A stretch of DNA of 64,000 nt, from the NCBI RefSeq assembly GCF_022458985.1, contig NC_061782.1, positions 11,115,672-11,179,671 on the forward strand, written 5' to 3'. The notes beneath the pieces were generated by a model. It was not told the DNA's origin, ran no database searches, and worked only from the letters and a program-made list of their open reading frames with translations. Shown one piece after another: positions 1 through 64,000 of the stretch; the first letter of the stretch is position 1; every line of letters starts with the position of its first letter. This stretch comes from Mugil cephalus (lineage: Eukaryota > Chordata > Actinopteri > Mugiliformes > Mugilidae). A program made the position numbers and the translations under genes.

Positions 1-255
1 ATTAAGTCGACTCTCAAAAATCAACCGTGCCCAGGAGTGCCCCAATCTTCAGCTTTGTCCTAAATCTCTCCGTTAACCCTTAACTTTGATTTGAAGTAGA
101 ACTCAGTGGCTCTTCCAGAAAGAAAGCTACAAGGAGCAGAAGTTCAATGACTGCTCTTCACTTGACTAGGCATATCACAAAGGTGCTGAAGGCCATGTTT
201 TGTCTATTAGTGTTGATTATGGACACAGACAAACACTGTCCTTTTTTCTGATCAG

Positions 256-3200
256 GTTTGTGAGCCAGAGAACCCATGCAAAGACAAGACCCACAACTGT
301 CACAAATATGCCGAATGCATCTACATCAGCCACTTCAGCGACCCGATGTACAAGTGTGAATGTCGGACCGGTTACGCTGGAGACGGCTTCATTTGTGGTG
401 AAGACTCCGACTTGGATGGGTGGCCTAATCAGAACCTCGTGTGCGGCGCCAACGCTACTTATCACTGCAAGAAGGTATTTTGTTGAGCTTTCTCTTGTTT
501 AAGTCAGCCTACCCCACAGTAACCCCAAACTAAACTATAAAACTCCACGTCAGGATAACTGCCCTAGCCTCCCCAACTCTGGACAAGAAGACTTTGACAA
601 AGACGGCCAGGGAGATGCTTGTGACAAGGACGACGATAATGACGGAATTCTGGACGAAAGGGTAAGAACATTTTTTCATCCGCGCTATTGTTTCACAAAA
701 ACGACCCTCCAAGATTTCAAGCTCATATTGTACAGTAGAAAATGTTAAACGCAAGGACCTGATAGTTTAGTCATACTACACTGCAAACCACAACATAGAC
801 AAGATCTTGTCAGGAGTCTGTGGAGAAGAATAAATACTCATATAAGCTGTACTTCCATTGATGTAATTGGATGCATTGCATTAGAATAGCATTACGTAAA
901 GGGTAAGATATGAATTTCTTTTGCAATATTTCATACACAGTTATACTGAATATTGGAGTTTCTGTAAAATAGTTTCTTTCTTCTTACTTCTTCCAAAGAA
1001 GCTTAGACTCAGTATGAGTCACATACATAGTGAGTGTGAGTGGTTTGCCTTTAAATAAGACAACTGAGATATCTCGTAAAACTCTGCAGATTAAAACACT
1101 GGCATGTTTATGCTCAAGGATTTTATAGTCTGGCTAGGGTCTTCTAAGTACAACATTATAAATACCTTATAAATGTGTAATCCTCCAGTTAAAGGGCAGT
1201 ATTTATTGCAATTTTCAGCCCTCTACCAATTTCAGCTTCAGCTACTACTGAGAAAATCGACTCTTTTCGACGCCTGGACACATTTGAGTCTAGGTTTAGA
1301 TTGCTGTTTATCAAATATATGGTATTAACATACATATACTTTCCTCAACTTTCAGGACAACTGCCCCCTCCTCTACAACCCACGCCAGTTTGACTTTGAC
1401 AAGGATGATGTGGGCGACCGCTGTGACAACTGTCCCTATGAACACAACCCTGCTCAGATAGACACTGACCACAACGGAGAAGGAGACGCCTGCGCCATCG
1501 ACATTGATGGAGATGGTAGAATAGCCACGCCTCAATAAATAAAACCCAATTTGTAGGAGCCAGATATTATATATATAGCTTTAATTTAAATCCATTTGTT
1601 ACCAGGAATTCTGAATGAGAGTGACAACTGCCCCTACGTGTACAACACTGACCAGAAGGACACTGACATGGACGGAGTGGGTGACCAGTGTGACAACTGT
1701 CCTTTGCTGCACAACCCGGACCAGGTACAATACACAATCCACAAATGATGACGCATTCTCGTGCAGTTCATGTTGTAACGGTTGTATTTGTCCAACAGAC
1801 GGATGTAGACAATGACTTGGTGGGAGATCAGTGCGACAACAACCAGGACATTGACGAAGACGGTCATCAGAACAATCTGGACAACTGTCCCTACGTGGCC
1901 AACGCCAACCAGGCTGACCACGACAAAGACGGCAAAGGAGACGCGTGCGACTACGACGATGATGATGATGGCATACCTGATGACAAGGACAACTGCAGAC
2001 TGACGCCCAACCCAGACCAGCTGGACTCTGATGGTGAGGATGTAGTGTTGGGTGCACGTCATGTGCTTTTCAATCACGTGTGTCTACTAGTTTGTTGAGT
2101 TGAGTTGATAAATTAATAAGTTACCTGCACTCTAGATAAACGCAGACATCGGCTTAAATGAAACTTGGCCCGATGTGAGAAACTGTACTCAATCTGAGAG
2201 CTGATCCATCCAAACTAGACGGATAGTTGGTATAATGGCCTTGTATATTCTGTCTGCCTGGTGGAATAGTCTCTCTTCCACAGTCTTAGTTCTCATTACT
2301 AGATATGTTGACATTGCGCTTTAGTGTGCCTTCTGCTTTCAGAGTCAGCAATTAGTTTCACTGCGGCAGGTGTGAAATGTGGCGTCTGTGGAAAGAGTCA
2401 ACCAACGGGTCGGTGATGTCATGCTTCGTGACTTCAGAGAGCTGCCCAGGAGGGCACACGCCAGGCTGTGAAGTTTTTATTTCCTTTAGGCTTTTCCCCT
2501 GATTAATCCACAGTGCCCAATTTAAGCTGGGTTACCTGGAGTTTGTACAGCTGTCAGTAACTAGAAACAGACCGTGGCTGAAGGAAGGTCCCGCACGCTG
2601 ACATTTTCAGGCTCTTTGCAGCTTGTCAGATAGTGTTTATTTGATAGAATCGTTTGAGCCCCTGGTGCAATAACGAAGATGGCAGCCAGCTACTTCCATG
2701 CAGCGGCCCCTCATTAGGCATCCTTTCCACTGCAAGTTCCTGGCTCCAATAGACTTCAGGCTTGAGATACTCAAAAATATCAATGACAGTGTCACAGCAC
2801 GGAAGGATCGCTCATTTTGGAAGACTTGGCAATGGCATTAAAGCCAGTTTCCTGGTAGGAATTGATATTTTTCCACTCATTTTTAATATTCACTCCTCAG
2901 CAGTCAACAGTGCAGTGGGAGTAATGACACTCACTTCATCTGACATAGATATTTTCCCAACCTTTGGAAAAACAAGGGGAAAAAAATTTCTGTCATCCAT
3001 TTCTAATTCAAAAGAGCTCAAGCCTAATCCTGTTCGGTGTGTGTGTTTTAAACAGGTGATGGAAGAGGGGATGCCTGCAAAGATGACTTTGACAATGACA
3101 GCATCCCAGATATTCTCGATGTGTGCCCGGAAAACAATGCCATCAGTGTGACAGACTTCAGGAAGTTCCAGATGGTCCACTTGGATCCCAAGGGAACCAC

Positions 3201-5213
3201 TCAAATTGATCCCAACTGGGTGGTCAGACACCAGGGCAAAGAGCTGGTCCAGACTGCCAACTCCGACCCGGGCATCGCAGTCGGTGAGCAGCACACACTT
3301 GAGTTTACTCTCAAACAGAAAATCTATCTATCATTAGGTGTTTGCTAAAGGATTTGAAACTTCACTCATCGCAGGTTTTGACGAGTTCAATGCTGTGGAC
3401 TTCAGTGGAACCATGTACGTGAACACAGACAGGGATGATGACTACGCAGGCTTCGTGTTCGGCTACCAGTCAAGCGGGCGCTTTTACGTAGTGATGTGGA
3501 AACAGATCACACAGACTTACTGGGAGGACAAGCCCTCAAAGGCCTTTGGTATCTCTGGTGTTTCGCTCAAAGTTGTCAACTCAACCACAGGCACTGGAGA
3601 AAACCTCAGGAATGCTTTGTGGCACACGGGCAACACTCCAGGACAGGTGGGCCGCAGTTTCAAAGCTATATGGCATTTTCGGGGTCAAAACTTGCATTTT
3701 ATGTTAATATGAACTATTTTACACAGGTGCGTACTCTGTGGCACGACCCCAAAAACATTGGTTGGAAGGATTACACAGCCTACAGGTGGCATCTCATTCA
3801 TAGACCTAAGACTGGGTTTATCAGGTAAGAAATAAACTTGAATACAAGAACCTAATGCATCATTGACTGCTGGCTTCCAAAAATCTACATTATGTATTTT
3901 GGTCATTTTATGAAATCATTTCTGATTTTGTTTCTATCTACTGTATGTTGGCTGCCATATGAAATGCTTTTTTGTTTCATAAAGGCTAGATAGGCTCCGT
4001 CTTATACCTTATATTTATTTAATTGAATAAGTAAGCATCATGATGTCATATTGCGTATTAAATAAGTTTACATTGGTCTTGTATTTTGCAGGGTTGTGGT
4101 CTATGAAGGTAAACAGATCATGGCCGACTCAGGACCAGTTTACGACAAGACATTTGCCGGAGGAAGGTTAGGCTTGTTCGTGTTCTCACAAGAGTTGGTG
4201 TTCTTCTCCGACCTCAAATATGAGTGCAGAGGTTAGTACAAATACGAATTGCATCCACAGCTGTTTTTTGTTGTGTTTTATTAAAAAAATACGTGTGTGT
4301 GTGAGCGTGTGTGATGTGTTGCATAACCATGGAGTCCAATTTTGCAGTATAGCCAAAACCTTCCAGGCTATGATTAGCAGAGATCACTGTTTAGATGTAG
4401 ATTTTGTTTTCAGCTTTTAAGCTGGAATAAATTATTTAAATTGATTGACAGGTGAAAAAATGTTGAAACCAGATGCAGAGAAAGTGCATCAAAGGATTCC
4501 TCCCTTCCAGGGAGCTTGATCAATAATCCTTAGTTTGGCTAGTTAATATAGTTTAGTTAAAAATTAGGACATGATCAGCCTTAAATTTTACCATGTGTCG
4601 CATTAAACTGTCATATAATATGTTCATTAAAGGGCTCACTGTAGCATGTTTGTGTACGTATGCGTGTGTTTATATAATGTAAACACATATGTGCTCCACA
4701 TATGTCGATACATATATACGGTACAAAGGCAAGACGAAGGAGAAAACCTTCTCTACGTCTGAATAATGTCGGTAAAAGTTTTTAAACCTTCGACATCTTT
4801 TTTTCCTCCGAACCTCAGATAAACCGGAGTTTCCAACAGTGTTCATAAGGTAATGGTGAGAGGGGGTTTATTTGTTGTGTGTTGGCTGAAGCAAGACAAA
4901 GATGTTGTTGTGCTGTGTGTCTGCTTGTCAGCTTGCCCGTGTACAGTACAATGCCCCAGATGCATTGTGAAAGGCCTTGTGTCTTAATCCAAGGACCTCA
5001 GATCTGCTGCTGAGAACTAAACAGTGGAAAATCAGCCTGCAGCCTTTTTCACAAATCACAGCCACGTTACTGAAGACACGCTTTCTGGCGCACACAATGT
5101 GCACATGTTGTTACTGCACTTCTGGCACTTCTAATCTCTGTCCTAACTCTGACTACTAGCGTGACGGTAATGGATGCTGTCTTTTGTTTCCCAATCTTTC
5201 CGCAGATAACTGA
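256..5213 (+). CDS. thbs2: Thrombospondin-2, 3' half of the gene (5' end outside window)
   Basis: Secreted matricellular glycoprotein that binds calcium and regulates matrix assembly and angiogenesis (known for the family). Ten coding exons: 256-474, 554-661, 1356-1515, 1606-1724, 1799-2033, 3056-3283, 3375-3646, 3727-3824, 4092-4231, 5206-5213. All have AG/GT borders and join in one frame to 528 residues, about 45% of a full-length protein. Order: last EGF-like domain ([15 protein letters not shown], then [12 protein letters not shown]); type 3 repeats rich in DxDxDG calcium loops ([38 protein letters not shown]); then the lectin-like C-terminal domain ([39 protein letters not shown]). The protein ends KYECRDN, where thbs2 orthologs end KYECRDI. 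NST in the C-terminal domain is a glycosylation sequon. Introns of about 1.0 kb (2034-3055, 3284 onward short) and 0.97 kb (4232-5205) show no other gene. THBS2 is preferred over THBS1 from the wording of the type 3 repeats; whether it is a 2a or 2b copy cannot be told. Confidence 0.95.
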
Positions 5214-5856
5214 ATCAAGTCGGGTACAAAGCCATCGGAAGGCAAAAGACGAGAACCTCTCAGATTAAACACCATCGCTGAATCCTGTTTCGGCGTAAAC
5301 GAGACTTTTCATTTTCCCACGTTTTTTTTGCCTTGATCCATCCACTGGAGGAGAAACCACGGCAGATTGTGACTTATACACATTTCCCAAGCTGAGAAAA
5401 TAAAAACTGATGGTTTGAAGGTTTTTTAAAAAAAAACCTCTGCAGAATATCTAATTATACCTAGTGTACCTATTCTACATTTTTTTTTTAAATTCATTGT
5501 ACAACCACTTACATGATGTGTGTGATTTCCTGCAGTTTCCTACTTGCTACGACTTGTAAGTGACCCAGTTGTTTTGCCTTTAACCCTCTGTCCGGCCGAA
5601 CAACTGAGCATACGGTGTCTTACAAACATAAACTGTAACCAAAGCATAATCATTTAGCTGTCTCAAGTCCATTACTATCTCTCATCATTCTCTTCATCCT
5701 GTTGTTTAAACGGAGAACTCGAGTGATTTCAACAGTGCCAAAGATGTTTATACTAAGTTTGTACTGTAATTGCTTTTGTAAATTATTTATGCTCTGCTCA
5801 TTTTGTTGGTTTCCAATTTTTTTTATATTTTCTTTTTTTTGCTTGCTTGTAAATAA

Positions 5857-5865
5857 TTATTTATT
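5857..5865 (+). promoter_or_regulatory. AU-rich element nonamer in thbs2 3' UTR
   Basis: TTATTTATT, the UUAUUUA(U/A)(U/A) form of AU-rich elements, lies in a T-rich part of the 3' UTR, about 80 bases after a second partial match (TTATTTATG near 5785). Such elements recruit mRNA decay and stability factors in other transcripts. Function here is inferred from sequence only. Confidence 0.45.
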
Positions 5866-6767
5866 TGTTGACACTGACAAAACCTATAATTCGACATCAC
5901 AAATGTCAAGAAAACTCATTACAGTGCCGTGGAACTTCCAGTGTTGTCGTGCACTTGCTTTTACTTGTCGGTTTTTCAAATATCGCAGATTAGAAACTGT
6001 GGCGTTCAGCTGCTTTTTTAAATAATCATCTACAAAAACAAAGCAGATGTTTATGTAGTCCCTGCCAGACAACATTAATGCTGGTAGTTTATTTACTTAG
6101 CTTTCCTCAAAGTGATACTTCACTTTGTTACGTTGGAATATTTCTCATTTCACGTTATATAGCAGCTTTTTAAGTGGCCCATCTCAAAAGAAAAAACTAA
6201 ACAAAACAAATTGCTGCAAATTGAGCTTCTGGCCCCACAGCAAGCACCTTTTTCTCACTTAATACTAAAACACATCAATAAAGACGGGGAGTAACATCTG
6301 TTAAAAAGGGAGTGAAAGAGGCAGAAGTGCATTTTAAATACCAGATGCTTAGAAAACCTAATATTCTGTAGTGTTCATCTTCACCCGGATCCGAGGTTCA
6401 ACAGTACGACGTGCAGCATGGCCATGAAGATCAAATGCAGTGAAAATAATTGTACACGAGTAACTTTTTCATTCATATGTTAGTCACAGATGACGCTTTA
6501 TCATGCCGGTTTGACGAGGAATCCAAACAAAGTTCTCTAAAAACAAAGTGTGACTGTGTGACTGTATAGTGTGGATCGAGGACGTGTCGGTGTGCAGTTT
6601 GGTTGTCGGTAATCTGTACAGTGTTCTTCCGTTGTTTGGTTTCCATCTTGCTCTTTTTGTTGAGAGTTTGCAATGCACAAAATGTAAATGTGTTTTTTTT
6701 ATTGTATACTTGTGTTGTTAGATATACATTTTCTACAAACTTTAGTGTAAGATTGTTCTATTTCATA

Positions 6768-6773
6768 AATAAA
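6768..6773 (+). terminator. Polyadenylation signal of thbs2
   Basis: Consensus AATAAA in CATAAATAAAAC, about 1.55 kb after the stop codon and the last good signal before the spacer. A GT/T-rich stretch follows within about 20-60 bases. Confidence 0.6.
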
Positions 6774-7329
6774 ACACTTGTACACCAATTTGCTGGTTTA
6801 CGTATATGCAGACTGACATGCAACCTGTTGTTATTACTGTCATGATATTAATATGACATCTTTCCACTAGTGTTACAGACACAGTATAAAATATTACAAT
6901 CTTGCATTCAGACATAAACCTTGAAGTACTTTATTTTCCATTTTTAACTAATTTCCATAAACAGCTGGGTACTGTTGGTTCTTAACAAATGCTTATCAAA
7001 AAGTAGAAAGTTGCACATTTGTCTGGGACTATTTTATCCAGCGAAGTGACACAGAAAATGTTGCACTAATCAGTATTTACAGCACTAGGACAGCAACCAT
7101 GTGGCCAATAAGTGTATTTTTATTCATTTTTGGATTAGAATAATATATGGATAATTGTATTCAGCTATGGATACGTCCGTGATACATGTTGATGGTTGTT
7201 AACAATCAAAAACGAGTGTAACTGATCAAGATGAACCTCTTGCACAGGTTGTTGTATCTTTTTCTATCGCTCCCAGTACCAAATTAACAATTCCCAACAT
7301 GGAATAAACTAATACCCAGGTTCATCTGG

Positions 7330-8015
7330 GCGGTAGCCAGGCCTGGGATAAGACTCAAGACCCTTCAGCTAGACAAAGAAAATGGAGAATTGGCTAAATT
7401 TTAGGGAATGTTGCACAGTCAAGACATGTAGGATATTGGTGATTGGGTCCCCCCATGGTCAAGGTTAAGTGGAAAAGAGCATAAAGTTCTGGAGGGGGAA
7501 AACTGAATTAGTTAGCAGAGAGACTGCAAGCTGTTTATTTGGCCTCCTCACATCTCCGGGTTCAGATCAGGAGAATTAGATGAGATGTGGAGAGGCATGT
7601 ACACTTGTAGATAAGCAACATTTTAAATCATTTACAAAACCTAAAACTGAGTTTGGACTGGAAAATGGAGATTTAAACTGATATCTTTACAGAAATGAAG
7701 GAAACAACATTTTGGATACAATATATCTAGGACTGATACCAGATGGTGTAATAACTAAAGATGATATATACCTGTTCATTCTTATTGCGGTTGAGAAGAA
7801 ACTTACAAGAAGTTGGCTGATAACTGGACTGAGCCACTGGCTGGACATTGTAGGAGAAATTCGATCAATGAAATATGTGATTTACAGCCTACGAATTAAA
7901 ACAGAGCCAAGATGGACAAAATGGCAACTTTATACAAGAGAAAGTTGTGTTTACCCCCGTATTGGCATTATTGTATCTTGTTTTTATTGATTGGAAAATA
8001 AAGTTAAAAAAGGAG
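7330..8015 (+). mobile_element. Decayed LINE 3' end (L1-like reverse transcriptase ORF tail)
   Basis: A 92-codon open stretch at 7712-7990 reads LTRSWLITGLSHWLDIVGEI, then MKYVIYSLR and WTKWQLY. This resembles the extreme C-terminus of fish L1-type LINE ORF2, where a hydrophobic segment is followed by a K-x-L-T-R-x-W block and a W-x-x-W motif. Upstream sequence keeps the same flavour but is broken by stops. An AATAAA followed by AGTTAAAAAAGG at about 7997-8012 would be the element's 3' tail. The left limit is uncertain. Confidence 0.45.
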
Positions 8016-9525
8016 TGTATCACTATCATTATTTCATGTATGATTCCAATCAACCATCACTTGTGGCTCTTCTGTGATCTTTTGATCTTTTACTAAATTT
8101 GTATGGAGAATACTTCTTTTCCAACCCATTTGAAATCCTCCTGATTAGAGAGGTAGGTAGGATAAACGCATGGACCAAAACAACACAATACATCTAGTTC
8201 AAAAGTTATTTTTGTCCCAGACTGACCCACATTTTCAACAGTGCTCCCTACATAAACACATTTTTTTTCACTCCTTGTGCTACCAGCATATTCCTGTCTC
8301 TCCCAGAAAAATCCAGTTACATTAGGCACCAGTATTTTCAACACTTCTTACTCCTTAGATCTGACCAGTCTGGTGGACAACATGAGGCCTTTTTTCCATG
8401 TTAATCTGGCACAATATGAACACACTTAGTAGTGAGTAACATCTAAAATACTGGTGTGAGAATAAGCTCAAGGTGCAGTGTTAAGCAAACGTTGTACCAA
8501 TTGGCTCAATTAACTTCACTGCGAAGGACCTGAATGTAACGGATGTTCATTTACTGTGTGATAAGAGAGCTTTAAAATGTGATTTTCTGTAGAAAACTCA
8601 AGTTAAAACAAAGTCATCCTCCCACAACTTCAAGACAGAGTCTTCAAATGTCCTTCATAACAAAATCAAATGATGATGCTCGCTCTATCTTGACGAAGGC
8701 CACGTGATCATGTACATTTTCGCGTTTTCAGAACCCTGTGGTTCGGACAGCTGAAAGGTTTTATGTGCGGCTTTATGTGTAGCCATCTGTCTCCCAGTGC
8801 AGAAACCGAGGAGTGAAGGGGTTAAGTAAATGATGGTGAGGCCAGGAAAAAAATGCGCTATTAGGGAAAATGGGGAAGACTAAACCCTGCTCTCGTAGCT
8901 CTGTGTCAGAGATATTTGGGCTGAGGTTGTTGGAATAGTCCACGTGGCACACACCAAAGACTTGCTATATGGGTCTGGCACCGGCGGCTAATTTCAAGCC
9001 CAGAGCACGTTCCAGGGTGGTTCATAAAGTTTTGCCAGAGGATGTCAATGTGTGACACAGTAAACCAGCTTTTTCTGCTGAGGCAAGTATTTAGCAACCA
9101 TTTTAAAGGGATGAATGACCTCAAGCAAACTGGCTGCAATTAAGTGAAAGTGAGGAAAGTTCACTTTCACCAGTGATTTTTAAGAGCAAAGTGTCGCGAG
9201 GTGAGCGGTTTGGAACGGCACCTAGAGCTTGTCGCTGCTCAGTTCAAGATGAGATGGGTTTGCTGTTGATTCGTGTTTATCTTGGAGCAATAGAAGTGTA
9301 TGTCATCACCAGGTTGTCAGTTTTAACAGCACGGGGAGACACAGAGAGACGAGGCTGGACGGGGGAAGCCTCTTGCTCAAATACAAGTTAAAAAGAGGAA
9401 CTGCTCTGTGCAAGATGTTCCCCTTCAGTCACGTCGGTGTGAAATGCCAGCATGTCTGATCCCGGGCTACTGTAAATGTAGACAATATTCTTCTCACTGA
9501 CTTTCTCCAAGATACTGGCTCCAGT

Positions 9526-9560
9526 TCCTCCTCCTCCTCCTCCTCCTCCACCTCCTCCTC
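9526..9560. repeat. (TCC)n microsatellite
   Basis: About eleven TCC/CTC triplets with one interruption (CCA). It lies just upstream of a LINE fragment and is not in a coding exon. Confidence 0.9.
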
Positions 9561-9639
9561 TGCTCAGTCTGTCGTCTTTCTAGTGATTTGAGGATGTGAC
9601 TACATGAAAAAGCAAAAATTCAAGGACAGCTGGATAGAC

Positions 9640-10640
9640 ACGCAGGCTGGGAAAGATAAACATAAGAGTACTTTGAGAATGAAATTTAAGTTTATAAAAA
9701 ATATAAAAGTTGCGGCTGATGCAGAGCCAAAAAATGTCTGTCTAAAAATTAGGAACATCCTTTCGCAGAGTGATGCTGAAAAACTAGTTCATGCATTTGT
9801 GTCTTCAAGGCTGGATTATTGTAACTCATTACTGTCTGGCTGTTCAAATAGCTCTTTAAAAAGCCTCCAATTGATTCAAAACGCTGCAGCAAGAGCACTG
9901 ACAGGAATTAGCAAGAGAGATCACATTTCTCCAGTTTTAGCTTTGCTTCATTGGCAATTTAAAATCCTCCTCCTTACATACAAGGCAGTGAAAGGCCTAG
10001 CTCCATCATATCTGAAAGACCTCATAGTACCATATTGTCCCAACAGATCACTACAATCTCAAAGTGCTACTTTGCGTTTCACAAAAAGTAGAATGGGAGC
10101 TCCCAGTTTGGGATCAGGAGGCAGAAACCGACTCTACTTTTAAGGTCAGGCTTAAGACTTTCCTTTTTGACAAAGCTTATAGTTAGGGCTGGACTTAACC
10201 ATTCCTTAGTTTTGCTTCTAGAGGCCTAGGCTGCTGGGGGACGATGCACTGAGGACATGTCCTGTACTTTCTCTTCTCTGGCACCAACCTCCTGTCCTCT
10301 AATCTCCTATAATTTATGTTCTATTACTAACTGCTCTGTCTCCCTCTTTCCCCTCTACTCCATCTGCTGTTGTGGCCTCATCCTCCAGTTATCCACTCCT
10401 GCCTGGATGATCAATTCTCCAACCTACCCATGATTCCTCTGATACTCTCAAACTGTCACATAAGATCATTAGCTATATCTTGTATTTTTAGATACTGCAT
10501 GTTTCCTTAAGTTTGATGTATGTATCTATGACAGAACTTTGTTTATCTTTTTCTCCTGTTCTTTTTTTCTCTCTATCTTCTCTGTTTCTACCCGGCTGAC
10601 CTTCGGCAGATGGGTCCCTCCACTGAGTGACATGGTGGAC
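9640..10640 (+). mobile_element. 5'-truncated L2/Rex-type LINE with frameshift
   Basis: The frame 9604-10143 encodes the C-terminal end of a jockey-superfamily reverse transcriptase protein: IRNILSQSDAEKLVHAFV, SSRLDYCNSLLSGC, LQLIQNAAARALTGISKRDH, LLTYKAVKGLAPSYL. The family usually has a few extra residues between HW and FKILLL (HWLPVxxRI), missing here. After a second loss the protein end (TFKVRLKTFLFDKAYS, stop at 10184-10186) continues in another reading frame, so the copy is dead. The 3' part contains tracts typical of fish L2 tails: AGGCCTAGGCTGCTGGGGG near 10223 and CCGGCTGACC...GGCAGATGG near 10592-10613. LINE superfamily is sure; the clade name is tentative. Confidence 0.8.
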
Positions 10641-12979
10641 TTTACAAACTGCTAGCTGTCTGCCTAGGTGCCAATCTTCTGCCCTCAGCTCCAATCACCT
10701 CTTCTCTGGGTAGCATTATGGAGGCATTGTCCATCTTCAAACACAGTGAACTGTTTGGACATATCCTCGCTATTCTAAATATTTAAGCTACATTTTCAAA
10801 TAAGTCTCAGCAGAGGCAGCAAGAACTCACTAAATCACTACAACGTGCCAAGTCACCATCACACTGGATCCAACATTTCCCACAATGCAATGTAATTTTT
10901 TCATTAGACCCTCCCTGCTGCGAAAATATTCCCATCGTTCAAACTCTGTGTTGTTTTCCACAGAATATTTCAGATCTTAGAAAGGTCTCTGCAGATCCTG
11001 AGTAAATTATAACCGTTTTCCCTGGTTCAATAACAATCTCTGTGAAAAATATGCAAGATTTGATATGTGAAGTCAATGGCTAAGAAAATCAAACCACCCA
11101 GTCCAGTGCACCAACGGAAACATATTTTTGATCAAAGAGCAGCAGTAGCTTCTACTCCTTGGAGGCATGCAGGTTTTTATTACGTTTCCCAGAATCCAAG
11201 ACAAATCAGCATTTATTTTTCCCACTGGCCTCCTTTAAAGAGTGAACCTATGTTGTTGTGGAACAAAGTGACTCAGGGGCTGCCAAGGGCAAGTGTGCTA
11301 TGAAAGAAGTGGGTCTGTCACTTGACATAAAGCGAGTAATTTATTTCGGGGCATGAGTTCTTTTTTATTTTCTTCTAGTCATTGGGAAAATATCCACAGC
11401 CCTTCTCCTTGCCAGCCGTGGGGGTGAACACTCATTGCTCCCAGAAAACAAGAAAAGTGGCAAGAGCGTTGGGATGTGAGCTGAAGTCATGGTGCAGAGG
11501 GGCTCCGATTTGTGTTGCATGAAGCCGGGTCTTTGATATTAGGTGTGAGGCTGAGATGCCTCCCATAAGAGGCTTTAAAATGACCAGAGTTAGAGAGTCA
11601 ATAAAAACGAAGGAAGAAGAAGTAAAGGGAAATTTCAAGTAGAAAAGAAGAAAAAGGAAAAAGGAATTTTCCCATGCAGCTGTAATTATACGTTTGGACG
11701 TTCGCTCAAATCCAGGCTGAAAAGGGGATTCACTTTATATTCGAGACACCCGAATGGAACTTGCAAGCGAGCAGGATCCTCAGAAGCATCCAACGTGTCA
11801 GAGCAAGGCTCCTTTCCACTTGGGTCTTCATGACACCGGTGTGAAACTGGGAACAGATGCATTGGGTCTCATTAAATCAGGTTGTGAAGTCTTGGCCTGG
11901 CAGTAACCTTGCACAAAACAAAGCCAGACAGTGCAGAATGCGGCGGCCCCTCTTAAGTTTGATTTATTTGACATACAGAAATAAACTCAGATCAAACACA
12001 GCCCTCGTATCTTTTGGAGACAATCAAGATATTGCTTACTTCATTTGTTTCTTTGAGGGTAATATCAAAGGGTGCAAACGTCAATGACAGCGTGCAATCT
12101 TTGGAAACAAGTGTGGGCTGTGCACGTCATCAGATCCTGTGACACCAAACAAGCCAGATTATTCACAGCAGTAACCCAGTGGTCGCTAAAGTCCACATCT
12201 GAGACACCAAAGCATCACAGCATCCACCTGAGGGAGCTGTCAAATGTCACCTACTGTAGAGGACAGAATGAAGCTTAACCACTCTGAAATGAAAAACAAT
12301 GTGACATCACAAAGATCACACTGAATGTATGGCTAAACGGTTCGTCTGAATGAGACCTAAAATGTGCAAGGCCATGACATAGACTCATAAGTTCCAGCTG
12401 GAAAAAAAAAACAGACACATGCTCTGCCATGCTGGTGCCGCAGAGAGCGCTGTCTACAGGAGGCATGTGGAGAAATGTCAAAGCTTTTGGCACGTGTAAA
12501 CGCTTTTACACAGTCCAGACATCACGCTACACTCCGCCCGCACCTGAAACAACAGTCGAGCCAAATCTACATGTTGCAGAATTGCCACAAGGCCTGTTGT
12601 AAACCAACAAAAGTGAGAATTCATTAATGGAGACGACTGGTGATTTTAACCAGCAAAGCTTTACTGAGACCTTTAACACTCATAATTGGGATATAAACAC
12701 ATAATAAATGCACTACAACAAATTAGGATTTGACAGAAGGCAAAGGCGTAAGTTCAATGCCAATTACAATTCCATTTCAAATCACCTGCAAAACTAATGA
12801 CAACTGTGATCCTATTTATTTACATGTGATTAGACAAATCCTCAAACATGTGCACAATATTCACAATGGCTTCATTTACATGACCAGAATAAAAAGATAC
12901 CTCATGTAACCTGTTCTACTGTCATTGGGTGAGGCACTGGGTGTCACTGGCTCTGTCACAAGTCTAACACAGAGACATA

Positions 12980-13650
12980 AGCCCTATTCACATGGGATTA
13001 GTTTTACCTGGGAACCTCCAGTTATTTCTAATAATCACGGAGGTTGTCTGTGATCTTAATCCTGCGCGAATCATCCATGTCTGTGATTTGTAAAGTAAAA
13101 ATTATACTGCAAATTACGTACCATAATTCTTGTAACACAGAGGTCTTCTGACAATACCTCTAATAATCCAGTGCAAATCGACATCTGTGATTTAGGCCTG
13201 AGTTTGATTTGCGGCTTTTTTCTGCCTCTAGTCACTTGACAATCATGAAGGATGTGCTATAATTCAAAGTTTGGACAGAAGTTAGAGCAAAGTCGAGATG
13301 TCGCTGAACTATTTGCTGTTTAGACGGAGGAAATCAATCATTTAAGTGTTCATCTGCAAATGTGGAGCTGATTTAAATACTGCCAGGTCATTGGTAATCC
13401 CTTTCCTGGTATAAATAGTATCAGAAATATATTTTTATCATCCATTATAAATTGCAAAGTAATTAAAACTGTCTCTGACACGCAATGGGAGTAAGATGGA
13501 AAGTAGCAGAGCCATAACAACGGAGTATAAATGTTAGTAAAACACTGAGTTTGTTTATCCTGTGTGAATGCACCACATGAAACACAAACATGGGCAATGT
13601 CTGAATCACAGGACGTCCTCGTGTAAAACTAATCTACTGTGAATAGGGCT
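12980..13650. mobile_element. MITE-like element with 28-bp terminal inverted repeats
   Basis: 12980-13007 (starting AGCCCTATTCACATGG) and 13623-13650 (ending CTGTGAATAGGGCT) are inverted copies, matching at 25 of 28 positions with all three mismatches adjacent. The 671-bp unit has no long reading frame. TGTGATT-type motifs recur inside near both ends. I could not find a convincing target-site duplication, so the superfamily is open. Non-autonomous DNA transposon is the simplest reading. Confidence 0.7.
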
Positions 13651-15945
13651 GTAATCAACCATTGTTTGGCCCACCAGGTGATGTGACGATGATTCTGGAA
13701 GGGACATAGCAAAATGAGGTCCTCAAACAAATGTTTCAGAAAATGGGCCAAGTCAGAATAGATGCAGGTATCAACAATGGAAACATGGATCCGTCCCGGT
13801 CATCTTTTTATAGTGAATTAATTCAGTGTTCTTAATATCAAGTTTGGAAGAAAACCTTCCACTTCTGTTAAACTTCCAGCTGATTTGATGCAACACATCA
13901 AGAAGAACTACTAATTGTAAAAAGAAGACCCTTTAGTGGGGGGGTTGGGACATGTTAACACGCACACTATATCTTATGTTTCTTATGGAAACCTTTTATT
14001 TTGCATCCATGTAAACAGTTAAGCTACTATGCCTTATCAGAGTGATTTAAGAAATATTGTAAATGCAACCATTGTTGATATGAAGTAATAGTTTGACCTT
14101 CAGCCTAGAAGCCAACCTGACTTCCCCTGTCCACTAAAGTTGGTCTGGAGTTGCTCTGTTGAGAACTGAGAACTGAACATCTGACGGGCCTATTATCAAG
14201 AATAGTGTCCAGAATAGTAGATGAATTTGTTTACAACAGAGTGGCTGTGACTGGTTGTTGGATTATCCAGTTGCACCCGGTGGAATATCTTTCTTTGTAT
14301 TTTCCCATAACACAATCCAAATGGACTGCTACTCAGCTATTTTTTTCAAATGTCACGTACAAACAAGAATCCATCAATAATCTTAATGACCAACTACTAA
14401 GACAAAACAACAAAAACATCTGACAAAAACTCAACAAATGGTTCTTGTTTTAGTCTTCAACATGCAAACGCTGGAAAGCTCAGTGTCCGTCACTAGTGCC
14501 TTTGTTCAGTTAGTGGAGGAGTCTCGACAGTGAATGTAGCAGAGGCAACGCGGGCAGGCCTGATTGTTCGACATGGCAAAGAAAGACGAAGGCAGTGGCT
14601 CTGCCTGCTCTTTATGAGCACAAACTACAATGCTACAAGCTTCCCCTCCCTCTTTCAGCAGTGGAAACAAATGATCACGCCATATCCTTTTACATCTCTA
14701 ATGGGTTTTTCAGCCATGTTGTGCACTGCTGTAATGGAACATCCACTCATGAAAATACACATGGCAAGCTGTTTGAAGATATCAGCTATTCCCCCCACCC
14801 CACTTTCCTTCCTTTTCCTTCATTTTTTCGTCCCATTACACTGACTGCTGGAAAAAAAAAACATTTCCACGGTTCAAGCCAAAGTAGTTTACTTTAAACA
14901 ATATTTAAAGATTTCCAGATAAATATATGTATTAGGAAATACAGTTTTACAAAGGCAATTCCTTTATGCAAATGAGACTCTACTGATAAAATGATAATAC
15001 TGTGTGGAAGGTCGAGGCTGCTCCAGAATGAGTTTTAAAGGCATCCTTGTGTCCCTGCTTGCACAAAGACCTGTGGAAATAGAATCAATCCACACATCAA
15101 GTGGTAAGAAACAGTGAAAGTCAGGTTAACATTTTCCATGTGCCCTGTTTACCAGCCAAAGCTTCAGCTCACTGCGTGCTGATTGATCGAAGCTGACTTG
15201 AAGTGTGAGAAAATGAGAAATTGTAGCAACATTTGGCCTAAATATTTCATCTTAAAGAATATGCGGTAAAGTTTTCGGCTGCCAGCAGCACGCACCACCT
15301 CCGAGACTAATGACATAGCTGGATATATATAGCATGGCTTGGCTGGTTGCAGAGTTTTTTAACAATCTTCCGGCCGCTGTGAGAGGCTCGTTGGCCGCAG
15401 ACGTGTCCAGAAGCGCAGTTGTTGGCACTGACTAAAAACAAAGCCGCGTCAGAGTATGTGTGTGATGAAAATCTTTCTAGACAATCCTCTCACATACCCA
15501 ACAGTTGGAATAGTCTTCACAAGCTGCTTGGAAAAAAAAAAAAAACTTGAAGGTCTTTTTATGCTTGCTGGAGCAGTAAAAAGTGACCCCGATAACTTCT
15601 GTCATTGGGAATGTTGACAGACCCACGGCATTTGCTGACTTTAATGATGTTTGTGAGGTGTCGGTTACTAATCATCGCAGTAAAGTACATCAAATTTAAA
15701 TACAAATATTATGAGTTTGGATGGTGTTAATGTAAGTTTTGTTTTCTTTATTTTTTTGTCTGTTGTAATGTACAACTATGATAAAAGTAACTCTCTTGTA
15801 TGTAATGAGTGGCATTCTTCATTTTGCGTGTGCATTTTGACATTTTTCTATTATATTTTAGGTAAAAATCTTTACTTTTTATGCCTACTGTGTTCAGGAA
15901 ATTATTTCTGAATGTGACTAAAGGAGAATCAGCTATGGTCTAGTG

Positions 15946-16580
15946 CATAGGTCTTCAACAGGGGGTCCGTGACCCCTAGGCGGTCCGTGGAGGTACTGCA
16001 GGGGGGTCGCAAAAACATTAGACATTTTTCTATATATATCTATACCTATATATTGTTTTTAAAAATGTACCCACAGTTTTCCCCGACAAATGTACATTTC
16101 TTTAAATACACATTAATATGAATCCAACATGTTTTAGTAACGGTTTCATATAGGGAGCCACACTAGCCTGTCAATCAAAGCCTCCTGCACACGGCAGGAC
16201 CCGCCCCTATTGCTGTTGAGCCAATCACAAGGCTGCATATTATTCTCTGACTCTGTCAGGTTCTCCGCAATTGGCAGAGAGCCTGTTCATCCCAGGCGCA
16301 CGCTGCAGTGCTAGCAGAAGAGAAGCTAACAGTGCATGATGTGAACAGGCATGTTTATCTCAGGTATGTTTATGTTTATGACGTTGCACGGCCAACCTTA
16401 CTGTTTCACATGTTTGAGTTAAACAAAAATTAATTCTCAAATATCTTAATATTGAATGCAAATGATGATGAATGATAATAATAATGTATATTTATAATAC
16501 ATATAGTAGGTGGGGGGTCCCTACTTAATCTCACCATCAGTTGTGATGGTCCTTGGCCTGAAAAACGTTGAAGACCCCTG
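15946..16580. mobile_element. Non-autonomous hAT-like element
   Basis: Ends are CATAGGTCTTCAAC at 15946-15959 and, inverted at 16567-16580, CAGGGGTCTTCAAC (12 of 14 match). Subterminal GGGGTCCGTGACCCC and GGTGGGGGGTCCC tracts are typical of hAT/Charlie-type elements. The flanking 8-mers are gtctagtg (15938-15945) and gccaagtg (16581-16588), 6 of 8 identical, as expected for an old 8-bp target duplication. No transposase frame survives. Confidence 0.7.
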
Positions 16581-17209
16581 GCCAAGTGTAAGTTTTCTAC
16601 TTTTACATCCAATGTGAGGAATTTTGAGTAGACACCTTAAACCCTCAAACCACTCCACAGAAGGTGCATGCATGGTTACCCACTGCTCCAAGTGTGCTCT
16701 CTACTTAACATATACAATTGGATGGGTTACATGCAGGGAAAGAAATTCCCCACAAGGGATCAGTAAAGACAAAACCAAATTGGTGATAACCTAAACTTAC
16801 ATGTCATTAAAACAAAGAATAATTCAACGTAAGCAACCAAACCAAGTGAAAAGTGAGTTGGCTGCCTGAAAGACAACAACCTTCCGGGAGGCAGAGAACA
16901 AAATGTGCAGAGGAAATTGACTTGTGTGAAGTAAGGTGAAGTAGTCAATCCCTCAGAGAAGAAGGAGTAGATGAGAATTAGAAGTGATACGTGTGTTTCA
17001 CCGAAACTTTAAATCAAGTGGATGCTTTCAGTTCCTGATATTTCTGTGTTAACTGTGACAATTGTAAAGAGAGTTGCTCATAATGGTGAAAACTAAATCT
17101 TTTTCCCTCATTTCATGTCTGGCCAGCAACTTTAGTGTTTTGTTTCTCGCTCACTGCTCTCCCAGGGTTGAACCGATCCAAAGGAGGCAGCTGTTTTCAC
17201 CGAAAAAGC

Positions 17210-17229
17210 TCTTAAAAAAAAAAAAAAAA
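17210..17229. repeat. Poly(A) tract
   Basis: Homopolymer A run of about 18-20 bases (ending before GAAACTC). No retroposon body is recognisable in front of it. Confidence 0.6.
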
Positions 17230-20200
17230 GAAACTCTGTACGCTAGCCCCTCTGCGCCAGGAGACAGCTGCTCAACGCTGCAATGTAAAAAACAAAAATA
17301 AACTATTTTTTATATGCATGCCTTTTAGCAGGAAGGATGTAAATGGAAAACATAAAATACTGTCAAACAAAAGTTGTGGGATCTCAAAAAACTGGCAAGG
17401 TCTTGCAAAAGTTTTTCAAATGGATTAAGGAGTGCACATCCTGTCTCCAAACGTGGCCACATGCTCTTTGTATTTAGTTCACATACATTTACGAGCACAA
17501 GAGTATTCATTTGTTAAACATATTGATTGGAGTATTCTTTACAATGAGCGCACACCCTTTTGGTAAGTGTTGTCTTAAAACAAATGTTTCATTTATGTGA
17601 ATCGTTCCTCATGCAAGATGATGGTTTGAGGTTAATCTCCAAGTAAAATTAATTTTGTGTCATTGTTGACCATTTTATGGTGCCTAACTCAGCACAGTGC
17701 TAAAAAGCAGCTTCTTGGCCTCCTGTTTTTTTTTTAAATGACACCAACATTAATGTTAAATCTGAATCACAAAGATTTAGGTTGTTGGTCAGGAAACCAA
17801 AACAATAAGCTCAAAGACACAAAATATCTCTTTAGGGCTGAGGTGAACGCAGAGTTGGCTAAAAACTCAACTCAATTCAACACGACAACTTGAAGTGCCA
17901 AATGCTAAGATTAAGTAAAGATTCTGCGGGGAGGCTTCTTCATATTAACATATAACAGTGTTTGGTAGTACATTCATATGCAAGCAGTAGTTGTCCCACA
18001 CTGGAAACAAGAAAACACACAGACAGAACATCTAGAAAGCTCAACTTCTGAAAAGCCAAAGGTAAATTGTCAAATCAGAGGCGAACATCAAGGGTATATA
18101 AACACAGGCAGGTAATTGGCTGATGAGACCCAGGTGGTGCAGGAAAACTGGCGGGAAACAAAACGCAGACAGGAAGTAGAAGTGAATGCATGGAGGAGAG
18201 AACTGATTTCAAAATAAAACATGAAACGCAAGCGCAAATGCACAACAGCACTGTATTTGCATATTTAACAAGCTGGAGCAATGTGCTTTGTGTGTAAACT
18301 TTTAATATGAATGCAAATGTAGTGACAGACGGTATTAAGTATAAAGCTGAAACAGCAGACAAAAATAAATTAAACTGAAAAAATCTTATATAACGTTGCA
18401 CTGGCAATGCAAAATGAAGCCAATGCTTTACAGCTCTCTTGCTGCTGAGTGTACTTGGAGCACATTGGTTCAAACTGGTCTAAAGTGAAGACTGGAAAAT
18501 TTACTGAGACATCCCTTCAACCATTCAATCTGTCTATCTTGACCTGCAAGTATCATTTTCTCTTTCTGCACAATACAGACCATTGTAACCTTTGCTACTC
18601 ATGTAGTCACTGCATTACCTCTGTAGAAATTTCAGAAAAGCACACGTGCTGTAACCAACATCGAGCGTTCTGCACATGTGACCTCACGTTGAATCACCCT
18701 CCCATTCCCGAGCACTCAAATCCCAAATCTGACATCTGTCAGAAGAGACAGTCCTAAAAGTTCAGAAAGAGGGCATGTAATTGCATAACCGTGCGGTGTT
18801 TTAATCTGCTTCACCTTGGTAATGGCATTATATCAAATAACTTCACTCAGGCCAGCGCTATTTGGCGTTCAGTCCGGGCCTCATGTGTGGGCCCCTGAGA
18901 GCAGCAGAGCAGGTGTCTCCAGAAAACCTCCCAGCGTTTCACTGACAGTCGCATGAGCGGATGTGTCAGTGGGGCCCACGATCTCATGATCGAGGCTGAG
19001 GAGGCGAGTCTCTGGAGGAGCATGCATCAGGATCTCATTACGGGCTCACTGCACATATACACTGTGTCACATGAAGTGTAGGCCCCAGGCTATGTTGTCA
19101 CTTTTTCTGATTTGTAATTTTTTTTCCTATATGAAAGAGCACCAAAGCATGCGTTCAGAAAATGTGAGCACATTATCTCCTCTCATGGATTTCCACCATG
19201 CAGTCATTAAGAATTACCTAATCAAAGTTAAGCAACTTAGTTAATTTAAAGACTTGAGTGAGTGCAGCTTTTTTTCCAGGTTTCAAGAATTTCATGATGT
19301 ATTCATTTATTCAACCCATTTGCACAAATATATTGAGTCAGTTTTCCAGTTTGATGAGAAACTCATTGGACTGATTATGCTGTTGAGTCATTGCTAAACA
19401 CAACCTTTACTTTCAAGTGAGCTTTCCTATCAGTTGTGTATCTCTTACAAGGCCACATATAGTCATTTTGCGAGCGAATTCGGGAATAACCACGTATGCG
19501 TTCCCATGCTGAGGCCAAAGACCTCTGAGTGAAGGTTGAGAACATCTGCTGATGGACCCCATTACCTTAAAGAGTTATGCAAAAGAGTTGAACAAGTGTC
19601 AATTTGTCAAAGCCAGTCACAGTCTATTGACGCAGAATGGCTCATAAATCACACTTATGCAGCGATTTCACTTAATCCTTGGTGCATTCTTTATGCAGCA
19701 TATTCATCCAAATCACCCCTGTGTTGCTGCGCCAAGAGTATAGTTCGTACTGGCTGAAAGATGTTGGCTTTGGCCAGACGCGGCAACCTGATTCAGACTG
19801 AAAAATGTCAGCTGCAACCGCTGGTTTCTTTTTTTTTTTTTTTTTACTTTCACCAGAGTAATTAATTAGTTTTGCTTAATAAATAAAGAAGAAGCATGCA
19901 GTTATTAAAATAGTCTGGCACCGCTAACAGGGCGACAACAGGGGGATTTTTAAGATTAAAGCGGATGTTTTGGTGCTGAGTTGGCCGGCTTTCCCGCATG
20001 CAGTCCGGCTTCATTACATCTGGTCTTTAGTTTGATCTAGAAAGGAAGCATTTTTAAATTATGTTTACAGCTGTATTTAACAGCCGAAGATAAAATAAAG
20101 AGTAAGGGGATGTCATGCAACAAGATGCCAAGGGCTGCACTCAATCCTGCTCCTATAAGGTATCACGTTGCCTGCTGTATAAAAAGAAAACAAAAAACAA

Positions 20201-20778
20201 CTATGGAAGTGCAACTTTAACAGCATCCATCAGTAACTTCCTTAACGACAGCTGACACGTCCTGGGATAGAGGGAACTTCACATCTTCAAATCAACCAAC
20301 CTCCTATCCCCTAAACCCACTAAAAACGTGAATGAGTGAGACACTTTCTCCTCCATGACTATCCACTTTGGGTCAGAGGCCGCTAAAGCTTTAACACTCG
20401 GACTTTTTCACTCCAACAGCAGATTTCATGACAAATGTTTTTCACTGATTTACAGTCATCCTTAAAAGCTGAGGCTTGGCTAGATCCCTGCAGTGTTCAG
20501 GCGGGTGAACGGTCCAGTTTATTTTAATTTCATGCGCCGAGTGCCATCTTTATTACACTGAGGCTACCAGGCCGACTGTGCAACAGCGGGTTGAAACGCG
20601 GTTAAAGGACCCCCTACAGTCAAAAATGTCTTTTGCTTATTTTTACTTTAGGTTTGATTTCCACTGTGCAGAACGATGAAGACTTTTTGCTCAACTAGAT
20701 ACTACATATTAGGCCGTTCAGGCATAATACAGCAATCACTTGTAAATTGAATAATAGTAGCTATGATGGTCCTAAAAG

Positions 20779-21115
20779 CTGATGTGTTAGAAGCAGGAAA
20801 AGGGGGGAAATAGTCAGAGGAATTAAAATATCTCTGACAAGGGCCAATGGTTAGATGACTGGGTCAGTGTAACTCCAAAAACAGCTCTTATGGGGTTTTC
20901 CTGGAAAAGCAGTGGTCTATCAAAAGTTGTCCAAGGAAAGCGTTGAACTGACAACTGGAACGACGGCGGGGCCTTGTGGTACCGTACGACTAACAGGCTA
21001 CTGTAGCTCAAAATCATAAAAAAGGGAATTGTGGTTTTGATAGGACGGTGTTAGAACACACAGTACATCACTGTTTATTTTCTATGCGATGCAATGTAGG
21101 GAGCACCATCTTACC
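20779..21115 (+). mobile_element. Tc1-like transposase fragment, heavily decayed
   Basis: Nucleotide-level resemblance to fish Tc1-like elements is clear in runs such as GATGTGTTAGAAGCAGG, CTGACAAGGGCCAA, GACTGGGTCAG, CTCCAAAAACAGCTCTT and TCCAAGGAAAG, in the order found in the transposase N-terminal half (DNA-binding region). Inserted stops and indels destroy the frame. No terminal repeat is found at either end. Confidence 0.7.
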
Positions 21116-21361
21116 ATTGCTGTGGGGATTTACTTGGTCTGCTTGGTCTATCCAGAGGAGAATAACAAGTTAGTGGTTTTAATATCGTGGCTGATTGGTG
21201 TATACATGCTCAAAATTGAGGAACATTGCAGTTTGATTAGAAAGCAGTTATCGTGCAGGTTGTATGAGCGGAAACTTTGACTACACACGTGGAGGTTTGC
21301 AGAGAAGGAGCTTTTTTAAGTGGAATTAGCACTTGCTATTTGCTACTGCACAGGCAATTAT

Positions 21362-21820
21362 AGATAGACGGATGGATGGACAGACGGATGCTTTATTCAT
21401 CCCAAACTGGGAAATTTCACAGTTGCAGCAGCAACACTGGAGGAGTTGTACCGGCATTTGGCTTGGGGCAGGAAAGATTTCTTGTAGTGTTCTTTGAGAC
21501 AACGGTGTTGTCTGAGCCTCTAAGAGAAGGAGCTCCGTTGTCCGTCCATCATCTGGTGGAGAGGGTGGTCAGGGTTTTCCATGATTGATAACAGTTTGTT
21601 AAGTGTCCTCCCCTCCACCACCATCTCAAAAGTTTCCTGTCTGCAGCCAGTGACAGAACCAGCCTTCCTGATCAGTTTATTCAGTCTGTCGGTATCACTG
21701 GCTGCAATGCTGTTCCTCCAGCAGACCACAGCAGAGAAAAGGGCGCTGGCCACAAAGGACTGGCAGAAGATCTCCAGCATACCACAAGCATAGAACAAGA
21801 ACTAATGCATGGTAGCTTTC
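21362..21820 (-). mobile_element. LINE 3' end, minus strand
   Basis: On the minus strand the frame 21798 to 21520 reads FCQSFVASALFSAVVCW, LNKLIRKAGSVTGC, then RTLNKLLSIMENPDHPLHQM and QRSSFSQRLRQ. This is the typical end of fish LINE reverse transcriptase proteins (TLNKLLSI..HPLH...QRSSFS). The element then runs into ATGAATAAAGCATCC and a GTCCATCCATCCGTCTATC-like simple tail near 21365-21400, as LINE 3' ends do. Copy is truncated at its 5' side. Clade not assigned. Confidence 0.7.
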
Positions 21821-22621
21821 ACATACACAGAGTCTTAACAAAGAGGTTGCAACACTAGTGTGAATAAAATAAATTTATCCGGCTTGAATAAACAAAACAA
21901 ACGGGGTTTATAGGACACAATAGTTCTGCTCACAGTAGACTGGGTTGTTAAGAAAATCATATTTCCTTAAGCTGTCTTCACCTCTGATCAAATTTGGCAA
22001 CAAAGCAAAAACAGGCCTGTAAATGCTACAAGTGCAGTGTATAATCTGTAGCTGAAAAGCATGATTCTGACTAATCTAAACCAGCGTTGAATACATCTAA
22101 GAATATAGTTTGTTTGCATGTGCGTTGGATTTATATCTGTACTGACTTTGGCTACTTTATTAAGTTGCTGGGGGATTTGAAAAAGCTAAAGCACGAATTA
22201 AAATACTGAGATTCTTCCTCTCCTCAGCTAACCGCGTATAACCTGCTGTGCTTCATCACTTCTGCACCTACAAAGTGACTTGCACATTTTACACTTACTG
22301 AACATTATTCCCCCGAGCCCCTTCACACTCTTTGTGTTTGGTATTTCAACATAAAGAACTTCCTGAGCTACTTTACTGTATGCTTGGACCTCTTCAGACA
22401 GGCACGTCCTTTCTTCAGGGTTATTTGGTCGTAAAGGACATGAGAGCTGCAGCATTGTGGGACCTGTAAAACGAGAGCTTGGAAACACATCTCTGCAACT
22501 CCCAAAGTGGAAAAGTCTCGGGACCCCATTAACCTCACTTTAGGGGTCTCTGGGTAACAAAGAAAAATAACCAAATACTGTGTGGGTTGGCTTGGGGATC
22601 CCACACAAATAACATGTCACA

Positions 22622-22640
22622 TTTTTTTTTTTTTTTTTTG
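22622..22640. repeat. Poly(T) tract
   Basis: About 19-base T homopolymer, ending TTTTGCAG. Not adjacent to any supported exon. Confidence 0.6.
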
Positions 22641-23499
22641 CAGACAAAGCAGAATATTTTTGTGTGAGCAATAAAAAAGATTTGGAAAATCCATTCAGAG
22701 TTTTTCCTCAGACGGAAGCTGTGATCAGTGCGTCTCTGTTTCCCTCTAGTGTTGGCAAGAGGAAATTTGAGCCATACCGTATAACATTTTTGGCTGAAGC
22801 CTTAAAGGTTAAAAAGTGGTTAGGGTAGCTGTTGATTTTGTCTGACAGAAAAAAGTTGAACTCTGTTTACATGATCCAGTGCCACCTGAAAGGGACTTTT
22901 ATAAAGCCTCACATAGATAATACTCTGCTGCCCCTGCTTCAACAATAACTCTGACAAAACACAAAAACAACATTGATTGATAAATGTATTAGTTTATGTA
23001 TCTATCAATGTTTTCATTTCTGAATTATTCCCCCCATGAGTTTCCCCAAAACTAATTTATTTCCTATATATTTATTTCATTTTTATTCATGCCTTTTCCT
23101 TCTTCACATTTCTTTATGAACTTTTAAAAAACTTTATGTAATTTTAAAAACGAGGGTAGCTGTCAGTCAAAAGTGTTCTTCATCCACTGGTTGTTTGATA
23201 TCTTGAACTACTGAAATAACACACAAATATTTAACAATATTTATTTTTCTAATAGGACTTTTACATAATGCATATATATATTAATATATATACACACACA
23301 CAACTATTTTTCTTTACTTCTTCTTTACTAGCAGTTTGACACATGGATTTATTTTCTGTGTCACTTATTCATGCTTGATAAGGGCATAGTTCTGTTGGTG
23401 GGATATCTGATAATTAAGTTCCAACATCTAACTACATTTTTGTAAGAGTTACCTTGTCGATAATAACAATAACAACCACACTTTCAAAATATTTCATAG

Positions 23500-23790
23500 A
23501 CTGGGATGTGCACTAAGCTAAACTTTATTCTCATATTCTTTGTATATTGGGGTGTTTTAGATTTTCTTTGCATTTTTTTTTTTGTTATTCATGTTTGCCT
23601 ATGTGTACTTTTTTTTTATCCCAGGTGTGCAATTTTTCTTATTCCTAATTCTGCTTATTTATTTCGACTTATTTATTATCTTATGTTTAATGATATGCTG
23701 TATGTACTGCTTGTTGTATGTTCTGCTTGTTGTTTTTACTTACAATTTACTTTTTAAGGATTAATAAAGTATCTTGAATCTTGAATAATG
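23500..23790 (+). mobile_element. Possible LINE/SINE 3' tail
   Basis: T-rich, stop-poor sequence ending in GGATTAATAAAGTATCTTGAATCTTGAAT. The AATAAAGTATCT plus short direct repeats (TTGAATC/TTGAAT) resembles 3' tails of fish non-LTR elements. No reverse transcriptase motif is visible, so the call rests on the tail alone. Confidence 0.25.
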
Positions 23791-23989
23791 ACTCTTGAAA
23801 AGCACCATCCCTTACTGCACAGTTTTAGAACACTTTGCACACAGCACTGCCAGCAGGGAGCACTATTTATCAAGGAATACTTCATCTTAGCAGCTGCCAG
23901 TAAAAATCCCTCTCTGAAGTAACCGGGAAATGTACCCTGTAACCACCGCTATTACTCACATCCAGTCAAATCGAAACTAGGAAGCGGCT

Positions 23990-24400
23990 CCGCAGCTCCA
24001 AACATCGGCTCCATTAAAAACAGGGTCTCCTTCTCCAATGAAGCTCACTGCGCATGCGTTCCCGCTCCCAGTTTGTGTGACCATATTAAGGCAACGCAGA
24101 GAGGACAAAAAGTAGCGAGGTCTCACTCTGTTTAAATATCTCAGCGAAGGCTCAGTGAAACGAGAAAACGACAACAATAACGCTTCATTCGCGGAATGTC
24201 CCGAGATTACCTTCCATTTCAAAAACAATGTATTGGGGTGAAATCGCGAATGTATGATATTATAAAATTTCCGGTCTAAAACGTACTCGTTTGACGCTAT
24301 TTCGGACATTGCTAACTTGTTTATTTGTCGATTCGGTCACTATGGTTACAGATACGGAAGTAAATATATTTTGCCATGTTTTTGACTTGCCGGAAGCATA
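23990..24400 (+). promoter_or_regulatory. agpat4 promoter region, TATA-less, ETS and NRF1-like sites
   Basis: Upstream of the presumed first exon of agpat4. TGCGCATGCG at 24049-24058 matches the NRF1 palindrome closely. ETS-type GGAA cores occur at about 24268-24275 (TTTCCGGT, minus strand), 24354-24361 (ACGGAAGTA) and 24389-24397 (GCCGGAAGC). No TATA box is placed sensibly. CpG is denser here than in the preceding spacer. Typical of housekeeping promoters; factor binding is inference. Confidence 0.45.
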
Positions 24401-24548
24401 AACGATCTCTGCAGTGAAGTCGCTCTCTCCAGTGTTTCTGGAAGGTGTCAGGACGCACGCTTGTCCTCATCCTCTGCTCCTGGTGTGGCTTTTAGATGGG
24501 TGGGGCTCCTTGTGAGGGCAAGTTTCCTTATCGCCTGTGAGTCGAGAG
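24400..24548 (+). other. agpat4: Probable agpat4 5' non-coding exon
   Basis: The stretch ends in a near-perfect donor, GAGAG|GTAAGTA, at 24549. The coding exon 25283-25464 opens with an acceptor (TTTTGCAG|AACAATGGG) only four bases before the start codon, so an upstream non-coding exon is required. A second possible donor, TTCTG|GTGAGT, lies at about 24710. The 5' limit is a guess. Confidence 0.45.
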
Positions 24549-25286
24549 GTAAGTACACATCATGTTGAATGAATTGCGAGCTAAATCTCTGAAAGATAAC
24601 ACGAGCTTCATGTGGCACGGACGCATAGGAAAGTCTTGGTGGTAAGGTTGAAGCCTGAGCCGGTGGTAACTCTCTTGGAGCGCAAGGTATACCCTCTATC
24701 ACCTTCTGGTGAGTAAATATGTTTGAGGTTGTTTTTGGTTGTGTGTTTTTTGCGTGTAGAGTTGTAATAACTTGATCTTTATCACAAAAGTAGGTTGTGT
24801 TTTTGTGTGCACCTTTTCAGGACCTACAATACCTTTATGAGTTTAAATGGGCACCCTATGTCTGACCATTACATTCTAATTTATGACAAATAATCCAGGT
24901 ACAGTCACTCCAGTTGCTAAACTTAAGTAGTTTAATTTACAATGATCTAATGACACATAGCATGCATGTAACCTCTGCTTTAATTCACAAACAAAGAGCA
25001 GTAGTTAGTTCATACAGGTCCTTGTCTCTGTGAAAGTCACGTGTGCTGTGAGGAGCTAATGTTTGCTGTAATTGTACGTCTGCACACAGCTCAGCTCAAA
25101 GGCTCCATTCAGCAGATGATGCGAGGCAGACGCGTCAAAGAAATCCTTTATGTCAGAGTTGGTCTGAATGCCCGGAGAAATGCTGGCGTTACAGCTCTGG
25201 GCCGCATACCGATGTTTAACAGAACGGAAAAATGAAATGTTCCGTGTAAGGTGTGTCATGAACAAAGAATCAACTTTTGCAGAACA

Positions 25287-27866
25287 ATGGGACTCCTGCA
25301 GCTGCTGAAATCCCAGTTCCTGTGCCACCTGATCATCTGCTATGTGTTCCTGGTCAGCGGCCTCATCATCAACCTGCTGCAGCTCTGTACGTTGCCTGTG
25401 TGGCTGGTCAACAAGCAGCTGGCCCGCAGGATCAACGTCAGGCTGGGGTACTGCATTTCTAGCCGTAAGTACTGCAGTACTTCTGCAGTAGAAGTAGTGG
25501 TGTTGTTGCTGTAAACATGTTGTTGCTCTATCGCATGCTCAAGTCCAGTTATTAATCGCTCTTACTTACATAGACTCCTTTACAACCTTAATTATCAACA
25601 GAGATGGTTGCTGCCTTGGAGTGGTGGTCTGGGACTGAATGCACTCTCTACACAGACCCAAAGACTTATCCACTTTATGGGAAAGAAAATGCAATTGTGG
25701 TTCTCAACCACACTTACGAAATAGACTTCCTGTGTGGTTGGACTTTCTGTGAGAGATTTGGAGTTTTAGGGGTAAGAGAAATTGCTCAAAATTCATCCAC
25801 AAATTTCCTCTTTTTGAACCTGGAAAAGCTTTTTTTTCTCTTTTCTTTTTTTTTTTAAACTATTCAATTCATTGCTGTCCTTCTGTTGTTTATTATGCTT
25901 TCAACTTCCAGAGCTCCAAAGTGTTGGCCAAAAAGGAGTTGGCCTATGTGCCTGTTATTGGTTGGATGTGGTACTTCCTGGAGATCGTTTTCTGCAAGAG
26001 GAAGTGGGAGGAGGACCAAAGGATGATAACTCGGTGTCTGCAAAACCTACGGGATTATCCAGAAAACTACTGGGTGGGTTTCAGTGCGTGTTTCAGTTAT
26101 CACAAAGTCGAGATGACTCACGAATAATGCCAAACACTGTTGTTTTTCTGGTACAAGTTCCTGCTGTACTGTGAGGGAACGCGCTTCACGCCAAAGAAAC
26201 ATCAGATCAGCATGCAGGTGGCTGAGAGCAAAGGCCTGCCCAAGCTGAAATATCACCTTTTGCCCCGGACCAAAGGCTTCTGGGTAACCGTCCAAAACCT
26301 CAGGGGAACAGGTGATTATCTCTCATTGGTTAAAGATTTACATACATCCACCAAAATATATCAGATACCGTGGGTTGCTTTTTGTGCGACGGTATTTGGA
26401 AATCAAATGAGTCACACAGCTAACTGCTCCAGCTGTCTCCTGTGTAGTTGCGGCTGTTTATGATTCCACGCTGAACTTCAGAAACAATGAATCGCCCACT
26501 TTGCTTGGAATTCTCAATGGGAAGAAATATCATGCAGATTTATACGTGAGGTAGGAGGATGTTGTTTGGAGTGAGTGAGGATTGTTGGATTTTATTTCTA
26601 CCTCTACCGGTGTAGTGGATCTTTTATCTGTGTAATTTGACTCCCTCCCTCTTCACTTGCAGGAGAATTCCTCTAGAACAGATCCCGGAGGATGAGGAAG
26701 AGTGCGCTGCTTGGCTCCACAAGCTTTACCAGGAAAAGGTGATGGTCATGATGATGGCCTGAACAGCTGCTATACTTTCTCCGTTGTGTCTTTTTGCCTT
26801 TGACGTTTGAGTTAACTTCTTTAACATGTCAGACATTTTTTTGCCTTAAAAACATATTTACTCAAGCCTTTGTAAATAGTCTAAGAAGGAGTCTAGTTTA
26901 GGGAAGTCTGACCTTAAAGATAAGAGCGTGAAGTGTTGCATGACACTTTTCACTCTTTTTCTAGAAAAAAACAACATAGCCTCTAAACAGCAAACTTCTG
27001 TTGACGGTTTTTACATATAGCTGTGTTTTACAGTATGTTTTAACGTGTCTACAGGACAGCTTTCAGGAGCACTACACACAGACAGGGCGCTTCCCTTGTG
27101 CCACAGTGAGTCCTTCACGTCGGCCGTGGTCCCTCATCAACTGGCTTTTCTGGTCCTGCTTGCTCCTCTACCCTCTGGGCGTGCTACTCACTCAACTCGT
27201 CAGCACAGGATCGCTCTTTACCGTCGTAGTTGCTGTGGCTGTCTGCTATGCAGGTAGGTGTCGTACACTCGTACCCGTTAGCTAGTAGTGACGGCCCATC
27301 CTTCAATTTAACCTGCTCCTTTTTGTCCAAACGTTCTATAAAGCAGCAGACTTGACATCTCCAGCGTAAGTCCCCTTTCTTTTGCAAAGTATCATTTATC
27401 AGTCATGTTTTTTGTTTTACAAACTCGGACATTCACCCATCTGAACGGCTTCGCTAAGATGTTAAACGGAGACGTTGTGCCTCTGACAGCATGGGTTTAT
27501 GACGAACATGTTGCAGTTTCCACAATAAATAAGTCAGCCATGTTTGTAGCTGAGGTTAAAGTGGCAAACATGATGGAAGTTTTTCAAAACGATGGGTGTT
27601 TACTGAAAGCTTCCAGTCCCGAAGTTTCTAAATGTAACCATTAAATACTACTAAAAAGTCTTCTAGAAAAAAGTGCTAAATTAAAAAAGGGAATTTACTG
27701 TGGAAACAGTCGCGTCCTTTTACAAATCTTCACCACATCTTGCTGTAGTAATATTTTTCTGAACCTGTTTGCAGCTTCCCTGGGAGTTCGCTGGATGATT
27801 GGCCAGACTGAGATTGACAGAGCCTCAAACTATGGGAGTAAGGAGCGTCCTCAAAACAACAACTAA
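25287..27866 (+). CDS. agpat4: 1-acyl-sn-glycerol-3-phosphate acyltransferase delta
   Basis: Acylates lysophosphatidic acid to phosphatidic acid in ER and related membranes (family knowledge). Eight coding exons: 25287-25464, 25602-25771, 25912-26073, 26158-26311, 26448-26550, 26663-26738, 27055-27253, 27775-27866. They join in frame to 377 residues, against 378 in mammals. The start MGLLQLLKSQFLCHL is just after an acceptor and matches the family N-terminus. A hydrophobic segment covers roughly residues 13-50. The catalytic NHX4D motif is NHTYEID at 95-101; the EGTRF motif is at 176-180. FRNNESPTLLGILNGKKYHA is strongly family-specific. Two hydrophobic segments (about 305-355) precede GVRWMIGQTEID near the C-terminus. 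The closest alternative, AGPAT3, is less similar at the start and end. No broken residues seen; likely functional. Confidence 0.95.
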
Positions 27867-28225
27867 GAATCCGTGGCCCACTCATAGCTGCTTTTAGGCA
27901 CCTAATCTGAAATCTTCCAGCCGCATAATTTGTCTGTACCAGTGGGACTGTCTGTACCAGTCGGTCCAGCAAGTGCAGACGTGCTCCAGAGCGCAGTGCA
28001 GGCCGGGTAGCTTCGTCGTAAGGCTACGCTGCAGAAGCTAAAAATCTAAGACCATCAGACTGGACTGTGGTGAGCAGCCTGCTAAAGGAAAGAGAGGCAA
28101 GGTGGCTTTAATGCTTTTTCCTCTGTGCAGAGGCTAAAAAAAAAACTGAAATGACATTAAATGAACGCGAACTACCTCTTACATTGCAATGTCAAGCATA
28201 ATAAATAAATTTTTCACTTTTTTGA
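27867..28225 (+). other. agpat4: agpat4 3' UTR with poly(A) signal
   Basis: After the TAA at 27864-27866. AATAAA at 28200-28205 (repeated as AATAAAT) is the first good signal, giving a UTR of about 350 bases. No other gene structure inside. Confidence 0.55.
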
Positions 28226-30700
28226 AAACATATCAATCTGTGTCGTTTGTGCTTATCAAGCAGTGATGGGGGCAGTAAAGACAATGTGTTCTGACACAGT
28301 GAGATGGCAAAACTTCAGCTCGTCACCAGCAACTAGATTTACTCCAAAAGTCTCCTCAGTAAAGGCAAAGATAAGTCTGGGACAGAACAGAAACCTTAGT
28401 CTAAAGCCGTGCTTACAGTCCGACACCAGCAGGTCGAGATGTGCCTGAGTTGCTTTAGTGTGGTTCAGAAAAATAAACAGATAAACTGTACAGTTATGTA
28501 ATGCATGCCTCACTTGTTGATAATAAAAACAGAAGAAGTACAAACTTAGTATTTGTATTTGCAGAAAAAGATTACTTGTCCCTATATGAATAAATGCTGT
28601 GGGCTTTTCTTCTTTTCCAGAATCACGATTATCTTTTGCTTTTGTGGTGACTAACTGCGTTACGTGTGCTGATGAATGTAGAGGAAGAGATGTCAAAGAT
28701 AACTTAATGCAAAACATTTTGAAACGCGCTCTGAAATAGGCGACGTCGAACCACAGAGACACCTAGTGGTAGGATGCAAACAGGACAAGAGTTATAATTT
28801 CTTACCTGTTGTTCGAAGCGTGCGGTCCCCACCCTCCTCAATAAACACTGAAATTTATATGGCCAAATCAGACCTGATAATCTCTGATTGTTTTAGAGCT
28901 CTCAAACAGAGAGAATCAGAATCGACATAAGTTGTGAGGATGGCTGTAGTCATCTATTTACTAAAAAGAGTCTCCCATTTGATCGTAAGCGTCACTATTC
29001 CATTAAGTACTATTCAATAAATATGACCAGTAAAAGCAAATACTTACCAATGAAGTCTGTCTTTTACCTTGTGTCATTTTTATGACATTAATAATCCCTC
29101 ATATATCAATCTGCAGAACAAGGTACAAGGTTCCTTTGTTTTGTTTTTGTTTTTTAATCCATCTGACATTTAGATTGAATAATCTCTATTAAGAACACAG
29201 ATGAGAACTTTTGTACTTAAGAAATGTGGCTTTGGATGACAGATTCTTGACTTGATTCTTGACAAGTACTGTGTCCTATTTCAAATCGACTTTATTTGGG
29301 GAAAATGGACCCAGATGGGTGAGTGATTGTAAAATGAATCAATTAAAAACACCACACATTTTATACAAGTAAAAAAACAAAACACTTACAGTATTTTCAT
29401 TACGCCTGCTATGCATGCACTGGTGTTATTTATCAGTTCTAGCACACCTTAAATATATTGTATGCTTTTGCTTGACTTGACTTTTGATCATACATCTCCT
29501 CAGAAGTTGCGGGCCGTTCTCTGGATCCACTTAATCAGTGAAAGGCAAACTTTTGTTTCTTACAGTGATGCAACAAAGGAATCCAGTTGATGTTAAGAAG
29601 CGTAATTTTCCTAGTTGACAGCAATTGTTCCTTCCACCTGCTTGACATACTCAAAGGTCATTTTTATGTCACAGTTGGATGAATTGCTGTCACACCTTAG
29701 GAAAACACAACTGAGCCAATATGTCTGTTTGAGAGAGGTGATGGATCTCTTACCACCGAATGAGGTGTGCGACATGCGTTTTTAGTCAAAGTGTGTCATT
29801 CTTCTGCACCAAAAGGGATTTAAGTAACTGCATGCCAACAGAGTAGAGTCTCCACTTCATAATCAAACTACCAGGTTGCTTGCAGAGACTTATCTGCCAT
29901 GCTATAATAAAATGCAGAGGTGCTCTGCTGTAGTTTGTACACTTCATGGACTCTGGACTGATACCTTGTGTTTTAAGTTTTGTTTTCAAGAGGGTAGTTT
30001 TTGTTTTTATATCAAATGAGCCGCAGACCTGCTGCAATGGCTATCGCGTGTCAAGTTTCATGTAGCTGTGTACAGCGTCCACAGTGAATTTCAGGCGTAA
30101 TGAAGCACCAAGCAAAGTTAAAAAGCGAATTATGAGTTTTCCCTCATAAGTCAAACGAGGTAATGGGGTAAAAAAACAGACCAAAAATAACAAATGAAAG
30201 CACTGCACAGTGATGGCAAATTAGCTACATGGAAACAGGTGCATACTCTTCTAATTTTCCAGCCACCTCTGGGTTTGAAGGGGGTGTGAAGAAAGTGATC
30301 TTTTGGAAAACCCCTCTTTGAACAGGGGAGGTGGACGGGTTTCAGTTTCACCTCAATTCACCCCTTGAGACTGGAGTTTTTGGCCATTAACGGGTGGTTC
30401 GAGTAAAGTCAGTTGAACATAGTCAGGGGAGTTACAGGTGTGCACCATCCACAGATGTTCTCAAAAACAAAAAGAAAAGTAAACTCCCCGGCAGTCATAC
30501 AGAACTAAAGAAGTCACTTAAATGGGTGATGAAACCTCCAGATGTTTCCCGCTTTAGTTTTTGGATACACCGTCTCTTTGCACAACAGCTAATCTTAATA
30601 ATGTGCTTTAGGCACTCAGGTATGACATGAAACTGCACAAAATATGGATGTGTTATAACTCATGAATTGAATTTTAATGACAAACAATGAAACAATTTTT
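28226..30700. other. Spacer between convergent agpat4 and map3k4
   Basis: About 2.5 kb between the 3' ends of two convergent genes. The longest open stretch (minus strand, 28762-28256, 168 codons) has no recognisable motif, no codon-bias cue and no partner exons. I see no RNA gene or nameable repeat. Confidence 0.5.
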
Positions 30701-31581
30701 TTTTTTAAAAAAAACGATTGGTTTATTAATATTGTTTGTACATAGCAAACACTGTAAGAGCAGCAGAGGATCAGAAGTTGTGGTGTGTGTGTGTGTGTCA
30801 GTGTCTGTTTGGTGGATTGTTTTTTCGTGTTCAGCAGCAGGGAGGGAGAGCAGGCCCCGTTTCTCCTCTTAAGTCGGCTACGCTCCGGTCACACCAACGG
30901 TGGCGACCGGTAGACTAGAACATTCCTCCAACTTGACTTTTTCTCCTCAGCAAAGGCAAAGAAAACCACATTAAAAAAAAAAAAAAAACTTTCCTAGCGC
31001 CCACGCTTGCTAAATGACAAGTGATAAATTGGTTTGAATATTTGGATGGTATTTGTTTCTCCTTCCATTCGCTGAGGTTTACCACACCTTTTTCCAGCCT
31101 CAAAGAGTGACTGAAATAAGACTCTTCCCTCCTCTACTCAACTGCCCCCTTGGGTAAACAGTTTAAAAGTGCTATAGATCCACCCCCCTCCCCCCATCCC
31201 CTTCCCGTTCGATAAAAACAACAAAAAATAAGTATTCCTCAATGCCTTTTCAGAGGTCTCTTCACCAGTGAGAACAAACAAATGTGGCAATAGTTACTTT
31301 AACTTTACAATATTGTTTATACATGAATTAAAGCCAATCCTATTCTTACAGTATGTACAGTCCCGCCCCGTCCCCATGGATACATAAAGACACAACAACT
31401 TTACACTCCATAGATCCAGTTGTCCTCTGAAATGATATTGTATTAGTTCCTCAGTTTAAACTCCATGTGCCTCCAGCCGTCACGCCCTCTGCTCCGCGTC
31501 CACAGTTCTTTTTCTGTTTGCCCACAGCATGTACAGTAGTGCTTTAATTTGTAAACGTTAGAGCCACAGAGGAGGTTCCAT
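30700..31581 (-). other. map3k4: map3k4 3' UTR
   Basis: Continues downstream (leftward) of the stop codon at 31584-31582. A minus-strand AATAAA is present at 30727-30722. A GT-repeat (30784-30800) and an A16-type run (30973-30988) lie inside. The end point is inferred from the signal only. Confidence 0.45.
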
Positions 31582-34500
31582 TCACTCTTCATCCGTGCAA
31601 ACCTGAAAGAGATAAGAAACTTGTTGGATCAAGAACTTAAGTCTTTATTCAAATACTCAGTCAGGCCTTGACAGTTTAGTTGTCAGATATTTTGTGATGA
31701 AAGTATCTCACCTTAACAAACGGGTGGTCTAGCAACATGCTAGCTGTCCAGCGCCGCTTGGGTTCACTCTCCAGACAGTGACCGAGGAAGTCCTTCCCCT
31801 CTGTGCTCAGCTTCTCGGGGATGGGGGGCTTGTGACCCATGCCCACTTTGTACATGATCTGGAAGTTGTGCTCGTACTCATGCCAGGGCCTCTGCAGGTT
31901 GAGAGACGTGAAACACTTGAATCGTTTCCTTGTGGTTTTTAGCTTAGTATTTTGGCAAAGTGATAGTTTGTCAAGTGGTGTTAAAGGAGGAACTAGATTT
32001 AAAACCTTAAAGGGCACGTGGGATGAAATTTTCATTTGACAAGATTAACTAGCAATGGGTTTTACACCTTTCAGATATATTTTAAAAACGGCAGTAACCA
32101 CATCCCTTTCGATCGGGAAGTGGTGGGTTGGTAGTAGAGTTACCAAGTCCACAGACTGAAGCAGCAATTTGTAGTAACTACAGGTGAAATAGTCTCTCGT
32201 GGTCAAACTGACCGTTGGATTTAAATCCTATTTTTTGAAGATTTACAAAAAGTTTTATTTTTTTTTCTTTGTAGCGACATTTCTGCAAGGAGCACAGGTG
32301 GATATAGCGTTATATGTGAACCAACAATGAGCTGAGAAAGGGAGTAGCAGAGCCAGATGTGTCTACAGCAATGAAAGTTACAAATGTAACTTTGGTTCTA
32401 TGAATGAAAATGAAAGCGATTAACAGTGGGGATTTAGAGAGTACTGAAACAAGTGTTTGTAGACTGTAGAGTGCAGACAAGGCATGCTGTATATTTGACA
32501 GCACCTGTATATTAAACTTAATGCATATAAATTATGCATTCTTCTGCGCTAAAGTGACAAAGAGGCTAACGCAGACCCTGCGTGGACATCGCCGTGTCGT
32601 ACACTTCCCCAGAAATGTAACTACTCGCTGTGGTGACGCAGAGCGCAAGAGCTGTGATTAGTACGTTCTGTAGTAGCATGTTTCCACTTTAGTATTTCCG
32701 GCTGCTTCTCCATCTCCGCCATTTTCAAATGGATTGATTTGGATCAATAAAGAATCGGTAAGGTTAAGTGAGGAGGTTTGGAGATACACATGTTTGCATG
32801 TCATTACATGACATTACCTGTCTTCATTACATGAAGGGCATGATGAAGTTTCAATTGCCATTGAAGCACGAAGCGGAAACAAACATTAGCTGACTGGTAA
32901 AAAAAGACACAGAGCCGCCTAGCGTTTGGGTGGAGCTGTTACATAGTGAGCCAGACTGACGTAAATGTCTCACACTGGCGGAGGGTCCGTGCAAAGGGTC
33001 CTTGCCCGTCCCTACACAGTAGTATAGATTACACATCACTGCCAGAAGAGGGAGACATAAGTTACCCACTGTTGTTTTAACTGGACTCCAACATAAAAAT
33101 TGCAGAGTGGACTTGGAGCTGATCTAGGGTGCTCTTTTTGTGACACAAATACCATTTCCTTTCTGCTAGAGTGACAAGATACAAGAGGTTTGTGTATAAC
33201 TGCACATGATGTCTCTTGTTACCTTTCCAGTCACCATCTCAATAAGAACGCAGCCCAAACTCCAAATGTCTGCTGCTCGGCCGTGGCCTTCTCCTTTAGC
33301 TCTGGTGATGACTTCAGGAGCCATATATGCTGAGAAATATTGAGAAAATAAACAATTAATCACAATTCGAGAATTCAATTATTAATAATAGCACATCATG
33401 CAATAATAATTTTACATGATGCAGCATATATAGGAAAATATTTAAAAAAAAAAACATGCTGCTACATTGTATGAAACACAAACTACATAAAATATGTACA
33501 CACACAGTATAGGATGTAATTCTGAAATTATATATCTATATTTCTTACCGGCTGTTCCAAGTGTGCTGTTCACCTCGCCTGGCATGGTATGAGTGTTGTT
33601 CCTCAACTTGACTGAGCAGCCAAAGTCACCCAACTTGATGAGGCCGGACGAAGTCAAAAAGATGTTGGCTCCTGATACAAAATAGAATATCATAGATGAT
33701 ATGATATGATGATATAAGAGATTATATAATTTAATTCTGATGTTCCTGCAATTCCATTACGAAGAAAAATAGAAACAGCATGTTACACCAACCCTTGATA
33801 TCGCGGTGGACAATGCCGTGTTCGTGGAGGACATTGATGGCTGTAGTGATCTGTTTGCTGTAGAGCCTGATGACGTGCTCCTGCAGCCCCAGTCTGGACA
33901 CCTCCTCCAAGGTGCCCTCGTCGCAGTACTCCATGAAGATGTACATTTCCTCCTAAACGTCAGCATGTGAGCAATTAAACCAAACTCTTTGTGTCAGATT
34001 TTTGAAATTGATGCTTGAAAAAAGATTCTTACCCGATGGAGCTCAACTCCAAAGTATCGCACCAGGTTCGGGTGTTTAATGCCTTCAAATATTTTCAGCT
34101 CATCTGCTGTTTCCTTGATTGTCTTGTGATCGTTTGGCTGGAATCGGATCTAGGCCAAAAAAAAAAGGAATGTGTTACTACCAGTGGCTCGTATTATTTG
34201 CCTTTTGAAAACTGTTGACTTGAGTTTAATCCATACCTCCTTCATGGCCATTAGTTCTCCAGTGTCAACATTAATGCAGGTGTACACCTTCCCATACTGG
34301 CCTTCACCTATTATCGTACACACAAACATAACATCAGTGCCTGTATGTGGTAAACACCCCCCATCATACCCAAAACTCTACAGGGCACGGCCATACCTAT
34401 CTTATTGCCCCTTTGCCACTTGAAGGTGACCTTCCTGAGCCCAACATGCATGACGTTGTCATACGACTTGGGTGTGTGACACACTTGACCGATGATGTTG

Positions 34501-37500
34501 CGCTGTTTCATCATAGCGTAGCGCTTGTCCTCGAACTTGCGTATCGAGCGCCGGACGGCCTCCATGGGGCTCTGCCGTGCTGCTGTGTCTAAGAGAGAGA
34601 AGAAACCGGATTCATTTTTTTAAAATTTCAAGTCAAACAAACATTCCTATTGAGGGATTTTATCAATGCACTATGCTGCGTCTCTCAACAGTCTCACCCT
34701 TGGACTGACTGATGAAGGTGCGGAGCTCCCAGCTTCGGCGTGCAGCACTGTTGGGGTCTCCCTTGGGATACGAGGGTTCTGGAGAAAAACAAATAAATCA
34801 TTCAAGGAAATTTTCATCTGGTAAAGTTAATATCACATGCAGATCGATCCATGCAGATGACCAAATGCGCCCACCCTCTCGGTCCTCTGTGGGGCTGGAA
34901 TGCCGGCTCAGCGATTTGAACTCTGATGCCACTGAAGACATGCGGTCATTCTCATGGTAACTGGATCCCCTGCAAAGACGCGGACGAAACTAATGCAATC
35001 AATCAAGGACAACTGACTCAAATGTCATATTTCAGGCTGGAGGTTTCTATGTTAATGTTCTACATTTGCTTTAAATGAATAGTGGGACATCAAACTACGC
35101 ATGCATGGTTTTCTAAAAGCATCTTAACCACATGTAAACCATATTAAAAATACACCCTGGACTTAATACTATAGACTATATAAATAATTCAACCAATAAC
35201 ATACTACGCAATTCTGGCTAAAGATGAACACTATATATAAGTTTCATATGAATATCTGTAAAAACCGTCTCACATTTCAAGAGAAACAAACATGACTGTC
35301 TCGCAGTGTGCCGTTTATAACCCATTAACAGTTCAGCATGCATCAGAGTCATTAACACTTTTTAGGTTAAATCTCCAGAGTGCATGTTCTGATTTCTACA
35401 CCACACACCAATACACCAGAATATCTAATAGCAGTGAATCACCAGCATCAAGGCAAGACCGAGGTAAAAAGCACTAAAAAGCAGAATACTATAACCCACT
35501 CTTTCATTGAGGGAGTGTTCATTTTCACACCATGCACAACAATCACAATCTCTTCCCATGACCAGTGGCTGATATTGTGTAAGGTTTTTATTTCTGGCTT
35601 GGTGACATTTTTAAGGGCTTGTAAAAGCTACATTAACACCTTTAGTGCTAAATGTAAGTCTTTTGGAGCCTACATGAGCGTCATGCAAATTGTCTTTCAG
35701 ATAATTCTTGTAGCAAGTGTCAACATTAGAATGATGACGTGACAACAGTCATGCTGTAACGAATTTTAAATTCACTTCTTGCACGGAGATGACATTTAAG
35801 AGAGAAGAAGAAGGGAAATGCCTCATTATTAAATATACTCAAATACAAAGATCCAAAAGACTGAACCTGTATACCCGAGCAAAGATCTCTTCATCGTTTG
35901 TTGCTATATTTTATTCTGTGATGTCCCAATGCTCAAAGAATGGGAGACCGGTTTTGTGAAATAAAAAAATAACTCAATTTCTTTCTAAATAACCAAATTT
36001 ACTGTGTTTTTTTAGATGCACTCAGAAGGCTGAAAGCAGGACATCAGCTTGTCAGAGAAACATATAAATCACCGTGGAAGAAAATATTAGAAAACACAAT
36101 CCTCTTCCAGAGTGCTGTCGCAAGCACAGGATTTAATTACCTCCTCCTTCTGAAATTCACAACTAGAGCTATACATTGGCGTCTTAGATTTGACGAGAGG
36201 GTAAAATAAATCTGGGTTCAAACTCCTGATGATGACAGATTTCAAGTATTAACATGAAGCAATTCCTTCTTCTGTTTCCCCATAAAGGCTTATAAAAACT
36301 TTTTTAGAGGTGTTAATTTATTTTGTTTTTGTCTCTGGGGATGCATCCTGATAAGCCACTACTTGGGGGGGCAAGGCTACCTGACGTCATTGGGGGTGCT
36401 GCCGGGTGCTTTGGTGTGGCTGTGTTCCCCTGAGCCCTGAGGGACAGAGCGATTGCCGTTGGGGAACAGCTGGTTCCGGAGATCGCAGGGGAGACTTCGA
36501 GAGCTGTGTGGTGAAAAAACAAACTGAAGAGCGCCGCCTTTCTTTCAGGTGTCTTACATGGGATGTGTGTTGATGTGTGTGAGACTGGGTGGACGGTTGA
36601 GGGTTGGACACACGCGCGCTCACTCAAACCACAATACAGATTAAATAAAGTGACGCACAGCACACACACCATAGCTCACACACCACAGTAGCGCAACAAC
36701 TAAAGAGCAAAAGCATCAGTATGTAGAAAAGCAAAGCCATGCAGGATAGATTATTAACATTTAATCACAGTAGGAACTGAAAAATGATTGTTAAAACCCC
36801 GAGCCGTAGCCACATACCTAAAACCTTCAGCATTAGGGATAAACAAGTTGGGGTTCGGTGGGTCACTGTGGCAGCGAGGGACTTTTACAGGACGAGGACT
36901 ATTCCTGGGAGCTGAAAAGAAAAAGTGCATCTATAAATTGAAAACTTGTGACAACAGGACAATGGGGAGCATCAACACCAACCTCTGCTCTAGGGAATCA
37001 AACCACATGTTTTTATTTAGATTTTAAATAAAAAACATGTGGTCAGATTATTGTCGACTGCATCACCGCCACTATACTGCGTTGCTTTACTCCATCTAAA
37101 GTTTGGCTCAGACTGTTTTTAAATCAGGTTGCGTGACTCATTTAAAGGGAAACTTCACAGACACGGTTCTCTCTAATCTCAACATGACTTGAAAGTAACG
37201 GCACAAAACACACACACACTGCATGATATTATTTAGATTCATGAACAAGATCAGGGAGAGTGAACACCTCGCGTGACCTCATAGGGAAAATGTTTTATGT
37301 AAATAAAACAGAGGCTGCAGATTGTTGTAACTTACTTTGCAGAAAATCCAAACAAAAGCAGAAGTGTTGATGAAAAAATGCTTGGGTTGTTCATTCTTCG
37401 GCACGCTCTGAAGGTCGGTCTTTAGTGTCAGCTTTAATATCTGTCTAGCGTCTTATGCTATCTAACATTAACCTAAAGCGTGTTAACTGTTGCTTGACAA

Positions 37501-40500
37501 CGCCCTCAGCATAAATTTGTGGCCTTATTTCTCTCCGGGTTTATTGTAAAAGTAGTGAGACATATGTTTTATATTTAACTGGGCAGCCCAGGTGAGTCTG
37601 AGTGGTTCGGGGCATTTAAAAGTGGATCTGTAGAGCCCTAACATTATCACAAAATCAGGCCCAAGCATCAAATAAGATCCTGTCTCCTCAAGTTAATTAG
37701 GAGGGGTGAATAGGACCGAAAAACCATGCAGTCTGAGCCAAGCACAATTCAACAACAACCTCCGTGTGCCCCTGTCCACATCTTAAACTCAGGAGTTTGG
37801 CATCTGACCACAAACGGAGCACATTTCTGTAGCACTGTTTTTCTCTAAATGACACATTTGCATTGCATTAAAAGAAGCTTTAGCTGCTTCTTTGTTTTTC
37901 TTTTTTATGGCAACTGAACCTTTATGACACTGCTGCCTGCTTTGTGTAACAGTACGTCCCCATGACACCCAGGTTATAAACCTACAACAAAATATAAACT
38001 GAAATCAATCCTGAACGCCAGATATGGAGTTAAGTTAACAACCCAGAGGAGCATCTTACCGATGTACAGACCAGTGACCGGGCTATGAGGTTTTCCGATC
38101 ACATGTCCAATACATTCATTCATCAGCGCTTGCAGGTTCTGCAGAAATATATGTCACGTTTTAGATAAAAACATCGCTTTGTGTGTAGTAAACAAAGTAA
38201 AGAAAATAGCTGGTTTTACCAGGAAGTCATCCTCTGGTAACGCTGATATAAAGGCAGGTTCGATGGCCTGAAGAAAGTCAAAACCCTGAGTCGCCCATCT
38301 GTGGAAATTAAAACATGGCATTAAATCGTTATGTCCCAGAACCTTCAGAAAAACAAGGAATGGGTCTGAGCGGAAGCAGAACTGAGGACCGCCAATTGTT
38401 TTTAATGCTCATATGCTCATTTGAGCTTTGCTATTGATTTATGTTTTTCTGAAAATATCACTAATGTAACAACTGACTCATGCTCCAAGTTAAGTGCGCC
38501 TATTTCGGTTTGTATATTTGCCACGCCATTTAAAAAGGATCTTTGTTATGTTTCCAAAATGTCATGCTGCTGCCGGAAGGCCTCACTCTATTAACAGAGT
38601 ACAATGTTGCCATGGTAGCTTTTTATGGCTCAAAGGGAAAACTCTTGACAAAGAGCACTAAAATAAATGTATACTAATTAAGGTCACGATTCTTACGCAG
38701 AAGATAAATATGTATCTTTTATCTAAAGCTTAATTGCACGAGTATGATGACTTATCGGTTAGTGAGGTTAATGTCCCACTAGAGGGCTGTGAGCAACACA
38801 CTCAAACAATTAACCGCTGCCTCAGGGACACCGCACTAACCAGCAAACTCTACACTTAAGGTAAAAAAGAAAGTACTTTAAATGGTCTTACCTGGGCTTG
38901 GTGCCCCTACCACTCTCACATTTGGTTAGGACATAGGTCATCCATTTCCGGGCAAATGCTATGTAGCGTTCCCCGATCCTCTGCCTGTACTCCCCTGACA
39001 TCAGACGCACCACCTCCTTGTGATACTGTAATAAACAACAACAACAAAAAAAAAAGAGTGTAAATGTACGGCATGAGGTTTTGGGAAAAAAAAAAAAAAA
39101 AAAAAAAAAAAAAACACTGCATCACACTTCTTCATCTATGCAGGATCATACCTCGAAGGCGAAGTTGTAGCCCTGTATCATCGCCTCCCTGTAGTACTGG
39201 TGCAGAGTGGCTGACTCAGACTCGTCCACCTCTGCTTCAAACTCTTCGGTGAACATGTACTCCACTCGGTCAATGGCAGTGCTGATCTTAATGCATAGCT
39301 GTAGAGCCTCATCCTGTGGGAGAGGGGAGGATTTTATGATGTTTTATTATTATTATTTTCCGCACAGAGCATTAAGTTCACGACAATTAGCGAAAGCTTT
39401 AAAGAAAATCACATCAAATGTGGGGAACTGACATCTTTAAAAATATTTCCTTTTGGTGTTACTTTCTGGCCTAAAAGTGGCTCAATGTCTTTTTTTGTGT
39501 AATGTTAATGGAAAATGAGGTTAAATGGAAACCGCTGCGGCAAAAGCAGATTTGAAAGTAGAACACAAACACGCACCTGTCTTCACACCGACACAAAATA
39601 AACCGCTATTTTAATGGGCTACAAAATCATAACCTGTGCTTATGCAAGTACCTTGAGTTCTTCCAAAGCGCTTGCGATGAGAGGCTGACTCGATGTTTGC
39701 TCCCGGCTAAGAGTGAGCACATCCTCCATGCTCTGCTGAAAGGCTTTCCGCTGGGCCACCAGATGAGCCGACTGCATCACTATCAAGAGCATGTTCTCCA
39801 CCTGAAAGCGCACAAGACAATGAGGAGGCTGGTACACACCAGACACAGGAGCAGACACAAACACAGACAATCAGAAAATGCCCCAAACCTTCATGGCTCT
39901 TAGAGTGTCGACAGTTTCCATCTGTGGGACCAGTTTGAGAAGCTTTCCGTCCCACTGCGCCCAGTCAGAATCAGTGCTTGGATCCCCGGCTCTGTGTTTG
40001 CTCATGAGCAGGTAGGCCTCGTCTTCTGCAATTTCATCTGGCTCTTTGGAACAGTCTTTGCCAGCAGCAGCATTGAGAAGCTGCAGGATGAGAGAGCGCT
40101 GGCCCAATATACCAGAGGGGACAAAAACCTGGAGCTCTTCCAAGCCTGGAATTTGAACCTGGGGATAAAAAGATGGAAGATAAACAACTGAATAAAAGAA
40201 CAGAGGAAAGATCCGGCAAAATTGACAGGAAAAAAAAAAAAAAAAAAAAAAAAAAACAAGCGCACTTTGACATAGTTTCCCTTCTTCAGTGCCTCCAGGA
40301 GACAAGTCACCCCGTTAGTGATACGGAAATCTGCAGCAACTTCTAAGTCCTGCAGGGAAGGAAGCAAATAAAAGTATGTGTCAGAACACACAGTCCCAGT
40401 TCTTCGGTGAGCAGAGAAAACAGGGTCAGAGCGTAACTGCAAAGTCAGAGCTGTTGTAGCTTTCTTGTGAAAATTCTTTGCTGCAGTGTCTCACCTTGCG

Positions 40501-43500
40501 AAGCATTTTGGCAAAGCCCAGAGCCTTTGACGCTCGCTCTCGGGCCTCGTGGAACAGCTCTTTAAGCGACCGGCTCGTCTCGATAACCGACCGCCTAGAA
40601 AAAAAAAACAAAGTTTAAAACACCTCCACTGGGACAAAACATGTCGCCACGTATGTTGAAATGTAATAATGACAGCGTCCTCCCTACCTGATCTCATCTG
40701 AGGCAGTACTGTCATCTGCACTTTCCCAGAATTCATTGCCACTCTTTTGGAGACCGGCATCAAGGAACTCTCCAGTGGATTTGAGTAACATCCCAGCAAT
40801 GTCACTGTGAAGAACAAAAACTCTCATAATTATCAACTTTATTGTAAAAGTGTTGGTTTGCAGCATTCGTTTGTAAATCGGGACGTTAAAGCTGGACGGT
40901 TGGCAGGTTCACGCACCAGAACAGCTTCCCCGACTGGGCCTCCCCTCCTCGGATGTAAGGAGTGATGACTTTGGTGAAGTTCCACTCTTCCTCCAACAGG
41001 TTCTTTAAGCTGTGAGAGGCCTGAGGCAGCTGCTGCAACATCTGGATCCAACTATGCATGTAGTCAAAGTAAACCTACAAAAACAGCGGCAGATGTTAGA
41101 TAAACACAGGCTCTTTAATGTAATTTACAGTTAAATAATGCATAAATACTTAAGTCTGTCTCTTTAATGACTACACAGACAAGTACAAGAGGGAGAAATA
41201 TTAGCAGCCTTACCACCAACATCTTGTGAAGGTCTTCTTCAAACTCATCAATGTTGGCGTTTGTTTGCAAGCCCTGAGCATCAGTCACCACGCCGCGCAG
41301 CATGAACTGATAATACTGCTTCATGAGAAGACCACCTTTAAGGACCTCTTTGCACTCGCGCACCAACTGCAGAGTACAAACAGCACACGTGGGAACAATT
41401 AAACACAATACACCCGTCATCAAAGACAGCAATGGCCGGTTAAAAGGTACATTTGCTTTTCGTTGCAGCTGTTTATTTGATTGTCATTACAGATACAGCC
41501 ACACAAACGGTCAGCCATCTATACACTATGACTGGTTCCTGTGACTGGTCTCTTTTCTATTTCTTTTCTAAGGTATGTTAGATATGACCAGTTTCCAGTC
41601 ATTCAGTGTGAGAAGTTGGAAAACTGATCACCAAACCAGCAAGTGTTTCAATCTCCAGCCTGCTTGCCTGTTTGATGCTGAGCAGCGACGGCTCTCCAGC
41701 GGGCCTCTGTTCAAGTCGTAGTTTAAGGCATTCGTGAATGACGTTGAGGAGGACTCTGCACAATACGAGGAAGGCTGGCCGGAAGGATGGGAGATCCATC
41801 TCTATCAGGTCCTTCCAGGACACCTGGTCGGCTCCGAGCTTTGGATCTGTGGGATGGCTGCAGGATAAGTGGCGCGACAGCTCTGGCAGGTAGTCGCTGT
41901 AGAGCATGGGGTCCGGGAAGTCTGCGAACTGCAGGTGGAAAAACACGAAGGTAATTCAGCATGTTCTGCAGAACACTATTTCCTATTGGAAACACAACAG
42001 TCTGATAAATTAACAGTATTAAAACTTGACTTATGGTTCCTCTGCAAAGATGCAAATTTGAAATTTCCATCCTGACATGACCTGGAAGGCTCACTGTGGC
42101 TTTTTAGCTACAAGGTCTTTTAATGGAAATGTCAATAATTAAGTGTGCCAAGTGCTATTGAAGAGCGTGTGGCCGTCCCATCCCAAGAGCAGCATAAACC
42201 CTACTACTCCCCAGTATTTGGAGTAGGGTAACAGTGTGCTCTTGTATTAAATATGTCTAAAAACAGTCAATCTCTTTACACAGTCTCTCCTCAAGTCAAG
42301 CTGTTTTTCTGTCAAATGTGAAGTTGGTGCATTGGCAGTTTTAACACTATGCAAGGTCACACACGAACATCTGCAGAGGTGCACACACTCGAGGCAGACG
42401 ATGAAATTTAGGTCACACTGACCCTAGCGGAATAACAGAAAGCAACACTTGGCCTTTGCAAGTTCTGTTCAGATCTCCTTCGTGCTCTATGACACAGCAT
42501 CGTAATCAGATTCACCAAACCAGCGTTTCAATTCTTTCTAAAAACACTTGTGGGTGTTGTCTTATCCAACCTGAATGGTCAAAACACACAATATTTTAAC
42601 AGTGATTAACTGTTGCTCTCAACTCAATAAAAGTCTCTTTTTCCCCTCTCAATATGCCAACACATCCTCAGCTGTTTATAGCATGGGCTCAGATTTCTCG
42701 TAAGATCCCAACAGTGATAACTGCCCCACATGATGTCCACTCTGGGTCCTAATGAAATTACAAACATTTGCACTTTTACAAATTATACAATTAGCTATTT
42801 GACTGCATTTCTTGTCCACAAACACACAGAATAATAGTGCAGATGTGACTGTGACAGTGAATACAGCTATTAAAACAGAAAATTATATTCATCTGAAATT
42901 ACCAGCTTATATTGTTGTGTGCTTTGTACTAATTTACTTTGTCTTGTAAATTCATACTGCATCCAGTTTGATAGGAAAGTGCCACAGCATGCTTCAGGCT
43001 GCAGCTCTGCTTTAATAAACTTAAAAGCAAAATTAGCTTTCCCCAAAAAATGAATTGCAGTTGATTATCCTGAACAGACATTAAGGCAAAACCGCTGTGG
43101 TTGTCCATAATTGGCATACAAGCTAGACTTTAATGAGGGGCTCAGCCAGTGGCCATCTCTGTAATCACATCTAATAAGATGTCATAAAATGCAATACAAA
43201 ACGTTGTCCCAATGTCTCACAGCCTGAGATAAGGTTTCATAACAGTATTCCTCTATTTATAATTTATATATGTGATTTTTAAATTAAACGCTGGAGGTGG
43301 TTTTTGGTCATTTATGTTTCTGTGCGTGTGCACATCAGTCATCAAAAGAAGGAGGAGAGGCCAATTTTTTTTTAACTACTACATGGATTTTAGACGTCCC
43401 CTGGCTTAGCTGTAATAAAGCTGTCAGGTTTATTTTCGTTATGTTTAATGCAAGATAATTTATGACGAATTATTAATGACAGCCTCACCTCCAGTGCAGG

Positions 43501-46500
43501 AGTGTGTTGGAGCAGCGCAGCTCTGGACCGCTGAAGAGAGCGATCCATCAGCTTGTGCAGTCTGAGGATCAGTTTACGCAGTCCCATCTGTTTCAGAGCT
43601 TTATCCACAAATGGTCTGTAGATGGCTGTGGGGCAGAATACTCCTCCACTGACAGACGCTTCTACGCTTCCTGAAGTAGCGGCTGGGAGAAACTCTTCTG
43701 AACACATTCGGGCAAATGTACGAGTCAGGTTGGGAGACAGCTCTCCCTCTACTACAGACACCGGTACTCCTTCCTCCTCCTCCTCCTCCTCCTCCTCCTC
43801 CTCAGCGTCCCTGTCCTCCCCATCGCTTTCAGCCGTAAAAGTGGCTGTCGAGTCATTCTCATCTTCCTCGTTCTCTTCTTCTTCATTTCCACGGGAGCAG
43901 CGGGGCGAAGGGATCTCAAAGACAGGCCACCCGATACGGGATAGATCATGAAGGCCCAACACAGTGGCCATAACACGCAGCTTCTGATTGAGGTCCTGGG
44001 TGATGTTGAGCCACAGACAGAGCGCCTGCACCCTGCCCTGAAAGTCTCGTTCTGCATACTTTTCATAGTCTCTCTGTAAGGCCTGCAAAGAGGGGTACAG
44101 AGCTTCCACAGACTCCAATAATCCCATAACATGCTTGACCTGCTCGAAGGCGAGTCGCTGGCGTTGAAGGTGATCCCTGCAATCAGTGCCAGAGCCTAGC
44201 GGCTCCGCTGCATTCATCGCTGATGAGGGGCTGGCACTGAAGCCCCAGGGATCTACTCCACAGTGGTTGGTCTCTGCTACAGCAGGCCTCTCCTCTCCAC
44301 AGACTAGATCTGGGACACTCTGATAGTCCCCCTGCATTATTTGTGACCCCAAACACTGAGCGCCCCTCAGGCTATCATAGTTGACCTTAAAATGCAACAC
44401 GTCATTGATGATGTCAGGGATAGCTTGGCGGGCAGTGAAAAGAAACAGATCCTGGTCGCCGGTGGAACGCCGTGCATGCCATGCCTGTAGTTCCAACCAG
44501 ATGAACTCAGTGTTGTGAAGCATGAAGGGCATGTTCTCCAGGCCTCTCTGCTCCTTCTCCTTCCTCTTGGAGGACATAGATGTGAGCTTGAGCAGCAGCC
44601 GCAGAGTTTCAAAGAACTTGAGACGGTCAGCAGGACAGTCTGTCCTGGAGGTCTGGCGGTGAGTTCGGGCAATAAGGGGCACGGACACAGGAAGTTTGCC
44701 GCTGCTGCAGCCCAAGCTCAAGTAATGCTTCCTGGGATCCATGTTGACGGCAAAAGGGCTCGACTTTGAGAGTGGATCCAGCATGAACGAGCCTTCGATG
44801 ATCTTCTTGTGGTCTCTCTCAGTGGAGCGCAGCGTGGCCCTGTGCTTCTTGTTCTTCTTGTCCTCGGGGGTCTCTGCTGGCTTTGGAGTCTCTCTCGGGA
44901 CGGTTAGGTTGACGTCCGCTAGAATTAAAAAAAACAGAGTTAGTACAATGCAGATGAACTGCATTTTTAAGATGTTTTCCGTAGATTCCTCTGCCAAAAA
45001 GCCTTATTAACTTACCCTTGTTTGGAGACCGACCGGCACTTCTCGTCTGGCTGTTTCTTTGGTGTTTTCCAGACATGCGTTTCATCTGACGGGGGGTACA
45101 AGGAGGTGATGGGTTATACAGGGCCTCATCTTCTTCGCTGGGAGGATCCCAGGATTCATCCACCTCAGACTTCTGTTGGGAAGCATCTTCCACTCGCTTG
45201 GCCTGCCTGCCAACGTTGAATTACCAACAGAGAGGACAAACTATTGACATGGTCTGGATTTGCATATTTACAACAACAAAAAGCACTGTTTCTGGAAGAA
45301 ATGCTACATGCTTGAGCAAAATGAAACTATTAAGGTCATAGCACAAAACAAAACCTAAGAAATGTGTGTACAAGGTCAAACAGTGCCGTCTGCATACTTT
45401 GCACCCACAACAGTGTGTGCGGCAAATCTCTTCTAATTCCAGGGCAGACAGGTTGCTAAAGTGCTGCTAGACTGAACGTCTGCTGCTACCTACAGCGGAG
45501 CTGTGTGTCGTCTGGAGTCTGACTGGCTGCCTCCTAAATGTATAGGAGCAACGCTCTGTGCATGACCAGCATAATAAGCTACAGGCACCCTCCCTTGGTC
45601 TAGGTAAACATAATAGCTCAACCAGACAGAGAGAAACAGTAACCCTCATCAATTCTGTCTGCTAAGTCATCAACCACAACGCACAGGTTACACAGATTAC
45701 AAGGAGGCTGAGACTCGCTCCCTCAGCTGCGCAGACGCTGTTAGACTGTACAAACACAGGGCTAACACAAAAACATCACATCATTTTCTTGAGGTTATAT
45801 TAACTCTTAGAACAAAAATGTTACCATAAGGGATTGTGGATTGTAACGTGGAGTTCAAACGCGGAAGCTGACGAACAGACACAGAAGCCAGTCGCTTCTA
45901 GTTCTGCAGAAAGGAAATACTTGAAACACTTCCTTCTGGGAAAAAAAGATTTTAAAAAGCGGCACGCCTTTCCAGATTACAATGTCAAAGCATTGTTCAC
46001 TAATGCCTTTCTGAGGGTTTTTTAATAGGATTAAAGCGAAAGGTTAGAAGGTCAAACCTCGCCAAAGAAAGAAAAACGGGAGAAAAAAAAGAGAAGGGGA
46101 ATGAAAAAGGGCGATATCTACGCTGGCCGCCATGTGTCCCTTCAAAGATCGTCATCTGACAAAGAACGGCATTCCCCAACACGTGCCTGTTCGCATCTGT
46201 AGGTGCAGCTGAAAGGGTCAACTCTGCGCGACTTTCACTGGGGGAGTGGGTGTTAATCGAGGGGAGGGGGTCGTGTGGAATTCACTTGCTTAAGCTTTTC
46301 AAGAGGTTCTATTGCCCATCTGCCCCACAGCAGAGTCTGTCTGTCTCTCTCTCTCCGCACACACAATCTGGAAGCAGCTGGGGGGGCTACATGCAAGGAG
46401 ATCGGACACCTGCTGCAGATCCTACGTGTGCTAATCAAAACTTTATTAAAGCCCTTTATACCACTATTACTGCTACCTTACAATATACAGATTACGTATC

Positions 46501-49500
46501 CAGTATAACCATAATAGTGGGACTAGGGTGCATTCATGTAAAGGGTCTCAAATTTCTAACGTTTCCAGAGGCTCGTTTTGTTGCGGAACGGCTTTGATGT
46601 CAACAACAAAAGAGGCCTAAAGAAGTCAGGTTAGGACATATTTCTGAAACTGTGTCACGGATTGACAGCGTTATCTCCAGTGGTATGAAAACATTCTATG
46701 GACTAAGATGTTCAAGGTGTGAGCATTAGCTATTATTTCATTTTTTCGTGTGTGTGTGTTGACAGGTTTTGTTTTCAGATCTTTGGAAAATAAATGTCTT
46801 CGCTTTAACGTGGTAGCCCTTCGCATTTGTTTCTATTATGCCTGTGATCCAGCACCGAATCTGTGCAAAAGTAGTGACAACAGCACGGCAGAGTTAACCA
46901 CAACAGTCTTGAAAGTACACGCTAACACTTGCAGGAAAGTACACTGGTTCCACTATGAGTGTATTGTATGAGAAATTGTGAAGGGGCTTGTTCTGCAGGA
47001 GCAGCACATAACAGCGATCTTTTCAGCCCAGACACAAGCAGGCACAGTAAGCAATTTTCTGTGTTACAATACAGCACTAAACGCCCCAACAGACTAATCG
47101 CTGTAGTTTTGCAATGGAAATTGATGCAAGCACCAGGAAATTACATCAGGAAAGGAGATACAGTAAATGCTGCAAAAAAACGCAACTAAGCGTTTTAAAA
47201 ACCTGTTGTGCTACTGAACTCCAACTGCGTGCGTCACGATTGTGATCGTATTGTGTGTAAGGCTGTAAATGTTCCAAAAGGTAGGCGTGCAAGTGCTGTC
47301 TCAGGACAGAAATAGTCCATACATGTGAGAGGGATTGAGACCAAGTTTAAAAAAGACACTTCTCTACGCAGAACAGCATGACTAAATCACTCAGGAATGA
47401 AAGCGGAACCAATGACGCCACCACCGACGGTTGTTTGTTAGGTTGCCATGAGACACTTCAAGCACAGATTGTGCTGTTGCAGTAAATGCTACGCAAATTC
47501 TTCTTTGGATTCCTCAGCCTACTCGCAGACTGCACAGAGAAAAGTTCCCGGCCTCTATGTCCTGTAGTTAACCATGGCTGCACTGTGGTCTTCAAGCTGT
47601 CCCTGCCTGGCTGCCACTAGTGAATTATCACTGCAGATGGTGTCTGACTGCTCTCAATGGCTCATCTGATGGCTCATTGGGGCTCCAATAAAGGCCAGTG
47701 GAATGCTAGAGCCCCCAGGCAGAAACACAGAGTGAATAATAAACAGCACAAAATCGAGACTCCTTTCTGTATAGCGACTGAAGCAGTGATACCGAGGGCT
47801 GCCAGAGTCAGGGGGGGCCTGACCTTTGACACCAACCATCCACACTATTGTACCAGCAAGGGGCACACTATTGTATAGCTGTGACACGTGGCCCGTGAGG
47901 CCCACAGCTGAATACCACACAGCTGGTTAGTGAGCACACTTGCACACAATGCCCGAACTAAAGGGGATTTTTTTAGAGAGAGGAAAAGGAGGAGAAGGTG
48001 GCTGGGGTTTTGCAAGAGCACACTTTTCTCTAATTAGGTCATGCTGGCAAAACTGATGATTGGTGGGCTAAATTCAGCCGCTGATTACCCCCTACTGCAA
48101 ACGCTTGTGTATGCCGGCTACTAATTTCAGCTTGTAATTAAATGCGGACGGTATAATAAAAAAGAATGTGCACATGCACCCTACTCACAGGTTATGCGTC
48201 CGACAATATTCATCTCTGACCTGCGGGCAATCCCTGATAAACTGGCAAAGCTGAAGCAGCGAGCAGTTTGTGCACCATAAGCTGACAGAAATCAGAAACA
48301 AAGAACACAAAGTACTTGACCACACCCTTGTCTGGAACGGAGTGACATTACCAGGAGTGGACCTCCCAACCTTGCCTACATGCAAACAGTGCATGCACAG
48401 CAGAGGAGTCGGCTTCTGCAAGGCACGGTGCTATCGGCAAACAGCCATTTTAATTAATAACAATCAGAAGGCTGGTGCCTTACATAACACTGATGTGTTT
48501 ACCATCTGCTCTGAAAGTGCTTGCTGTAACATACAAGGAACATCCTCAGCCTAAGTAAAGACACGGACCTTGCGGAACCGGTGTTAGCTCACTCATCAAT
48601 CACATGTCGAACGTATCTAAATGTATCTAAATGTAGACACCGTTTACAGACGGTGGGTTGTAGCCCGAGCTGAATGGTAAATGGAGTATTGACATGTTTT
48701 TCACCTTATGTGGGTTGCATCACAAATGCCGTGAAGGCAGCGCTCTGCTCTGCCTTTGAAATTTAATCTGAAACTGCAGAGAGTCATAGGCAACACATTT
48801 TTTAGTTTCCACCAGCTCCTCCTGCAGCTGTGCACATTACAACTGAACAAACGAAACAGGCTGACAAGCATGTCACTCTCGAGTACTTTCATCTGCTTCT
48901 TTATCATTTTCCATCTCACATGATCTATGATCTTACCTCGGAAGCCTACTAGTAACATCGGCCGTCGCAGTCGAGTAGTTACAGAGATGCCATTGTTCGA
49001 ACGGAAGTGACAGATGAGAGTGACAGAATGTGAGGGCGTTCGTTTTTCTCTCTGAAGCAGGTGTGGGCAGAGATAGGATGCACATAGGAAATGCTAGAGG
49101 ACAGTCCATCTGTATTCTGCAGCCTGTGCTCTTGGCAAACGCAGGCCTTAATGAGTTCTACCCGATGAGCGCCTCCAGGGCTCCAGGCAGCTATCAACTG
49201 CGCATACACACACGCAGTACACCACATCCTGAAATCTCTGGAATGCTAGTTAGCCACAATGTCTTCAGACCGACTGAGAATTTATTGACAAAGGACCTCT
49301 GTGCTTGCAAGGATGGTGATAGCCTTCACATAACTCATCTTTCGCAAATGGTTCGAATTATTCTCACTTGCGTTGAGTGTGCACACTCATTGGGGGGGTG
49401 AGGACTAAAAGAAAACAAATTTTTGCATGTCATGAGGACTCTCATTTTAGTCCGAAGTTTGGCGCGCTGCTGTTTACCTGCAAACTCTGCAGCTTCGGCC

Positions 49501-50854
49501 ATGCAACGTTCATTGTTTGCAATGTTTTGTGTGTTTGTATGACAACCAAGCATGAGTTACCTTTCACCCCACAAAAAAAAAAGGGAGCAACGTGGGTACA
49601 AGCTAGGACAAACACAAGTGGACTAATCCTGCAACAACTTCGGACACTGTCACACTCAGGGGATCTGCATGGCCCACGTCTCATTATTTTCCAATCTGCA
49701 ATAAAGTCGGGCAGGAATAACAGTAACAGGGCCAGTGTTGCACAATCACGCAAGCTGTTTGTGTATCCATTACGACTGAGTGGCCACAAGAGCGCAAGGT
49801 AAAAACAAGTGGCCGGTGCTCAAACATTACACAGAAACAAAATCCCGGTTATCTGCTCAAAATACAAAGAAAAACCGGGATTACGGCAGATGACGAGAGC
49901 TGATCCAGGCAAACAACTGCATGTGAGGACAGGGGAGGAAGCGAGGGGAAGACACAACAGCGGATTCCTGATGGTCTGTCGCCAGCGGTCAGGGGCAAAC
50001 ACTGCGGCATTTCGATTACGAGATGCGCACGTATTTCAAAACATCTCATGATTGTCTACATGAATGCATTCTCCCGAAAAGCTGCAGACACGTATCGCCC
50101 AGTGCCACTGCTTTATCTGAACACTTGCGAACACATGCTGTATAGTGAAACGTGAATTGATGCGGACGTTTGCAACATGCTGTCCTTTAAACCGACGCCC
50201 AAAAAGATTTCAATAAAAGTGAAAATCGGACAGAGCCAGTGAGCAAAACTAGCGTTAGGTCCAGCTACGGGATTAACAATAACAGTGGAGCAACATGCTA
50301 ACTAGAGCCTGCGAAGTTTCTGCTTCGTTGTTATGATGAAATGCACAGCCTGTCGACTTTAAATTACCAACAACCCAATTACAAGCCCACATTGCAAAAC
50401 AATGTGTCTTAACTTCAACTCCGCGAACTTGTGGGTGAACAATAAATTGACAAGCGACAGCTAAAAAGAAGACGTCAGCTAGCTCTTCTCTCTGACATGT
50501 TGCACTGTAACGGCGGTTTACAACTCTCCGCAATGTTTTACCTTATCATTTGGCGAGCATTTTGGCTTTCTCTCTAGCAACCGAGAATCAGCAGAAGCAA
50601 ATGCGTGAGAGGAAAGTGCCCGCAAAACGTTGCTCCAAAAAGTTTACAAGTCCGGGGGTTGCAAAAAGCATTAACTGCACGCGTACCACTATTTGCCAGG
50701 AAGTGGATTTGTACGCGATGCGCAAGCGCTCCTATGGAGCCCAGCGCGGTGTCACGTTCAGCTCCCTATTTGGCAACTGCGAGGTCCTGATGGTGAAGTG
50801 TCTGTTCAACAAATTCGCATACCTGCTCGGCTTGTTACGGTCTGGAGGCTCCAT
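31582..50854 (-). CDS. map3k4: Mitogen-activated protein kinase kinase kinase 4 (MEKK4), complete
   Basis: Serine/threonine kinase relaying stress and GADD45 signals to MKK3/6 and MKK4/7, hence p38 and JNK (family knowledge). 27 coding exons, high to low: 50854-50823, 45206-45016, 44918-43489, 41928-41668, 41366-41214, 41074-40917, 40804-40688, 40594-40495, 40349-40266, 40158-39889, 39801-39652, 39313-39152, 39025-38892, 38298-38220, 38138-38060, 36911-36818, 36503-36381, 34969-34875, 34778-34698, 34588-34397, 34307-34237, 34149-34033, 33952-33793, 33671-33549, 33329-33223, 31891-31712, 31602-31582. The lengths sum to 4,764 bases, exactly 1,588 codons. N-terminal marker: [20 protein letters not shown]. 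Central domain: [20 protein letters not shown]. Kinase domain about 1323-1583: GEGQYGKVY from 1329, Lys1351, HRD Asp1442, DFG 1460-1462, APE present, so active. C-terminus is VCTDEE. The start is the ATG of [11 protein letters not shown], chosen because its exon splices in phase to 45206; an in-frame ATG at 51058 is the alternative. Larger introns (31.9-33.2, 35.0-36.4, 36.9-38.1, 41.9-43.5 kb) show no other gene. Confidence 0.95.
32560..32775. repeat. Possible dispersed repeat in map3k4 intron
   Basis: A CpG-richer island within an AT-rich intron, with phrases such as ACATCGCCGTGTCGTACAC and GGATTGATTTGGATCAATAA that I associate with a fish interspersed repeat. I cannot name the family and see no clear terminal repeats. 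Low confidence. Confidence 0.25.
39086..39114. repeat. A29 homopolymer in map3k4 intron
   Basis: Uninterrupted run of 29 A on the + strand (U29 in the map3k4 transcript) within the 126-base intron 39026-39151, starting at intron position +38. Confidence 0.95.
40230..40256. repeat. A27 homopolymer in map3k4 intron
   Basis: Uninterrupted run of 27 A on the + strand (U27 in the transcript) in the 107-base intron 40159-40265, occupying positions +10 to +36 after a weak donor (TCAAA|GTGCGC). Confidence 0.95.
43769..43803 (-). repeat. Coding (GAG)n microsatellite in map3k4
   Basis: TCC repeats on the + strand read as consecutive GAG codons, giving a run of about eleven glutamates inside a longer acidic stretch ([12 protein letters not shown] before, EDRDAEEEE into the run). 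The position lies in the large exon 43489-44918, upstream of the [17 protein letters not shown] block. Mammalian MAP3K4 is also acidic here, but without a pure run. Confidence 0.9.
45207..50822 (-). other. map3k4 intron 1
   Basis: 5.6-kb first intron. It holds a short CT-rich tract (about 46322-46354), a CpG-rich patch near the 5' end (49.8-50.8 kb), and scattered short open frames without family resemblance. No nested gene, RNA gene or nameable transposon seen. Confidence 0.5.
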
Positions 50855-51100
50855 AGCAAAGCGGTGGCTTCTTGTTCCTAGCCGTGCATGGGCTATACCA
50901 TGTCTGAGCGAGTCCAGATGCACTTTGCACTGATAGATCTCTGCAAAGGTGGTGCGTTTGTGTCTCTTTGGAGCACTTTCTATCCGCCGGCACAGTTGAC
51001 TCTCGCTTGTGCGTATGCCGTCGCCATCTTTCCAACGTTCATTGAGGAGGAGTGCCACAGCCTTGCATTGCTACGGCAACCCGGTTAGGTCATGCACGGT
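50855..51100 (-). promoter_or_regulatory. map3k4 5' leader and core promoter region with upstream ORF
   Basis: CpG-containing sequence immediately upstream of the start codon. AAGATGGCGACGG (minus strand, about 51030-51018) matches the YY1 element that often sits at the start of TATA-less transcripts. Its ATG (51027-51025) opens a 15-codon frame closed by TAG at 50982-50980, an upstream ORF if transcription starts above it. In another frame an ATG at 51058 is open into the main protein. Confidence 0.4.
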
Positions 51101-52320
51101 CATAACTGTGCGGAGCCCTTATTATCCAGTCTATGGCGGGACGCTTATTTTTTTTTATCCCCGGTGTACAGTCACAATGAATCACGTATGATGTGGCCAC
51201 CTCTTGTCCGATCTCCTGACTTATCGACTTTAAAAATCACTTGACAGCGCTGTGAAAACCCTAAAAAATAACTTACAGATGGATGCTTTGGCTCATTTTA
51301 ATTATTCATGAGGGAAGTGTGTCAGAGGGCAGAGTATTTGGTGGTGGTGTGAGAAAAAACACCTGCTCTTAAATGTGGCTACTACATATTGAACGGTACT
51401 TCGTTATGTTGTAGTTTTCTTATTCGATCTCTTATCATAATTACCTTGCAGTTTATACAACTACCCATAGTTTAAATTTTTAAATGTAATTCAACATTTG
51501 TTTGGTGCCTTGTTAAAATATCAAACCTGTCTCCATCTTATACAGTTTAGAAGTTAATCTTATTTAACTTTAAATGACCTGATCCACTACACCGAACATT
51601 AGAGGGACAGTGGAGCTCATTCTCCAGCAGACCGCTCCCACAGTGAATGCTACATAACTTGTTTTATACCTTACTTTATCCAGCTGTTGTTTTTGCAACA
51701 ACTAAGCTAGAATGACCAAGCACTTTCCCTGTGATTCATTAAAGTCTGTCTAAGTATAAGTCTATTTATACGGGCAGGAATCATTGCTTTTCACTGCTGC
51801 TGTGCCTGTACATTATGCATGTGACAAATAAATACTTAAAGTGACCAAGGAGATGGCTGTGATGTTCAAAAAAGCCAGGACTACATTAAACACCATTTGC
51901 CTTATTGGAAAGGGGTGGGATAAGTCCTCTTCAGCAACAGACTGGACTATTAAACCACCGTTATCTGCAGAAAGCAATATTTTCTGCATCTTGACAAAGC
52001 GTACACTAATGTGAGCAACAAGGTGTTTCTTTCATCAGTCTGTTGTGGCTTGTGCAGTAGTTTTTTGAACTAGGGGGCTATAGCAAAATTAATAATTAAT
52101 TAAATTTAATCAAATCATACCAAATGTGTTACAGTATCCGTAGCCAATTTATCATCCATATTGATATATGGATTATTTATTATTTATTATATACATGCAT
52201 TTTCTGTGGAAATGAGTTGTAGGCTAGGTTTGGTCTCGTTGGTTAAATTTCTTTTTGCAGGGATAAGAACGGTGAGGCTTTTCTTATAACCTGCAGGAAG
52301 TGATGTCTGCCTATGTCAAA
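51101..52320. other. Spacer between map3k4 promoter and the HIPK-like gene
   Basis: AT-rich, about 1.2 kb, between divergently transcribed genes. No open frame of note, no nameable repeat. Would contain the promoter of the HIPK-like gene, but I see no clear TATA or CpG signal. Confidence 0.45.
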
Positions 52321-52324
52321 GTCA

Positions 52325-52640
52325 AATATGCCTTCTTCTCTGTTTTTCTTTAAAATAGTTTATTTCCATTTAAATTTCTGACTGACCCACAGCCCAAAAT
52401 TCTTCTTACAGAAATGCAATGACACATCAGATTTCTTAGCATTTCTGTCATTTCAGTTTCATCGCTTCACACAGGAGACCCAGTTAATGTGCTCTTGACA
52501 TAGATTACAGCTGAAAACATTGACATGGAAACAACCTTTGTGAACCATAACTTGCCGTTGTCGGGAAATTCAGGTAAAACAGGTGAGAGTCAATGACACA
52601 CCGATGTGTTCAACACTGTGTATTATTCGCATACACTAAA
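52325..52640 (+). repeat. Direct duplication, copy A (contains exon 1 of the HIPK-like gene)
   Basis: Shares an ordered set of matches with 52985-53280: TCTGTTTTTCTTTAAAATAG / ACTGTTTTTGTTTAAAATTG, TTTAAATTTC, CCCAGT...TGCTCTT, GAAAACA(T/C)TGACAT, GGAAATTCA, GTGAGAG, TGTGTTCAACA and TGTATTATT. Spacing between matching points is about 640-660 bases. Copy A keeps the ATG and the donor of the first coding exon. Confidence 0.7.
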
Positions 52641-55600
52641 TCTCGCAACTTTAATTTTATTCGTATAGCCTCAAAAACACAAACAATTTGTCTCAAGATG
52701 CTTTACAGAACCCAGCCTGGGGGTCTGAGGCAGTAAACATACTGTCATTGCTGTTTTTTGGTCATGGATTATAGTGGCTTAATTGATGGACATTAACTCA
52801 TGAATCAGTTTATGTGTTCGCCTTCACATTTATTTATGGCAGCAGTTATTTTATTCATTGTTATTTGAATGAAAGTTTTGAATCGGTATATTAGTAAGAT
52901 GCAATTGGTTTATTTGCATCAAGTCCTAAATGAAAGCTTCCAATTAAATATCAGTTCCTAACTTATGAACACTCTGCATCTACGAAATGTTTTCTTCACT
53001 GTTTTTGTTTAAAATTGCTTATTTTCTTTTAAATTTCCAACTGACTTATGTAAAAGAATTCCTCTCTCGGAAAAAACATATGTTTTAATTTGTTCAGGAT
53101 CAGCTGTTCACACAAAACCCAGTCAAACTGCTCTTAATTTACATAGCAAGGGAAAACACTGACATAAAGACATGTCAAAACAGCTTATGCAAACCAAAAC
53201 TTGCAGCTGTGAGGAAATTCAAGTTAAAGTGGTGAGAGCAATGTGTTCAACATACTGTATTATTTGCACATGGCAAATGTTGAAACATACTCTGTTCTTC
53301 TGTTGCTTTTTGCTGTTAAAGCTGATGTTTTTCATGTAGACCAGTTTGATACACAGAAACTATAACCTATAAAGGGTCATGTCGTATGTTTGTTTTTTCT
53401 TCTTGAGCTCATGAAGTGATGCACCAAAATCATAATAATGATTTTTCACCAAAAAATAAATGGTAAGCACAACCACATTAGCATATCTAGCCTAAAGGTT
53501 GTTAAGCTGTAATATCAGATTGAAACCAGTAACAAAATACAGACAAACACCAAGAGAAAGTGGCCTTTAAATGACCTTTTGATTCAAAACTAGATTTTAA
53601 CAAAAAATGTACAGTAAGTGACTAAGACCGTGCGTGATTAAAAATTATAGTAACACTTTTTGTTCATTTAAATGGTCTATACATCCTATTTGTGTGGTAG
53701 TGCACGATGTGCTGTGATGCATTGACAGATTTGACACATTTTCTCTCCACATTCATGTCCTAGTACTTGACCACTTACGGCTGAAACCGTGGGACCTGAT
53801 GTTCAGTGCCTACCAGTTCTGCGGCTACATCTACACCAGCTGTTTTAATCAAGTTGCTGAGTGCATGAACATGTACACGAGAAAAACAGTGGCCGTCAAG
53901 ATCCTGAGGAAGAGGGCGAGTGATTCTCAGGAGCCCAGGGAGGTAGATTCTTTGAGTCACATGTCATGACTTGCAGACTGAGATGATACATCTGACTTGC
54001 CCATTAATTGTAAGTCAGGTGTATCATCTCTATCATGTGTTGCGTTTTCTCTGCAGCTGACAGTGCTTAAACAAATGGAAAGGCTTAGTCCTGTCAACAT
54101 TGTTCATTTCTTTGAGGACTTTAATTACAAAGGGCATACTTGTCTAGCCTTTGAAAAGCTAGACATGAGACTACATGACCTGCTGCAGAAGAGGCGCGAC
54201 AAACCGCTCTCTCTTGCGGAAATTAAACCCATTACTCAGCAGGTAAGTATATTTAATCATTTTCACCTTCTAATAATGATAACAGATCTTGTGATTTCTG
54301 TGCCAAATATGTATCACGGCAACTATACTTCTTCCTCTGTACTTGTAGTTGCTAAACGCCCTCGAATTTCTGAAGGATGCCGGCGTCATACATACAAATA
54401 TTAAACCACATAACATTATGTTGGTGAATCATAAAGACCAACCCTTCCGAGTCAAACTCACTGGCTTTGGTAGAGCCATCCAAATTGCTGACATTAAGCG
54501 GCATGCAGTCACGCAGGTCTTTGGATACAGGTTGGTTTGCAAAGTCATGTCCATCTTTTATCATCTCATCTAAAGCTTCCAATTATTATTAATTTATAAA
54601 ACTGTGCAGGAAGTAATTGTAAATATTGGCTCTTGTCTCCCAACCCAGGTCTCCTGATGTTATTCTGGGCCTTCCTGTCTCAGCATCCACAGATATGTGG
54701 TCTTTGGGTGCTGTTGTGGCTACCATGTATCTCGGCAGCCCACCTTTCCCTCACCGTTGTCCGTATTACCTGGTATGTCATCTTATATATTTAGACTGAG
54801 GGGTAAGGCATATATCAAAAACTAACAAAATGTCCTTCGGATTCAAGTAACTTTATGCACATATTCTCCCTACAGATGAAAACTCTTGTGGAGACTCTGG
54901 GTCAGCCAGAGGACGCGCTGCTAAATGAAGGTACCAGCTCCCTGCTGTATTTCAGCTGCGACCGGTCGGACTCTGGAAACTGTGCATGGAGGTTCAAGGT
55001 ATGCAACTGTGTCCTTACCTTCAAGTGGACCAAATAGTTTTGGTATGATTGCATGTAAATCCAAAGATTGTTGCAAAATATATGTAATCTGCTTTTTCAG
55101 ACACCAGAAGAGCACAGGGCTGCAACTGGGTACCCACCACTGATTTACAGAGGCAAATATATCAAGGTTGACAGTATTCAAGACCTCACAAAGGTAGGGG
55201 TTCCTTGTTGTACCATGTATGTAACTGCTGAACCAATCCATTTATGTGTTAGCAACTTGCTGTTTAGGATTCATAAACGCATTTGTAAATGCAGGTGAAC
55301 CCCGATTTGAACCCATGTGAGGACAGGCTAACATTTGCCAGCCTTCTGAGCATGATGCTTCACATGAACCCTTACAATAGAATCACACCAAGCGAGGCTT
55401 TGACGCACCATTTTTTGACTCGGCACCATTTTTTTGAAACGGCTGACGACGCCCCATGTAACGCTCCTACTGAAACTACTGGCGGTCCTCCAGATATTAC
55501 TTCATCTGAAGCTCCTTGTGAAGCTCCAGCTGCAACTGTTGGGGATGCTCCAAGTGTAGCTCTAGCTGAAAGTGCCAGTGAAGTTCCTGGCAAAGCTCCC

Positions 55601-56263
55601 ACTGAAACCACAAATGAAGCTACTGGCGAAGCTGCTGGTGAAGTAACTGGTGAAGCTCCTTGTGAAGCACCCGCTGAAACTACTGGTGGTGCTCCTGACA
55701 TTACTTCTTTTGAAGCTCCCAGTGAAGCTCCTACCAAAAATACTGGCAATGCTACTGATATTACTTCTGCAGATCCTAGTGAAGCGTCTCCTGCAACTGT
55801 TAATGATGCTCCAGGTGTAACTCTTACTGAAGCTGCTGGTGAAGCTCCTGCCAAAGCTCCTACTGAAACTACCTCTGATGCCCCTACTACCAGTGGAGCT
55901 CCTTGTGAAGCTCCCACAGGTGTAACTCTTGCTGAAGGTGCTAGTGAAGCTCCTTGTGAAGCTCCCACTGAAACTACCTCTGATGCCCCTGACATCACTT
56001 CCAATGGAACTCCTTGTGAAGCTCCCACCGAAAACACAGATGGAGCTACTGGTGAATCTGCTGGTGAAGTGACTGGTGATGCTCTTTGTGAAGCTGAAAC
56101 TGAAGCTGCAACTGAGGAAACTTGTGACACTAATGGTGAAACTCTTAATGAAGTTACTGGCAACACAAACACCCGGAGGACACTTGAGAAAAGAATCAGA
56201 GAATTTGCCAACAGGTTGTCTAAAGTTCATTGTTGCTGTTGCACTGCAAATGCTGTTGAATGA
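52525..56263 (+). CDS. HIPK-family pseudokinase-like protein with repeat tail
   Basis: Eight exons joined in frame: 52525-52573, 53764-53942, 54057-54242, 54349-54530, 54649-54772, 54876-54998, 55101-55193, 55295-56263; 634 residues. Residues about 26-360 align with homeodomain-interacting protein kinases: HTCLAFEKLD, QPFRVKLTGFG, GYRSPDVILGLP, STDMWSLGAVVATMYLG, WRFKTPEEH, NRITPSEALTHHF. Catalytic positions are lost: the glycine loop reads CGYIYTSCFNQV, the HRD Asp is Asn (HTN, 153-155), and DFG is GFG (177-179). Lys62 of VAVK is kept. This predicts little or no phosphotransfer; a scaffold or regulator is the natural inference, and a decaying gene is the alternative, although every frame and splice site is intact. 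The tail 365-600 is a Glu/Ala/Pro/Thr repeat; the end carries a basic helix and CCCC (625-628). Exon 1 (METTFVNHNLPLSGNS) is inferred from phase and splice sites and is less certain than the rest. Confidence 0.8.
52985..53280 (+). repeat. Direct duplication, copy B (decayed exon 1 region)
   Basis: Second copy of 52325-52640, lying inside intron 1 of the HIPK-like gene. At the position of the start codon, TGACATGG of copy A is TGACATAA here; at the exon border CAGGTAAAA is CAAGTTAAA. It therefore cannot serve as a first coding exon in the same way. Identity is moderate with several indels. Confidence 0.65.
55435..56130 (+). repeat. Degenerate GAAGCTCC-type repeat encoding an Ala/Glu/Pro/Thr tail
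   Basis: Many short units of the form GAAGCTCC(T/C) encode E-A-P steps, nested in a longer pattern. APC(E/N)AP begins four or five blocks, and DITS (GA-TATTACTTC or close) occurs four times. The reading frame stays open throughout. Lysine and arginine are nearly absent from the encoded tail. Confidence 0.85.
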
Positions 56264-56302
56264 GTGTCATCATTCATCATAACTTTTTATAATTAGTTAT
56301 TA

Positions 56303-56323
56303 AATAAACAATGAATAAATAAA
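56303..56323 (+). terminator. Poly(A) signals of the HIPK-like gene
   Basis: AATAAA occurs three times, at 56303-56308, 56314-56319 and 56318-56323, 40-60 bases after the TGA at 56261-56263. This supports a short 3' UTR and a real transcript end. Confidence 0.65.
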
Positions 56324-57071
56324 CCGATGATTTTTTAAGCTGCCAACAAAAAAGTCATTGCAGAAGCAAACATGTGGCATTGCAGTTGCAGCAGGAGCAG
56401 GAAGGGTTTTAGCTTTGGTAAGAACAGGAGCAAAGTGTTAATAGGTGACTATATTAGAAGAGTATGTAGAATTTTTGATTGTGTTAATTTGTGTAATGAC
56501 ACAACTAAGAAGTCCAATCATATTGTCTGTCATCTACTCATGTATCAAACAGAAAACTGAAATGGAAATTTACTTTGTTATCTTCTCATTTTGAATTGTA
56601 ACAAACATTTTTGGTAAAAGTTTGACAATGACAGTGGATGCAATTTATGGAATCATCAGTCTGTAAAGTACAATATTGCTCCTTCTCCAGGGATGATGCT
56701 ACACAGAGGTACTGTTTCTTCCATTTCACACTTAACTAACATTCACTTTAAAACTTTATGAAAATGTACTGTCCATTTTCATACGCACATGTAATGTACG
56801 TGTCCTACTTCCAAAATTCACTGTCTGAAACTTTCTCTTAACACAATCTCTTCCCCAGTCACAAATATTACACTATTTGTATGTGCACTATAATCTATAT
56901 CCATATTCCTGCAGTTGCATATAATGAACTGAACAGAGGCACATAGTGACAGTGTGGTATTGACATGTGGTCTAATTTTTAACCTCAAGAAAGGTATATG
57001 TTTTCTGTCCACAGTTCAGTCCTGTTATTATATGTCATCTAATCTTTGTCCTTTCTTTGTGTAATCCAACA

Positions 57072-57450
57072 CATATACCAGTCAGCCACAACATGAAAAC
57101 CTCTGACAGGAGAAGTATCTTGAGACAATGCAGTGCTCTCCTGGGAAACATTTGGACCTGGCATTCGTGTAGATGTTACTTAGATATGTACTACACCAGA
57201 CCAGGCACCACCACCCCATAGCAATGACACACATTGATGGCAGCAGCCATCCCCAGCAGGATGCAGCCGGACACAGACACACACACACACAAAAACGTTT
57301 CAGGAACAACTTAAAAAAAACAAAACAAAACAAAAAAAACATGAAACAGCACAAGGTGTTGACCTGGCCTCCAAATTCACTAGATCCTAAACTGATCCAC
57401 AGAGGCCCATCCCCTCAATCCATAAGACCCAAAGATCACCACTAACAACG
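57072..57450 (+). mobile_element. Internally deleted Tc1-like element
   Basis: Begins with a terminal-repeat-like CCAGTCAGCCACAACATGAAAACC, then jumps to late transposase sequence: GCATTCGTGTAGATGTTACT, CAGCAGGATGCAGCC, then AAGGTGTTGACCTGGCCTCCA and AATTCACTAGATCC, which correspond to the C-terminal catalytic part (PWPxNSPDL-type region). Most of the transposase and the right terminal repeat are missing. The CA repeat at 57271-57291 has expanded inside it. Confidence 0.7.
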
Positions 57451-58316
57451 TTGCATGTATAGTGTGATCGCATGCCTGGATATTGTGAATATTTTTTCTT
57501 CAAAACCATTGAACTGATCCTGCAATGCTCCAAGACCTTTTCAAATATTGAGATGCTCCTCTGAGTGTGTATTGTAATTTCAGAACCACATTTTCCAAAT
57601 GCTTTTGTCCTTTGAGAAGGAGGGTGCGACATAATAAAGAGCTTTCATTTCCTCATATTTAGATGTGAATACTCACGTGATACACATGTGATAATGGTGT
57701 AACACTGACAAGACGCGACCTGTCTTTTTGGGAGGTAACATTTTGATGTCATAGCCTTTTGCACCACCACCCTGAGAGGACAACCCAAACCCACACACAC
57801 ACCTCGTCTGTGGAGTTGCAGCTAAACTATGGCCCCCATGTGGCTGAAACTGAGTGACCATGAGTGGATCATGGCCCATCATTGCATGGGTCAACATGGG
57901 TCCATGGAAGATATCTTGCATACATTTTTATTAATAGTAATAAAAAAATATGTTCATTATGATCATGTATTTACAAAATCCATAATTATTTATTATGGAA
58001 ACAATCATTTATTAATAAAAAATGACTAGATATCACTAAAATGTCAAGTAACTAACTAACTAATTAGCTAAACAATGTTTTGATTGTGTTCTTTTTGTTA
58101 AGTTGTGATAATTATGACAGATATTTATTTTTTTTAGCAATATATAAAATTTTATAGTATCTGTGCCCGAGAAATCACTTTCAGCTGAGTTACCTATTAC
58201 AAACACGTTACAGTAGTACAGTAAGGTATGTTCTTTCTTAGTTTTTTAATATGACATATAAATATAAAATTTCAAGTGTGGATTTATTGCATGTCAACAG
58301 TACTATTACAATATCT

Positions 58317-58320
<4 letters not shown>

Positions 58321-58368
<48 letters not shown>

Positions 58369-58369
58369 A

Positions 58370-58400
<31 letters not shown>

Positions 58401-58417
58401 ATATATATATATATATA
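58321..58417. repeat. Compound (CT)n-(AT)n microsatellite
   Basis: About 22 CT units (58321-58365) followed by about 25 AT units with three GT interruptions. Confidence 0.95.
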
Positions 58418-58699
58418 AAGAACTTAACTTAAAAAATAATAAAATAAATATTCAATTTACTCGATTGTAAATTTAATATTTTTTTAAGGAAAAAATGCCA
58501 TGTGGTATTTGATTATAGTCAGCCATATTGATTTTAGGCCTGAAAACAGCCAAAATACCAACTATGATTCCTGTCAACTATGCCAAACACAAAAAGTTTC
58601 GCAATTATACATTAACAAACATGCAGTATGTTTGTCCAAACCAAAGTGTTGAATATGAGCCTGAATCGTTTTTACATTAGGCACCTGATTCTTTACGGC

Positions 58700-59320
58700 C
58701 TAGTTTTGTGTTCTCTGAAACGCTCTAAGTCTGCGCATTTGGGCGTTTCGTCGGTCTCTTCTTGCCTTGTGTCGTAACAATAGCTCGGTATCATTTCTCG
58801 ATTGTTTTGAATAGAAACTGAGAGACATCAGAACAGGCCTGACTACCTGAGAGGAGAGAAAAGGAAGTGCTTACGTCACTCGGACGTTGCCCTCGCCACA
58901 TCACTTGCTGCCTTCACTGCTCATGTAAAGCTCGGAGATTCAGCCACCGATGTAACACGTTGTTTTCGTTTCAGACAGTTATACCAGTCTGAAAGCTGAA
59001 GATTAGCAGACGACGCCTTTATGTGATTTTCTTCTGGCACCTTTCTTACATAATTTCTCTTAATCCATTCAGGGTGTAGTAAATAAACAAATTCGTGTCG
59101 TCGTGTAGGTGTAATATTTCCGACTGCACCTGAAAGCCCCTTCTGTCACGGCAGGTTTCACCGAGGGGGAAACAAGATCCTCATTGAGCTTTGTCTTTGA
59201 CAACATCCCCTCGCTGAAAGACATATCTCTCTGGCACACAGACACGTGAGGCGGCGAAATTAATAACGCTACTTTATTATATTGCAAACGTAAGAAGCGA
59301 GGTGATAAACCTCTTAAAAA
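58700..59320 (+). promoter_or_regulatory. kcnk1 promoter and 5' UTR region
   Basis: The sequence directly before the kcnk1 start codon becomes more CpG-rich than the AT-rich spacer (for example GTCACTCGGACG near 58875). No acceptor is evident near the ATG, so the start codon is probably in the first exon. Transcription start not visible. Confidence 0.35.
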
Positions 59321-62300
59321 ATGCTCCAGTCTCTAGCCAGCAATTCTTGCGTGCGTTTGATACAGAATCACAAATCGACGTGGTATTTTGCGTCTTTGGT
59401 GTTGGGGTATCTGCTCTATCTCGTCTTCGGCGCCGTCGTCTTCTCCTCGGTCGAGCTGCCGTATGAAGACGCCCTGCGCCAGGACCTGAGGGCCCTCAAG
59501 ACACAGTTCCTCCAGGACAACGACTGTCTCTCCGAGGAGCGTCTGGAGCAGTTTCTGAAGAAAGCGCTGGAGGCCAGTAATTATGGGGTGTCCATTCTCA
59601 ATAACGCCTCGGCCAACTGGAACTGGGACTTCACGTCTGCGCTGTTTTTCGCCAGCACCGTGCTGTCCACCACAGGTAGGTGTCGGTCACCTCTCAGGCT
59701 GGACGGGGACAGGTGATGCTCCCGCAGCCGACCAGGTGCGCAGCAGCAGTTTTAGTGAAGAAAAATAATCATATCTGCAGTTATTTTAACAAAAGCGTGA
59801 TCAGTGCCCCTTCAGTAATCACTTTCATTTGTGTGACATTCGCTTTCGTTCATGAAAGCCAAGGTTAGTCATGTCTAACGTGTTTTTAGCTTCATCCATA
59901 ATTTAAAAAAAAAGAAAAAAATAGAAGTGAGTCTACCCTTTACCTTATCTTTGGTTATATAAATAAGATAAAGTTCCCGTCTTGCGTTGACAATCAGCTC
60001 TGCCTCAGGGCACAACCTTTGATAAATATTATAAAAAAGAACAAGCCCTTTTGGAAAGTGAACCTTTGGTGACATTGTGTCTGTGTCAACATCGCCTTTG
60101 TCTTAACCCTAAAGGCACGTATTCTAATTCGGTCCAATGACTTAGACTTAGTTTGTATAATTTCTGTTTAACTCTTCCACTGGGCCCTATATGGGACAGC
60201 AGTGGCTTTTTGAACCAATTACAGCTCTGTCCACGAGTTGTGTTCGAGCAAAAGCTGCATGCAGCATGTTGTTGGAAAGCTATTTTTCTTCAGTTTTCTT
60301 CTGATTTATAGGAATTAACCAACACAGCAGACATCAGATAGCAAAATAAGAAAATTCAGGCGAACACAACAGCTTCTTATTTTTTAACTGTGTGCCAACT
60401 TTGATTACTAAAGAACAATAGTCTATCACTTAAAGTGATTCTGACTTTTGTGATAGAAGCTGCAGAGTCTCTGCTTTCAGAAGAAACCAAGGCCATGCAC
60501 GTTCATGAACAGCATTCGATTTACTTTGGGTATTTTTGGAAATGTCCTAAATAGGCTTTTTTTGTTTTTGCAAAAAGGCTGGAAAACTAAGAGGCTAAGG
60601 CGTTTGGGCCGTCTCGGGCAAAAAAAAGGTGTGATGTAAGTTGCTATCTAGCACTGCACACTGAAAGAACGTGGTTTGCAGATGCTTGTCAGGCCACCTG
60701 GAGAACTTTAGTCTGACCCACATGGCAGCAGTTATCTGTGACGTTCCAACACACACAATTGTCCAGATTGTCTCTATTTGTATTTGGCTGCCTCAGACAG
60801 TTTCTTGTTTAGGTCTCAACAAAAGTGATGGCTAAATAGAGTTGACAGACATCTAGATCAGATAAAACTCTGAGACTTTTTAATGTTTTTTTGCCTTTCT
60901 TTTTTAGTGGCGTATAAAGATTCATCTTAATCTTTGTTCCTAGTAATAATTTTAAAACCACCACTTCCTCTTTTCACTGAGTATTTTCCACTGCCTTTGA
61001 AACTTACAGATAGGTTACAAAATACATCACCACACTAATACCTTTACTGCTCACCAGCTTTTAGGGGGCAGGGCCCGGTGTACAGCCCTGCCATATTCTG
61101 AACAGAGGGCAGTGAATGAGTTATGAATAGCTGAAGCTGAATATATTACAAGTCGCATGACAAGGACACATTCTAAGTTCCTCATTTGCGAGTTTGTGTC
61201 AAAGAGCCACGGCATTTTTGAGACTCTTGCTAGGTGCTCTTAAAAAGAAGATGTCAGGTTTCTCTTCCTCATCAACACCAACAGGACATCACCTAAAGAA
61301 ATATCCTGACTAACCGTCTCTATTGCATTTCATTTGGTTTAATGACTGTTCCCGTGTGTTGGATGGGGGGACATATTAGCAGGAATTATGTTTTCCTCCG
61401 TGTATAATCACCTCTAACTATGAAGCGTTGTGTTCTCGCTTCAGGAGTAAACAGATCCTCTTTCATGCAAGGCGCCATGTCGTGGCACCATGTGTCTACA
61501 GTGTCCCAGAACAGACAAACCAAACTAAACTCTTACACTCCGCTCCTTTAAAAGAGCCAGAAACAGACCGAACACTGAAATGTTAAGATAAGATAATCCT
61601 TTAATTTAGCCCACAATATTATTTCCGCCCTGGAACTTCCTGTATTGAGACCAGATTGTATCTTTTATAAGGACACAAATCAGTGTTGGGGTTGCCAAGA
61701 GTGGTACATTTGCTGAAGAGGTACTCAGTATTATTAGTACTAAGATGGACGTTTCATTGCTACTGCTTGCTTGGATGAAACAGACCTTAACAATATTAAA
61801 TCTTGTAACTGGAATAAGGAGACTTCTGCAGCTATATTTGTGGTTTCGTGTGGAGATTTAAAAAAGTGGTATAGTGCCATCCAAGACTCAAAGTAATATT
61901 AACAATATAATAATCTGTGTTTTATATTATTTATCAGATGACAGATGTCGTCACATAATGTTGCCAGCTCACACTAAGATGCTAGAAGGAAGTTTTTTGA
62001 CCTGAGGAGTGCCTCAATCCCCAGTAAAGTAATTAAACCTGTTAGTGTTTTCCACTAAGTACTAAAGGAAGAATTCACAATGCTGCCAACAGGAAGACGT
62101 TCTTTTTTTTGACTGAGCAGTCATTACACAGCATGTTAGCTTCATAAACCCTTTGTATAGGTACATTATTATTCAGTACTTATGAATTAATCCTGTGACC
62201 TATAAGGATAAAGATCTAATAGCAAAGACTCCATCATCATAATCTGGCCCAGTAACAGCTTTTTTGATTATATTATATATGATTATATATATCTTTTCCT

Positions 62301-62701
62301 CACAGGATACGGACACACAGCGCCACTGTCGGACGGCGGGAAGGCCTTCTGCATTATTTACTCAGTGATCGGAATCCCCTTCACCCTCCTCTTCCTCACT
62401 GCCGTGGTTCAGAGGATCATGGTGTTCAGCACGCGCAGGCCCATCATGTACATCCACACGCGCTGGGGCCTGTCCAAGCCGCTGGTGGCCATCGTCCACG
62501 CCTCCCTGCTCGCCACCGTCGCCGTCTCCTGCTTCTTCCTCATCCCCGCCGCCATCTTCTCAGCGCTGGAGCAGAACTGGAACTTCCTGGAGTCCTTCTA
62601 CTTCTGCTTCATTTCTCTCAGCACCATCGGCCTGGGTGACTACGTACCCGGAGAGGCCGTCAATCAGAAGTTCAGGGAGCTCTACAAACTGGGCATCACC
62701 G
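59321..62701 (+). CDS. kcnk1: Two-pore-domain K+ channel TWIK-1, coding exons 1 and 2 (3' end outside window)
   Basis: Background potassium channel subunit of plasma and endosomal membranes (family knowledge). Coding exons 59321-59675 and 62306-62701 join in phase to 250 residues plus one base. MLQSLASNSCVRLI at the start and VFGAVVFSSVELPYEDALRQ are near identical to vertebrate KCNK1. Visible landmarks: TM1 about 22-45; Cys69, the cap cysteine that links subunits; sequon NAS at Asn95; first pore TTGYG with Thr118, the residue known to affect TWIK-1 ion selectivity; Leu146 in M2; second pore TIGLGDY. The donor after GGCATCACCG (62702) follows the family exon 2 border. The third coding exon (M4 end and C-terminus) is not found up to 64000, so intron 2 exceeds 1.3 kb. 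Copy a or b cannot be told. Confidence 0.95.
59676..62305 (+). other. kcnk1 intron 1
   Basis: 2.6-kb intron between the two pore-domain exons, with GTAGGT donor and CCTCACAG acceptor. No open frame, RNA gene or nameable repeat seen. Confidence 0.6.
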
Positions 62702-64000
62702 GTGAGTGCTGATGTCTTTGGAGATGGATTCATGAATCGTTTTAATGGTGCTATATGGATAATTTTATTTTCATGTCATATTAGATATTATCATTATAAA
62801 TGTTGCTGTTGTTGCCTTTGCTTACTGGCACGATTGTCATAAACTCTACAGCTTATCACAAGTACTTCTTTATTTTCTGCCGTCTCTTCTTTGAGTTCTA
62901 CAGCAACCCATTTTTCTTCAGTAATTATAATTCGAGTTTCACCACGCAACATAAAGTTATATTGTTTAAATTGTTCCGTTTTCTTGGAATTGACGTCGCA
63001 GCCATCTTCCGATATGAGATAATGATCTTTAGTTGGTTTTACGATGGGAAACTTTGACCTGGCAAGTTGTGACACAATTACCTGGGCCAGTTTTCCGACC
63101 TTGTTTCATATCATTTGCAATGTGGTAATGAGATGCACTTAAATTAAAGATACACACATATTTGTGTAATAATAATAATTTCATACAACACTGAATAAGC
63201 TGGGGTCATAGAGAAGAGAAGCACTAGCATAGACTTTTATTGCCTTGACAGATAGGAGCCGTCTTTGTGTTGAATCCAAAATGGGACGCTATTGCAGACC
63301 TTAAAAAAGACAGGGAGAAACCACTGCACATATTGATATTGGAAGTTAGACATAGCCTGCCCTGCACGCACAAAGTGTCACTGTCTCTGCTGCTATGGGC
63401 AGTTTATCTAAACAGTGTAAAGCCCATTCAGGGTAGTTCGTTTATGTTCTGCTGAGAGAGCAAGAATTAGATATTTTCCTGCGTGTATAAAACCACATTA
63501 GGCAGCCGGACCAACCAAAATGGTGTGGTTCATAAAACTGGGCCATGGCCTAGTGGAGAGCAGCAGGGCTCGCCTGCATAATCTGGGTGACTCTTGCTGC
63601 ATGATGACGGCAGCAGATCTGTAAATCTGGACAAGCTGTGGTGGTTGCACCGGAATGTCGGACGCTACCCTTATTGACTGTCCCCTGAGTGCGTGTTGTG
63701 GGTGTGGGTGTGTTACGCAGCAGCAGCAGCGGCAGCAGCCAGAGAGACGTCATCCTGTAGGCACAATGTGTCAGTCTGTAGGAGGAGGGAGACGGTAGCA
63801 GAATGTGTTTATTTGCACAAAAGGCACATTCGGACAATTTCCTCTATGAAGAATTACACGTCTTCCATCGGAAGTGACGTCACCCCCATCTGAAGTAGCG
63901 ACCTAGCGTTCAACATCCCCCCAGAAAGAACATTTAATCTCGTTTATTGGCATTTGTGTTTATTTTGGTCTTGCACTTGCAAATGAGCGCTGCTTCTGTG
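62702..64000 (+). other. kcnk1 intron 2, 5' part
   Basis: Follows the donor at 62702. No match to the expected third exon (M4 and LETFCEL block). A short GCAGCAGCAGC tract lies near 63716-63737. Otherwise featureless. Confidence 0.55.

What the first reader, a model, noticed from the sequence alone, without database searches (positions are those of the whole stretch)
52525..56263. HIPK-family gene with three catalytic motifs lost: a predicted pseudokinase
Seen: eight in-frame exons encode a HIPK-like fold in which the glycine loop is gone (CGYIYTSCF), the HRD Asp is Asn (HTN, 153-155) and DFG is GFG (177-179), while VAVK Lys62, the WSLG block and CMGC-type C-lobe features remain. Known: the HRD and DFG aspartates are required for catalysis and Mg-ATP binding. 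Inference: a non-catalytic HIPK paralog retained as scaffold or decoy, or a young dying gene. Intact splice sites, open frames and clustered poly(A) signals favour retention.
Basis: partly seen in the sequence, partly recalled or inferred. Interest (0 to 1): 0.8.

Follow-up and report, generated by a model that had tools for sequence, protein, structure and literature searches.

The report
Retained fish HIPK-like pseudokinase gene
A grey mullet gene encodes a kinase-shaped protein whose catalytic parts are gone, and related fish keep intact versions with largely the same losses, so it looks like a retained non-catalytic gene with an unknown job rather than a dying one.

Summary
Eight exons (52525-56263, +) give an open 634-637 aa HIPK-like kinase with the glycine loop gone, HRD changed to HTN and DFG to GFG, while beta3 Lys and alphaC Glu are kept. 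From Val17 on it is identical to an annotated Mugil cephalus protein. It is not a mullet-only accident: 20 proteins from eight named genera plus one unnamed source form one clade (13 tree rows, support 100/100). In them the first and third loop glycines are lost in 20 of 20 and HRD Asp is Asn in 19 of 20, while beta3 Lys, alphaC Glu and catalytic-loop Asn are kept in 20 of 20. DFG loss is not shared: Asp is kept in 13 of 20. Mullet substitutions avoid conserved fold positions (7 of 57 against 53 of 101, p=4e-7), so the fold is still constrained. Nearest published parallel: VRK3 (HGN/GFG). Function is inferred: a non-catalytic binder, perhaps membrane-held by a basic, Cys-rich tail. Not done: dN/dS, expression, structure (tool off), copy number (tool unreachable). 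Patchy occurrence suggests a dispensable gene. Pseudokinases are a known kind; no listed title in my searches was about a fish HIPK-type one.

The parts
52525..52582 (+). exon 1 (start ATG; donors at 52573|gtaaaa and 52582|gtgaga both keep frame)
   Evidence: peptide resembles N-terminus of relative P0002
53438..53462 (+). alternative first exon used by NCBI isoform X2 (MIFHQKIN, donor gtaagc)
   Evidence: against P0001
53764..53942 (+). exon 2: degraded glycine loop (GYIYTSCFNQVA), beta3 VAVK, alphaC Glu
54057..54242 (+). exon 3: N-lobe to alphaE
54349..54530 (+). exon 4: HTNIKPHN (HRD Asp to Asn) and GFG (DFG Asp to Gly)
54649..54772 (+). exon 5: activation segment end (SPD for APE) and DMWSLG
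54876..54998 (+). exon 6: C-lobe
55101..55193 (+). exon 7: C-lobe insert aligned with that of HIPK2/3 (TPEEHRAATG)
55295..56263 (+). exon 8: end of kinase domain, 12-nt-based EAP/TE repeat tail, C-terminal basic amphipathic segment and CCCC, stop
56299..56319 (+). poly(A)-like hexamers ATTAAA and AATAAA
52992..53268 (+). diverged tandem copy (66%) of the exon-1 region 52333-52631

Best explanation
This is the mullet member of a conserved pseudokinase branch of a percomorph-fish HIPK-like kinase family. Shown by sequence: the kinase fold is kept (beta3 Lys-alphaC Glu pair, spine residues, catalytic-loop Asn, alphaF Asp-Trp), while two glycines of the phosphate-gripping loop are lost across the branch, the catalytic base in nearly all of it, and the metal-binding Asp in the mullet and several others. 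Inferred: the protein cannot transfer phosphate; it keeps a closed, active-looking kinase surface that binds partners or substrates of catalytically intact family members, and the C-terminal basic amphipathic segment followed by cysteines (possibly S-acylated) holds it at a membrane, so that it works as a competing or scaffolding partner. Whether it still binds nucleotide without metal is open: the adenine-pocket residues Val, Ala and Leu are kept, but a Tyr replaces the first loop glycine.
For: One clade, 100/100 support (13 of 78 rows; 12 of 70 rows), whose inner order fits the taxonomy (Ovalentaria, Pelagiaria, Perciformes). Site counts in 20 clade proteins: first and third loop Gly lost 20/20, HRD Asp to Asn 19/20; beta3 Lys, alphaC Glu, catalytic-loop Asn, DFG Phe, gatekeeper Phe kept 20/20; canonical rows intact 10/10. 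Of 59 columns at least 90% conserved outside the clade, 11 are changed in the clade majority or in mullet, 7 of them at loop Gly, HRD, catalytic-loop Lys, DFG or APE. Mullet changes: 7/57 conserved against 53/101 variable columns, Fisher 4e-7; stricter versions 3e-6, 2.6e-6 and 0.027. Neutral drift to 54% identity left no stop in 1 of 1000 runs. Tail: basic amphipathic segment in the 7 clade and 7 other tails tested; two or more adjacent Cys in the last 25 residues in 15/20 clade proteins against 24/156 other family proteins.
Against: No assay, expression, structure or dN/dS. Relatives' proteins in the database are intact by selection, so broken orthologs would not be seen. The clade is patchy: eight named genera; Amphiprion, of the same family as Stegastes, showed HIPK1 (P0164) but no clade member in the capped lists. 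Dissostichus keeps HRD and DFG. Asp at DFG in 13/20 and the kept beta3 Lys leave residual nucleotide binding possible in some species. The tail also occurs in catalytically intact family members (P0130, P0132, P0135), so it is not specific to the pseudokinase, and five clade proteins lack the Cys cluster (P0009, P0128; P0007, P0011, P0012 are partial or short).
Confidence: 0.55

Rival explanations
1. The gene is decaying: catalytic residues were lost because selection is gone, and the open frame in mullet is a leftover.
For: Mullet has lost more than its kin: the second loop Gly (kept in the other 19) and the TDLYDAVSAD tail motif found in 16/20 clade proteins; its end branch is long (0.49); the clade is patchy, and two members are annotated only as short proteins (P0011 321 aa, P0012 318 aa).
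Against: Constraint on conserved fold columns in the mullet lineage; intact frame and splice sites; intact relatives with the same losses in several percomorph families.
Confidence: 0.15
2. A non-canonical active enzyme: the fold uses another residue, or carries out another transfer reaction, despite the motif losses.
For: beta3 Lys, alphaC Glu and catalytic-loop Asn invariant in 20/20, and Asp at DFG in 13/20; PMC2639636 Table 1 (passages read) lists CASK (GKGPFS/HRD/GFG) as active, and PMC6858067 (search listing with the start of its abstract only) describes SidJ as a kinase-like fold that catalyses polyglutamylation.
Against: The HRD Asp is lost in 19/20 together with two loop glycines; in the table rows that I saw, none of the three listed active kinases (CASK, WNK1, titin) lacks the HRD Asp.
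Confidence: 0.12
3. A nucleotide-independent or metal-free nucleotide-binding allosteric partner of one specific kinase (JAK JH2-like or STRAD-like) rather than a membrane-held competitor.
For: In the same fish family two multi-domain proteins carry an HRN/GFG domain in front of an HRD/DFG domain (P0245 of 944 aa, P0246 of 1055 aa); adenine-pocket residues are kept in the mullet clade.
Against: The mullet protein has one kinase domain and no known partner; the tandem proteins lie elsewhere in the tree.
Confidence: 0.18

Closest known systems
VRK3 (vertebrate pseudokinase; PMC2639636, PMC4718504, passages read)
   Same: Same loss pattern: degraded glycine loop, HxN, GFG, with the Lys-Glu pair and catalytic-loop Asn kept (VRK3 TRDNQG/FSLK/HGN/GFG); 12 of 20 fish proteins share Thr for the catalytic-loop Lys (mullet keeps Lys).
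   Different: Different kinase family; VRK3 fills its adenine pocket with bulky residues, whereas the fish clade keeps Val 20/20, Ala 20/20 and Leu 18/20 at the spine sites. Convergent, not a relative.
HIPK1-3 (homeodomain-interacting protein kinases)
   Same: Closest kinase-domain relatives, including the HIPK2/3 C-lobe insert.
   Different: Canonical rows keep HRD Asp (65 of 65 domains), and DFG and the activation-loop Tyr (10 of 10); the fish protein is short, lacks the long HIPK C-terminal part, and lacks that Tyr.
Expanded fish HIPK-like kinases ('HIPK1-like/2-like'; HIPK expansion reported in flatfishes PMC8618825 and Lophius PMC7729161, passages read)
   Same: Same family by tree, short architecture and C-terminal basic tail. 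That the genes of those papers belong here is my inference from their names.
   Different: Most held here keep HRD and DFG; no passage I read in those papers mentions catalytic loss.
JAK JH2 and HER3 pseudokinases (rows of Table 1, PMC2639636)
   Same: HRD Asp replaced by Asn (HGN, HRN).
   Different: Other kinase groups; JH2 sits in tandem with an active kinase (recalled), HER3 keeps DFG and an intact loop.

Membership tests
Pseudokinase | protein kinase fold recognisable by profile | tested here: met
   PF00069 E 8e-40; HIPK3 6e-65
Pseudokinase | one or more of beta3 Lys, HRD Asp, DFG Asp missing | tested here: met
   HRD Asp to Asn, DFG Asp to Gly in mullet; Lys kept
Pseudokinase | no phosphotransferase activity | not testable with these tools
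   needs purified protein
Pseudokinase | loss shared and retained across species | tested here: met
   HRN in 19 of 20 clade proteins; constraint test; DFG loss shared by only 7 of 20
HIPK family (HIPK1-3) | kinase domain closer to HIPK than to DYRK | tested here: met
   222.8 bits HIPK3 against 133.4 DYRK1B
HIPK family (HIPK1-3) | activation-loop Tyr (STY), autophosphorylated (recalled) | tested here: not met
   Val in mullet; Tyr in 0 of 20 clade rows, 10 of 10 canonical
HIPK family (HIPK1-3) | long C-terminal homeodomain-interacting/PEST region (recalled) | tested here: not met
   the tail after the kinase is about 270 aa of EAP/TE repeat plus a basic Cys tail; HIPK1 rows are mostly about 1080 aa
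Percomorph HIPK-like family | groups inside the fish clade beside HIPK1-3 | tested here: met
   64 of 78 rows, 100/99; 66 of 70 rows, 100/100; no DYRK row was in either tree
VRK family (VRK3) | VRK-type kinase domain | tested here: not met
   the 60 shown of 1585 solved-structure matches are HIPK, DYRK, PRP4, CLK/LAMMER, CDKL5 or unnamed kinases; no VRK among those 60

The most novel reading that the evidence does not exclude
Percomorph fish run a fast-evolving, membrane-tethered HIPK-like kinase system in which catalysis has been discarded repeatedly, once as a lasting single-domain pseudokinase clade (this gene) and separately as JAK-like pseudokinase-kinase tandems, the inactive members acting as decoys or regulators of the active ones.
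Probability: 0.25. Interest if true: 0.75.

Novelty: new member of a known kind. Interest (0 to 1): 0.55.

Why it matters
It would be a pseudokinase clade from the HIPK branch of kinases, with close catalytically intact relatives in other fish, so the step from enzyme to non-enzyme can be compared pair by pair. It shows the same HxN plus GFG end state as VRK3, reached independently. It also warns that fish proteins annotated 'HIPK1/2/3-like' can lie outside HIPK1-3 and that some are probably not enzymes; in the passages I read, the Lophius and flatfish papers tie HIPK family expansion to eye size or asymmetry by citing work on the Hipk family.

Tried and rejected
Rejected: mullet-only sequence error or fresh lesion (relatives share HRN and the loop loss). 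Rejected: a second HIPK copy in the window (tblastn of the protein on the window found, besides this locus, five weak hits: one kinase piece at 33.2 kb, E 0.37, in the MAP3K4 region, and four with E 2.6 to 9.6, taken as chance). Rejected as evidence: openness of exon 8 alone. Rejected: the Cys-rich tail as unique to the pseudokinase (24 of 156 other family proteins have it too). Tested and not rejected: all 12 HRN rows's clade forming one group without Dissostichus (AU p 0.217), so one loss and a later reversal cannot be told from other orders. Papers: no listed title was about a fish HIPK pseudokinase (one search matched 25 papers and listed 15, none of which I opened) or about mullet kinases (8 of 19 listed); most subscription papers are not in that library. 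Rows dropped: the first alignment was 90 domains hand-picked from the 147 eukaryote-range proteins then held; from it the first tree left out five short or second-domain fragments and seven near-identical Thunnus rows (P0004, P0006, P0012, P0121, P0123, P0124, P0125); the second tree took 70 hand-picked domains of at least 230 residues, so P0016 is not in it. Only the best 120 hits of each of the three protein searches could be fetched, and two of the searches scored a capped set of candidates. In one search one fish-family protein was counted as canonical and three canonical ones as family; the counts given here are the mended ones. The amphipathicity p-values are for the best stretch of each tail, so they are too small.
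Full report
What is there. The product from Val17 to the stop is identical to 'homeodomain-interacting protein kinase 3-like isoform X2' of Mugil cephalus, so the window is grey mullet or something indistinguishable from it. Two details differ: exon 1 can also end at 52582 (637 aa), and the public isoform X2 starts from another exon at about 53438-53462. The exon-1 region has a diverged copy at 52992-53268.

What it belongs to. The domain is a protein kinase (PF00069, E 8e-40), closest among solved structures to HIPK3 and HIPK2, then DYRK. Protein searches brought many fish proteins, largely named 'HIPK1-, 2-, 3- or 4-like' or uncharacterised (654 proteins at 1e-60 in the last, of which 120 were listed). 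In a tree with the motif sites masked, these stand apart from canonical HIPK1-3 rows (64 of 78 rows, support 100/99; 66 of 70, 100/100).

The pseudokinase clade. The mullet protein lies in a clade of 13 of 78 tree rows (100/100, stem 0.40), standing for 20 proteins from Mugil, Thunnus (three species), Scomber, Stegastes, Embiotoca, Cyclopterus, Clinocottus, Dissostichus and one unnamed source. Its inner order follows taxonomy: Mugil with Embiotoca and Stegastes (Ovalentaria, 98/85), Thunnus with Scomber (Pelagiaria, 100/99), Cyclopterus with Clinocottus and, weakly (91/70), Dissostichus (Perciformes). This is what descent of one gene from a percomorph ancestor would give. In the 20 proteins the first loop Gly is lost in 20 and the third in 20, the second kept in 19 (mullet has Ser); HRD Asp is Asn in 19, the exception being Dissostichus; DFG Asp is Gly in 7 (mullet, P0002, both Stegastes, Cyclopterus, both Clinocottus) and kept in 13; DFG Gly is Ser in 11; the catalytic-loop Lys is kept in 5, mullet among them. 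The beta3 Lys, alphaC Glu, catalytic-loop Asn, DFG Phe, gatekeeper Phe and the Val and Ala of the catalytic spine are kept in 20 of 20. The activation-loop Tyr of canonical HIPK (10 of 10) is absent in all 20, but also in most of the other rows aligned (Tyr in 4 of 60, gap in 4), so that loss is probably older.

Is it kept by selection. Codon data of relatives were not available, so dN/dS was not computed. Protein evidence: of 59 kinase-domain columns at least 90% conserved outside the clade, 11 are changed in the clade majority or in mullet; 7 are the three loop glycines, HRD Asp, the catalytic-loop Lys (changed in kin, not in mullet), DFG Asp and APE Glu, and 4 lie elsewhere. Comparing mullet with the majority of 12 other clade rows, it differs at 7 of 57 conserved columns and 53 of 101 variable ones (Fisher 4e-7; 3e-6 when 80% of the rows must agree, 2.6e-6 when the ancestral state must agree between sister and other rows, 0.027 in the strictest and smallest set). 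A pseudogene would change both classes about alike. A neutral simulation to 54% identity left no stop in 1 of 1000 runs; this is weakened by the fact that protein databases list intact frames. P0002 is a 556-aa open frame on a contig of 1832 bases; since the mullet gene has seven introns, that contig is probably transcript-derived, which I infer and did not show.

Against a vital role. The clade is patchy. Amphiprion, of the same family as Stegastes, is represented in the database by HIPK1 (P0164), but no listed hit or 47 is a clade member from it; those lists are capped at 120. Mullet lacks the tail motif TDLYDAVSADxG that 16 of 20 clade proteins carry, up to four times each; none of 222 other eukaryote-range proteins held has it. 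The motif's absence and the EAP/TE repeat tail suggest that the mullet tail has been rebuilt.

How it may work. Shown: a constrained fold without catalytic parts. Inferred: no phosphotransfer, partner binding through the kinase surface, and membrane holding by the C-terminal segment RTLEKRIREFANRLSKVHCCCC, a basic amphipathic stretch followed by cysteines. Adjacent Cys in the last 25 residues occur in 15 of 20 clade proteins and 24 of 156 other family proteins, and the basic stretch also in catalytically intact members, so active and inactive members may meet at the same membrane; competition or scaffolding is then the simplest role. I put about 0.85 on a retained pseudokinase and about 0.4 on the membrane-held competitor or scaffold.

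Comparison with known cases. VRK3 has the same set, TRDNQG/FSLK/HGN/GFG, with Thr for the catalytic-loop Lys and with the Lys-Glu pair and Asn retained for architecture (PMC2639636, passages). VRK3 binds no nucleotide because bulky side chains fill its pocket (PMC4718504, passages); the fish clade keeps the usual spine residues, so metal-free nucleotide binding remains possible. HER3 (HRN/DFG) and JAK JH2 (HGN/DPG) share the Asn (Table 1).

Recurrent loss. Among 262 domain pieces of 176 non-canonical proteins held, the HRD site is Asp in 187, Asn in 26 (19 in this clade), Tyr in 1, Gly in 1, gap in 47; canonical domains are Asp in 65 of 65 (mending). On the trees the fewest D/N changes are 5 and 6. 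Two multi-domain proteins, P0245 (944 aa open on a 3267-base contig) and P0246 (Nothobranchius furzeri, 1055 aa), carry HRN and GFG in the first domain and HRD and DFG in a later full domain; first domains group with each other (90/71) and the later ones with each other (95/73), away from the mullet clade, on long branches. This resembles JAK architecture, but P0246 could be a fused gene model: it also holds two partial kinase pieces.

Literature. Expansion of HIPK genes is reported in flatfishes (PMC8618825, passages) and Lophius (PMC7729161, passages), and Hipk1 among families unique to marine medaka in its comparison (PMC7493909, passage). Searches listed no title on a fish HIPK pseudokinase; one search listed 15 of 25 matches, and the library lacks most subscription papers.

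Noticed in passing
P0245 27-357 and 409-738; P0246 15-343 and 553-899: Fish HIPK-like proteins with an HRN/GFG first domain and an intact HRD/DFG later domain, like JAK JH2-JH1; separate from the mullet clade in the tree.
   Followed up: partly
P0023, P0034 (Xiphias), P0015 (Paralichthys), P0143 (Scatophagus), P0223 (Chaenocephalus): Further, apparently independent losses of the HRD or DFG Asp in the fish HIPK-like family; the three P0223 domains are nearly alike and could be a fused gene model.
   Followed up: partly
tails of P0002-P0010, P0016, P0121-P0126: Conserved short motif TDLYDAVSADxG in the otherwise variable tail, 16 of 20 clade proteins and 0 of 222 others; four copies in one Thunnus thynnus protein; absent in mullet.
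   Followed up: partly
window 52333-52631 and 52992-53268: Tandem duplication (66%) of the exon-1 region, leaving a diverged second copy of the first exon.
   Followed up: partly
window 31.7-45.0 kb (-): MAP3K4 gene: MEKK4_N domain E 1e-199 at 43393-45003; kinase pieces at 33.2 kb and 31.7 kb (Pkinase below its cut-off).
   Followed up: partly
window 59318-62712 (+): Exons of a two-pore potassium channel (Ion_trans_2 E 5e-26 at 62212-62709; no Pfam match for 59318-59713); KCNK1-like by recall.
   Followed up: no
window 1694-2095 (+) and 25753-26124 (+): Thrombospondin type 3 repeat exon (E 5e-21) and a weak acyltransferase match below the family cut-off (AGPAT4-like by recall).
   Followed up: no
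window 55372-56266 (-): Two long minus-strand frames (284 and 234 aa) open across the exon-8 repeats, which I put down to the repeat composition.
   Followed up: partly
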